Source of the DNA: Moraxella sp. | GTDB lineage: Bacteria; Pseudomonadota; Gammaproteobacteria; Pseudomonadales; Moraxellaceae | Direction of reading: 5' to 3' | NCBI RefSeq assembly: GCF_030525845.1 | Contig: NZ_JAUNDY010000013.1 | Coordinates: 1 to 48,498 of the forward strand | Length of the DNA stretch: 48,498 nt | Shown: positions 1 to 48,498 of the stretch, piece after piece | Numbering within the stretch: position 1 is the first letter of the stretch | Layout: each line of letters begins with the position of its first letter | Notes under the pieces: generated by a model | Database searches by the model: none | What the model saw: only the letters and a program-made list of their open reading frames with translations | What the model was told of the DNA's origin: nothing | Made by a program: the position numbers and the translations under genes

Positions 1-99
1 GTCCGCTCAATCCCAATTATTTGACCGCCAAACAAAGTATTTTTCAGAAAATTGCAATGTTTGTGGAAAAATTTAAAGGAATTGGGGGAGAGGTGTAAT

Positions 100-1008
100 A
101 TGACCGACCTTCGTAAACTTGACCTAAATTTATTAAAAGCCTTTGTCGTATTATTGGACGAATGCAATGTCAGTCGTTCGGCACAGCGATTATCCGTTAC
201 TCAGCCTGCGATGAGTGGCATTTTAAATCGCTTGCGAGAAAGTTTTAATGACCCCTTATTTGTCCGAGTTCAGCACGGAATGCAACCGACCGATAGAGCG
301 TTGGAGCTTGGCAAAATCGCACGGCAAATCTTAACTGATATCAATTCAATGTTACAACCGCCCATTTTAGAGCCTGAAAATTTGACGATGACGCTGCGGA
401 TTGGGGCGACCGATTATGTGCAAGCGATTATTGTTGTCCCCTTAATTTTAAAATTAAGACGACTTGCCCCCAATGTGCAAGTGGCATTATTGCCCGTACA
501 AGGGCAAAATGTTAAAACCTTATTTGAACAAAACAAAATTGATTTGGCATTTGTCAGTCAAAATAATTTAACGCCCGATATGTACCAACAAAAACTTTAT
601 GACGAACGCTATATTTGTGCAATGAGTAAAACGCATCCGATGGCAGATAAAAAAATAACCTTAGAGACTTTTTGTGAATTGCCTTTTGCGATGTTTTCGT
701 ATAATGGTGGGGAGTTTAGCGGAGCAACCGATTTGGCATTGCAAAAATTGGGATTAAAAAGAAAAGTGATGGTGTCTTTAAATAACATTTTATTATTACC
801 ATCGTTATTACAAGAATCGGATTTGGTGGCGGTGTTGCCAGAATGTCTTGCTAAAACTTTACCCAATGTTCATCTGCAAACACCGCCCATTGACATAGAC
901 GGTTTTACAATGCTAATGAGCTGGCACGAACGCACGCACCACGATATTGCCCATCGGTGGTTAAGGGATTTGGTGGTGGAGATGATGAAAGATATTGGCG
1001 AAAAATAA
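100..1008 (+). CDS. LysR-family transcriptional regulator
   Basis: This encodes a LysR-type DNA-binding regulator of about 302 residues, the usual family length. The N-terminus has the LysR winged helix-turn-helix (RSAQRLSVTQPAMSGILNRL), followed by the conserved segment around FNDPLFVR. The rest is the periplasmic-binding-protein-like effector domain. The start at 100 is preferred over the ATG at 52 because a G-rich ribosome site (GGGGGAGAGG) lies a few bases upstream and the family N-terminus begins there. It is convergent with the flavin oxidoreductase gene that follows, so it does not share a promoter with that gene; its target is unknown. The first 99 bases of the window hold no recognisable gene. 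Confidence 0.9.
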   Translation: MTDLRKLDLNLLKAFVVLLDECNVSRSAQRLSVTQPAMSGILNRLRESFNDPLFVRVQHGMQPTDRALELGKIARQILTDINSMLQPPILEPENLTMTLRIGATDYVQAIIVVPLILKLRRLAPNVQVALLPVQGQNVKTLFEQNKIDLAFVSQNNLTPDMYQQKLYDERYICAMSKTHPMADKKITLETFCELPFAMFSYNGGEFSGATDLALQKLGLKRKVMVSLNNILLLPSLLQESDLVAVLPECLAKTLPNVHLQTPPIDIDGFTMLMSWHERTHHDIAHRWLRDLVVEMMKDIGEK

Positions 1009-1015
1009 ACATTAA

Positions 1016-1043
1016 AAAACACCATTATAAAAAATGGTGTTTT
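1016..1043. terminator. bidirectional intrinsic terminator
   Basis: AAAACACCAT and ATGGTGTTTT form a 10-bp stem with an 8-base loop between two convergent genes. A-runs and T-runs flank both sides, so it can end transcription of both the LysR gene and the oxidoreductase gene. Confidence 0.8.
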
Positions 1044-1059
1044 TATGGATAATTGACAA

Positions 1060-2214
1060 TTAAATATTAACCGCCTGCCAATTCTCATCGCCCACCACAG
1101 GCGGTAAAAAGGCAGGTTTATTTTGTTGAATGTGCCATAAAATTGGTGGATAGCCGTATTTTTCAGGCTGACTTAAATCAAGTCGCGTGGCAATTTGCTC
1201 GTCTTGATTGTTTTTAAGCAAAGTCGCCAAATTCGGATTCATCAGCACCGCCTTGCCCACCGCGATAAATTCAGCAAACCCTGTATCAAACGCCCCACGA
1301 ATTTGGCTGCCTGAAAGCAAATTGCCCACGCCAACGAGCGGCAATTTTCCGCCAATACGAGCGTGAATTTGCTCAATGCGAGATTTTGTCGTGTCCGCAC
1401 CGCGTCTTGCCTTGTTATAAAAATCCCACAAGGAAATGTGCAAATATTGCAGGGGTTGTTCCACCAATTTATCCAGCAAAACAAAAGTATCCGCCATTGT
1501 CAGCCCGTTTTCTTCGGGTTCTTCGGGCGAAAAACGATAGCCGACAATAAAATCGGGGCGATTGTGTTTGGCTTTCACTTCATTCACGGCTTGAATCACC
1601 GCCAAAGGAAATGCCGTGCGTGCGTGAATGTCGCCACCCCATTTGTCGGTGCGGGTGTTGCTGTCGCCCGAGACAAATTGCTGAATCAAATAGCCATTCG
1701 CCCCGTGAATTTCCACCCCGTCAAAACCTGCCTGCAACGCCAATTCTGCCGAACGAGCAAACGCTGCTATCATCTCGTCCACTTCCGCCCCCGTCATCGC
1801 ACGGGCAGAATGGTTGTCGGACTGTTCATTTTCAGGCTTGACATAATCGCTTGGAGCAATGGCGTCAAAGCCTTGATTGATGTCGGCATTCCACTTTTTG
1901 CCACCGTGATGCAGTTGCAAAATGGCTTTTGCCCCTTGATTTTTAATAATTTTGGCGGTCTCGGCTAGGCTGTCCAATACCGCTGTGCTTGTGGCTTCTG
2001 GCTCGCCTGCAAAGGATTTGCCCCCTTGTTTGACCAAAGTCGCTGCCGTGATAAATAAGCCAAAATCTGTGGCACGGTTGCCGATAAATTGGCGTTCCGC
2101 GTCTGAAATCGTGCCGTCAGGGTTGGAGCCAAAATGGGTCATCGGAGCGACCACAAGGCGGTTTTTGATTTCTATGCCATTGTTTAGCGTAAATGGGGTA
2201 AATAAATCGGTCAT
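1060..2214 (-). CDS. NADH:flavin oxidoreductase, old yellow enzyme family
   Basis: This encodes a 384-residue FMN-dependent ene-reductase of the old yellow enzyme family (NemA/YqjM/2,4-dienoyl-CoA reductase group), which reduces activated double bonds using NAD(P)H. The protein begins with the typical MTDLFTPFTLNNGIEIKNRL segment and VVAPMTHFGS. It contains QLHHGGKKWN and the substrate- and flavin-binding DGVEIHGANGYLIQQF motif, and ends with a phosphate-binding VGVGNLLSG region. Length and motif order are those of an intact single-domain enzyme. No accessory iron-sulfur domain is present, so it is not a full-length FadH. The physiological substrate cannot be read from sequence. It stands alone on the minus strand and ends at the shared terminator. 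Confidence 0.92.
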   Translation of the reverse strand: MTDLFTPFTLNNGIEIKNRLVVAPMTHFGSNPDGTISDAERQFIGNRATDFGLFITAATLVKQGGKSFAGEPEATSTAVLDSLAETAKIIKNQGAKAILQLHHGGKKWNADINQGFDAIAPSDYVKPENEQSDNHSARAMTGAEVDEMIAAFARSAELALQAGFDGVEIHGANGYLIQQFVSGDSNTRTDKWGGDIHARTAFPLAVIQAVNEVKAKHNRPDFIVGYRFSPEEPEENGLTMADTFVLLDKLVEQPLQYLHISLWDFYNKARRGADTTKSRIEQIHARIGGKLPLVGVGNLLSGSQIRGAFDTGFAEFIAVGKAVLMNPNLATLLKNNQDEQIATRLDLSQPEKYGYPPILWHIQQNKPAFLPPVVGDENWQAVNI

Positions 2215-2698
2215 AAGATTACCTTTTAAACAAGTAAATAAAAATATGATGTTTTTTTAAATTTAATGTAAAAAATAATTGTATCATTTTTTATAAATAA
2301 CACAATCAATAATCGGTGCACTCTTAATATTTCCCCACAAATCCAACCTTTACTATAAAGCTATATTGGGATATAGTTTTGTGATATTTGCACCGTTATT
2401 ATTTTAAAACAAATGATTTTAATCGCCATAAATCAAAACCTGTGGGGGACTGATTAAACCTGCATAGACTAGACCAGAAGCCAGATGAAGCCCAAGCCAT
2501 TGATACACCTAAGCTGTGGGCAGGTGGGCGGTCAAGAATATGCACAAAACAAAATGATAAAAATTGATGAAAAGTGATAGGAAAATGATGAAAAAATGTG
2601 CATAAATGATTGGTTTTTGATGGGTGTTTAAACGACATTTAAAACCGTTTAAAAGCCCATCAAGGGGCGATGTGTGGGGCGTGGCAAGTGGATATGAC
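2215..2698. other. AT-rich intergenic stretch without a clear gene
   Basis: About 480 bases upstream of the oxidoreductase and before two small plus-strand frames. The part at 2220-2400 is very AT-rich and probably holds the oxidoreductase promoter. At about 2548-2598 there is a run of loosely repeated GATAAAA/GATGAAAA units. No RNA gene or confident coding region is seen. Confidence 0.5.
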
Positions 2699-2860
2699 AT
2701 GGCGGTGCGTCATTTTGTCTATGTCGCTGATGGTGTGGAGACTTATGTCAATACGCCATATCTTATTGGCAATCCTTATCAGCACACATGGCAAGGACTG
2801 ATAACCGGCGTGCCAACGGTGTGGCAGGTAGTGGGATTGGATAGATATATGGGAAAATAA
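2699..2860 (+). CDS. small hypothetical protein, possible phage remnant
   Basis: A reading frame of about 53 codons begins MAVRHFVYVADGVETY and ends LDRYMGK. The frame stays open upstream to 2624, so the true start is uncertain, or the gene is a truncated 3' fragment. Its Gly/Val/Tyr-rich composition without charged helices resembles small structural or virion-associated proteins, but no family is recognised. It lies just upstream of another small frame in the same direction. Together they look like the remains of a mobile or phage segment in otherwise gene-poor DNA. Confidence that it is expressed is low. Confidence 0.35.
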   Translation: MAVRHFVYVADGVETYVNTPYLIGNPYQHTWQGLITGVPTVWQVVGLDRYMGK

Positions 2861-2916
2861 TATCCTATTATATCATACATTAATACTCTAAAAAGTCAAT
2901 CATTCAAAGAAAAAAC

Positions 2917-3141
2917 ATGAATTTATATCAAACGTTTAACAAGCTCTTTGCCACCCCCAAAGGCGTGGCACAAATCACAGGGCAAAAGGGGTCTGGTGTG
3001 GTGGTGGGACAGACACTCGGTGGGGTGTTTGTCGTGCTAAATGGTCAGGCAGAGGTGGGCGATATGGTCTATTATGACCATCGAACTCATCACGTCACAG
3101 GTCAAGCCCCAAAGGGGGAGCGAGGAGAGTTTGGGGTGTAG
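2917..3141 (+). CDS. small phage-like hypothetical protein
   Basis: This encodes 74 residues starting MNLYQTFNKLFATPKG, followed by a beta-rich part (GSGVVVGQTLGGVFVVLNGQ) and a turn-rich C-terminus. A short helix followed by a small OB-like beta region is seen in small phage accessory proteins, but I cannot name a family. It follows the preceding frame by 56 bases on the same strand. No phage structural gene, integrase or att site is visible nearby, so this would be a remnant rather than a prophage. Confidence 0.45.
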   Translation: MNLYQTFNKLFATPKGVAQITGQKGSGVVVGQTLGGVFVVLNGQAEVGDMVYYDHRTHHVTGQAPKGERGEFGV

Positions 3142-3443
3142 TTTGTGTTATAAAAAAACGTGCATATTATGCACAAAATTACATGATTTGCTTTTTAGGT
3201 CATGCAGGTTTTTTTACAAAATTATGCAGGTTTTTTTATGAGCTTACAAACCATTGTGTTCACTTAATGATGAATAAAATTCAAACCATGATACCCATTT
3301 TTCTGTATATTTTTTTGAAAAATGGGCTTGGTTTACTCACGTCTTAAATTTTTCGCTTCCCACCAACCCTCCCCAAGTGGTCATTGTCAGGCAACTGGCT
3401 AAAATAGCAGTTAAAAATTTGATTTTCATGATTAAAAAAATTC
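3142..3443. other. gene-free AT-rich stretch
   Basis: About 300 bases with two near-identical short direct repeats: CATGCAGGTTTTTTT at about 3199-3213 and a TATGCAGGTTTTTTTA version at about 3223-3238. An inverted repeat, ACCCATTTTTC...GAAAAATGGGC, lies at about 3293-3325. No gene is supported. A very short frame on the minus strand near 3345-3430 has no recognisable product. Confidence 0.4.
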
Positions 3444-3478
3444 CAAAAAAACACCGCCCCAATTTGAAAGAGCGGTGT
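3444..3478 (-). terminator. terminator of the nitroreductase gene
   Basis: ACACCGC (3451-3457) and GCGGTGT (3472-3478) form a stem. On the minus strand it is followed by a T-run (the A-run at 3444-3450). It sits just downstream of the nitroreductase stop codon. Confidence 0.75.
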
Positions 3479-3491
3479 GCTTAAATCAAAA

Positions 3492-4151
3492 TTACTCGAT
3501 GAATTTCACCACTTCATCAAAAGTTTTACGGGCTTTTTGGCGGATTTCTTTATCACGATAACCAAAAGTTACCATTACCGATACGCCCCATTCGGCAGGG
3601 TCAAATAAACCTTCTTCTGCCAAAATGCGGTTCACTTCTTTATAATCAAAGCCTTCAATCGGACAGCTGTCAATGCCAAGCATTGCCGCCCCCGTCATCA
3701 TATTGGCAAGGGCGATGTAGGTTTGTTTGCTCGCCCAGTCGTATAGACTGCGGTCAGTCTCCAAAATGGCAATGTCTTCTGTTTGGAATTTTTTGTACAC
3801 CGCCAACGCTTTTTCACGAGCCTCGCCAGTTAAGCCCCGTCTGTCCATAATTTCGCCAAAATAGGGCGTGTCATAACGGGCGTTTTTCTTGGCAAGAATG
3901 GCGACAATGTGGCTGGCGGTTTCCATAGTAGGAATGCCCCAGCAAACAGGCTTTAATTTTTGGCGTAAGTCAGCATTTTGTAAAACCAAAAATTGCCAAG
4001 GCTCAGAACCCACCGAGCTTGGCGACAAACGCCCAAGTTCCAAAATGGCATTAAAATCATCAGCAGGGATTTTCTTATTGCCGTCATACGAACGGGTGGA
4101 TGCACGGCGATGAAAGGCACTAATCAGGTCGTCTTTGCTAAAAATGGTCAT
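3492..4151 (-). CDS. nitroreductase family protein (NfsB-like)
   Basis: This encodes about 219 residues of an FMN-dependent oxygen-insensitive nitroreductase of the NfsB/YfkO type, a cytoplasmic homodimer that uses NAD(P)H to reduce nitroaromatics or quinones. Diagnostic segments are FHRRASTRSYDGNKKIP at the N-terminus (FMN phosphate-binding arginines), LGRLSPSSVGSEPWQFLVL, and ALANMMTGAAMLGIDSCPIEGF near the C-terminus. The C-terminal VMVTFGYRDKE is also typical. The start at 4151 is chosen because the family N-terminus begins there; the ATG at 4163 would add four residues. The gene is monocistronic, with its own terminator. The true substrate is unknown. Confidence 0.92.
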   Translation of the reverse strand: MTIFSKDDLISAFHRRASTRSYDGNKKIPADDFNAILELGRLSPSSVGSEPWQFLVLQNADLRQKLKPVCWGIPTMETASHIVAILAKKNARYDTPYFGEIMDRRGLTGEAREKALAVYKKFQTEDIAILETDRSLYDWASKQTYIALANMMTGAAMLGIDSCPIEGFDYKEVNRILAEEGLFDPAEWGVSVMVTFGYRDKEIRQKARKTFDEVVKFIE

Positions 4152-4265
4152 AAATCGCTCCAAAATTAAGGATTTTGAAAATTGGAGCGTATTATAAAAG
4201 ATTTGGGTTATTATGTATAATTGATAGTTTTGATAGGTAGATATTATTTGAAGTGATAAGTAATT

Positions 4266-4282
4266 TTTCAGGCAGCCTGAAA
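4266..4282. repeat. 17-base perfect palindrome
   Basis: TTTCAGGC-A-GCCTGAAA reads identically on both strands around a central base. It lies between two minus-strand genes, outside the terminator that follows. It could be an operator for the nitroreductase promoter (start 4151) or a dispersed intergenic palindrome. No second copy was noticed in this window. Confidence 0.6.
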
Positions 4283-4297
4283 CTTTATTTTTAAAAT

Positions 4298-4334
4298 AAA
4301 AAACACCATCTTAACTCATAAAATGGTGTTTTTT
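4298..4334. terminator. bidirectional intrinsic terminator
   Basis: AAAAAACACCAT and ATGGTGTTTTTT form a 12-bp stem around a 13-base loop directly after the stop codon of the minus-strand hypothetical gene. The stem sequence is nearly the same as that at 1016-1043. Confidence 0.8.
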
Positions 4335-4344
4335 ATTGCCTTAA

Positions 4345-5439
4345 TTACTCTTCGTCTTCCCAAAAATCATCATAATATTCTTCTGAAAAGTCTTCATCAT
4401 CAAAATCCCAATCATCTTCGTACGGGTTGTACCAATAATAATCCATCGGTTCATCTTGAAATCCCTTTAAGGGAAAAGAATTTATAGTAAATTCAATGAC
4501 TTTTTGGGTATCTTGATAAATTTGATAAAATTCATCGGCTAGCTGATTGGCTTGTTGAGATAAAGTTTTATCTAATTTTGGTAAATCAATAGGGTCATAA
4601 CCTTCATCTTCATAATAATTAAACCACTCACCGTCATCATAAAAACTATATAGCCCACGATTTTGATAAGTTGTCTCTTCGGTATATATGCGAAATTGTT
4701 TGCCATCTAAAATATTATTATAACCAAATCTCAATGCTAAATTATACCAAGCGTGTGCCTTTTTTGTGTCTTGATTTAAAACACATTGCTCAATTACCTC
4801 TCTTAAAGTTTCTTGGCTATAAAACGCTTTAATAAAATCAATGTCATCATTTTTAGTTAGATGAAAGGCAATCAAATAAGGCAATATTGCTTTTTTGCCA
4901 AAAATATTGATTGCTTGCTCAATAACCTTATGCTTTCTTTGCTCTGTCTTTTGTTTCTCGTCCCACTCAGGGATAATTCTTGATAAAAGAAATAAATGCA
5001 AAATAATGGCATTAAAATTGGGTTTTTCGCAAAAACACGCCTTATCTAACTCTTGATAAAGGTCATTTTTAACCAAAATATCAAAACCTTGCCGATAATT
5101 TATAGATTTTAATAATTGATGGCTAAAATCCTTAACAGTAGGGGCATAAATTTGTGTCTGCTCTAACCGAATGTCAATGAACGCCATAATTTTATTTAAT
5201 TGTTCTTTGCTAATATTAAAGTCAAAATCTTTAATGCGTTTATTGAGCAAATCGTTATTATTTGCTTTATGGTTTTGTTCATCTAAGTCAAACAATAAAA
5301 CCGCATCTTGGCAAAAGTGTTTGTAGGTATAATAACCTAACCTTGCAGATAGCAATTCATAAACTTGTGAGCGTTTAATATTGGGAATAAAGGTTTTTAG
5401 TTCAGTATGAACATCAAAACAAATTTGAGATAAAGTCAT
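4345..5439 (-). CDS. hypothetical protein with acidic Tyr/Asp-rich C-terminal tail
   Basis: This encodes about 364 residues with no family recognised. The start at 5439 (MTLSQICFDVH) is chosen because GGAG lies about nine bases upstream; the frame opens further upstream without a better site. The body is helical with many Lys, Leu and Asn. A segment around residue 240 (KAHAWYNLALRFGY) has the look of a Sel1/TPR-like helix pair. The last 35 residues are extremely rich in Asp, Glu, Tyr and Trp. No signal peptide or membrane segment is seen, so a soluble cytoplasmic protein is expected. It is monocistronic. Proteins with such acidic tails can be nucleic-acid mimics or protein-binding factors, but that is only a guess. 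Confidence 0.75.
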   Translation of the reverse strand: MTLSQICFDVHTELKTFIPNIKRSQVYELLSARLGYYTYKHFCQDAVLLFDLDEQNHKANNNDLLNKRIKDFDFNISKEQLNKIMAFIDIRLEQTQIYAPTVKDFSHQLLKSINYRQGFDILVKNDLYQELDKACFCEKPNFNAIILHLFLLSRIIPEWDEKQKTEQRKHKVIEQAINIFGKKAILPYLIAFHLTKNDDIDFIKAFYSQETLREVIEQCVLNQDTKKAHAWYNLALRFGYNNILDGKQFRIYTEETTYQNRGLYSFYDDGEWFNYYEDEGYDPIDLPKLDKTLSQQANQLADEFYQIYQDTQKVIEFTINSFPLKGFQDEPMDYYWYNPYEDDWDFDDEDFSEEYYDDFWEDEE

Positions 5440-5578
5440 ATTAACTCCAATTTTCATTTTGACAAACAAATTTTATAAATAGCATATGACTAATGGTAAA
5501 TTTGTTAGTCAATAAAAATGGAAAAATACAACTTAAAGTTGAAGTGATTTTTTAGGGATAAAATGTCGGTTTCTACTC

Positions 5579-5613
5579 ATATGCCAAAGTAAGGGCGACC
5601 CCTGTTGGCATAT
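5579..5613. promoter_or_regulatory. 9-bp inverted repeat upstream of the hypothetical gene
   Basis: ATATGCCAA (5579-5587) and TTGGCATAT (5605-5613) are separated by 17 bases, about 140 bases upstream of the start at 5439. The arm is itself near-palindromic. There is no T-run, so an operator or RNA leader is more likely than a terminator. Confidence 0.4.
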
Positions 5614-5643
5614 CATAGTTTATTTTGGTAGCGCTGTCAAGAA

Positions 5644-5677
5644 AAAAACACCGCTCCAATCACAAAGCGGTGTTTTT
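5644..5677. terminator. bidirectional intrinsic terminator
   Basis: AAAAACACCGCT and AGCGGTGTTTTT form a 12-bp stem with a 10-base loop, immediately downstream of the truncated transporter frame on the minus strand. Confidence 0.8.
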
Positions 5678-5683
5678 ATTTCC

Positions 5684-5914
5684 CTATGCCTGTTTCGGTT
5701 TACTACTTTGATAAATAAAATACAAAGCCACGCCCAGACAAACCACCGCTCCCAAGCGATAATAGGAAAATTCAATTTGAGCATTGCCAAACCAACCAAA
5801 ACTGTCAATCAGCATTCCCATCAAAAGTTGCCCAAAAATCACCGCAATGGTTGCCGTTGCCGTGCCAATCTTTTGCACCGCCAGCACCATAATGATGATG
5901 TATGGCACGCCCAT
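5684..5914 (-). pseudogene. C-terminal fragment of a YdcZ/DMT-type transporter
   Basis: This stretch of 76 codons encodes two to three hydrophobic helices (IIIMVLAVQKIGTATATIAV and ALYFIYQSSK) with the conserved GQLLMGMLIDSFGWFG segment typical of the C-terminal half of the DUF606/YdcZ family. Those are small drug/metabolite-type membrane proteins of about 150 residues. The N-terminal half is missing, so it is a fragment. Its upstream end directly abuts the broken end of the luciferase-like monooxygenase. An ATG lies at the junction immediately after that gene's stop, so a short product could be made, but function is doubtful. Confidence 0.75.
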
Positions 5915-6223
5915 CTACAAAGTCTCCAATGTGCCGTACTGCTCCGCCACTTGCAAAGGGCTGTGATTGGGGAGCATCACGCCGCCACTACCGACACGGA
6001 TTTTTTGCGTTTGCGACAGCGTGTGGGCGATGAGAATTTGCGTGGCGGAACTTGCCAAATGGGGCATATTGTGGTGTTCGGCAATCCAAAACCGTGTAAA
6101 ATCAAGGCTTTCTAAATGCTGAGCCAAACGCACCATTGCGTCGATGGCATCTTTGGCGGTTTGTCCTTGTCGCATTGGAGCAAGGTTTAGGGCGGAGAGT
6201 TTGGGGGTTTTCATAAATTTCAC
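5915..6223 (-). pseudogene. N-terminal fragment of a luciferase-like FMN monooxygenase
   Basis: These 102 codons match the first third of bacterial-luciferase-like flavin monooxygenases of the MsnO8/YhbW group, which are normally about 330 residues. The LSALNLAPMRQGQTAKDAI opening, RFWIAEHHNMPHLASSATQI and KIRVGSGGVMLPNHSPL are typical. The frame ends at TAG right where transporter sequence begins, so about 230 residues have been lost by deletion. It follows the ArsR-type regulator on the same strand, which may once have controlled it. Confidence 0.85.
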
Positions 6224-6284
6224 TTTTACTAATATCTAAAAAATTAGATTTGATAATGGGTAAAAAATGCCATTAAAAACGGCA

Positions 6285-6602
6285 TTAGGGGAAAGTTTGG
6301 TCTAATTTTGCCATCAAATCGGCTTTGGCATTGGGGGCAAAGCGGTAATAAGTCCATTTGCCCACTCGCTGGCTTTCCACCAAACCGACTGATTTTAAAG
6401 TGTTTAAATAGCCTGAAACGACTGACTGAGCCAGTCCTGCTTTTTCAGCAATTTTACCCACACAAATCCAACCACCGTTTTGCATTGTGGTGCATTCGGG
6501 CGAAAAATCAGGGAAATGCTGGGTGGGGCAGTGTAGCCAAATCAGCATTTGTAGGCGGTGTTCGTTGCCTAAGGCTTTAAAGGTATCAATTAAAGTCTGC
6601 AT
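6285..6602 (-). CDS. ArsR-family HTH regulator
   Basis: This encodes 105 residues forming a winged helix-turn-helix of the ArsR/SmtB type. The N-terminus has IDTFKALGNEHRLQMLIWL, and the recognition region is IAEKAGLAQSVVSGYLNTL followed by the wing VGLVESQRVGKWTYYRF. Cysteines at CPTQ, PECTT and GWICV could bind a thiol-reactive metal or sense redox, but the canonical ArsR CVC motif is absent. It lies upstream of the truncated monooxygenase on the same strand. A weak AATGCC/GGCATT hairpin (6266-6286) overlaps its stop. It probably represses its own promoter and perhaps the lost downstream genes. Confidence 0.85.
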   Translation of the reverse strand: MQTLIDTFKALGNEHRLQMLIWLHCPTQHFPDFSPECTTMQNGGWICVGKIAEKAGLAQSVVSGYLNTLKSVGLVESQRVGKWTYYRFAPNAKADLMAKLDQTFP

Positions 6603-6774
6603 AGCACGTTATTATATCTATATTTTTAGAAATGTCAATTTTCACCAATCAAAACTCCCATTTTTCATCATCAATCATCGCCCACACCAGCAAGGGGCAA
6701 GAAAAATATCCAATCTTAACCTTGCGATCATCAACGAATAACACCGCAAAATGAGTTTTGTGACACACTGTTCA

Positions 6775-7293
6775 TCACTTCATTCTACTGATGAGATTAT
6801 CCTTCATCACAAACTGATGGTACAACGCCCCACCCACATGAGCCACCACAAGGAAAATCAGCACATAAAACATTGCCCCCGTATGAATGCCATTCATCAG
6901 CTTGGCCATCTCTCTATCAATGCCGACCACACTGGGGAAACTAAACAATCCAAACACACTGACGCCACGACCACCATACATGCTCATGAGCATGCCTGTG
7001 ATGGGCATGGCAAGCATGGCAAGATACAAGCCCAAATGCGTCAGATGTGCCACGCCCGTTTGCCATTTTGGCATGGGTGGGTGTGGCGGTGCTTTGCTAA
7101 CAAAGCGGTTGATGATTCGTAGCAACGTCCAAATCAAAAAACTCGCCCCAATTGATTTATGCAAACTGATGTAATCATCACCTTGCTCAATAGCGACCCA
7201 CGCTCCTGCGATGAGCAACGCCCCCACCCAATGAAAAATGCGAGTAGCGAGCGTGTATTTGCCCGAACTGGGGCTGGCGACTGGCGTTGTCAT
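6775..7293 (-). CDS. cytochrome b561, CybB-type
   Basis: This encodes 172 residues with four transmembrane helices, the size and layout of the bacterial di-heme cytochrome b561 that oxidises ubiquinol in the inner membrane. Histidines suited to heme ligation lie in ATRIFHWVGALL, SLHKSIGASF, NGIHTGAMFY and VVAHVGGALYHQF. The conserved start YTLATRIFHW and end VMKDNLISRMK are typical. Members often act as superoxide:ubiquinone oxidoreductases. It is not in an evident operon; the Pil-Chp cluster ends just upstream on the same strand. Confidence 0.92.
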   Translation of the reverse strand: MTTPVASPSSGKYTLATRIFHWVGALLIAGAWVAIEQGDDYISLHKSIGASFLIWTLLRIINRFVSKAPPHPPMPKWQTGVAHLTHLGLYLAMLAMPITGMLMSMYGGRGVSVFGLFSFPSVVGIDREMAKLMNGIHTGAMFYVLIFLVVAHVGGALYHQFVMKDNLISRMK

Positions 7294-7319
7294 AAAAACT
7301 CCAAAATATTGATAAAATT

Positions 7320-7345
7320 AAACTTCGTTAATGATAACGAAGTTT
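7320..7345. terminator. 11-bp inverted repeat between chpC and cytochrome b561
   Basis: AAACTTCGTTA and TAACGAAGTTT are perfect arms around an ATGA loop, between the chpC stop and the b561 start (both minus strand). It could be the terminator of the Pil-Chp operon or an operator in the b561 promoter. It lacks a strong T-run on the minus strand, which leaves both open. Confidence 0.5.
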
Positions 7346-7385
7346 GTCGTTAAAAACAGCGGTAAATTTGTGAAAATTAGTAAAA

Positions 7386-7886
7386 TTAACTGTCCAAATC
7401 CACCAAGTGATGCACAATCAAGTCCAAATCAGGTACAACATAGGTCTCGCCATCAAGTGTTACCGCTTGATAAAGATAGTTTTCTGGGTTCTCTTTGGCG
7501 TTTGGCAGGGCGCTTACTGACAAGCGAATACTAGCAAGTTCCTCTTCTTGCAGTATCGTATCCTTAACATCAGAAATTCGCACACGTTTCGTAGTTAGCT
7601 CGCCTACTGTCTGCAACGCCAATCTATGCACATCGGTATTACCCTCCAAGACAATGAGTTTATCCGCCTCAATGTCTTTGGGGATAAGATGATACACCGC
7701 CACTTCTTGCCCTCGCCACAGGTACGTCCAAATACGCTCCTGATACTCCTCAACACTCATAATCAGTGCTGTTGGCACAAGCCAATCAGGCTGACCGATG
7801 GCAGGAATGGCGGTAACCTCCAACGTACCGTGTTCAACGGTAAGCAAGCTTACTGGCTCAAACTGATGTTTTTGTATTTTATTCAT
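7386..7886 (-). CDS. chpC: ChpC, CheW-like adaptor of the Pil-Chp system
   Basis: This encodes 166 residues with a divergent CheW fold; the WTYLWRGQEVAVYHLI segment corresponds to the CheW core strand pair. In Pseudomonas aeruginosa the last gene of the cluster, chpC, encodes a protein of similar length, and this gene holds the same position right after the methylesterase, with 14 bases between them. CheW-like adaptors couple the chemoreceptor to the kinase; ChpC is thought to link additional receptors to ChpA. Assignment rests mainly on gene order and size plus weak CheW similarity. Confidence 0.75.
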   Translation of the reverse strand: MNKIQKHQFEPVSLLTVEHGTLEVTAIPAIGQPDWLVPTALIMSVEEYQERIWTYLWRGQEVAVYHLIPKDIEADKLIVLEGNTDVHRLALQTVGELTTKRVRISDVKDTILQEEELASIRLSVSALPNAKENPENYLYQAVTLDGETYVVPDLDLIVHHLVDLDS

Positions 7887-7900
7887 GAATAATTCCCACT

Positions 7901-8968
7901 TTAAAAGGATAATTGGCGATACCCAAAACCACGCAACATGTGAGTAATCCGCCCTGCAAGCTCTGATGGCGAGCCAATAAACTGACAGAGCCCCGAATCA
8001 ATCACAGCCTTAGGCTGACTAGGGCAACCACTACTCTCAGGGCTTTGGGCCCACAGATGGCTTTTGTTGTGAACGATTTGGTCAAGATGTGCCGAACCAT
8101 CTTCGCCCATGCCAGAAAATATAATCCCAATCAACTCCCCACCATAAACATCGCTGACATTTTTAAATAATTGATTGATGCTTGGCTGATATTCGCCCTC
8201 CCATTTTTTGTCAAGCAAAATCACCCTACCCTCACTATCGCAGACGATTTGATGCTCAATGGGAGCGACCAAGCACAGCCCAGACTGCAAACTTTGACTG
8301 GCGGTAACGACCCGGCATCGCCACTGGTTATTGCGTGTCAAAATCTTAGGCAGACCATGAATCATGTCTTTATCAAAATGATGAGCAATTAAAATAGCGA
8401 TAGGCAATGTCGGCGAGATGTTATCCAAAAACTCTTTGACGGCATCAGGTCCCCCCATCGACGCCCCCAAAAATAACACATACCGCCATGGGGTTGATGG
8501 GGACTGCGTGCGTTTTTTGTTGGAAAATTTAAGACCCAAAGAATCATTTAGGCGACGAAGTAATGAACGCTGCCATTTTTGATAAAATTCATCATGCTGA
8601 GGGTTTGGTGCTTCACGAAAACCCACCAAGACAAGGCGTGGCTGATGGCTATCAATGATAACCTGCAAACCCTCCGACAAAGGAGAATCCACAAGCCATA
8701 CCATGCCTTTTGGCAGTTTGGACTTTACCATCAAATCAAGCTGCTGGGTACTAAAACAGCCAATCACATCAAAGCCAAAGTCCCTAAGCCCATCATCAAA
8801 CGCCAAACGCTGAGTACGACTATCACTAACCACAATGACTTTGATGTGTTTTGGGTTTATCTCCTCGCTTTTGGGAGTCAAGTCAGCATGAGACTCTTTA
8901 TTGGCATAAAACCTATCATGCCAATACTGCTGTACCACGCTCATCTGACTGTTGTTGTTTGGGTTCAT
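7901..8968 (-). CDS. chpB: ChpB, CheB-type protein-glutamate methylesterase
   Basis: This encodes 355 residues. The C-terminal half is a CheB methylesterase with the catalytic triad visible: Ser170 in LGASMGGPD, His196/197 in IAHHFDKD, and Asp290 in SGMGEDG. The N-terminal 120 residues look like a receiver domain but carry no clear phosphoacceptor aspartate; WLVDSPLSEG stands at the usual place. In the Pil-Chp pathway it removes methyl groups from PilJ, opposing PilK, and so resets sensing. It starts 13 bases after chpA ends. The divergent receiver is common in ChpB and suggests regulation other than by classical phosphorylation. Confidence 0.92.
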   Translation of the reverse strand: MNPNNNSQMSVVQQYWHDRFYANKESHADLTPKSEEINPKHIKVIVVSDSRTQRLAFDDGLRDFGFDVIGCFSTQQLDLMVKSKLPKGMVWLVDSPLSEGLQVIIDSHQPRLVLVGFREAPNPQHDEFYQKWQRSLLRRLNDSLGLKFSNKKRTQSPSTPWRYVLFLGASMGGPDAVKEFLDNISPTLPIAILIAHHFDKDMIHGLPKILTRNNQWRCRVVTASQSLQSGLCLVAPIEHQIVCDSEGRVILLDKKWEGEYQPSINQLFKNVSDVYGGELIGIIFSGMGEDGSAHLDQIVHNKSHLWAQSPESSGCPSQPKAVIDSGLCQFIGSPSELAGRITHMLRGFGYRQLSF

Positions 8969-8981
8969 GATTCATTCTAAC

Positions 8982-11900
8982 TTAGGCTTGTACACCGATA
9001 AGCTTGCCGATACGCTCCAACAAATCCGCCTCTTGGAAAGGTTTGCCCATATAGTCGTTTACCCCAATCTCCAAAGCACGCTCTCTGTGTTTTTCGCCAG
9101 TTCGTGAGGTAATCATGATGATGGGTAAATGACTCAGACGTGGACTGTGTCGCACCTGTGTTGCCACCTCAAAGCCGTCCATGCGAGGCATTTCGATGTC
9201 AAGTAACATCAGGTCAGGCATCGCATCTTGGAGAATCTCGATGGCATCTACACCATCTTTGGCAACGATAACCTCAAAGCCCTGACGCTCCAAGAAGCGA
9301 GAGGTAACTTTACGCACCGTAACAGAGTCGTCCACCACCATGATAAGGCGACGCTGGCTAATCGCTTTAACTTCTTTAACTTCACGTTTGGTCTGAGCGG
9401 TACGCATGAGAGCCAAGAGGTCAAGAATAAGCATAACCGAACCATCGCCCATGATGGTCGCCGCCGAAATGCCCGACAAATTAGATAGTTGGCGACCCAA
9501 TGGCTTAACCACAATCTCAATACGAGAACCAACAATCTCATCGACCTGCAAGGCCAGTGGCTGACCTGTTTGGGTTTTGATGATAATCACAGGCAGGGTT
9601 AGACCTGAGACGATTTCATTAAAATAATGCCCTGTCAAAATTTCATTTAAATAACGCAGACGATAATTTTTACCATCAATCTTCATGGTGCTATCGCCTG
9701 ACTGATGATAAGCGAGAAGCTCGCTGGCATTCATCTGTACCACACGCTCAATCTGCACAAGCGGAACGGCATACTGACGGTCAGCCACACGCACAATAAG
9801 AGCATCCGACATCGCAACCGTCAGTGGCACACGGATAATGAAGCGAGAACCCTTACCATACTCCGACTCAACTGATACCGAGCCACCAAGCTGACGAATT
9901 TCGGTACGCACCACGTCCATACCCACGCCACGCCCTGAGATTTGAGTAACTTTACTGGTGGTCGACAAGCCTGCGTTAAAGATGTACTGCATGATGTCGC
10001 TGTCAGAGAGCTTCTCATCAGGGCTAATCAGTCCTTGACTGATGGCTTTATTACGCACCGCCTCAACGTTTACCCCTGCACCATCATCGGACAAGAGAAT
10101 CACCATCTCGCCACCCTCACGCAACACTTCAAGCGTGATATGACCCATGAGTGGCTTACCTAGCTCACTACGTCTGGCAGGCATCTCAACCCCATGGTCC
10201 ACCGCATTACGAAGCATGTGTTCTAGCGGTGAGGTAATGCGGTCTAGGATACTTCTGTCCATTTCGTCATCAGCATTAATGACGGTCAAATCCACGTTTT
10301 TACCAAGTTCGCTGGCGGTTTGACGCACGATACGTTGTAGTCGTGGGGTCAGACGTGAGAATGGTACCATACGAGAATTCATGAGACTGTCTTGTAGGTC
10401 AGTCTGCGTACGTGATAATTGAAGCAATAAATTTTCGCCATCACGTGTTTTTTCTAGCATGGTTGCCTTAATGTCAAGCAAGTCCGATGCTGATTCTGAC
10501 AATGATTTTGACAGCTGATTAAGCGATGAGTATTGGTCCATTTCTAGGGGGTCGAAGCCCTCATCTAGGGTGGCATCGTCAATCTGAGCCAAAATTTGTT
10601 CTTCTAGCTCGATGTCCATACGGCGAAGCTGGTCAAACAAACGCTGAACCGTAACACCCATCTCCTCAATGCTACCTGTAATGCTCGCCAAATTCATGTC
10701 AATACGGGCACGGTTAATCGCCGCTTCCCCTGACAAGTTAATCATGCGTTCTAGTAGCGGTGCTGAGATACGAATCATCTCGTTACTGCTACTGTTCTCA
10801 ACATGTTCAGCAAACACACCTCTCATCGGTGGCATGCGACTGATATCACGAGTTCCTTTTGAGGACAATAAGAAGGCTTGATATTCATTGATGAAGTCAA
10901 TTTCTTTTTCAAGCGAAACGGTTGGTACTTCGTTTAGACTATCAGGATTTCTGATGAAGCGATGTAGTGCCTCAATAAGCGGTGTTGGGCGTGGTGGGTT
11001 GTAGTTATTTTCTAGCAGCCCAACCGCTGAACTAATCCAGTCATGACATGCAAAGAGTAGGTTTGCCACCATACGTGTTGCAGGCAAACGACGGTTACCC
11101 AAGTCCTCATAAACCGTCTCCATCTCATGAGCAAGGTCAGCCACGCCATTGGCAGAAACCATTCTGGCACCACCCTTAATGGTGTGTAGCTTGCGTTGCA
11201 ATGACTGCAAGCTGGCAATGTCTGAGGTATTATTACGGAACGCCGAGAAGTCCTCACTACTACTCTCCGCCAGCTCTTTGGCCTCTTCTAAGAACACTCC
11301 AAGAATGTCTTTATCAGGAGGATTGCCTTGCCACGAATCGCTAATAAAGCTCTGGTAACGTGCCTCCTCATCGATACTCTCTTCGACGATAGGCTCTGCC
11401 ACCTCTGCTGGCTTGTCTGCACCCCCATCAAGCATTGGCACAGCAATCGATGCCCCCTCTGGAATGGTACCAGCATGCAGATAGGACTGCAAATCAGCGA
11501 TGGTTTCATCAGCAAAGAATGATTGCTTGGTATTTTTGACCGAATCAAGCTGTAAAGACAACACGTCTTGCACACGTTGCATGGTACGCACCCACGCATC
11601 GGTAACAGTCATTTGCTGATTGGTAAAACGCTCATAGACACTCTCAGCCTCATGCGTCAAATCGCCGATACTACTAATACCAGCGAGCCTTGCCCCTCCC
11701 TTGATGGTGTGCAGGTGGCGTTGTAAAACTTTTAGATGTTCAAGGTTTTCTTTGTCCTCTCTCCACTGCCCAAAGACATTAGTAACTTCCGCATCAAGCT
11801 CCAACGCCTCGTCCAAGAAAATATCCAAAAGCTCATCATCGGTATTAATCGTTTCAAGGCGTAACGAACGAATATCTTTGGTGGGTAATGTCGTTGGTGC

Positions 11901-14900
11901 AGTATCAACTTTATCTGATTTTTGTTCTTTTAGACTAGCACCTAGCTCTTGGTAGTAGTTTTCACGTTCAAGCGTGATGGCGTTTAGGGTGTTTAGTGTG
12001 TGCTTATCCACCTCCAAAGTCATGCTACCTGCCACCGCATCAAACAACCCAATCAGCTCATGATGCACCATCAAGAGCGAATCAATAAACTTATCATCTT
12101 GGGCCTGCTCGGTATGCTCTGCCATCAGCTCATAGGCCGGTTTTAGGGAAGCAAGCAGACTTTGGAATTTTGGCAGATCGTGCGTACGAGACGATAAAAG
12201 TTCAATTTGACCAAGCTGAGTTTTGGCGTAATTTGCAATGACTGTTTCATCTTGCGAGCTGATGTCTTCAAGTTCAAGCTCGGCATCTAACAAATCATCA
12301 ATGCCATCAATCAACTGCTCAACATGATAAATATCCGCCCCATCGAGCATGAGTTGCTGGATTTCTTGTTTGTCCTCATGTAGTGTTTGTTGATGAGTCT
12401 CATCTTTGTGAATGCCAGTATAATTATCTAGATGACCATGGATGACCGCCACTGCATTTCTTAGTGCCTGAACATGGTTATCGCTCATAGGAGCATCGTG
12501 GTGTTGCAGGTTTTGTAGACCCTGCTCGATAATAGCCCCCACTTCGCCAACAGACACCAAAGGTGCAAGTCCCGAAGCACCACGCAAGGTATGAAATGCT
12601 CGTACCACGCTGTTGTCCACAGGAACTTCGCTCTTACCATCATGTTCATCAAGATAGGCACTCACATTTGCCAACAGCTCTTTTGCCTCGCTGATAAAGA
12701 CCTGACACAACATGTCTTCTTCATCATCAACAGGACTGTTTGGCGTACCATCAGACATCAGCTCTTCAACCTGCTTGCTTAAATTAAGCACATCGGCAAG
12801 CTGAGTATCCGCCACTTCATCAAGCGTTTCCTCTATTGCTACTTCATCAGCAGAAGAAATTTCTGACACGACATCATCGTCTGCATCCTCAACCTCTTGG
12901 GTCATCTGCTCGGTGGCAACTAATGTACGATAATCAAACTCCTTGCCATGACCCTTGCTGTATGCGTGAGCCACCGCCTCCCATAGTTTTAGCTTGGCAG
13001 GATAGTCATCAGATTTGGCTTCAAATATCGCCACCAAAGACGGGAATTCAACAAGCACATCGCCAATCAATGCTTGCATGCCATCGTCCATCGGCACAGT
13101 ATCATCAAGCACGCGGTTTAGCATGTTTTCAATGGACCAAGCAAGCTCCCCTAATTCATACGCTCCCACCATACGCCCTGAGCCTTTTAGGGTGTGAAAA
13201 CCACGACGCACATCGGTCAGTACACCCTTATCAGGGTTGGTTTGGTATTTTTCAAATAAAGGTGTGATGTTCTCTAGAACCTCGCCTGCCTCCTCAATAT
13301 AAATCTCGCGAATCTCTTCATCCACCTCCATAGATTCATGTGTTGTGGCATTGGCAGTTTCAATAAAGGGCAATAGCACCGCAGGCATGCCTTGTTCCAA
13401 TACCACTGCCGAATCCTGCTCAACCACTTCGTCATCGGTAGCATGCAAATTCGGCTCGGTTTGGACTTGGCTGTCAACTTCCTCGTCCTCACCGATTAAG
13501 ACATTGTCATCATCTTCGCTGATGAGGATATTTTCGCTATCGTCAGCGTCATTTGTGCCGATGGACGTGTCATCAAGCAAAGCATCTTTGGGTGTTACAA
13601 CTTCATCATCAGCCTGCTCGTCTACCATCACATCATTATTGGAAGTAGGCGCCCCCTCATCCATCGGTCTACCCGCCAAAATATTGCTAGCACGCATAAC
13701 CACCAATGCATTATCAACACTTGGGGGCTGACCATTAGCAAAATCTTGCACCATCACAGGAATTATCTGGGCGGTATCATTCACGATATCCACCACATCG
13801 GCACTCACAGGTATCGTCTCATCAAGCACACGGTTTAGCATGTTTTCAATCGCCCAAGCGGTTTCGCCCACTTGGAATGCTCCCACCATACGCCCTGAGC
13901 CTTTTAGGGTGTGCCAATTACGACGAATTTCTTTGAGTGGTTTTAGGTTTTGAGGATTGCTTTGCCATTGTGGAAGATGAGTGTGCATTTCCTCCAAGAC
14001 TTCATCAGCCTCTTCAATGAAAATTTCACGAAACTCCTCATCATGGCTAAAATCATCATCTTTTAGGCTTGCCTTAGCCGCCAGATACACTTCACTTAAC
14101 CCTGACAAATCAGTCTCATCTAAGACAGATTCGCTGTCCCAAACTTCATCTGCCACCTCATCGTCGGAGTCGCTTTCTGCTTGGCTGTCAGCCTCCTCAT
14201 CCTCGCCGATTAAGACATTATCATCAGTGCTGTCGTCTTCGCCGATGAGCGTATCATCATTTACAGATATATCTAAATCACTTTTCTCATCTTCGCTGAT
14301 AACAAAAGTGTCCTCAACATCGCTCTTAAAAAGCCCATCTTTATCTTCAATGTCCTCATCAATTTGAGCAACGTCCAACCCATCAAGCTCAATCTCATTT
14401 TGAGCAGCTGACTCATCATCTTTGGCGTTGTTATCAAAGACATCATCTTGCACATCACTTGCAATGACACTCTCGTCGGCTACGAGGTTATTTTTATCCT
14501 CTGTGTCATCGCCTAAGTCAAGCTCAACAGCCCCATCATTACCAAATGGGTCTTGCTCATCATCTGCAGCTGTCGCCAAAGCCTCATCAAATAACGCCAA
14601 TACCTGAGAATCACTCTTGACACCATCAAAATCAATCTCCACAGCTTCGCTGGACTGACCGTCTAGCTTAGGTGCAAGCACCTGCGATGGTTCATCATCA
14701 AAGGATACTTCTACCTCGTCTTGACTGCTTATTACTGTTTCATTGACGCTGGCATCTTCAAAATCATCAAAAACCACCGTAAATTCATCATCGGTCTCGC
14801 TGTTAGATGATGTCGCCTCTTGTGATTTTTCTTCTTCATACTCAATCTCAATCTCATCATCAAAGACTTGTCTATCAACATCAGGAATCTCAAAAGAATC

Positions 14901-17225
14901 AAATACTCCATCATCGAAATCAACGGTAACGACATCGTCATCGTTAGTGGCCTTAGCATCCACACCCTCAAATTCTTGGTCGGTCTGCATTTGCTCCAAT
15001 GATGCGTTGTCTTGCTCCTTGGCTTCATCAAATGCCAATACATCATCAAAAACCGTATCCAAGTCATCGTTTTTGGCTTGCTGGACATCTGATGTCTGCT
15101 CATGGATGGTACTGGGAGCGCCACTTAAATCCAAATCAAATTCATCAAAAACATCAAGATCGTCCTGCCCATCATTTGACGCTACCTCTGAGTTATTTTT
15201 GGTAGGCTGGCCACCTAACTCCAACTCAATGTCAAAGTCATCAAAAATATCGTCCTGATTATCGCTTTGGATTTTTTGGCTTTGTGTTTCCAGAAAGACC
15301 GTATCGCCATCTACTTTGTCAGCCGAAATGATAGGCACAACGTCCGCATCAATCTCCTCATCAAACACCGATTCTAGCTCATCATCTTGCTTGATTCCCA
15401 AGTCACTTTGCTCTGCTTGCTCAGATGACATTTGAACATTCAAAGATTGCTCATCAAATACCTCAACATTATCAGTGCTGTGAATATCGCCAATACGCAA
15501 AGCGTCTCCTAAGCCAGTATCAATCAAAGGCTCAAAAGCAGCCTCTGGCAACTCCACTTCTGCCTCCAAAGCAGGTGCATGTTCGCCAGCGTCATCATAC
15601 AACACCATATAACGATGAGCAGATTTACGCTCATCTTCCATCTGTGAAAGCTCCATTTCATCAGAGGTAGACTCACTAAGCAGACGTGTCGCCTCATCAA
15701 TACACTCTTCGGCACGTGTCAAGATGGCTTGGTCAAAGACCTGCCCAGCCAAATTATCCAAAAAGCCCTCAAAAAGAGAAACACACTCTGCAATCTTATG
15801 TGCCAACTGCCAACGCACACGAGCTGGTGCATAGTTTTGGAGTGAAGCAAACACCCCTGCCATTTTGGTGGTAACTTCTGACACCTCGAACAATGACATG
15901 CCATTAAAATGCTGGGTTAACTCATCAAAATGCTTGGCAGAAGGCAGATCCTCAATCTGTTTATTTTGTAGATATAAGGCAAAACCATCCTTAATCTCCT
16001 CGGTTAAGATTCGCACCTCTCGCAACACATCTTTATCTTCACTTAACGCACCATACTGCTTTTCTTTGGCGTTGATGGTCTCGGCTGTGCCAGAGATGGC
16101 GGTGTATAAATCTTGAAGCTGGGTATTGATTTGCCAATGCAGTCTTGCAAACGCTTCATCGCTACTTTTTGCTAGTTTAGCATCATCAAGGATTTGCTCT
16201 GCATAACGAGCATAAAACGACCAACCTCGTGCAGAGAGCTGTTCTTTTAGGGTGTGTAGGACATCTATTTCAAGTTTGTTATCCGCTAGGGCAAACACCA
16301 AACCCTCAATGGTGGATAATACATATGGGAAAAATGTCTGGTCATCAACAAGACCATCATTGAGACGTTTAAAGAGGTTTTGGGCTGGCTCACTTACCCG
16401 TGCCAAATCCGAAAGAATGATGTACATATCCACAATCACACTTTCTAGCCATACGCTAATCTCAAAGGTCATGGCAAGTTTGGACTGCTGAAACTGAATG
16501 GCACGATCAAGCTCGCCTAAGATATGCGAATAATAATTGGGAGTTGGCTCATTGTTGTTGACCAAGTTTTCTAGCCAGATTACCGCAAACAGCCACAATT
16601 TTTGTAGCATGGCATCATTTGATGCACCCGCAAGATGCGTACTAAGATTACGCAGTTTGAGTAGTTGCTCGCTGTTAATATCCTCTTCAATGATTTGCTT
16701 GGACAACGCTCGCCATGCCTGATTAATCTCCTGATAACTATGATCATCAAGAGGCTTGACCACAGAAGTATTCAGGCTAATTTGACTGCTAAATAGCTCG
16801 CTGACTGCCGACTGCAAGACATTTTGGCTGTCAATACTGTTATTATCAATGTAAGAATGCACCAATTTTAGATAATGAATACGCGCATTTAGAATGTCTC
16901 GACGCATGACCCCTGTGGTTGCATGGCGGTTAATTTCATGTTGCAATAACCGACTGGCATAGATGACCTTAGGAGAAACCGCAATAGGATTTTTAAGGTT
17001 AGCAAAATAACCAGCTGTCTCACTGATGGTCTTGGCAAGACGTGCAAATTCGGGCAATTTTGCCATGACCATGACGTTACTCACTGATTCATATTCATGA
17101 GCAAAATGTTGCAAAAGCTCAGTAACAGAATCTGCACTACTGCCATGCAGTGTGTCAAGCTGTTTATTTAAAGGGTCAATCAGCCATTCTAATGCAACTA
17201 ATTCATTGGACTGCGTGGTCATCAT
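8982..17225 (-). CDS. chpA: ChpA, giant hybrid CheA-type histidine kinase
   Basis: This encodes 2747 residues, longer than the roughly 2470-residue Pseudomonas ChpA. An N-terminal FimL-like helical part (1-550) is followed by an extremely acidic, low-complexity linker (about 570-1080). Five histidine phosphotransfer modules follow, with candidate histidines H1105, H1344, H1545, H1839 and H2014 (HTLKGSGRM, HTLKGSGRM, HTLRGASG, HTIKGGARL, HTIKGGARM). Then come the CheA dimerisation and ATPase domains (LEHMLRNAVDHGVEMP, SDDGAGVN, GRGVGMDVV), a CheW domain and a C-terminal receiver (VVDDSVTVRK, LLDIEMPRMDGF, MGKPF). Its job is to phosphorylate PilG and PilH in response to PilJ and so control pilus extension and retraction. 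A further acidic linker (about 1180-1290) separates the first two phosphotransfer modules, which look like a tandem duplication. Confidence 0.97.
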   Translation of the reverse strand: MMTTQSNELVALEWLIDPLNKQLDTLHGSSADSVTELLQHFAHEYESVSNVMVMAKLPEFARLAKTISETAGYFANLKNPIAVSPKVIYASRLLQHEINRHATTGVMRRDILNARIHYLKLVHSYIDNNSIDSQNVLQSAVSELFSSQISLNTSVVKPLDDHSYQEINQAWRALSKQIIEEDINSEQLLKLRNLSTHLAGASNDAMLQKLWLFAVIWLENLVNNNEPTPNYYSHILGELDRAIQFQQSKLAMTFEISVWLESVIVDMYIILSDLARVSEPAQNLFKRLNDGLVDDQTFFPYVLSTIEGLVFALADNKLEIDVLHTLKEQLSARGWSFYARYAEQILDDAKLAKSSDEAFARLHWQINTQLQDLYTAISGTAETINAKEKQYGALSEDKDVLREVRILTEEIKDGFALYLQNKQIEDLPSAKHFDELTQHFNGMSLFEVSEVTTKMAGVFASLQNYAPARVRWQLAHKIAECVSLFEGFLDNLAGQVFDQAILTRAEECIDEATRLLSESTSDEMELSQMEDERKSAHRYMVLYDDAGEHAPALEAEVELPEAAFEPLIDTGLGDALRIGDIHSTDNVEVFDEQSLNVQMSSEQAEQSDLGIKQDDELESVFDEEIDADVVPIISADKVDGDTVFLETQSQKIQSDNQDDIFDDFDIELELGGQPTKNNSEVASNDGQDDLDVFDEFDLDLSGAPSTIHEQTSDVQQAKNDDLDTVFDDVLAFDEAKEQDNASLEQMQTDQEFEGVDAKATNDDDVVTVDFDDGVFDSFEIPDVDRQVFDDEIEIEYEEEKSQEATSSNSETDDEFTVVFDDFEDASVNETVISSQDEVEVSFDDEPSQVLAPKLDGQSSEAVEIDFDGVKSDSQVLALFDEALATAADDEQDPFGNDGAVELDLGDDTEDKNNLVADESVIASDVQDDVFDNNAKDDESAAQNEIELDGLDVAQIDEDIEDKDGLFKSDVEDTFVISEDEKSDLDISVNDDTLIGEDDSTDDNVLIGEDEEADSQAESDSDDEVADEVWDSESVLDETDLSGLSEVYLAAKASLKDDDFSHDEEFREIFIEEADEVLEEMHTHLPQWQSNPQNLKPLKEIRRNWHTLKGSGRMVGAFQVGETAWAIENMLNRVLDETIPVSADVVDIVNDTAQIIPVMVQDFANGQPPSVDNALVVMRASNILAGRPMDEGAPTSNNDVMVDEQADDEVVTPKDALLDDTSIGTNDADDSENILISEDDDNVLIGEDEEVDSQVQTEPNLHATDDEVVEQDSAVVLEQGMPAVLLPFIETANATTHESMEVDEEIREIYIEEAGEVLENITPLFEKYQTNPDKGVLTDVRRGFHTLKGSGRMVGAYELGELAWSIENMLNRVLDDTVPMDDGMQALIGDVLVEFPSLVAIFEAKSDDYPAKLKLWEAVAHAYSKGHGKEFDYRTLVATEQMTQEVEDADDDVVSEISSADEVAIEETLDEVADTQLADVLNLSKQVEELMSDGTPNSPVDDEEDMLCQVFISEAKELLANVSAYLDEHDGKSEVPVDNSVVRAFHTLRGASGLAPLVSVGEVGAIIEQGLQNLQHHDAPMSDNHVQALRNAVAVIHGHLDNYTGIHKDETHQQTLHEDKQEIQQLMLDGADIYHVEQLIDGIDDLLDAELELEDISSQDETVIANYAKTQLGQIELLSSRTHDLPKFQSLLASLKPAYELMAEHTEQAQDDKFIDSLLMVHHELIGLFDAVAGSMTLEVDKHTLNTLNAITLERENYYQELGASLKEQKSDKVDTAPTTLPTKDIRSLRLETINTDDELLDIFLDEALELDAEVTNVFGQWREDKENLEHLKVLQRHLHTIKGGARLAGISSIGDLTHEAESVYERFTNQQMTVTDAWVRTMQRVQDVLSLQLDSVKNTKQSFFADETIADLQSYLHAGTIPEGASIAVPMLDGGADKPAEVAEPIVEESIDEEARYQSFISDSWQGNPPDKDILGVFLEEAKELAESSSEDFSAFRNNTSDIASLQSLQRKLHTIKGGARMVSANGVADLAHEMETVYEDLGNRRLPATRMVANLLFACHDWISSAVGLLENNYNPPRPTPLIEALHRFIRNPDSLNEVPTVSLEKEIDFINEYQAFLLSSKGTRDISRMPPMRGVFAEHVENSSSNEMIRISAPLLERMINLSGEAAINRARIDMNLASITGSIEEMGVTVQRLFDQLRRMDIELEEQILAQIDDATLDEGFDPLEMDQYSSLNQLSKSLSESASDLLDIKATMLEKTRDGENLLLQLSRTQTDLQDSLMNSRMVPFSRLTPRLQRIVRQTASELGKNVDLTVINADDEMDRSILDRITSPLEHMLRNAVDHGVEMPARRSELGKPLMGHITLEVLREGGEMVILLSDDGAGVNVEAVRNKAISQGLISPDEKLSDSDIMQYIFNAGLSTTSKVTQISGRGVGMDVVRTEIRQLGGSVSVESEYGKGSRFIIRVPLTVAMSDALIVRVADRQYAVPLVQIERVVQMNASELLAYHQSGDSTMKIDGKNYRLRYLNEILTGHYFNEIVSGLTLPVIIIKTQTGQPLALQVDEIVGSRIEIVVKPLGRQLSNLSGISAATIMGDGSVMLILDLLALMRTAQTKREVKEVKAISQRRLIMVVDDSVTVRKVTSRFLERQGFEVIVAKDGVDAIEILQDAMPDLMLLDIEMPRMDGFEVATQVRHSPRLSHLPIIMITSRTGEKHRERALEIGVNDYMGKPFQEADLLERIGKLIGVQA

Positions 17226-17298
17226 TTTATCCTACATCTAATATGGGTTGGCTTACGCCGTATCTGTTTTGGGCAAGTCATGACAATAACACAAACAA

Positions 17299-18171
17299 TT
17301 ATTCACTTATCTTTTGCCATGCATTAATTTGTTCGTTGTCGACTCGTTTCATGTTTGGGTGTTGCCAAAATATCGCCTCGTTTGGAGCGAGAATCAGCCA
17401 ACCACCAACTGCTAAATTTTTTACAAAATACGCCAAAATATCACGTTGGTCAAATTTACGAAAATATATCAGCACATTTTGACAAATAATTACCTGCTGT
17501 TTTGGTAAGTCTACCGCCTCTTTGGTAAACATGTTATGCCAAAAAAATTGAGTGTTTTCTTTGAGTTTTGGATCAATTCGCCATATGGTTTGATGATGCT
17601 CATCAAGCGATGATGTCAGGTGCAAGCGATAATTTTCAGGAATGTCTCTAATTTGTCTATCAAAATACTCGCCCTTTTTGGCAACATCAAGCGACCGCAT
17701 ACTCAAATCAGAGCCATAAATCATAAACGGTAAGGTGTTTGCTGTCTGTCCAGAGATCATGCCAAGCGTCATTGCCACCGAGTATACCTCCTGCCCCGTG
17801 GAACAACCCACACTCCACACCAAAAAGTCAGATAATGCGTCTGTTTTACCCTCTCTGATGGCTCGATTTTTGGTGTGAATGGCGTTTTTGTACTGCTCTC
17901 CAATAAACATCATTGACGGTTCATGGCGAAAAAACCGACTCTCAGCAATGAGTAAATTATCAAGCAATGATTGGTTCAGTTCTGATATGCCCTTAGTGTG
18001 ATATTCGTCAATCAAGGCTTGGTACAGCTCATCTACCACAACATCATGAGCTTTGGCGGTAACGTTAATGGCATGAGCAAGCCAGTTGTGCTGAACCTCT
18101 GGCAGTACAAATCCACAAACTTGCTCCACATAATTTTGCCACAAAGGGAAATTTACCATGCCTTGATTCAT
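17299..18171 (-). CDS. pilK: PilK, CheR-type receptor methyltransferase
   Basis: This encodes 290 residues of an S-adenosylmethionine-dependent chemoreceptor glutamate methyltransferase. The SAM-binding motif WSVGCSTGQEVYSVAMTLGM is present, as are ESRFFRHEPSMMFI near the helical N-terminal domain, YGSDLSMRSLDVAKKGEY, and QVIICQNVLIYF late in the protein, all characteristic of CheR. It starts 22 bases after pilJ, whose product it would methylate, and precedes chpA, exactly as in Pseudomonas. Some Moraxellaceae clusters lack pilK, so its presence is notable. Confidence 0.93.
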   Translation of the reverse strand: MNQGMVNFPLWQNYVEQVCGFVLPEVQHNWLAHAINVTAKAHDVVVDELYQALIDEYHTKGISELNQSLLDNLLIAESRFFRHEPSMMFIGEQYKNAIHTKNRAIREGKTDALSDFLVWSVGCSTGQEVYSVAMTLGMISGQTANTLPFMIYGSDLSMRSLDVAKKGEYFDRQIRDIPENYRLHLTSSLDEHHQTIWRIDPKLKENTQFFWHNMFTKEAVDLPKQQVIICQNVLIYFRKFDQRDILAYFVKNLAVGGWLILAPNEAIFWQHPNMKRVDNEQINAWQKISE

Positions 18172-18193
18172 TGATCATCACACCATCAGTACA

Positions 18194-20254
18194 TTATTCG
18201 GTAAATACATCATCATTGGACAGCTTGAAGCCAGATACAGACTCTTGTAGTGCTGCCGCCATTTCATTTAGACGACCCACCGAGCGAGCGGTTGCCATCG
18301 TACCTGATGAAGTTTGGGACGTAATATCCTGAATAATGTTCATCGTGCTAGAAATATGACCTGCCGATGTCGCCTGCTGACGAGCAGCGTTCGAGATGTT
18401 TTGGATGAGGTCGGCAAGCGTATTCGATACGGTTTGCACCTCTTCAAGTGCCTCGCCTGCGTCTTTGGCAAGTTTAGCACCTTTTACAACCTCAGCGGTG
18501 GTAGATTCCATCGATGATACCGCTTCGTTGGTATCCGCCTGAATCGTCTTAACCAGCGTTTCAATCTGACGGGTTGCAGCCGCAGAACGTTCCGCAAGAC
18601 GCTGTACCTCGTCGGCAACGACCGCAAAACCACGACCTGCTTCACCTGCCATCGACGCCTGAATCGCAGCGTTCAAGGCCAGAATGTTGGTTTGGTCAGC
18701 AATGTCGTTAATCAATCCAACGATATCACCAATCTCTTGCGATGATTCTCCCAGACGTTTAATACGCTTAGAGGTTTCTTGAATCTGGTTACGAATGGTG
18801 TTCATGCCCTCAATAGAACGCTGTACCACGTCCGCACCATTTTGGGCAATCGCAACCGAACGCTGTGCAACAGACGCTGACTCGGCGGCGTTGGCTGATA
18901 CTTGGTCGATGGACACCGCCATCTCGTTAATCGCTGCAGACACGCCTGCGATCTCTTGGGCTTGGTGTTCGGAAGCTTCGGCAAGTTCAACCGCCGTCAT
19001 CTGAGTTTGTTGGGAAGACTGAGCAACTCGGTCGGCGGTGGTGTTAATGGCAAGTACCAGCTGACGGAGCTGGTCAATGGCGAAGTTTACAGAGTCAGCA
19101 ATCGCCCCTGTAAAATCCTCAGATACAGTGGCGTTCACGGTCAAGTCACCTTCTGCCAAGTCGCCAAGTTCGTCAAGCAAACGCAAAATCGCCATCTGGC
19201 TACGCTCATTTTCTTCTTGGATTTTGCGAGCACGCTCTGCTTCTCGTTGCACTTCTTGGCTTTGACGCATGCTTTCTTTTTCACTGATACGAAGCTCTTG
19301 GTTGCTTCTTTGGCGAAGCAGTTGCAAAAGAGAAAAAGCCGATAAAAAGCTACCAATCAACAAAAGAAATGCTGGGATTAGAATGCTTTTTTGAGTGATG
19401 ATACCTCTGTCAATATCCGCCAATAGCTCTTGGGTTTTACTGGCAAGGTCGGCAAGTGCCTGAGCAGACTCACGAGATTTGATGGCAGGATTGCTAAGGT
19501 CGGTCAGTTGAGTGATGACAGGCTCAACCATTTGCTTGTAAGTTGCATCGATATTTTGAATGGCGGGTGCAACTTGTCCTAAGGCGGACTTTTGACCCGC
19601 AAGCGTCTGAGCAAATCTTGCAACTTCACCTTTAAACTCATCAGTATTTGAGCCTGTGCTGGTGGTTAGTGCTGCCATCTCTTTGTTGATGCGCTCAAGA
19701 CGCAAAATCTGCTCTTGGATTTCTTTGTGTGTCGCTGACGACACGCCCACCCTCATGATTTGGTCAGTTGCTCCTGCATAATGCTCTTGCATTTGGCGAG
19801 TGGCATCTTGGATTTGTTTTTGGAGGTCTTGTAAGGCATTGACATCATTTTGATGCTCGACTACATAGTCGACACTACCCTTTTTGGCTTGCCATTCGCC
19901 ACTGACTGCATTAATGATTGAACCATCGCCAATCATTTTATTGCCTTGTAGACGCATGAGTGCCGAGTCATAAGCCTGCACATCACGAGATAGTTTTGTG
20001 TATGCAGCTTTACTGACCTCAAAATCCCTAGAAAAAGTTGCATCATTGACATCTTTGACGATATTGGCAGCACTGACTTCTAGTTGGTTGACATCGCTAA
20101 GATAGTCAGTTACTTTTAAAAGGGAATACACCAAATACGCCAAGCTGAACATGGCGATAACCCCAGAGATGATCAACAGTGTCCACCACTTTTTTTCTGA
20201 CGTGGTGCTTGCAATCTCCAAGGATTGCTCTGAGACTTGGCTCACATCATTCAT
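18194..20254 (-). CDS. pilJ: PilJ, methyl-accepting chemotaxis protein
   Basis: This encodes 686 residues from [10 protein letters not shown], chosen because AAGGAT lies just upstream. A first transmembrane helix (about residues 24-46) and a second (about 290-312, [20 protein letters not shown]) bracket a helical periplasmic sensor domain. The cytoplasmic part has a HAMP-like region and the highly conserved MCP hairpin tip ([18 protein letters not shown] and [19 protein letters not shown]). PilJ senses pilus-associated signals, including PilA, and activates ChpA through PilI. A 158-base gap separates it from pilI, enough for a separate promoter or processing site. Confidence 0.96.
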
Positions 20255-20412
20255 TTTACTTATCCTTTTAAAAACCGAGCCTACGACCACTTTGCTCGTT
20301 TTTTATTGCGTTAATTAATTTGTCTAAAACCATCAAGGGCTTACTTGGCCCAATAAACCACACCACAACCACAAAGCACAGCCCAATAGCCGCCTTGTTG
20401 GACTGGCACAAA

Positions 20413-20943
20413 TTAGCCTATGGCTGCATTTAGATAATTGCTGTCGCTAAACAGCAAGGACGGCATGACCACATACCAATCCTTATCATCTTTGACAAAT
20501 TTGCCGTGATTATATGGGGCAAATGGCGAGTCCTCAGACAATGGCACGTCTTTATAATCACTCCCAGAAAATTGGAGCATACCCAAGACTTGATCCACCA
20601 AGATGCCTGAAAACACACCGTCTTGGTCGATTACCATGACTTTTTTGTTTTTTAGGCGTTCATGACTTTCAATGTTTAAAAATTTTGCCAAATCCGCCAA
20701 CGGTAGGAGTCGCCCACGCACGTTCGCCACACCCAAAAGCCACGGCTTAGTCAAGGGAATGGGAGTCAGCTCAGGCATCGCCAATATTTCAGAAACCTCC
20801 CCCATCGGTGCGACAAATTCTTGTCCACCCACCGAAAAAGCGATGCCTACCCACTGCGTATAGTCAGAGTTGTGTCGCCCTGTCGTTCTTGCTTTGGCAA
20901 GGTCGGCAAGTCGCAATAACTCAATAAAACCAGACGATGCCAA
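20413..20943 (-). CDS. pilI: PilI, CheW-like adaptor
   Basis: This encodes 176 residues forming a CheW domain: GIAFSVGGQEFVAPMGEVSE, LLGVANVRGRLLPLADLAKF and VMVIDQDGVFSGILVDQVLG are the conserved strands. It bridges PilJ and ChpA. It starts 3 bases after pilH ends, so the two are almost certainly cotranscribed and translationally coupled. Confidence 0.95.
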   Translation of the reverse strand: MASSGFIELLRLADLAKARTTGRHNSDYTQWVGIAFSVGGQEFVAPMGEVSEILAMPELTPIPLTKPWLLGVANVRGRLLPLADLAKFLNIESHERLKNKKVMVIDQDGVFSGILVDQVLGMLQFSGSDYKDVPLSEDSPFAPYNHGKFVKDDKDWYVVMPSLLFSDSNYLNAAIG

Positions 20944-20946
20944 GAC

Positions 20947-21309
20947 TTACTCCAATACAGAGTGAATCACTCTGATTAATTCTTCTTCGGTAATAGGCTT
21001 GGTCAGATACTCTTTGGCACCTTGACGCTTGCCCCACACACGGTCGGTTTCTTGGTTCTTGGTACTGACAATCACCACAGGGATATGTGCAGTTTTTGGT
21101 TCGCGGGTAATTTTGCGAGTTGCCTGAAAGCCATTCATCTCAGGCATGACAATGTCCATCAAAACCACATCTGGAAGCACCTCGATTGCCTTAGCACAAC
21201 CATCTTCGCCGTTATAAGCCTCAAACATCTCAAAGCCATGCTTTACTAAGATTTCACGAAATCTCATCATTTCTGTGGGCGAATCGTCCACAACTAGCAC
21301 TTTTGCCAT
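20947..21309 (-). CDS. pilH: PilH, CheY-like response regulator
   Basis: This encodes 120 residues, a single receiver domain: KVLVVDDSPTEMMRF with the acidic pocket, LPDVVLMDIVMPEMNGFQ carrying the phosphoacceptor aspartate, VVIVSTKNQ, and the conserved lysine in YLTKPI. In Pil-Chp systems PilH acts opposite PilG, favouring pilus retraction or acting as a phosphate sink. It is separated from pilG by about 60 bases. Confidence 0.95.
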   Translation of the reverse strand: MAKVLVVDDSPTEMMRFREILVKHGFEMFEAYNGEDGCAKAIEVLPDVVLMDIVMPEMNGFQATRKITREPKTAHIPVVIVSTKNQETDRVWGKRQGAKEYLTKPITEEELIRVIHSVLE

Positions 21310-21370
21310 GCTTTTCTCCTGTTATCAAAAAATCAAACTTCTAAAATCGCTAAGAAGTGGGGAGAGTACA

Positions 21371-21745
21371 TTAGCGAAAACGGCTGATGGTCGCAAACAA
21401 ATCTTCTTTGCTAAACGGCTTGGTCAAATATTCATTTGAACCAACGATACGACCACGAGCCTTGTCAAATAAACCATCCTTAGACGACAGCATGATGACA
21501 GGTTTTTGGGCGTATTCTGGGTGGTTTTTAATCATAGAACAAGTCTGATAACCATCTAGGCGTGGCATCATGATGTCCACAAAAATAATGTCAGGGTTGG
21601 TCTCTACGATTTTTGAGAGTGCATCAAAGCCATCAACGGCGGTAATCACTTCACAGCCTTCTTTTTGGAGTAGGGCTTCGGCAGTACGGCGGATGGTTTT
21701 GGAGTCATCGATAATCATGACTTTTAGGCCAGAAAATTCGCTCAC
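21371..21745 (-). CDS. pilG: PilG, CheY-like response regulator
   Basis: This encodes 124 residues forming a receiver domain: KVMIIDDSKTIRRTAEALL, PDIIFVDIMMPRLDGYQT with the phosphoacceptor aspartate, VIMLSSKDG, and YLTKPFSKEDL with the conserved lysine. It is the first gene of the cluster and the one that promotes pilus extension and cAMP signalling in Pseudomonas. A 240-base intergenic region upstream, shared with a divergent lipoprotein gene, should hold the operon promoter. Confidence 0.95.
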   Translation of the reverse strand: MSEFSGLKVMIIDDSKTIRRTAEALLQKEGCEVITAVDGFDALSKIVETNPDIIFVDIMMPRLDGYQTCSMIKNHPEYAQKPVIMLSSKDGLFDKARGRIVGSNEYLTKPFSKEDLFATISRFR

Positions 21746-21987
21746 GGAGTTATCCTTTTGTTTAGATTGCTTAAAATAAGTTTAGTATTTACTGTGTTGT
21801 AGATGACGTGAAAGTGAACACCAAATCACGCCAAATTTTAGTCAGTAAAAACCTACTTTACTTTTTAGCACAAATACGGCAAATTTTCCACTATTTTTTG
21901 ACAAAACAGAGGGTTTTATGACCTAAAATCATGCTTTAAAGTAAAAATTATGGTACGATAACCATTTGTGTTTGGTAAATTATTTTT

Positions 21988-23109
21988 ATGAGTACCTCAA
22001 CCACCAGATTTTTGCTCATAATAAGCATGTCCACGCTCATCGCCTGCAAACCGACCGACCAGCGAGCCTCCGATGGCATGGCACAAGATAAGTCTGTTTT
22101 TGCCAGTCAAGCCATCAGTCCACCCACCGATGCAGATAACGCCAAAATCCACATCAGTTCAGACGAAGTTACTCTTGCCAAAGCCCACGTCATCCCCATC
22201 AAGTCTGAACGTTACCAGCCTGCGTTTCGCTTAGAGGGTGTAATTACCCCTCACAAACAAGACACCGTTATCTTACCCAAAGACGGTAAAATCGACCATT
22301 TACTTGTCAAATCAGGCGATATGGTTCAAAAGGGAGATACGCTCGCTCAATTTTATCAAGAAACTCTCATCACACCATCACCTGATGACAAATCCACTTC
22401 TGATGACACACACGATACAAATAATGAAGTCATTGATGAGCATGACGATGATGACACACCCACCATCATTCAAGAGTTTTTTGAGGTGCATGCCACCATG
22501 ACTGGTAAAGTTGGTGCAATTTTCATTCCAAATACAGAGGATTTACACAAACAAGACAGTCCGATTCTGGTACTATTTGATGATCAACTTGTCAAGTTCA
22601 TCAGTCCTTTGCCTGCTGATTTTGCCAGTTTTTTGTCGGTGGGTAGTGCGGTAAGTTTTAGCACCGAAGACGGACGAGGATTTAGCGGTCAAATTGCACG
22701 CATCACGCCCAACCCCGCCAGCGAAAACATGATGGAAATCCACGTCGCCATCAGCCCAAAAGAAGCCACAAAAGCTGGGCTAACATTAGGCGAGCGAGTT
22801 GGGGGCTATGTAGAATACGGGCAGATTGACATGGGGGTATTATTGCCAAGTTTTGCCATCTTTGATGATTCGATGAATGTTATGGATTTATCCCACCTCC
22901 TAAAAAGCCCACACAAGCCCACCACGCCTCTACCTGCATGGGTGTGGAGCATCGGTCAAGATGGAAGGCTTATTTTATCGCAAGTGTTTGTTGTAGAATA
23001 TCTACCCACCTACAACCAATATCTGGTCGCTGGCATCTCCCCCAATGGGCTGATGGTGCTTGCCAATCTACCCAAAAGTGCAAACGGCAAAAAAGTCCAC
23101 TTAAAATAA
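21988..23109 (+). CDS. lipoprotein resembling an efflux membrane-fusion (adaptor) protein
   Basis: This encodes 373 residues with a lipobox (STLIAC, Cys20), so it is exported and lipid-anchored. A biotinyl-lipoyl-like half motif (VILPKDGKIDHLLVKSGDMV...GDTLAQF) is followed by a short acidic, His-containing insert (about residues 130-160) where adaptors usually have their coiled-coil hairpin. Then come the second half (EVHATMTGKVGAIFI) and a beta-barrel domain (VSFSTEDGRGFSGQIARITP). This is the plan of HlyD/RND periplasmic adaptors such as CusB-type proteins, but the hairpin is replaced by the acidic loop, and no transporter gene is adjacent. It precedes a two-component system on the same strand. 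Confidence 0.75.
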   Translation: MSTSTTRFLLIISMSTLIACKPTDQRASDGMAQDKSVFASQAISPPTDADNAKIHISSDEVTLAKAHVIPIKSERYQPAFRLEGVITPHKQDTVILPKDGKIDHLLVKSGDMVQKGDTLAQFYQETLITPSPDDKSTSDDTHDTNNEVIDEHDDDDTPTIIQEFFEVHATMTGKVGAIFIPNTEDLHKQDSPILVLFDDQLVKFISPLPADFASFLSVGSAVSFSTEDGRGFSGQIARITPNPASENMMEIHVAISPKEATKAGLTLGERVGGYVEYGQIDMGVLLPSFAIFDDSMNVMDLSHLLKSPHKPTTPLPAWVWSIGQDGRLILSQVFVVEYLPTYNQYLVAGISPNGLMVLANLPKSANGKKVHLK

Positions 23110-23241
23110 TCTGTAACAATGGTTACAAACATCACAAAAAATCGTAGGGTTATTTTTAGCCAAATAACAATTTACCACTTGCCAAAACCCACAAATATTG
23201 GCAAGATATATTACCAAGACATTTATGATTTAAGGGCAACC

Positions 23242-23964
23242 ATGACCAAGCAATTACTACTCATCGAAGACGACCCAGATTTGGCGGAACTCATCAGCGA
23301 CTACCTATCCATGAATTACTATGAGGTACATCACGCCCCCACCGCACAAGGCGGGCTGGACATCCTAGAAGCCAAAGAGCGAGACATCAGCCTTATCATG
23401 CTTGACCTCATGCTTCCTGATATGGACGGCATGCAAGTATGCCAAAAAGTGCGTGCCTCCAAAAACGCCCTAATTAATAAAGTCCCCATCATCATGCTTA
23501 CCGCCAAAGGCGATACCACCGACCGTGTGCTAGGACTTGAAATGGGAGCGGACGATTATCTCTCCAAGCCCTTTGAGCCACGAGAACTACTCGCTCGCAT
23601 TCGTGCGGTATTACGCCGTCATGAAACCCCCAACCAAGCCGACACCAACTTAGGCAGTTTAACCTTTGGTCGATTGACGGTATTTCCTGACAGCCATGAA
23701 GTTACCATCGATGACAAGCTGGTACGTCTGACCACCCATCAGTTCCAACTTTTGCACTATTTTGCCACCCACGCTGGCAAAGTACTAAACCGTGAACAGC
23801 TCTGGCAAGCCATGCCCAACGATGACAGCTCGGACAACATCGACCGTGCCATCGATGTGCATATTTCACGCCTACGCGCCTTGATTGAGGATAACCCTCG
23901 CCAACCCAAACGCATCATCACCGTGCGTGGTGTAGGCTATCAGTTTGCCACCGATCAAGTATGA
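23242..23964 (+). CDS. OmpR/PhoB-type response regulator
   Basis: This encodes 240 residues from MTKQLLLIEDDPD; the frame is open for 41 codons upstream, but the family start and a purine-rich site (TAAGGGCAACC) fit 23242. The receiver domain has the acidic pair, phosphoacceptor Asp55 (LIMLDLMLPDMDG) and Lys109 (YLSKPF). The C-terminal winged helix includes LTTHQFQLLHYFATHAGKVL and the wing VRGVGYQF. It is the partner of the kinase that follows and resembles RstA/OmpR-group regulators. The genes it controls are not indicated by sequence. Confidence 0.93.
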   Translation: MTKQLLLIEDDPDLAELISDYLSMNYYEVHHAPTAQGGLDILEAKERDISLIMLDLMLPDMDGMQVCQKVRASKNALINKVPIIMLTAKGDTTDRVLGLEMGADDYLSKPFEPRELLARIRAVLRRHETPNQADTNLGSLTFGRLTVFPDSHEVTIDDKLVRLTTHQFQLLHYFATHAGKVLNREQLWQAMPNDDSSDNIDRAIDVHISRLRALIEDNPRQPKRIITVRGVGYQFATDQV

Positions 23965-23976
23965 CACTCATTAGCA

Positions 23977-24007
23977 CCCCCTAAATACCATCAATGCATT
24001 TAGGGGG
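23977..24007 (+). promoter_or_regulatory. strong hairpin between regulator and kinase genes
   Basis: CCCCCTAAAT (23977-23986) and ATTTAGGGGG (23998-24007) form a perfect 10-bp stem with an 11-base loop in the short gap between response regulator and kinase. No T-run follows. It could reduce kinase expression relative to the regulator, act as an mRNA processing or stability element, or hide a ribosome site: the right arm carries the AGGGGG that would serve the ATG at 24021. Confidence 0.65.
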
Positions 24008-24020
24008 TAACAGTATTAAA

Positions 24021-25646
24021 ATGACCATGCCCTCAAAAAATACCCCCCTGCCTAGTTTTGGCTTTCATTCGTTATTTGCACGGCTGTTTATCAGCGTGTT
24101 TTTGGTGATTATCATTTTTGCCATCGCCATGATTTTGCTTGCCCAGCTCATTCATAGCAATTCTGATGGCATGAAATCCAAAGTCATCGCTGAGCAAGTG
24201 GTGGGGCAGATTGAGCCATTTTTGGTTGAAGTTGAAGAAGCACAAGCGGGGCATAACCGCCTACAAGCAAGATTCGTGCTGGCAGTAGTAAAAAAGAGCT
24301 TTGATATTTTTGATGAAAGCCTCAATGCCAAAATCGGATTGTACGACAAAAACCGCAGGCTTATCCTTCAAACCAACAACACCGACCTACCAGAACATCT
24401 ACCACCCACACCATCATGGCTTGCCCAAACGCTGCCCACTCTATCAGGCAGAGAACCGCCACACATCATCATTAAGACTGGTACAGGGTACTGGGTCTGG
24501 TACGAAAACCGCAGACCCCCCAAAGAACGCCCCATGCTTGGCATGTTTAATTTTTTGACAGGGACGATTTTACTTGTACTAATGATGACGGCGGTTTTGT
24601 GGGGCATCGCTCATAACATGACGTGGCGACTTAACCAAATGAGTCGATTGATGACAAAAATGGGTGATGGCGATTTTAGCGTGCGAGTCAATCAAAGTGG
24701 CAATGACGAAATTGCCATGCTTGCATACGGCTTTAACCAATCCGCCGAAAAAATCGAAAAGCTCATCAACGCCAACAGTCTACTACTGGCTCACGCCAGC
24801 CATGAATTTCGCACGCCCATCACTCGCATTCGCTTGCAAATTGAGATGATGGACATGCTCGCCCAAAAGCTATCCGATGACGACAAAGCCAAGTTCGACA
24901 AACGTGCCAACGCCATCAATCGAGACTTGACAGGGCTAAATGACCTTGTGGAGAGTATTTTGCTCGTCAGTCGCCTCGATGCAGGTCATGCCCTACAAGA
25001 TAGCGAAGATGTGGACTTTACCGAGCTTGTCAATAGCGAATGTCAACATTATACCGAAGTGCTACTCTTTGGTAAGCCTGCTCACATGATAGGTCAGCCC
25101 AAACTCCTGACGCACTTGATCAGAAATCTCATTAATAACGCCCTCATTCATGGCGTTCCTCCTGTGGAAGTCTATGTCTACGAGGCGATGACACTCGGCG
25201 AGGCAAGCTTTATCCCCAAAGAGCTAACCGATCTCGCCAAAGACCACAAAACATCACAAGACATCATGTCAGTCGCTCATGATGGCACACACAGCGATGA
25301 ATTGGCAACTCATTTAGATGTCGCTGAAACCGACCCAAAAACAGACGACAAAAAACCAAAATTTCTAAAACTACTATCTCGACACAAACATGCAGATGCC
25401 GACATAAAGCCTGTCTATGTCGCTTTATCGGTTGTTGACCAAGGGGCTGGCATCGCAGAGGATAAGCGAGAGGATATTTTTAGCCCCTTTGTTCGCCTAA
25501 AACAAGAGAAAAAAGGCTCAGGACTAGGTTTGTCGTTAGTTGCCCAAATCGCTGAGGCTCATGGCGGAAGCATCATCACAGATACATGGCAAGGCAAGAC
25601 TCGCTTTTTGGTGGTGCTACCCACACAGCCTAAATCCTCCATGTAG
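24021..25646 (+). CDS. sensor histidine kinase
   Basis: This encodes about 541 residues. An N-terminal transmembrane helix (LFISVFLVIIIFAIAMILLA) and a second one near residue 185 flank a periplasmic sensor. A HAMP segment (MTKMGDGDFSVRV) follows, then the HisKA phosphoacceptor His261 (HASHEFRTPITR) and the ATPase N-box (LIRNLINNALIHG), G1 (VDQGAGIAEDK) and G2 (GSGLGLSLV) motifs. Between the N-box and G1 there are about 90 residues, roughly 60 more than usual, rich in Asp, Lys, Thr and His. The start at 24021 is chosen because AGGGGG precedes it; 23994 would lie inside the hairpin and has no ribosome site. It pairs with the upstream regulator. Confidence 0.93.
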   Translation: MTMPSKNTPLPSFGFHSLFARLFISVFLVIIIFAIAMILLAQLIHSNSDGMKSKVIAEQVVGQIEPFLVEVEEAQAGHNRLQARFVLAVVKKSFDIFDESLNAKIGLYDKNRRLILQTNNTDLPEHLPPTPSWLAQTLPTLSGREPPHIIIKTGTGYWVWYENRRPPKERPMLGMFNFLTGTILLVLMMTAVLWGIAHNMTWRLNQMSRLMTKMGDGDFSVRVNQSGNDEIAMLAYGFNQSAEKIEKLINANSLLLAHASHEFRTPITRIRLQIEMMDMLAQKLSDDDKAKFDKRANAINRDLTGLNDLVESILLVSRLDAGHALQDSEDVDFTELVNSECQHYTEVLLFGKPAHMIGQPKLLTHLIRNLINNALIHGVPPVEVYVYEAMTLGEASFIPKELTDLAKDHKTSQDIMSVAHDGTHSDELATHLDVAETDPKTDDKKPKFLKLLSRHKHADADIKPVYVALSVVDQGAGIAEDKREDIFSPFVRLKQEKKGSGLGLSLVAQIAEAHGGSIITDTWQGKTRFLVVLPTQPKSSM

Positions 25647-25659
25647 GGCATGGCACAAC

Positions 25660-26409
25660 TTACCAAAACACATATTTTACCACCATACAAAAACACATCA
25701 ACACAATCACAGGGCGGATAAATTTCGCTCCGCCTTTAACAACCATATGCGACCCCAAATTTGCTCCTATTAGTTGCCCTGCCATCATGGCAAGTCCAAT
25801 CGTCCAAATGATTTTTCCACCCAAAATAAAGAAAATCAAAGAAGCAATGTTGGTGGCAAAGTTTAATAATTTGGCATTGCCTGTTGCCGTTACCAAATCC
25901 ATGCCCCGCCCAACAACATTTGCCAGTGAAAAAAATGTCCCTGTACCCGGCCCAAAATAACCATCATAAAAACCAATGGCAGGGACAATGCGACTTTGCC
26001 ATGTGTGTTCGCTGACTTTTGGCTGTTGGGTCATTGCTCCCAAATTGGGCGAAAACAGCGTATAAAGCCCCATACCGGCAACAATGATGGGAATGGCAAT
26101 TTTTAAAAATTCTGGGGGCGACAAATGTACCAAAATCGTCCCCACCGCCGAACCGATAAAAGCAAAAATCAAGGCGGTTTTGATGTGTTTGGGATGGGCG
26201 ATGCCTTTTTTTATCATGGTTAGGCTTGCCGAAAATGACCCTGCGGTGGCTTGCAGTTTGTTGGTGGCAAGAGCGGAAATGGGATTAACCCCTGTCAAAA
26301 GTAAGGCAGGAATGGTCAAAAGCCCGCCCCCGCCTGCCATTGCGTCCACAAATCCTGCAAACAAAGCCACCATAAAAAAAAGGGCAATTAGTTGAAAAGT
26401 GAGTTCCAT
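25660..26409 (-). CDS. TSUP family membrane protein (TauE/SafE type)
   Basis: This encodes 249 residues with about eight hydrophobic helices. The family hallmark near the N-terminus, GFVDAMAGGGGLLTIPALLL, is present, as are NPISALATNKLQ and the second-repeat match GFYDGYFGPGTGTFFSL. TSUP proteins move sulfite, sulfoacetate or other organosulfur anions across the inner membrane. The gene is convergent with the kinase gene (14 bases apart) and divergent from the symporter gene. The substrate cannot be told from sequence. Confidence 0.92.
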   Translation of the reverse strand: MELTFQLIALFFMVALFAGFVDAMAGGGGLLTIPALLLTGVNPISALATNKLQATAGSFSASLTMIKKGIAHPKHIKTALIFAFIGSAVGTILVHLSPPEFLKIAIPIIVAGMGLYTLFSPNLGAMTQQPKVSEHTWQSRIVPAIGFYDGYFGPGTGTFFSLANVVGRGMDLVTATGNAKLLNFATNIASLIFFILGGKIIWTIGLAMMAGQLIGANLGSHMVVKGGAKFIRPVIVLMCFCMVVKYVFW

Positions 26410-26488
26410 GTTATGCTCGGTGCAAATGAGCTATTTTATAGCATTTGAGCCACAATAGATATAATTATCAAAATTTTTTATAAACTTA

Positions 26489-26516
26489 TTGACTTTTTAT
26501 ATAAATTTGCTAGAAT
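26489..26516 (+). promoter_or_regulatory. sigma-70-type promoter of the symporter gene
   Basis: TTGACT (-35, 26489-26494) and TAGAAT (-10, 26511-26516) are separated by 16 bases in AT-rich DNA. Transcription would start near 26523, leaving a leader of about 85 bases. Confidence 0.6.
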
Positions 26517-26545
26517 TTTTACATGGAAATTTGCCATTATTCATG

Positions 26546-26572
26546 AGCCATTACCAAATTAGCGTAATGGCT
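26546..26572 (+). terminator. terminator-like hairpin in the symporter leader
   Basis: AGCCATTAC (26546-26554) and GTAATGGCT (26564-26572) make a 9-bp stem followed by TATTTTTAT. It lies between the promoter and the start codon at 26607, so it looks like a leader attenuator. It would be an ordinary terminator only if the real promoter lies downstream. Confidence 0.6.
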
Positions 26573-26606
26573 TATTTTTATACCAAACGACACGACGGGA
26601 CGATAT

Positions 26607-27887
26607 ATGTCATCTATTTTTAAACTTTATTTTAAATCCAACTTACTAATCCGCATTTTGGTGGCACTCATTCTTGGGGCTATTGGTGGGCTTGTGATTG
26701 GTAATTCCCCAAGCGTGATGGCGGTGCTTGCTCCGCTTGGCGAGATTTTTGTGCGACTGTTAAAAATGATTGTTGTGCCTGTCATTGCGTCTACTTTGAT
26801 TGTGGGAGCAAGCTCTATTACACCAACCCAACTTGGACGCATTGGGATTAAGACCTTAATGTATTATACGGTTACTTCATTTTTTGCGATTGTCATTGGG
26901 CTTGGTGTGGGGGCGTTGCTCAAGCCTGGCAGTGGACTCAATCTCGTGGCGGATTCTACTGTCGAAGGCAAAACCGCCGAAGCACCGACTGTCATTCAGA
27001 TTTTGTTGGACATTATCCCCACCAACCCCATTGGAGCGATTTCTGGCGGTCAAGTGTTGCCAATGATTTTCTTTTGTTTGGCGTTTGGTATTGCTCTTGC
27101 CTTTGGGCGTGATAGTGATGATGAGCAGGTTAAGAAAAGCTCGGATATCGTCTATTATTTTGTCGATGGGGTTAGCCAAGCGATGTTTAAAATCGTGGGC
27201 TGGGTCATGCAGTACGCACCGATTGGCGTGTTTGCTCTGATTTTTACGGTGTTTGCTAAAAATGGGGCGGTAGCATTTGGTTCGCTTGCTAGCGTTACCT
27301 TGTCGGTTTATGTGGGGCTTGTTTTGCAAGTGGTGCTTGTATACTGTGTGATTTGTGCGTTGTTTAAGTTGTCGCCTGCTATCTTTTTGAAAAAAGTACG
27401 CCCTGCGATGATTACGGCTTTTGTTACCCGCTCATCGGGAGCGACTTTGCCTGTGTCTATCCAAGCCACGCAAAACATGGGCGTGCCAAAGTCCATTTAT
27501 AGCTTTGCCTTGCCTGTTGGCTCCACGATGAACATGGACGGTACAACAGTGTATCTGGGCGTATGTGCGATTTTTATCGCCAATGCGGTGGGCGTGCCAT
27601 TAGACGCAAGCCAAATGACAACCATCACACTGACGGCGGTGCTTGGGGCGATTGGTACGGCAGGCGTGCCTGGTGCTGGGGCAATTATGCTACTGATGGT
27701 GCTTGAATCTGTGGGTTTGCCTGTGGAAGCTGGCTCGGTCGTGGCGATTGCTTATGGTATGATTTTGGGGATTGATGCTCTGCTTGACATGGGTCGCACC
27801 TCAATGAATGTGGTCGGCGATGTCGCAGGGTCGGTGGTTGTCGCCAAGCAGGAAAAAACGCTTGATGAAAAGGTGTGGCAGTCCTAA
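26607..27887 (+). CDS. dicarboxylate/amino acid:cation symporter (DAACS family)
   Basis: This encodes 426 residues of a GltP/DctA-like sodium- or proton-coupled symporter in the inner membrane. Family signatures are LLKMIVVPVIASTLIVGASS in the third helix, the serine-rich hairpin 1 region AFVTRSSGATLPVS, the NMDGTTVY substrate/sodium site, and hairpin 2 GTAGVPGAGAIML. The following DALLDMGRTSMNVVGD contains the conserved Asp/Arg/Asn positions that select acidic substrates; an Arg there points to glutamate, aspartate or C4-dicarboxylates. It is convergent with the infB-tail repeat. Confidence 0.93.
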   Translation: MSSIFKLYFKSNLLIRILVALILGAIGGLVIGNSPSVMAVLAPLGEIFVRLLKMIVVPVIASTLIVGASSITPTQLGRIGIKTLMYYTVTSFFAIVIGLGVGALLKPGSGLNLVADSTVEGKTAEAPTVIQILLDIIPTNPIGAISGGQVLPMIFFCLAFGIALAFGRDSDDEQVKKSSDIVYYFVDGVSQAMFKIVGWVMQYAPIGVFALIFTVFAKNGAVAFGSLASVTLSVYVGLVLQVVLVYCVICALFKLSPAIFLKKVRPAMITAFVTRSSGATLPVSIQATQNMGVPKSIYSFALPVGSTMNMDGTTVYLGVCAIFIANAVGVPLDASQMTTITLTAVLGAIGTAGVPGAGAIMLLMVLESVGLPVEAGSVVAIAYGMILGIDALLDMGRTSMNVVGDVAGSVVVAKQEKTLDEKVWQS

Positions 27888-27930
27888 TCCCACTCACACC
27901 AAAACAACAAACCACCTTTTAAAATCACAA

Positions 27931-28003
27931 AAAAAACACCCCAAAGCCGAACCAACTTTGGGGTATTTATCAATATGGCTTACAGCGTACGTTTGACTTC
28001 GTG
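27931..28003 (-). repeat. 73-base direct repeat, distal copy of the infB 3' end and terminator
   Basis: The bases are identical to 33005-33077, the true 3' end of infB, in the same orientation. The repeat contains the last codons of infB and its terminator hairpin (ACCCCAAAG / CTTTGGGGT, 27938-27964). Together the two copies flank the toxin-immunity island. The terminator here faces the end of the symporter gene and can serve both strands. Confidence 0.95.
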
Positions 28004-28015
28004 GATTTCGAATAC
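27980..28015 (-). pseudogene. remnant of infB C-terminus
   Basis: Eleven codons plus stop encode [11 protein letters not shown], the same last residues as the intact infB at 33054. Inside the 73-base repeat the DNA is identical. Just beyond it the codons differ only at silent positions (TTC GAA ATC here; TTT GAG ATT in the intact gene), so this copy descends from a different infB allele. The stop codon of the adjacent immunity gene is two bases from it. Confidence 0.85.
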
Positions 28016-28016
28016 T

Positions 28017-28535
28017 TTAGTTTTCTACTTTGAGATACCCAGCTGATTTTACTGATAAAAATTTATCAATATTTTTTAGAATATTTAATTCAAAGTCTTT
28101 ATGACTTTGAAAGTTTTCAGAAATTTTTTTATCAATTGGCATATAAGATACAAAGTTTTCCATATCTTCTGGGTAGCCAAAATTAGCATATAAATTATCT
28201 ATTTCCATAAACAATCTGGATAAGTTACTTTCGTATTTTCTTAAATGATAAATTATTGCAAATTTTGTTTTATCTTTCGCAATCAATATATTATCATCAA
28301 AATTTTTTGACAAATCATCTAATTGACCTAAAGCAATCAAAACCATTTCTTTTTCAAAACTATCCAACAATAGAAGATCAGTCTCATCATCATTCAAGAC
28401 ATTTCCAGAATTTATTTTACACACTAAATATTCATCTACAATCTTTGGATCAAATAAATTTTGTTCTATGCAAAAATATATAATAAACCAATCCAAAGGC
28501 ATGTTGATTTCATTGAAAATGGAAAGTGAGTACAT
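28017..28535 (-). CDS. candidate immunity protein, DUF2247-like
   Basis: This encodes 172 residues of an acidic, helical cytoplasmic protein. The opening MPLDWFIIYFCIEQNLFDP followed by ETDLLLLDSFEKEM resembles the DUF2247 family, members of which are often found next to polymorphic toxins. A strong ribosome site (AGGAG) precedes the start, 12 bases after the stop of an orphan toxin C-terminus on the same strand. This spacing is typical of a toxin-immunity pair. AT content is higher than in the flanking housekeeping genes, as for the whole island. The protein would bind and neutralise the cognate toxin in the cytoplasm. Confidence 0.6.
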   Translation of the reverse strand: MYSLSIFNEINMPLDWFIIYFCIEQNLFDPKIVDEYLVCKINSGNVLNDDETDLLLLDSFEKEMVLIALGQLDDLSKNFDDNILIAKDKTKFAIIYHLRKYESNLSRLFMEIDNLYANFGYPEDMENFVSYMPIDKKISENFQSHKDFELNILKNIDKFLSVKSAGYLKVEN

Positions 28536-28547
28536 TTTTCTCCTATT

Positions 28548-28842
28548 TTAGAGGTCTTGCGTTTGGCTTCCTGTTATTTGCACATCTCCAACAAATCTGC
28601 GATGAACAACGCCTTTTGTGGGATCTGGATCAATTATCCATTCAAAAACTCCTCTTTTGCCATTAAGATAGCCTTCAATCTGATACAAATCACGCTCAAC
28701 GCCATCTCCTCCTTTTAAACCGAACTTGGTTGCATTTCCTGCGTAATTATCAATAATATTGTTAAAAGCATGCAGTTCACCTGCTTTTAAAGCACTACCT
28801 AACTTGGGGCGTTTAAAACGGATTGCGATTGGGTGGTACCAT
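28548..28842 (-). pseudogene. orphan toxin C-terminal cassette without start codon
   Basis: An open frame of about 97 codons ends at TAA 28550-28548. It reads LKAGELHAFNNIIDNYAG, then GLKGGDGVERDLYQIEG, LNGKRGVFEWIIDPDP and VVHRRFVGDVQITG, the style of C-terminal nuclease-like domains of polymorphic and contact-dependent toxins. There is no in-frame ATG, GTG or TTG start with a ribosome site, and a stop lies a few codons upstream. It is therefore a silent cassette that could only be expressed by recombining behind a complete N-terminus, as described for mafB-CT cassettes in Neisseria. Its upstream end contains a 38-base piece identical to mafA DNA. The specific toxin family is not identified. 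Confidence 0.65.
28800..28837 (-). repeat. 38-base direct repeat with mafA (32477-32514)
   Basis: This stretch is identical to an internal part of mafA in the same orientation. In mafA it is read in one frame; here it forms the upstream edge of the orphan toxin cassette and is read in another. It marks an old recombination junction. Confidence 0.85.
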
Positions 28843-28871
28843 AGTTTTATGTATTATAAAAATATTATAAA

Positions 28872-29228
28872 CTACTTAATACCGCTATAACAATCATCAA
28901 TATCATCTTTAAATTCAGAGAGCATTTCCAATAACTCCACTTTTACATCATTGCTTAAAACAAGTATCTCTATATTATTATAAATAAAATCATAAACACT
29001 AGATAAACCCAAAGCACCTATAATAAAAGATAATTTTTCAACATTATCAATTGACTGCAATATATTACCTAAATTCTTTAAAATCCAAATTGATAACTTA
29101 TCATTTACATCATCACAGATTTTGTTATATTCATGCCACTGCACATCAGAAAGCTCATATAACTGCTCAAACAAATCATTTGAAAAATCATAAGTGATAA
29201 TATCGGAAAAATTTTCAATATTTCTCAT
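28872..29228 (-). CDS. candidate immunity protein
   Basis: This encodes 118 residues of an acidic, mostly helical, soluble protein without signal peptide; no family is recognised. It begins 14 bases after the stop of the preceding toxin C-terminus on the same strand, the position of the cognate immunity gene. Its very low pI composition (many Asp and Glu, few basic residues) fits a protein that binds a basic toxin domain. The next cassette follows about 30 bases downstream. Confidence 0.55.
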   Translation of the reverse strand: MRNIENFSDIITYDFSNDLFEQLYELSDVQWHEYNKICDDVNDKLSIWILKNLGNILQSIDNVEKLSFIIGALGLSSVYDFIYNNIEILVLSNDVKVELLEMLSEFKDDIDDCYSGIK

Positions 29229-29242
29229 AAGACATCGTCCAT

Positions 29243-29827
29243 TTATTGTAAGGGAATATGAGTTATATTACTTGGCTTTCTATAAAACCTGCCATCACTT
29301 CCCAATAATTTATTCCCCACTTTAATCTGTGCAGTCCACTCTCTACCCGAATTACTATTTGGATACTTTTGTGCTGCATTAACATCTGGCGAATGCCATT
29401 TAATTTCTACTTTTGTACCATTTATATCAAATGAATACTTATACCCAGCAGAAATTGTCGCTGAAGGGGCAAAAGTATTAGGAGTATCACTAGGTATCAT
29501 TGCTTTGAGTACGCCTAAATCAGCCCTACCACCTTTTAAAGATTGTTTGACTGCTTCATGTGGATCATAATTTACCAAACCTGCTTGACCAGATTGTGAA
29601 TTATGTGCTTGATTATGGTTGCTAGATGTTTTAAGAGGTTTATTGCTACCTGCCAACCTTTCATCAATAGGTGGCACACCTAAACTTGCACCCCCCCCCC
29701 ATCACATCACTACCCCCACCCACTCCTTTGGGTAGCCCCGCCCTAGCTCCTACTGCTGTTGTGCCAACATTAATGCCAAGTTGGGTGGTTTGTGCAGAAT
29801 TTGGGTTGTTTGCCGTATAAAGCTGAC
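29243..29827 (-). pseudogene. toxin C-terminal cassette interrupted at a G10 tract
   Basis: The downstream 144 codons encode VPPIDERLAGSNKP, then a beta-rich domain (GYKYSFDINGTKVEIKWHSP, GREWTAQIKVGNKLLG, ITHIPL) typical of polymorphic-toxin tips. Upstream of the G-tract the same cassette continues in another frame with a Gly-rich linker (QLGINVGTTAVGARAG, LPKGVGGGSDVMGGG). With the ten Gs present here (29691-29700) the upper frame runs into TGA. With nine or twelve the two halves join into one open frame. No start codon with a good ribosome site is visible at its upstream end, which abuts the previous immunity gene, so it is also probably a silent cassette. I cannot name the toxin family with certainty. 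Confidence 0.65.
29691..29700 (-). repeat. G10 homopolymer tract inside a toxin cassette
   Basis: Ten consecutive C on the plus strand are ten G in the coding direction. A change of one unit (to nine) restores the frame across the cassette. Homopolymer tracts of this length are typical slipped-strand phase-variation sites in Moraxella and Neisseria. Confidence 0.85.
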
Positions 29828-30250
29828 TTACTCTTTGATTTCTGTGGTTAATACAGAATGGATGCTTTTAGGAAGTTGTAAAAAAGCATTCCATGCAATC
29901 AATACACTCTTAAACATGGATAAAGAACAGCTTAAATCAGGCCAGCCATCTTCTTCGTCAAATTCGTTATGGTAAAAGGTAACTTTCTCGGCAGAAATTT
30001 TCCACTCAAATCCCTGACCTGCCCCCCAAAAAACCTCGTTAGGATTATTTTCAGCTTGGCAAATCAAATCTAAATTTTCATCTATATCTTTCTTTAAATA
30101 AAGATCTCCAGTCATAACATAAATTAGGTATTCGTATATTTTGGGATTATGAATTCTATTACCATTTTCATCTACGAATGCGCATGAACTCCACACATCA
30201 TGATTGCCTTGTTGTCGATAAAAACATTTAAAAATATATTTATGTCTCAT
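29828..30250 (-). CDS. candidate immunity protein
   Basis: This encodes 140 residues of a soluble protein without signal peptide, rich in aromatic and acidic residues (NEVFWGAGQGFEWKI, FDEEDGWPDLSCSL). It starts 13 bases after the stop of the EndoU-like toxin fragment and so is its likely immunity partner. The upstream sequence AGGAGATTTATATG gives it a good ribosome site. No named family is recognised with confidence. Confidence 0.6.
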   Translation of the reverse strand: MRHKYIFKCFYRQQGNHDVWSSCAFVDENGNRIHNPKIYEYLIYVMTGDLYLKKDIDENLDLICQAENNPNEVFWGAGQGFEWKISAEKVTFYHNEFDEEDGWPDLSCSLSMFKSVLIAWNAFLQLPKSIHSVLTTEIKE

Positions 30251-30263
30251 ATAAATCTCCTAA

Positions 30264-30461
30264 CTATTCATCATAAACAGGAAATGCTGTACCTTTTGGA
30301 GTAGTGTACCCTCGTATCAAAACGCCAGAATCTGACCTACCCTCCCATTTATCACCATCAACCTGTCTACTCTCCCACGCCGATGTTACCTCACTTCTAA
30401 TTCTCGCTTCATCCCAATGAGCAGGAAACATGGAGTGGTTGGTCATGGGTCTGAATATACC
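30264..30461 (-). pseudogene. truncated EndoU-like toxin C-terminus
   Basis: About 65 codons encode the end of a nuclease toxin domain: MTNHSMFPAHWDEARIRSEV, WEGRSDSGVLIRGYTTP and TAFPVYDE. The W-D...I pattern and the final GxxIxGYxxP...TAFPVY strand pair resemble the last half of bacterial EndoU RNase domains found in CDI and Maf toxins. The N-terminal half of the domain, with its first catalytic histidine region, is missing, and a stop codon lies five codons upstream of the possible ATG at 30446. It is a 5'-truncated cassette retained in front of its immunity gene. Confidence 0.6.
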
Positions 30462-30634
30462 TCAAGTTTGATAAATTTTGTAACAAATCCAGCAGACCAT
30501 AACATTGCAATATGCAATAGATGTTATTTGATAACGCACAACATGTCTTGCAACAGTAAGTAGTTCATAATCTTGATTGTTCATTTTTATCCTCATCATT
30601 TTGTTGAATATCCCAATGAATATACACCCCTACA
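30462..30634. other. short gap in the toxin island
   Basis: No gene is seen. The minus strand has several stops in all frames; the DNA is AT-rich and may be a degraded part of a toxin cassette. Confidence 0.4.
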
Positions 30635-30868
30635 TTACCCAAACATATCTTTTTTAAATTTTCTTAATGATAGCACCACACAGGGGACAAGGATAAAGTA
30701 ATGAAAATATAAAAGAATAATAATCCAACTATAAAACATAAAACGATATAGCACAGGATAGTCAGATACGTTCACCAAAAAACTCAAACCAAAATGTACC
30801 GCCAAATAAAAGAAGTATTTAAACATTCTCTTCTTTTCTACTTCAAGGTCTATTGTAATTTTTGACAT
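30635..30868 (-). CDS. small two-helix membrane protein, possible immunity protein
   Basis: This encodes 77 residues with two hydrophobic helices (FKYFFYLAVHFGLSFLVNV and SWIIILLYFHYFILVPCVVL) joined by a short loop, with a basic C-terminal tail. Its start overlaps the end of the MafB-position gene by 19 bases, so the two are translationally coupled. That position corresponds to mafI in Neisseria islands, and a membrane location would suit protection against a membrane-active toxin. This is inferred from position only. Confidence 0.55.
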   Translation of the reverse strand: MSKITIDLEVEKKRMFKYFFYLAVHFGLSFLVNVSDYPVLYRFMFYSWIIILLYFHYFILVPCVVLSLRKFKKDMFG

Positions 30869-32004
30869 TCTTTAATCTCCTTTTTGCAAGCTAATATGGA
30901 AGCGCCTACACCAAAACCAGTTTTGACTCCTCCTCCAACTGATGTTGAACCATCTATTCCCACAGAGCCAGATAAACCGCCACCATAACCGATGGTTGGT
31001 GTTCCGCCAGTCGCCGTAACAGACCAACTGCTACTATTTTCTGTGAGCATACCTGTATTTCCATGCACGCTGGCACCAACAGAAACTTCCGCCATCGGAC
31101 CGATACCGATACAAGCCGTGTCTGTTTTGCATACATTTCCACTAGTATCTCTTGCATAACCAGAGGACATTTGTCCAATCACACCCAGTCCAGCAGTATA
31201 TCCGATTTCCAATTCGCGATTCACCCTAAGATTAATCAAATCATCGATTGGTTTTGGGTATTGACCATTATCATCTAGATCGCCAAAATCAGTTGGTCTT
31301 GGGCGTTCTGAATATCTGTCATTACGAGATTTTCGCTGTGGTTTGTCTTGATTCTCAAAATCATAGCCATAAGGTGCACGATGTTCATTCGGCTGTGCTT
31401 GTTCTCTGCGATCCAAGTACGCCTGATGGAGCCAAACACGATCTTGTGGCGATAGATTAAGATTGTCTAGCTGGTCAATGAAATAATTGCGCGCTCTGAT
31501 TTCAGGTAGGATTTCGGTAAAGGCATGATTTTTTGTGCCATCACGGCTATTCTTGCTGATGGTGCGAAAGGCAGCTGAGCCTGAATAGTCACCCTTTTTC
31601 TGTACGCCATTTGTGGTTAAATGACCGGCAATTTGGATAGAACCATCAGACTCTGCATGTGCTTTTATTTTATCAGCCCAACTCTCCCATTTTGGGGTAT
31701 GCCCCAAGACACTTTCTATTTCGTTGTAGGCACGCTGACTGTATATTGTGTAACCGTGTGTTCTGTCTTGCTCGCCAACTTCTTGAATGTATAATCTTGC
31801 CCCATATTCATAGGCATTGTTGTTTTTAAAGAATTGCTCAGAATTTGTTGGTAGTTTAGATAATTGTATAGGATTTGGTAGGATTAATCTACCATTTTCA
31901 TCGATCTTGGGCGGTGGTAGTGAGTTTGCAAATGAGGTTGGCGATAAACTAATGATGAATGAGAATATTGCAAAAGCACTTAATAAACGTATGAAATAAA
32001 ACAT
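30850..32004 (-). CDS. secreted MafB-position protein with Gly-rich C-terminal domain
   Basis: This encodes 384 residues with an N-terminal signal peptide (hydrophobic LLSAFAIFSFIISL, cleavage likely after SFA). The middle is hydrophilic and helical (about residues 60-210), with RTHGYTIYSQRAYNEIES and RARNYFIDQLDNLNLSPQDR. From about residue 260 a Gly/Ser-rich segment begins (GYTAGLGVIGQMSSGYARD, GYGGGLSGSVGIDGSTSVGG), containing two cysteine pairs and ending CKKEIKECQ. It follows mafA by 12 bases, exactly where mafB stands in Neisseria. However, I do not see the usual MafB N-terminal (DUF1020) sequence, so the assignment is by position. The C-terminal domain could be a membrane-acting toxin tip. 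Confidence 0.6.
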   Translation of the reverse strand: MFYFIRLLSAFAIFSFIISLSPTSFANSLPPPKIDENGRLILPNPIQLSKLPTNSEQFFKNNNAYEYGARLYIQEVGEQDRTHGYTIYSQRAYNEIESVLGHTPKWESWADKIKAHAESDGSIQIAGHLTTNGVQKKGDYSGSAAFRTISKNSRDGTKNHAFTEILPEIRARNYFIDQLDNLNLSPQDRVWLHQAYLDRREQAQPNEHRAPYGYDFENQDKPQRKSRNDRYSERPRPTDFGDLDDNGQYPKPIDDLINLRVNRELEIGYTAGLGVIGQMSSGYARDTSGNVCKTDTACIGIGPMAEVSVGASVHGNTGMLTENSSSWSVTATGGTPTIGYGGGLSGSVGIDGSTSVGGGVKTGFGVGASILACKKEIKECQKLQ

Positions 32005-32016
32005 ATCATGCCTCGC

Positions 32017-32868
32017 TTAATACGGCATGACATCAGCAAAATCCACCATTAAGGGGTCGGCAGGCTGTACGGTCTTTTTGATGCGATAAGGTCCCATCCA
32101 AAAGGCGTATTTTTCCTTATAGGTGGCTTCATAACTGCTGGTTTGGGGGTGTATTAATAGGCTGTTTTGGGTTTTGTCTATGGCAAAGTATTCTAGCTTG
32201 GTTTGTGCTTTTAGTGTTTCTGCATTATAAATATGAGCTTCGGTACGACTTCTGATTGTGCCAAACACATCGACATTGACAAACACATGAGCGTCGGCTT
32301 GTTGGTTGGGTACAATCTCAATACCCCGTAAAAAGAACATGGTGTGAATCAGATTGCTTAAAAATGAGCCGTCTTCAAGGTTGGCAAACATGGTATCGTT
32401 GCGATACTCTCCCATACCATTGATGTTAAGCCCGAGTTGACCGCGTTCACTACGACCATCATTATTGGTATTACTATAACTTGGGGCGTTTAAAACGGAT
32501 TGCGATTGGGTGGTGCCTGTGATATCACCACTTTGTGTTTGTGCAAGTGTTTGGTAGGTAGGATAGGTATGGGCTGTACGCGTGGTGGGTAAGTTGGCGT
32601 ATTCTCCACGTATGAGTGCATCGATAGAATAACGTCCACCCAACATCGTACCCGAACCTTCATGTCCTATGGTGGATACATATAAAGCGACCTTTTTGCC
32701 TTTTAGAGCAGACAAATCCATGTCTTTAACGGTCGCACGCGATGAGGCCGATACCAGTTCTTGTTCAATGGCAAAACGCTTACCGCCGCCATGAGAGGGA
32801 ATGCCTGTGAGTGTGCCACAGGCGGTTAATAATACCCCTACCATTGATAGTAAAAATAGATTTTTCAT
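32017..32868 (-). CDS. mafA: MafA-like lipoprotein
   Basis: This encodes 283 residues with a lipoprotein signal (VLLTAC, Cys17) directly followed by [16 protein letters not shown] and [20 protein letters not shown], which match the neisserial MafA lipoprotein closely. [35 protein letters not shown] and [17 protein letters not shown] further match along the whole length, so the gene is complete apart from the short variable C-terminal tail. In Neisseria MafA is the conserved first gene of maf islands and was described as a glycolipid-binding adhesin; its exact role in MafB export is unresolved. Here it also heads a toxin-immunity array. Confidence 0.93.
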
Positions 32869-33004
32869 AATGTTATGGGTAACAACAAGTCTTATTTAGA
32901 TAACATCCCCATTGTATCAAAACAAAAAACGGATTGGCAAGTGAAAATTTGGTGTATATAAATTTTTAAGTCAACTGCAATCAACACTTCTATTTGTATG
33001 GCTC

Positions 33005-33077
33005 AAAAAACACCCCAAAGCCGAACCAACTTTGGGGTATTTATCAATATGGCTTACAGCGTACGTTTGACTTCGTG
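33005..33077 (-). repeat. 73-base direct repeat, proximal copy (infB 3' end and terminator)
   Basis: This is the second copy of 27931-28003. It includes the last eight codons and stop of infB and the terminator hairpin at 33012-33038 (ACCCCAAAG / CTTTGGGGT), which ends the rimP-nusA-infB operon. Confidence 0.95.
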
Positions 33078-35813
33078 AATCTCAAATACTTCAATCAAGT
33101 CGCCCACCGCCACTTCATAGCCTTTAACAGCAAGACCGCACTCCATACCAGCCTTAACCTCAGTAACGTCGTCCTTATAGCGACGAAGTGATTGAAGCTG
33201 ACCTGTAAAGATGACCTTATCATCACGCAATACACGGATTGGCTTGTTGCGATAAATCGTACCTTCTTGTACCATACAGCCTGCCGCCGCCCCAAACTTA
33301 CTAGAACGGAACACTTCACGTACCTCAGCAATACCCAAAATCTGCTCACGGTGTTCAGGGGCAAGCATACCACTCATCGCCATCTTGACATCATCAATCA
33401 GACCATAAATGACGCTATAATAACGAATGTCAAGCCCTGCCTCGTCCGCTTTACGTTTGCCTGCGTTATCCGCACGCACGTTAAAGCCAAGCAAGACCGC
33501 CTCGCTAGACTCTGCCAAAATCACATCAGACTCGGTAATAGCACCCACGCCAGAGCTGATGACACGCACCTTAACTTCATCGGTAGACAACTCGTCCAAT
33601 GCTCCAAGCAAAGCTTCTAGCGAACCACGCACATCTGTTTTTAGGATAATATTGAGTGTAGCCGCCTCTTCTTTACCTAGACTGTCGAACATGTTTTCAA
33701 GACGCATTTTGTTTTGGCGTTCCAAGACACGCTCACGCTCACGGGCAATGCGAAAATCCGCCACTTCACGAGCTTTTTTCTCATCAGAGACCACCAAGAA
33801 TTCAGAACCTGCCATAGGAGCGTCAGGCAAGCCCAAAATCTCCACAGGAATTGATGGTCCTGCTGATTTAATGCGTTGACCGTTTTCGTCCGTCATGGCA
33901 CGCACTTTACCGTAGAACTCGCCCGCCAGTACTAGGTCGCCTTGATTTAGCGTACCTTTTTTGACCAGCAAACTTGCCACCACACCACGTCCTTTATCAA
34001 GACGAGACTCAATTACCACGCCCTGAGCAGCACCATCGATGGGGGCGGTAAGCTCCATGATTTCTGCGTGAATACTGATGGTTTCTAATAGCTCATCAAT
34101 GCCCATGCCAGTTTTTGCAGAAACCTTAACCAATGAAGTGTCGCCACCCCACGCTTCGGTAATGATTTCTTTGACAGAAAGCTCGTTTAGCACACGTTCA
34201 GGGTCTACCGTATCTTTGTCCATCTTATTCATAGCAATGATAATCGGTACACCAGCGGCACGGGCGTGGTCGATTGCTTCCTCAGTCTGTGGCATCACGC
34301 CATCATCGGCCGCCACAACAATCACCACAATGTCAGTCGCTTGTGCCCCACGAGAACGCATGGCGGTAAAGGCAGCGTGTCCAGGTGTATCCAAGAATGT
34401 AATCACGCCTCTATCGGTGGTAACGTGATAAGCACCGATGTGCTGGGTAATACCGCCCGCTTCACCACTGGCAACCTTAGTTTCACGAATCTTATCAAGA
34501 AGTGAGGTTTTGCCGTGGTCAACGTGCCCCATGATGGTAACGACAGGCGGACGGGTTTGGACGTTGCCTTGTCGCTCGCTGGCAGCTTCGTGCAGGTCAT
34601 CTTCTAACTGAGTATCGCTAACTGCAATAAAATTATGCCCGAACTCTTCAATCACTAGTGCTGCTGTCGTTTGGTCGATGACATCACTTTCACGTGCCAT
34701 TTCACCCATTTTCATGAGTGATTTGATGACCTCGCGGACTTTGACCGCCATTTTTTGGGCAAGGTCAGACACGACGATAGACTCGCCCACTTCAACATCG
34801 TGGATGATTTTTTCAACAGGCATTTCAAATTTATGCTTGTTTGCCTGAGAGGATTTTAAGGCGCGGGATTTGGTTTTGATTTCAAGCTCTTCTTTACCTT
34901 TTTTCTTGGCGGTCTTGCCACGAGCATTGGCACTACCACCGCCACGCTTAATCTCACGGCGTTCTTGCTCAAAGGATTCCTCTAACGCTGCACCCACCAA
35001 GCCCTTAGCAAGCGGTTCGTCTTTGCGTACCACCGCCACAGGAGCGTCTTCTTTGTCGCTATAACGGCTCGCCATTTGTTTCATTTGTTCAAGCGTACGC
35101 TTTTGGGCTTCTTCGGCAAGCTTACGGCGATTCTCTGCCTCGATTTCACGCAGTTTTTGCTCCTCAGCTTCACGAGCCTTACGAGCCTCTTTATCGGCAG
35201 GGCTTTCGGTTTTGGCAGGGGCTTTTTTGGGTTTGTCCGCCTTTGCAACATCTCCTTTTTTGACCACGCTGGCTGTTACCACGCTGTCAGAAGCCTCTTC
35301 TTCTTTTTTGGCTTTTTTCACCACCACAGAAGCGGTAGCAGTTTGAGTGGATTTTTGGCTAGCACCACTATTGGCACGCATGGAGGCAAGCACCGCCTCT
35401 TGTTGCTCTTGGGCTTGTTTTTTCTTACGTTCTTCTTCTTGCTTGACTGCCAACTCTTTTAAACGAGCCTCTTCAGCAAGGCGTGCCTTTTCAGCAATCT
35501 CTTCAGCGATTTTGTCAGTATCAGGTTTGACAAAGACTTTTTTCTTGGATTTGACAACATTAATGTTTTTGGCTTTACCGCTGGTGTCTGTGATTTTGGC
35601 GGTGGCGGTGGTTTTGGTTTTTAGACTGATGCGAGATTTTTGGGTTTGTCCATGACTTTGTTGTAAAAATACAAGCAGTTGTTCTTGCTCGCTGTCACTA
35701 ACAAGGTCATTTTCGCTTTGTTTTTGAAGTCCTGCCTCTCTAAGCTGGGTAAGCAAAGTTTCGGAGGTTTTGTTGGATAGTTTTGCCAACGCTTTGACGG
35801 TTTTTTCTGCCAT
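33054..35813 (-). CDS. infB: translation initiation factor IF-2
   Basis: This encodes 919 residues. IF-2 is the GTPase that brings initiator tRNA to the 30S ribosome. The start at 35813 ([20 protein letters not shown]) matches the IF-2 N-terminal domain. A long charged linker follows, rich in Lys, Glu and Ala (about 90-300). GTPase motifs are [26 protein letters not shown] and NKMDK, and the C-terminal domains end in [11 protein letters not shown]. It is the third gene of the rimP-nusA-infB operon. In many gammaproteobacteria rbfA follows infB; here the toxin island follows instead. Confidence 0.98.
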
Positions 35814-35958
35814 AATATTACCTAATTGATGAATTTGACACGGGGCGGTTGGTGCAATGAAACCGCCCACGCCTTGCCAAATTCCCATCGGTCTTTGGCA
35901 AAAAATTTAATGAGTTGGCGTACTCATTGCGATACGCCTAGATAAATTGCACGCATGG

Positions 35959-37440
35959 TTATTCAAACCACGATTTGCGAGCGTTCATAATCAGCTCGCC
36001 GGCCAGTTTACTGTCCAAGCCCTCAATATCATCAATATCAAAGACAGCTTGCTCTGCCAAATCATCGAGCGTTAGTACATCACGTTCAGCCAGCTTATAA
36101 GCGATGGCGGTCGTCATACCCTCTAATGCCAAAAGCTCAGCACTAGGCTCTTTAATGTTTTGTTGCTTAATGAGTTCATCGCTGATAACGACTTCTTTGG
36201 CACGCTCTTGAATCATGCTAATGGCTTCATCATCAAGCCCTTCAATGTCATAGAAAGTCTCAGCAGGGACGTACGCCACTTCTTCGATGGTGGTAAAACC
36301 AATCTCAGCCAGTGCCTCCGCCAAATCTCTGTCCACTTCCAGACGCTCATAAAACAGATTGATGATTGCCTCAGATTCGCTCTTTTGGCGTTCGGCATAT
36401 TCTGATTCGAGCATCATGTTGAGCTTGTAGCCTGTCAAATCAGACGCAAGGCGGACGTTTTGCCCTTGTGAGCCGATGGCGCGAGCCAACTGGTCGTTGG
36501 TAGCAAAAATAATGTCAGCCGTGCGATTATCCTCATCTAGCACAATACTAGATACGTCGGCAGGTTCTAGCGAGCTGATGATGTACTGAGCAGGGTCATC
36601 GCTCCATACCACGACATCAATGCGCTCACCGTCAAGCTCGCTTTGTACCGCTTGGATACGAGTGCCGCGCATGCCGATACACGCTCCAACAGGGTCAATG
36701 CGTCCATCGCCCGTCTTGACGGAAATTTTGGCACGCAACCCCGGTAGACGAGCCACATCACGAATCTCAATGATGCCCTCACTAATCTCGGGTACTTCTT
36801 TTGACATAAGTGCAATCAGCATGTCATTGCTGGCACGAGACAACACAAGCTGACTACCACGCCCATCACGATTGACTTTGGATAAAATAGAGGTAACACG
36901 GCTTTTTGGACGAAGTATTTCACGTGGCAGAGCTTGATCTTTGGCAAGATAGCCTTCTGCTCCATCGCCCAAATCAATCACATAGCCGTCACGACTTGCT
37001 TTTTTGACTTCGCCTGTAATAAGCTCGCCCACACGTGCCTCAAAAGCGTCTGCTATCAGCGAACGCTCCGCCTCACGGATTTTTTGAATGATGACCTGCT
37101 TGGCTTGGGTAGCAGCGATACGACCAAATTCGATAGACTCGATTTGTTCTTCGACAATGTCGCCAATCTGGTACTCATTTTCGTCCAAATCACTAATGGC
37201 AAGCTGACACGCTGGCATTTCGTGGTCTTCGTCCGCCACTACTGTCCAGTAGCGGTAAGTATCATAATCGCCTGTTTTACGGTCGATTGCCACACGTAGG
37301 GCAACTTCTGGCTGTTCGGTATAAACCTTCTTTTTGGTTGAAAAAACAAGAGCTTGCTCAATCGCACCAAAAATATCCTCAGGGTCTAACCCTTTTTCGT
37401 TACTGACGGTCTCTACAACGGTCAAAATTTCACGACTCAT
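35959..37440 (-). CDS. nusA: transcription elongation/termination factor NusA
   Basis: This encodes 493 residues. NusA binds RNA polymerase and nascent RNA and modulates pausing, termination and antitermination. The N-terminal domain opens SREILTVVETVSNEKGLDP. The S1 domain includes ITGEVKKASRDGYVIDLGDG, the KH domains include VGACIGMRGTRIQAVQSEL and AIGSQGQNVRLASDL, and two acidic C-terminal repeats (about 360-490) are typical of gammaproteobacterial NusA. The 145-base gap to infB is compatible with cotranscription. Confidence 0.97.
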   Translation of the reverse strand: MSREILTVVETVSNEKGLDPEDIFGAIEQALVFSTKKKVYTEQPEVALRVAIDRKTGDYDTYRYWTVVADEDHEMPACQLAISDLDENEYQIGDIVEEQIESIEFGRIAATQAKQVIIQKIREAERSLIADAFEARVGELITGEVKKASRDGYVIDLGDGAEGYLAKDQALPREILRPKSRVTSILSKVNRDGRGSQLVLSRASNDMLIALMSKEVPEISEGIIEIRDVARLPGLRAKISVKTGDGRIDPVGACIGMRGTRIQAVQSELDGERIDVVVWSDDPAQYIISSLEPADVSSIVLDEDNRTADIIFATNDQLARAIGSQGQNVRLASDLTGYKLNMMLESEYAERQKSESEAIINLFYERLEVDRDLAEALAEIGFTTIEEVAYVPAETFYDIEGLDDEAISMIQERAKEVVISDELIKQQNIKEPSAELLALEGMTTAIAYKLAERDVLTLDDLAEQAVFDIDDIEGLDSKLAGELIMNARKSWFE

Positions 37441-37513
37441 TTGTTATCCTCAGGCATAAATTAATAAAATAAACACGGCAATTTGCCAGTAAAACTTGGT
37501 AAACTTAGGGCAT

Positions 37514-38011
37514 TTAGTCTTGGTACACCAAATGAGCCTTATCGACATTATCAAAAGCAATGTCAAATTCTAGCTTATCATCAGTAAGCACCGTCATGCC
37601 AAAATCGCCCACTTGGATAAGACGCCCCACCACCTTACGGCGTTTGGCATCGCCTTGACCGATGGCATGAATCAAACGCAGATTGACGACTTCGCCAACA
37701 AAACGCCCCACCTGCTCTGGGGTAAAGAGCGGACGGTCAAAACCAGGGCTTGACACTTCAAGTATGTATTCGCCTGCAATCGGGTCATGCACATCAAGCA
37801 CGCCTGAGACTTGGTGGTTTACCGCCGAGCAATCCTCGATGGTTACGTGTTCGCCACGTTCACGAGCCTCTGGCAATGCTTCGATATAAACACGCAACAA
37901 GGAGCGACGACCCTGTGGCATAAATTCAATCCCCCAAAGTTCCACATCGCACGCACTCACGGCAGGGGCGATGATTTGGGTAAGTTCAGCAATCTTGCTA
38001 GATGGTTTCAT
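37514..38011 (-). CDS. rimP: ribosome maturation factor RimP
   Basis: This encodes 165 residues from MKPSSKIAELTQIIAP. RimP is needed for 30S subunit maturation. Conserved parts are VELWGIEFMPQGRRSLLRVY, IEDCSAVNHQVSGVLDVHDP and YILEVSSPGFDRPLF. An open frame continues 38 codons upstream, but the family start and length (150-170 residues) place the start at 38011. It heads the nusA-infB operon. Confidence 0.95.
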   Translation of the reverse strand: MKPSSKIAELTQIIAPAVSACDVELWGIEFMPQGRRSLLRVYIEALPEARERGEHVTIEDCSAVNHQVSGVLDVHDPIAGEYILEVSSPGFDRPLFTPEQVGRFVGEVVNLRLIHAIGQGDAKRRKVVGRLIQVGDFGMTVLTDDKLEFDIAFDNVDKAHLVYQD

Positions 38012-38111
38012 TTTGGCTTGATTTATCCTATCATTTAAAACGAAGTTATCAACGTGTACATGCATTAACCATGCACGCCTTGATAAGCTACTTTTGGCAA
38101 GTTTTAAATAC

Positions 38112-38139
38112 AAAAAAACCCACAAAACAAGTTGGTGGG
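38112..38139 (-). terminator. intrinsic terminator after the initiator tRNA
   Basis: CCCAC (38119-38123) and GTGGG (38135-38139) form a short stem; on the minus strand the A-run 38112-38118 gives a T-run. It lies between the tRNA and rimP and may partly separate their expression. Confidence 0.5.
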
Positions 38140-38231
38140 CTAATGATTATTTGCTCGCCGATGTCTTACTTAGCATTTGAAATAAGACACCTTATGTTAT
38201 TTATTTTTAAAATATCATAAGGATTTAAAAG

Positions 38232-38308
<77 letters not shown>

Positions 38309-38677
38309 TCAATTTAGGATTGCCATTATAGCAAAAATTTGGGTATTGTCAAGAAAATTTTTAAAAATAAATAAAAAAATTCAAACTTAAATAAATGGGA
38401 AAGCCCCAATCAATGAGGCTAGCAACTACCAATCCTGCGGTACTATTTGAGAGAGCCAAACTAGACCCCATTCTAATTCGGTAGCCGTCTATGTCATCAA
38501 AGCAAATTTCATGGCTATCCAGTACGGAGTACAACCATTGTTGAAATTACCTTAAAAACACGGTTCTCATGACTACCAGGAAAGTGAATGAGAACATTCC
38601 ACAAGCTTTATACAGCAAAGCAACATTGTTTGTATATTGGAACAAACACCGATGTTGCCTACCAAAAACAACATCAT
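38309..38677. other. spacer between two tRNA genes
   Basis: About 370 bases with no confident gene. A plus-strand open stretch at about 38450-38554 ends in MAIQYGVQPLLKLP followed by a stop and may be part of a small hypothetical frame. A small inverted repeat (AGCCcc...AGGCT) lies near 38402-38421. No RNA family is recognised. Confidence 0.4.
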
Positions 38678-38762
38678 TGGTGCGAACGGAGGGACTTGAA
38701 CCCTCACGCCGTGAAGCACTACCCCCTCAAGATAGCGTGTCTACCAATTCCACCACGTTCGC
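38678..38762 (-). tRNA. tRNA-Leu (GAG)
   Basis: This is an 85-nt class II tRNA with a long variable arm and encoded CCA. The anticodon loop TTGAGGG sits on stem CTATC/GGTAG, giving anticodon GAG, which reads CUC/CUU leucine codons. The acceptor stem GCGAACG/CGTTCGC is perfectly paired. Confidence 0.95.
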
Positions 38763-38791
38763 AAGTGGCGTGCATTATAGCCGAAGCATTT

Positions 38792-39361
38792 TTAATTTTC
38801 AAGTGTTTTTTGTGCATTTTGCAAAATTGGCAGGGGTGTATCTTTGCCAAAATGCACTTCAACGGTCAGTTTGGGGACATCGCCCAGCACCTGATGACAG
38901 ATTTGTAAGATGTGCTCAGGGGTGAGCCATGTGATTTGGCTGTTTGGGTTTGGGTTGTCATCACCGATGAGTAAAGCTGACCCCAATATCGCCACACGCC
39001 TTAGTCCCTTGTATCGCATGAGGTTGTAAATTTGTGGTTTTAAACCCACCAGACACCGCTCAAACATTCGTACGCTAATGGGGTGTTTGGGGGATTTTTG
39101 AGCGATGATATTGGCGATGTATTCTGCCCTGTTTGTCTGTACGCCAAGCCCTGTCAGTTGCTTGGTAAGCGTATGTATCCACACATCGCCCACATTGAGC
39201 TCGCCTGCCACCGCTTTTTTATGATACTCATCATAATTGTCCAAAAACTGACTTTTACAGCGTGCCGCCACAGGGTGAAAAATGTTGCCATCAGCACTCA
39301 TCGGTAGCACCAAAAGCTGAGCCTTTGACTGCAAAAATGGCTCATGAGTCGCCCACATCAT
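38792..39361 (-). CDS. hypothetical protein with macro-domain-like sequence
   Basis: This encodes 189 residues. The first 60 residues (LLVLPMSADGNIFHPVAARC, FLDNYDEYHKKAVAGELNVG) resemble macro domains such as that of DarG, with the pattern of a conserved N-terminal strand, a helix with FxxxYxxYxxxxxxGEL, and VGDVWI. The later RYKGLRRVAILGSALLIG fits the second substrate loop, although the usual glycine-rich signature is altered. Macro domains bind or remove ADP-ribose, but I cannot show activity here. The start overlaps the stop of a small upstream gene (TGATG), so the two are coupled. Confidence 0.6.
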   Translation of the reverse strand: MMWATHEPFLQSKAQLLVLPMSADGNIFHPVAARCKSQFLDNYDEYHKKAVAGELNVGDVWIHTLTKQLTGLGVQTNRAEYIANIIAQKSPKHPISVRMFERCLVGLKPQIYNLMRYKGLRRVAILGSALLIGDDNPNPNSQITWLTPEHILQICHQVLGDVPKLTVEVHFGKDTPLPILQNAQKTLEN

Positions 39362-39537
39362 AGCATCTCAACAGGTGGCACGGCAGAGGCTGACACGCTG
39401 GGCGGTTCTTGGTGAATGGTGGTTGACGGCTCGTGGTCGCTCTTGTCTTTTTCATGTTTATCGCCTTGTTGTTCATCGTGATGACGAACATCGCTCGTGC
39501 TATGGATAATAAAAGGCGATAGGCACAGCTCACACAT
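39358..39537 (-). CDS. small CxxC protein coupled to the macro-like gene
   Basis: This encodes 59 residues starting MCELCLSPFIIHSTSDVRHH, with CxxC at residues 2-5 and a His-rich, Asp/Lys-rich middle, ending in a Pro/Ser/Val-rich tail. The CxxC and the later HH pair could bind a metal, but this is speculative. GGGG lies upstream of the ATG. Its stop overlaps the start of the next gene, which argues that it is real. No family is recognised. Confidence 0.5.
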   Translation of the reverse strand: MCELCLSPFIIHSTSDVRHHDEQQGDKHEKDKSDHEPSTTIHQEPPSVSASAVPPVEML

Positions 39538-39621
39538 GATTTTCCCCAAAAATAAAAGCATTATAAAGACAAAATCCCAAAAACACAATATAATAAGCCA
39601 CCCACCTTTTGGCAGGCAATC

Positions 39622-41037
39622 ATGAAACCCAAGTTCCCCAAACAAAAACAGCCCCACCCCACTCCCATCACGCTCACCATCACCGCCCTCACCCATGACG
39701 GACGTGGGGTGGCGACCTATGATGAGACACAGGGCGATAAGGCAGGTAAAAAGGTTTTTGTGAGTTTTGCCCTGCCTGATGAGACCGTCCAAGCCACACT
39801 CACCCACAGCAAAAAATCCTTTGACGAAGCTGACACCGCCCACCTCATCAGCCCAAGTCCACACCGCACCGCCCCCATTTGTCGGCATTTTGGGGTGTGT
39901 GGTGGTTGCACCTTACAGCATTTTGATGTGGACGAACAGCTCAAACACAAACAATCTGTTTTACAAAACCACCTCACCAAAGCAGGACTTGCCCCCGATG
40001 TCTGGCTAACACCCATCATCGGTGAGCGGACACATTACCGCACCAAAGCCCGTTTGGGAGTGCGATATTTGCCAAAGGCGGATAAACTCATCGTGGGATT
40101 TCGTGAGCGGGCGAGCAACTTTTTGACCGATATTGACACTTGTCCGATTTTGGACAAAGCGGTCAATGATACCTTGCCAAACCTGAAAGCCACTTTATCT
40201 GCCTTAAAGGGTAAAAACGACATTACCCACCTAGAAATCGCCGTTGGTGAAAATATGGGTCAAAGCGATTTGCCCCGTGTCGCCCTTATCGTCCGCCACG
40301 TCAAACCCTTGTCCAGCAAAGACACCGCCCAGCTCATTGGCTTTGGCAAATCAGTCCATTGGCAGATTTTTTTGCAACCGCATGGAGCGGACAGCATTCA
40401 CCGCATTGATGAGACGGATACAACCAAGCTACCCATGAGCCACACCACACCACCGACAGGCGGACTATTTTATCAGTTGCCTGATTTTGGCTTGACCCTG
40501 CAAAGTAGCCCGACCGATTTTACGCAGGTGAATTTATCGGTAAATAGACAAATGGTCAAGTTGGCATGTGATTTGTTGGATTTACAACAGGGTGAGCGGG
40601 TGCTGGATTTGTTTTGTGGGCTGGGTAATTTTAGCCTAGCCATGGCAAAACTGGTGGGCGACACAGGTCGTGTGGTGGGCGTAGAGGGCTCATCGGACAT
40701 GGTTGAGCGTGCCAAGATGAATGCAACTGATAATGGACTTGCCAACACCACCTTTTACGCCCAAGATTTGACCCAAGATTTCTCAGGTGAGACATGGGTG
40801 GGCGAGGTGGACGCCCTACTCATCGACCCACCACGCACAGGAGCGTGGGAAGTGATGAATTATCTGGGTAAATTCAACGCCAGCCGTATCGTCTATGTCT
40901 CATGCGACCCTGCCACACTTGCCCGTGACAGCATACGCCTCGCCGAGCAGGGTTATCGGCTGACGCACGCAGGGGTCATGGACATGTTTTGCCATACGGG
41001 GCATGTGGAGAGTATTGCACGGTTTGAGAGGGTTTAG
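39622..41037 (+). CDS. rlmD: 23S rRNA (uracil-1939-C5)-methyltransferase
   Basis: This encodes 471 residues. RlmD (RumA) methylates U1939 of 23S rRNA using S-adenosylmethionine. A TRAM domain lies at about residues 15-80. The four iron-sulfur ligands are visible: Cys87, Cys93, Cys96 ([10 protein letters not shown]) and Cys174 (DIDTCPIL). The SAM motif is [13 protein letters not shown], and the catalytic cysteine sits in [15 protein letters not shown], preceded by [10 protein letters not shown]. The gene is longer than E. coli RlmD (about 430) because of small loop insertions. It is divergent from the small CxxC gene. Confidence 0.96.
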
Positions 41038-41087
41038 ATCAACTCCAAAAAACCTTGATTATCAAGACAAAATCAGCCAATGGTACG

Positions 41088-41100
41088 CCCCCCCCCCCCC
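41088..41100. repeat. C13 homopolymer followed by T8, intergenic
   Basis: Thirteen consecutive C are directly followed by eight T, about 50 bases after the rlmD stop. No gene start lies nearby on the plus strand, and the nearest minus-strand gene, mscL, ends 270 bases away. It is a strong candidate for a length-variable tract, but no regulated gene is evident. Confidence 0.85.
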
Positions 41101-41328
41101 TTTTTTTTCATTTTTATGGTTTTTATTTAGTTTAGTTTATTATGATTTTAATATACCTCCACACTCAAAAAGTGCCACAAATTCACTTAATACCCAATCC
41201 ATTAACAATAAGATAACCTATTGACATCATTAGATAAATACGAAAATTTATTCGCCTTATTTGGTCTGGCGACTGTATTAAATCTCCACTATTGTGGATA
41301 TATATTTTAAAACAAAAACGCTGCCCAT
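41101..41328. other. AT-rich intergenic stretch
   Basis: About 230 bases between the C13 tract and the mscL terminator. No gene or RNA is recognised. Confidence 0.5.
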
Positions 41329-41351
41329 AAAAAACCCATCAAAAAGATGGG
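41329..41351 (-). terminator. terminator of mscL
   Basis: CCCATC (41335-41340) and GATGGG (41346-41351) form the stem, with the A-run 41329-41334 giving the T-run on the minus strand, just after the mscL stop. Confidence 0.75.
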
Positions 41352-41369
41352 CTTGGTAACTTGATGAGG

Positions 41370-41801
41370 TTATTTGTCCAGTTTGGCACTGATTTCACGC
41401 AACAGTAGCACTTCTTCTGATGGTTCTGCTGGGGCTTCTGGCTCGGCTTCGGCTTGTTTGCGCATTTTATTCATGCCTTTAACCATCATAAAGATGATAA
41501 ACGCCAAAATTACAAAGTTAATTAATACCGTGATAAAACTACCGTACGCAAGCATAGGCACGCCAGCTTCTTTTAGGGCATCATAGGTCATCGCCACGCC
41601 CTCTGGTGCTTCGCCCAACGTGATAAACATGTTTTTAAAGTCAATGTCGCCACCAACAATAAACGACACAATCGGCATAATCACATCTTCAACCAAAGAG
41701 GTGGTAATTTTACCGAATGCACCGCCGATGATGACACCGACAGCCAAATCCATCACGTTGCCTTTGAGGGCAAATTCTTTAAATTCTTGGATAATACTCA
41801 T
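41370..41801 (-). CDS. mscL: large-conductance mechanosensitive channel
   Basis: This encodes 143 residues. MscL is a pentameric inner-membrane channel that opens under osmotic downshock. The start [20 protein letters not shown] and the first helix [20 protein letters not shown] are highly conserved, as are the second helix ([20 protein letters not shown]) and the charged C-terminal bundle ([15 protein letters not shown]). An acidic Pro/Glu/Ala stretch precedes the bundle. It is monocistronic. Confidence 0.97.
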
Positions 41802-41934
41802 AAAAAACTCAAATGGAGGTTAAAAAGTCGCTCATTTTAATCACTTTTACCACATAAAACAATCATTTTTACAATACGCAACAATTTTATTGTGTTATAT
41901 TACAATTCACAAGATGGCTTCTGATAATTACCCA

Positions 41935-42339
41935 TTAATCACGTCTATATGACAACAGCACATCAAACACATGTTTGGCTAGCACACCTATCGCCACTCC
42001 CATAACAATGCAGATGATTAGCACCCACAATTTTAAATCAAAAGACCCAAATCCACTACCAGCCCACATAACAAGAAACCAAGCTACAATCAGCCATACA
42101 CATGTCATCGTACCAAAATACAGTATACGCATCCACCACCTCTTGGAGTGGCGAAAATACAAAACACAGAAAGTAAATATGACCCAAAAGGCTATGCAAG
42201 CTGGCACACCATACCTTAAAGGCATGCCAGGTGCCAAAAAAGCAATGCCCCCTATTGCTATAAGTGGCATAAGACACCACAACAATACACAGTTTAACCA
42301 ATACGGCAAAAACGTAAATAAGTAAACACTGCACGACAT
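41935..42339 (-). CDS. four-helix membrane protein, likely bacteriocin immunity protein
   Basis: This encodes 134 residues from MSCSVYLFTFLPYWL with four hydrophobic helices (about 14-35, 43-63, 70-92, 103-122) and short polar loops, ending KHVFDVLLSYRRD. The start is 4 bases after the stop of the ferredoxin-toxin frame on the same strand. That places it as the immunity partner: four-helix inner-membrane immunity proteins protect against several colicins and M-type pyocins that act from the periplasm. The frame is open for 32 further codons upstream, overlapping the toxin, but those residues lack any hydrophobic start and look non-coding. The gene is intact although the toxin gene is broken. 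Confidence 0.65.
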   Translation of the reverse strand: MSCSVYLFTFLPYWLNCVLLWCLMPLIAIGGIAFLAPGMPLRYGVPACIAFWVIFTFCVLYFRHSKRWWMRILYFGTMTCVWLIVAWFLVMWAGSGFGSFDLKLWVLIICIVMGVAIGVLAKHVFDVLLSYRRD

Positions 42340-42343
42340 GTGA

Positions 42344-43134
42344 TTATCTATTTTTGAACTTACGGTATTGTTCTGGTGTGATGGGGTGCAAGATACTTTC
42401 TTTCCACCCACCAATGATATCGTATGACACACCATCAGGATTCCATTCTCCCCACGGAGAATTTATATTAAACAAATTGTAAGGATCAGTAAACCTATCA
42501 TGAACATCATAATAGATGTCGCCTTTTAGGTAGTATCCATTTCCGATTTGCACCACGCCACCTTCAAATCTCCCCGACAAGGTAAAACCACCAATCCCCC
42601 ATTCAGCACTCCCTATATCCTGCCAATAATCCCCAGGATAGGCATTACGAAAGTCTCTGCTACCGCCCAAAACTTGGTTGATAAAATCCCCTTGCACACT
42701 ACGACCATTCTTTTTGCCCAATGTGTTGGGTGTTACTACTAATTTTCACACCCTTTGAGTCATTGCAAGGTCATCTAGGGTACGAGTTTTGCCCGCCCCT
42801 TCTTGATAGTAATCATACAAGTCCCAAGCAGTTAAGCCATCTAACAGCTTCTCTTGCTCAGTATAAATAATGCAATCACTTCGTGGATAAGCCACACACA
42901 GGCATACAAAGCCCTTTTGGATTTGTCCATCATTTAAGGACATCTGTTCGCTTTGGTCTACCTCGCCACTCTTTAGTCTACCCACACAGCTTGTATAGGT
43001 ACCATTGCGACACGCATAGGGCAATTCAAAACCAATCTTATCCGCCCTATTTAAAATCGTCTCATCATCAGAACAATCAAAAGAAATCTCTCTCTCCTAC
43101 TTGGTGCAATCAAGTGTATTCGATACGCCGTCAT
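42344..43134 (-). pseudogene. broken ferredoxin-domain bacteriocin (pectocin-like architecture)
   Basis: Read from ATG 43134 with one GA unit removed, about 262 codons open. Residues 1-95 are a plant-type [2Fe-2S] ferredoxin: MTAYRIHLIAPS, FDCSDDETIL, GFELPYACRNG, GEVDQSEQMSLNDGQI and CVAYPRSDC. The ligand spacing is kept (Cys41, position 46, Cys49, then 29 residues to Cys79), but position 46 is Tyr, not Cys. A helical linker follows (GLTAWDLYDYYQEGAGK), then TGA 42748-42746 in frame, then a toxin-like domain of about 110 residues (FINQVLGGSRDF, DYWQDIGSAEWGIGGFTLSG, YYDVHDRFTDPYNLF, YDIIGGWKESI). Length and domain order match ferredoxin-containing bacteriocins of Pectobacterium. The colicin M catalytic pattern D-x-Y-D...H-R is not clear. 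Three lesions make it non-functional as read: the frameshift, the Cys-to-Tyr change and the stop. Confidence 0.85.
43087..43096 (-). repeat. (GA)5 dinucleotide repeat at the frameshift of the ferredoxin gene
   Basis: Five TC units on the plus strand are five GA in the coding direction, inside codons 13-16. With five units the frame runs into a stop at codon 28; with four (or seven) units it continues into the ferredoxin domain. It may be a slipped-strand switch or the scar of one slip. Confidence 0.75.
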
Positions 43135-43161
43135 TTCCGCTCCCTCTATATGCCTTGTTTT

Positions 43162-43167
43162 ATTATA
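43162..43167 (-). promoter_or_regulatory. consensus -10 box upstream of the ferredoxin gene
   Basis: TATAAT on the minus strand lies about 28 bases upstream of ATG 43134, with AGGGAG as ribosome site just before the ATG. The -35 region is poor and overlaps the typA terminator. Confidence 0.5.
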
Positions 43168-43174
43168 CAACAAA

Positions 43175-43205
43175 AAACCACAAAACACTTGGTATTTTGT
43201 GGTTT
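43175..43205 (-). terminator. terminator of typA
   Basis: AAACCACAAAA and TTTTGTGGTTT form an 11-bp stem with a 9-base loop just after the typA stop, followed on the minus strand by a T-rich run. Confidence 0.8.
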
Positions 43206-43213
43206 CATTTGAT

Positions 43214-45061
43214 TTAATCAGCTTTTTTACGACCAAAACGTTTGCGGTCGTTTTCTGTCAAATATTTTTTGCGGATACGGATAGATTTTGGTGTTACTTC
43301 TACAAGTTCATCGTCTTCAATGAATTCTAGGGCTTGCTCCAACGTGTATTCTAGGGCAGGCGTTAGAATGATCGCATCGTCTGAACCTGATGCACGAATG
43401 TTGGTCAGCTGTTTTGCCTTAGTGGGGTTTACCACCATATCATCGCCACGAGCGTTGATGCCGACAATCATGCCCTCATACACTTCAAGCTGTGGCTTGG
43501 CAAATAGGCGACCACGCTCTTGCAAGCTAAACAGAGCATAGCCCAAGCACGTGCCTGTTACCATCGAAATGAGTACGCCGTTTTGGCGTTTGGCAACTGA
43601 CCCTTCTTTCATCGGACCATAGTGGCTAAAACTAGATGTCATAATCCCAGTACCAGAGGTCATCGTCAAAAATTCTGAACGAAAACCAATCAAACAACGA
43701 GATGGCACGGTCGCTTCAATACGGATACGACCCTTGCCGTCCACTTCCATGTTAGTCAGCTCGCCTTTGCGGTTACCCATCTCTTGCATGACCGCCCCTT
43801 GATGTTGTTCCTCAACGTCAAAAGTAACGTTTTCAAAGGGTTCGCACTTAACGCCATCAATTTCCTTGATGATGACCTCAGGACGAGACACACCAAGCTC
43901 AAAGCCCTCACGTCTCATGTTTTCAATGAGTACCGACAAGTGCAGTTCGCCACGCCCAGACACCTTAAATTTGTCAGGACTGTCAGTATCCTCCACTCTC
44001 AACGCCACGTTGTGAATAAGTTCACGGTCAAGGCGTTCACGGATATTGCGAGAGGTAACAAATTTACCCTCTTTACCTGCAAAGGGGCTGTCGTTTACTT
44101 GGAAAGTCATCGATACGGTTGGCTCGTCCACGCTAAGTGGTGGCAACGCCTCGACTTCTTTGGGGTCGCACAACGTGTCCGAGATATTCAGGTTATCAAT
44201 GCCTGTGATACACACGATGTCGCCAGCAGATGCACTGTCTACGTCCACACGCTCCAAGCCATGATAGCCCATGATTTTTAGGATACGACCGTTACGCTTA
44301 TTGCCGTCTTTATCAACCACCACCACAGGGGTATTTGTCTTGACACTACCACGCTGAATGCGACCCACGCCAATCACGCCCACAAAGCTGTTGTAGTCTA
44401 GTGATGAGATTTGCATTTGAAACGCACCGTCTGCGTCCACTTTTGGTGGTTCAACAATGTCCACAATCGTCTCAAAAAGTGGAGTCATGTCAGGGGCAAG
44501 GTTATTCGCTTCACGCCCTGCAATGCCGTTAATGCCTGAGGCATAGACAATGGGGAAATCAAGCTGTTCGTCCGTACCGCCCAAATTGTCAAATAAATCA
44601 AACACTTGATCAATGACCCAATCGGCACGGGCAGCGGGTTTGTCAATCTTATTGATAATAACAATCGGCTTTAAGCCACGAGCAAAGGCTTTTTGGGTAA
44701 CAAAGCGAGTTTGTGGCATTGGACCTTCTTGGCTATCCACCAAAAGTAGTACGCAATCCACCATCGATAATACACGCTCAACTTCGCCACCAAAGTCGGC
44801 GTGTCCGGGGGTGTCCACGATGTTAATGCGGTATTCGATGCCTGAGCGTTTATCCGTCCATTTGATGGCGGTGTTTTTGGCAAGAATGGTAATACCACGC
44901 TCACTTTCTAGGGCATTGGAGTCCATGACTCGCTCAATCTCGCCCGCACGTTCGCCCAAAGCACCAGACTGCTGTAAAAGTTTATCTACCAGCGTGGTTT
45001 TGCCATGGTCAACGTGAGCGATGATGGCGATGTTGCGTAGGTGTTGAATGTTGTTTGACAT
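43214..45061 (-). CDS. typA: GTPase TypA/BipA
   Basis: This encodes 615 residues, the usual length. TypA is a ribosome-associated translational GTPase related to EF-G, important under stress and cold. G motifs are [29 protein letters not shown] and NKIDKPAAR. The later [20 protein letters not shown] and the C-terminal [14 protein letters not shown] are typical of TypA rather than EF-G. It is monocistronic with its own terminator; about 220 bases of AT-rich leader precede the start. Confidence 0.97.
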
Positions 45062-45245
45062 AAAAACTCAAAAAATTGGGGGCATGAAAAATCTACACTA
45101 AGCCTAAACGCACAATATTAATTTTGGGCGTACAATTTAAAAAATTAGACCATGTTGATTTGTCAATACACAAAAGAACAAATAGAAAACGCACCATTAT
45201 AGCACAAATTTTACCCAAAACCCATGATTTTACACAAAATAAAAA

Positions 45246-45262
45246 CCACCCAAATAGGGTGG
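45246..45262. terminator. terminator of the OmpA-family porin gene
   Basis: CCACCC (45246-45251) and GGGTGG (45257-45262) form the stem, with A and T runs on both sides, just downstream of the porin stop codon. Confidence 0.7.
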
Positions 45263-45281
45263 CTTTTATCAATCATAAAGA

Positions 45282-46565
45282 TTATTTGGTTTCAACAACG
45301 CTAGTTACCTTAGCACCTTGAATTACAGCATAAACACGACGGTTTAGAGCTTTGTTTTCGTTGGTGTCGTTAGGTGCGATTGGGCGGTCGAAGCCATAAC
45401 CTACCGCAGATAGACGGTTAGGTGCGATACCGAACTCGTTAGAAAGCATAGATTTCACAGCGTTTGCACGAGCTTCTGATAGACGTTGGTTGTAACGAGC
45501 GTTAGAACGTTTGCTGTCTTTAGAAGCGTGACCTTCGATGGCAGCAGTTGCGTTCGGGAATTCACGCATTTTTTCAGCAACCTTAGCAACTTCTTCACGG
45601 AATTGTGGTTTGATGTTTGACTTATCACGGTCAAAGAATACACGTAGTTCCATGCGTAGCTCTTCGCTGATTTGACGCTCAACTGGGCAACCACGAGCAT
45701 CAACCACTACATTGCGTGGTGTACCTGGGCAAGCATCTAGGTGGTCAGCAACACCGTCCATGTCGCTATCAACAACCACATCTTCAATGATTTGAACAGG
45801 GGCAACAGGCTCAACAACAGGAGCAACAACCGCAGGAGCAGCTTTACCTAGACGACCGCCTAGTGTTACTTCAAGACCTGCTAGGGCTTGACCTTCCCAC
45901 CATTCGTTATCGAAGTTGTGAACACCACGTACTTCGCCACGCACAGCAAGAGCGTCATTGATTAGGTAACGAGCACCCAGACCGATGTTACCGATGGTGT
46001 CTTTTGACTCAGCAACTTCTGTACCTGCTGGTACTAGCTCGCCTGCACCGTTAGCAGAGTTTGCAAGTGCAAGAGTGTTATAAGCAACTTGGTTTTCTAC
46101 GCTGTATTTAGCTTGACCACCACCGATAAGCACATATGGCTTGAACTTGCTGTTGGTGTAGCCTGTGAATTGGTCTAGACCAATTAGGAAGTTACCAGAG
46201 ATGATTTCTTCTTTGGCATCAAAAGTGTTCGCTGGGTCTAGGCTAGCTGAGTGCTTAGAAGCCTTAGCTTCGGTGTCAGTAATGCCGTATTCTACTTGGA
46301 ACTGGGTAGCAGGAGTTAGTTCAACACCCAATGCAAGACCAGTGTATAGGTCACTTTCTAGGGCAACGCCACCGTTACGTGGGTTAGCGGTGTCAGATGG
46401 GTTGGCGGTGTTGTTTAGCTGTTTGCCAGTATGGAAAACGCCACGTTGTTTGTCGTGGGCTTCGTCTTGGTATTGATAACCAACGAGTGGAGTTACGGTA
46501 ACGCCAGCAGAAGCAGCGGTCGCAACGGTAGCAAGTACCGCTAGGGTAATTTTGTTAAGTTTCAT
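45282..46565 (-). CDS. OmpA/OprF-family outer membrane porin
   Basis: This encodes 427 residues from MKLNKITLAVLATVATAASA, a clear signal peptide, with GGAGG before the ATG. The N-terminal half forms the eight-stranded barrel (VTPLVGYQYQDEAHD... LGARYLINDALAVRGEVRG). A Pro/Val-rich hinge (about 245-260) leads to a calcium-binding thrombospondin-3-like stretch (DSDMDGVADHLDACPGTP). The C-terminal OmpA domain binds peptidoglycan (VFFDRDKSNIKPQFREEVA, IEGHASKDSKRSNARYNQ, RLSAVGYGFDRPI). It resembles Pseudomonas OprF and the Moraxella CD protein, a major surface protein. Low GC at silent sites is similar to neighbours. Confidence 0.95.
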   Translation of the reverse strand: MKLNKITLAVLATVATAASAGVTVTPLVGYQYQDEAHDKQRGVFHTGKQLNNTANPSDTANPRNGGVALESDLYTGLALGVELTPATQFQVEYGITDTEAKASKHSASLDPANTFDAKEEIISGNFLIGLDQFTGYTNSKFKPYVLIGGGQAKYSVENQVAYNTLALANSANGAGELVPAGTEVAESKDTIGNIGLGARYLINDALAVRGEVRGVHNFDNEWWEGQALAGLEVTLGGRLGKAAPAVVAPVVEPVAPVQIIEDVVVDSDMDGVADHLDACPGTPRNVVVDARGCPVERQISEELRMELRVFFDRDKSNIKPQFREEVAKVAEKMREFPNATAAIEGHASKDSKRSNARYNQRLSEARANAVKSMLSNEFGIAPNRLSAVGYGFDRPIAPNDTNENKALNRRVYAVIQGAKVTSVVETK

Positions 46566-46858
46566 AATTCCTCCAAAGGATGATTTGATAAAGTCAAACA
46601 CAAGACATATCCCACTTAGTTTCACACACAACACACTCATCAGCATGACATAAATAAATTAAAAGTAGGATAAGCCTAGACTATCACTTTGTATTTTAAC
46701 ATTAAGCCTAAATGTTTTTCAATAAAAAATTTAACTTTCTGCCAAATTATGACAATAGCTTAACGACAAAATGTGATTTTGACAACCGATTTTTGAGCAA
46801 AGATACAGTTTATTACATAAAGTCTGATAAATTTTACAATAAATATCTGCAACACTCA

Positions 46859-47596
46859 TTAACCCAAACAAGCGTTTTTCATGTTTTTCACCGCCTCAAA
46901 AAGTCCCACAAACACACTATCAGCAATGATACTATGACCGATATTAAGTTCATGAACGCCTTCAATTTGGGCGATGGGAGCAACATTGTCCACCGTTAAG
47001 CCATGCCCTGCATTGACGATAAAGTCAGGATTTTGTGATAGAGCAAACGCCACGCCTGCCTTTACTCGTTCTAACTCATGGGAGATTTTATCTTTATCGC
47101 CATCAAGCCAGCTCTCAGCATACGCCCCTGTATGAATCTCAATGGCATTTGCCCCCAATTCAATCGCTTTGGCGATTTGGGTGGTGTCAGGGTCAATAAA
47201 GAGCGAGACTTTAATGCCTGAGTTTTGTAAGTCTTTGATAAACTTAGGTAATTTTTCATTGTTGATGACATCAAGCCCACCTTCGGTGGTTACTTCTTGG
47301 CGTTTTTCGGGGACAAGACACACCCACGCTGGACGGACATCGGTCGCGATGGCAAGCATTTCATCGGTTACCGCCATTTCTAGGTTCATCGGCACACTTA
47401 TCGCCTGTTTCATTGCATAGACATCAACGTCTTTGATGTGCCGTCTGTCCTCACGCAAATGCAAGGTAATGCCGTCCGCCCCTGCCTGCTCACAAATCAA
47501 TGCTCCTTTAATAGGGCAAGGATAGTCCACGCCCCGAGCGTTGCGAAGGGTGGCGATGTGGTCAATATTTACGCCAAGTCTGGGGGTATTCATCAT
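46859..47596 (-). CDS. pdxJ: pyridoxine 5'-phosphate synthase
   Basis: This encodes 245 residues. PdxJ condenses 1-deoxyxylulose-5-phosphate with aminoacetone phosphate to pyridoxine 5'-phosphate in the DXP-dependent vitamin B6 pathway. The TIM-barrel sequence starts [21 protein letters not shown] and includes [29 protein letters not shown] and [11 protein letters not shown]. The start is taken at the first ATG after a purine-rich site; a second ATG follows immediately. It lies 13 bases after recO, the usual recO-pdxJ arrangement. Confidence 0.97.
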
Positions 47597-47609
47597 TTTT
47601 TCCTTTTAA

Positions 47610-48257
47610 TTAACGGTATTTTAACTGCTCCGCCCATAATTTTCGGCTGTTTAAGGGTTTATAGTCCAGCAAAAAATCAATCAATTGGCGGTGGATTTGC
47701 CCCAGTAGCATCAAATCAGGGCTTAAAATTGCCTCGCCCATCATACCAATGGGGGTTTTGACAAAGCCTTGATTGAGGGTAAATTGATAATGGGTGGTCG
47801 GCTCTATGGCTTGCCCCAAATTGTCCGTTTGCCAATCAATACTGACCCCCAGTTCATCAAACAAACTGGTTTCAAAATCACGCAAAATCCGCTTAATGGC
47901 AGTCAAATCATTGGCTTTTTGTAAATCTGACACACTTTTTTGATAAGCACACCAAAGCGAAGGGCAAGGGTTTTCAAGAGCAATGAGCTTACAAATCAGC
48001 TCATTTAGGTACAAAAGTGCGTACTGACTTTGTCCAAATGATGGCGATGATAAGGTGGATTTTGGGTGAATTTGGCTAAAATTTTTGAGCGAGTTTTTAC
48101 CACCAACAAAAAGTTCAAGCACCACAAAAGATGGCAATCCGTGCTTACCTACGCCATGCACCACACCCCATTCTTTGCTAAAAAACTGATAAATCGCCCT
48201 TTTTTCTTGGTAAGGGCGAGAATGGATAATAAAGCCTGTTAAAAGGGTGGGGGTCAT
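47610..48257 (-). CDS. recO: DNA repair protein RecO
   Basis: This encodes 215 residues. RecO binds single-stranded DNA and SSB and loads RecA in the RecFOR pathway. The OB-fold N-terminus is recognisable (LTGFIIHSRPYQEKRAIYQF, WGVVHGVGKHG), as is the helical part containing QYALLYLNELICKLIALENP. It is somewhat shorter than E. coli RecO (242), and the zinc-binding cysteine cluster of some homologues is absent. The start overlaps the stop of the upstream gene by 4 bases, so translation is coupled. Confidence 0.92.
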   Translation of the reverse strand: MTPTLLTGFIIHSRPYQEKRAIYQFFSKEWGVVHGVGKHGLPSFVVLELFVGGKNSLKNFSQIHPKSTLSSPSFGQSQYALLYLNELICKLIALENPCPSLWCAYQKSVSDLQKANDLTAIKRILRDFETSLFDELGVSIDWQTDNLGQAIEPTTHYQFTLNQGFVKTPIGMMGEAILSPDLMLLGQIHRQLIDFLLDYKPLNSRKLWAEQLKYR

Positions 48258-48498
48258 TGTTTGTCAAAAACCACTTTTTGATAAATCTCATCAACTTTTA
48301 AAGTGAAATTGATACTGTCCAGCAAAATTTCATCGCCATTTTGATACATTTGGTCAGACCACCGCCCAAATTTGCCACGCCGATACACGATAATTTGTGC
48401 CTTTGTTTGCTCAATCAACAAAATCTCGCTAATGGACGGACAGTTTTTATAACGCACCAATTTTTTGACATCATTTTCACGATTGCTAGAAAAAATCT
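48254..48498 (-). CDS. Uma2-like nuclease family protein, C-terminal part
   Basis: The frame runs off the right edge, so only the C-terminal 80 residues are seen. NDVKKLVRYKNCPSISEILL, QIIVYRRGKFGRWSDQMY and LDSINFTLKVDEIYQKVVF match the end of Uma2/DUF820 proteins, which have a PD-(D/E)XK nuclease fold and are common in bacteria with unclear function. The catalytic residues would lie outside the window. It overlaps recO by 4 bases. Confidence 0.75.
   Translation of the reverse strand, partial: IFSSNRENDVKKLVRYKNCPSISEILLIEQTKAQIIVYRRGKFGRWSDQMYQNGDEILLDSINFTLKVDEIYQKVVFDKQ

What the first reader, a model, noticed from the sequence alone, without database searches (positions are those of the whole stretch)
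42344..43134. Ferredoxin-domain bacteriocin gene in a Moraxella-like genome
The sequence shows a plant-type [2Fe-2S] ferredoxin domain with correct ligand spacing, a helical linker and a separate C-terminal toxin-like domain in one frame (after one GA unit is removed and one stop is read through), about 262 residues in all. Known pectocins M and P of Pectobacterium use a ferredoxin domain to be imported through a ferredoxin receptor. I know of no such protein described in Moraxellaceae. An animal-associated host would imply a different ferredoxin or iron-protein receptor as target.
Basis: partly seen in the sequence, partly recalled or inferred. Interest (0 to 1): 0.95.

Follow-up and report, generated by a model that had tools for sequence, protein, structure and literature searches.

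The report
Broken ferredoxin-toxin gene in Moraxella
A Moraxella-type bacterium carries the remains of an antibacterial toxin that wears a plant-type ferredoxin as its likely entry ticket, joined to a toxin type other than those known with it, and the same genome still encodes a close relative of the receptor that such toxins use to enter rival cells.

Summary
On the minus strand, 43134-42344, lies a ferredoxin-module bacteriocin gene, now interrupted: a frame break at a GA tract (43087-43096), one in-frame TGA (42746-42748), Tyr for the second Fe-S cysteine, Asn at an otherwise invariant toxin Asp. The fusion shows without mending: one open frame (42746-43024) holds much of a plant-type ferredoxin (best solved-structure hit E 1.1e-19) and the start of the toxin domain; the rest follows at 42344-42721. 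The toxin domain does not match colicin M or pesticin; it belongs to an unnamed polymorphic toxin domain (phrog_31798, E 1.6e-32), found elsewhere behind PAAR, RHS, VgrG-like, phage Mu-F and colicin-Z-like parts. In 19 of 19 related loci the next ORF is a predicted membrane protein (control 123 of 566); here a four-helix ORF starts 4 nt downstream. So the toxin probably acts in the periplasm or at the inner membrane. The same genome encodes a FusA orthologue (E 3e-240), with most of FusC deleted; another genome of the genus has both whole. Best reading: a third kind of ferredoxin bacteriocin, entering through FusA, outside Pectobacteriaceae, decayed in this strain. Toxin chemistry, receptor use and any intact copy are unproven.

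The parts
43097..43134 (-). start codon and first residues of the ferredoxin domain, in a frame that is lost at the GA tract
   Evidence: read; ORF 43051-43236
43087..43096 (-). (GA)5 tract where the reading frame breaks
42842..43096 (-). rest of the plant-type ferredoxin domain, three of four cluster cysteines kept
42749..42835 (-). N-terminal part of the toxin domain, in the same open frame as the ferredoxin
42746..42748 (-). in-frame TGA stop inside the toxin domain
42344..42745 (-). main part of the toxin domain and its stop codon (ORF with start codon 42344-42721)
41935..42339 (-). 134-residue ORF with four predicted membrane helices, 4 nt after the toxin stop: candidate immunity protein
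   Evidence: weak similarity to the neighbours of related toxins
43214..45061 (-). typA, upstream border of the inserted pair
   Evidence: gene name from own knowledge
41370..41801 (-). mscL, downstream border of the inserted pair
   Evidence: gene name from own knowledge

Best explanation
The locus is a decayed ferredoxin-module bacteriocin with its immunity gene, inserted between typA and mscL. In working form the N-terminal plant-type ferredoxin would bind the TonB-dependent ferredoxin receptor FusA of related strains and be pulled into the periplasm as if it were food. The C-terminal domain, a polymorphic toxin domain shared with type VI, RHS, phage-head and colicin-Z-like proteins, would then attack the cell wall or inner membrane from the periplasm, and the four-helix membrane protein next door would protect the producer. 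Shown here: the fusion, the toxin family and its varied carriers, the membrane neighbour, the FusA orthologue, the lesions. Inferred: receptor use, periplasmic action, immunity, target chemistry (cell wall more likely than pore).
For: Ferredoxin plus toxin start in one open frame. Toxin domain relatives behind PAAR (L002), RHS (L038), a VgrG-related/tail part (L039; PHROG tail E 8e-12, NCBIfam match below its cut-off), phage Mu-F (L125, L129), a colicin-Z-like N-part (L032, E 9.6e-7, below the cut-off), and in viral contigs, four of them identical over the domain to the Mannheimia locus. In 19 of 19 loci the next ORF has at least one predicted membrane helix; at other points of the same loci this is so for 123 of 566. 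FusA orthologue in the same genome; matches above 600 bits in 9 of 249 Moraxellaceae genomes, own included; a same-genus FusC is orthologous to Pectobacterium FusC (575 bits against 177 for PqqL). typA and mscL lie 114-696 nt apart in 18 of 19 other genus genomes that have mscL, 1415 nt here, so the pair is an insertion.
Against: The gene cannot make the full protein as it stands. One cluster cysteine is lost, and in the alignment two residues of the conserved S-F-L-D-D stretch, which I equate with FusB contacts F64 and D66 of spinach ferredoxin (numbering recalled), are S and N here. No dedicated FusB was found (one TonB_C match in the genome). No second copy of the fusion was seen in the sampled genomes. 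FusC is mostly deleted in this genome. The candidate immunity protein is only weakly like its counterparts. The 19 loci are not independent: some come from one genome or are near copies. No structure could be predicted.
Confidence: 0.75

Rival explanations
1. The gene is alive but switched: slippage at the GA tract turns it on and off (phase variation), with the stop read through or polymorphic.
For: (GA)5 is unique in the window and unexpected by chance; 13 of 14 columns that are invariant in the 14 relatives and covered by piece 2 are kept.
Against: An independent in-frame TGA, loss of a cluster cysteine and Asn at the one changed invariant Asp; five units is short for a switch (own knowledge).
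Confidence: 0.08
2. Sequencing or assembly errors make an intact gene look broken.
For: Draft assembly of 44 contigs; raw reads are not available.
Against: Two separate lesions plus two substitutions at conserved sites; typA and mscL next to it are open.
Confidence: 0.1
3. The toxin domain is a divergent colicin M (lipid II hydrolase) domain, so this is an ordinary pectocin M relative.
For: Ferredoxin fusion and membrane-type immunity as in ColM systems; a D-P-Y-D stretch in the relatives is superficially like D-X-Y-D.
Against: The ColM motif DXYDX5HR is absent from the family alignment (by eye), though degenerate motifs are reported in ColM domains; no Pfam hit to Colicin_M at the limits used; no ColM chain among solved structures at E up to 10 with a four-row family profile. 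A direct profile comparison was not possible for lack of ColM sequences.
Confidence: 0.1
4. The toxin domain forms pores in the inner membrane instead of attacking the wall.
For: Four-helix immunity proteins are associated with pore-forming bacteriocins (passage), and the convergent two-helix neighbours fit.
Against: The conserved residues are largely polar, acidic or Gly, with no long hydrophobic hairpin in the family alignment (by eye); several neighbours have one helix plus a soluble part, as for colicin M immunity.
Confidence: 0.25
5. Two unrelated genes lie side by side and the fusion is an illusion.
For: The frame is interrupted twice.
Against: The ferredoxin and the toxin start share one uninterrupted ORF (though the toxin start scores only 14.7 bits); the profile match spans the TGA in one frame.
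Confidence: 0.03

Closest known systems
Pectocins M1 and M2 (Pectobacterium; PDB 8jc1, 4n58)
   Same: N-terminal plant-type ferredoxin, C-terminal cytotoxic domain, similar length (268 and 279 residues in the solved chains), FusA-type receptor available
   Different: other toxin domain, no separate linker, Tyr in place of one cysteine, other family, broken
Pectocin P (ferredoxin plus pesticin domain; PMC3302902 passages)
   Same: shows that the ferredoxin module can carry a non-ColM toxin
   Different: pesticin domain; no pesticin match was found here
phrog_31798 and relatives in Mannheimia, Actinobacillus, Photorhabdus, Xenorhabdus, Treponema, Psychrobacter
   Same: same toxin domain and a membrane-protein neighbour
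   Different: other N-terminal parts: colicin-like helical, PAAR, RHS, VgrG-like, Mu-F
Colicin Z family
   Same: L032-type relatives share part of its N-terminal half; its immunity protein is predicted to have four membrane helices and its authors argue for action on peptidoglycan, not pores (PMC6668396 passages)
   Different: the match covers profile positions 49-125 of 229 only, below the family cut-off, not the toxin domain discussed here
Fus ferredoxin uptake system (FusA, FusC)
   Same: FusA orthologue in this genome; whole FusA and FusC frames side by side in same-genus G097
   Different: FusC is mostly deleted here, and no FusB-like second TonB was found

Membership tests
Ferredoxin-module bacteriocins (pectocin type) | N-terminal plant-type ferredoxin domain | tested here: met
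Ferredoxin-module bacteriocins (pectocin type) | four cysteine ligands for a [2Fe-2S] cluster | tested here: not met
   three of four; Tyr at the second
Ferredoxin-module bacteriocins (pectocin type) | cytotoxic domain in the same polypeptide | tested here: met
   one ORF holds both, but the gene is interrupted further on
Ferredoxin-module bacteriocins (pectocin type) | ColM or pesticin cytotoxic domain | tested here: not met
   no such match in Pfam, NCBIfam or solved structures
Ferredoxin-module bacteriocins (pectocin type) | uptake through FusA | not testable with these tools
   FusA orthologue present
Ferredoxin-module bacteriocins (pectocin type) | adjacent immunity gene | tested here: inconclusive
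   four-helix ORF 4 nt downstream; weak similarity only
Colicin M family | PF14859 and motif DXYDX5HR | tested here: not met
   motif
phrog_31798 toxin domain family | profile match | tested here: met
   E 1.6e-32 over profile positions 280-406 of 406
fdx_plant TIGR02008 | score over the curated cut-off | tested here: inconclusive
   74.3 against 81.15 for the piece that lacks the N-terminus
FusA (receptor at G000:C9) | full-length match to the ferredoxin receptor, well above YddB | tested here: met
   803 against 226 bits

The most novel reading that the evidence does not exclude
Moraxellaceae outside the plant-pathogen world import whole plant-type ferredoxin (for example from the plant food of a grazing host) through a true Fus system, and rival strains exploit that route with a third class of ferredoxin bacteriocin whose killing domain belongs to an undescribed family of periplasm-acting polymorphic toxins.
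Probability: 0.45. Interest if true: 0.85.

Novelty: new variant of a known kind. Interest (0 to 1): 0.72.

Why it matters
[quoted passage not shown] A ferredoxin-armed toxin gene in a genome with a FusA orthologue suggests that some of them are, and makes the question testable with one purified receptor and spinach ferredoxin. It also adds a third toxin type to the ferredoxin module and draws attention to a widely shuffled toxin domain without a name.

Tried and rejected
Search of genome contigs with the toxin piece alone found none; with the four-row alignment it found 19 loci. The Colicin_M search in 229 genomes rang nowhere, controls included, so no ColM profile could be compared. A membrane ORF in the typA-mscL gap of a close relative (G103) looked like an orphan immunity gene, but the score is weak (14.9 bits with 11.3 bias by phmmer; by tblastn, 200 shuffled copies of the query reach a median of 18.5 and up to 27.3 bits), so it is not claimed. 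The M16 protease at G000:C44 was considered as FusC and rejected: its best NCBIfam match is YfmH (31.4 bits, below the cut-off) and no receptor lies in the 12 kb taken around it. The five other receptors with a Plug match have best matches of ZnuD, haem/transferrin or siderophore type. A viral-contig scan with the ferredoxin piece found nothing. Plasmid hits of the ferredoxin piece in the listing (30 of 149) are annotated as ferredoxins, other 2Fe-2S proteins or PaaE, some unannotated; none as a bacteriocin. In the held open-access library no paper pairs Moraxella with 'ferredoxin uptake'; one pairs Moraxella with 'pectocin', a phyllosphere community study seen as a listing only; two pair Moraxella, bacteriocin and ferredoxin and six Moraxella, bacteriocin and TonB-dependent, off topic by title.

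Full report
What is there. On the minus strand an ATG at 43134-43132 opens a plant-type ferredoxin. Its frame is lost at a (GA)5 tract at 43087-43096, the only such exact match in the window (mean 0.02 in shuffles). The next open frame, 42746-43024, is 92 residues from its first start codon and open further upstream (116 residues). It matches ferredoxins of cyanobacteria and chloroplasts (E 1.1e-19 for 1roe) and pectocins M1 and M2 (E 6.1e-14, 5.9e-13). Pfam Fer2 passes its cut-off (29.5 against 21; 47.6 bits over 42881-43096). The cluster motif reads C-R-N-G-T-Y-T-S-C against C-R-A-G-A-C-S-T-C in the best hit, so one of four cysteine ligands is Tyr.

The fusion shows without any mending. A profile built from 14 relatives of the toxin domain, the window left out, matches the last 29 residues of the ferredoxin ORF at profile positions 9-37 (14.7 bits for the 37-residue tail alone, 11.4 within the whole ORF; best of 1000 shuffles of the tail 7.7), and the next ORF (42347-42721, 95 bits) at positions 47-166. 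A genome search with a four-row profile, one row being window piece 2, matched 42347-42835 as one domain in one frame with one TGA inside, 209 bits. The ferredoxin match ends at residue 61 and the toxin match begins at residue 64, so there is no separate helical linker of the pectocin kind (residues 96-116 in pectocin M1, PMC11452297 passages).

The copy is decayed. Besides the frame break and the TGA, one cluster ligand is gone. Of 14 columns that are invariant in all 14 relatives and covered by piece 2, 13 are kept; the exception is an Asp that is Asn here. An invariant Gly in the N-terminal part is Ala here (by eye). Sequencing error cannot be ruled out from one draft.

The toxin domain. 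Pfam, NCBIfam and PADLOC give nothing for piece 2; PHROGs gives phrog_31798, function unknown, E 1.6e-32. Relatives: 2 of 299 Moraxellaceae genomes, own included; 1 of 369 genomes of the class sample, own only; with the four-row profile 3 of 398 of the phylum sample, own included; two Xenorhabdus plasmids; 19 loci in named genome contigs (Xenorhabdus, Photorhabdus, Mannheimia haemolytica, Actinobacillus vicugnae, Treponema putidum, other spirochaetes, Psychrobacter glaciei); 29 loci in viral contigs. At least three of the 19 (L035, L037, L043) have only short open frames around the match and look broken too. N-terminal parts: PAAR (L002), RHS, VgrG-related/tail, Mu-F head protein, a part like the middle of colicin Z (E 9.6e-7, below the cut-off, profile positions 49-125 of 229), and helical colicin-like parts without a family. 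Window piece 2 is 46% identical to the Mannheimia domain. The domain has no ColM motif (DXYDX5HR, PMC5821083 passages) and no ColM relative among solved structures at E up to 10.

Where it acts. In 19 of 19 loci the first ORF of 60 or more residues next to the toxin has at least one predicted membrane helix by a simple hydropathy scan; at other points of the same loci this holds for 123 of 566. The 19 are not independent (two loci from one genome occur, and near copies). They are two-helix proteins of 60-75 residues, convergent, in 11 of 12 Photorhabdus and Xenorhabdus loci; three helices in Mannheimia; one or two with a soluble part in Psychrobacter and the spirochaetes. In the window a 134-residue ORF with four predicted helices starts 4 nt after the toxin stop. 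Its similarity to the neighbour in a viral-contig relative is weak (38% over 34 residues, E 0.004 for a single comparison; 13-27% in a five-row alignment). ColM systems show the same mixture of one-helix and four-helix immunity proteins. I infer action on the cell wall or inner membrane from the periplasm, with the wall somewhat more likely.

The receptor. The genome has six Plug matches. One, at G000:C9, is a full-length orthologue of the Pectobacterium ferredoxin receptor (4zgv, E 3.3e-240, 803 bits, residues 24-860 aligned) and far closer to it than to YddB (226 bits). Of 249 Moraxellaceae genomes 15 have a match at E 1e-60 or better, nine of them (own included) above 600 bits, the next at 227.5. 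I fetched the neighbourhood of four of the other eight (G089, G097, G101, G103): in 4 of 4 a FusC-like M16 protease lies next to it. Both frames are whole in G097 of the same genus (851 and 957 residues) and in G101 of another genus (848 and 918). In G103 FusC is whole (909 residues) and matches Pectobacterium FusC with 575 bits against 177 for PqqL, but its fusA has no start codon upstream in frame (735 residues from the first one); in G089 the fusC ORF, 798 residues, ends before the match does. In the window's genome only the ends of fusC are left (about codons 1-49 and 639-909 of the G103 protein). An SbmA/BacA-type ABC transporter stands divergent to fusA. Only one TonB_C match was found, so a dedicated FusB was not seen.

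The place. Of 22 genus genomes 20 have a MscL match. In 18 of the 19 others typA lies 114-696 nt from mscL; in G089 no typA was found in the fetched flank of about 1.5 kb; in the window the gap is 1415 nt. The toxin and immunity pair is therefore an insertion. No other copy of the toxin domain was found in the genus part of the sample, and in 90 other genomes of the 299 the ferredoxin piece finds ferredoxin-like stretches at 28-39% identity.

What works like what. It would work like a pectocin: ferredoxin as passport, FusA as gate, periplasmic killing. By membership it is not a pectocin M or P, because the toxin domain differs and one ligand is missing; I file it as a new variant of ferredoxin-module bacteriocins.

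Limits. Literature statements rest on passages or listings of the papers named; only the held open-access library was searched.

Noticed in passing
window 28017-32004 (-): Low-GC stretch with a 384-residue protein that I take for a MafB-like polymorphic toxin N-part (recalled resemblance, no Pfam hit), a detached C-terminal piece (29243-29677) and small ORFs, one of them DUF2247.
   Followed up: partly
G000:C9, L065:7842-8803 (-): fusC remnant: the ends are present, the middle with the catalytic part is deleted, while fusA upstream is open over its full length.
   Followed up: yes
L082:805-1500 (G103): A small polytopic membrane ORF sits in the typA-mscL gap of a close relative without any toxin; its similarity to the window's immunity candidate is too weak to claim.
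   Followed up: partly
L122-L132: Proteins in viral contigs that end in a distant version of the same toxin domain; the two tested (L125, L129) carry a phage Mu-F part and others look alike: candidate Mu-F polymorphic toxins.
   Followed up: partly
L029, L032, L033, L034: Photorhabdus and Xenorhabdus toxins with a short N-part carrying C-P-x-C-G-x-x-x-C; L032, the one tested, matches part of the N-terminal half of colicin Z.
   Followed up: partly
window 2551-2610: Short imperfect tandem repeat with a 10-base unit.
   Followed up: no
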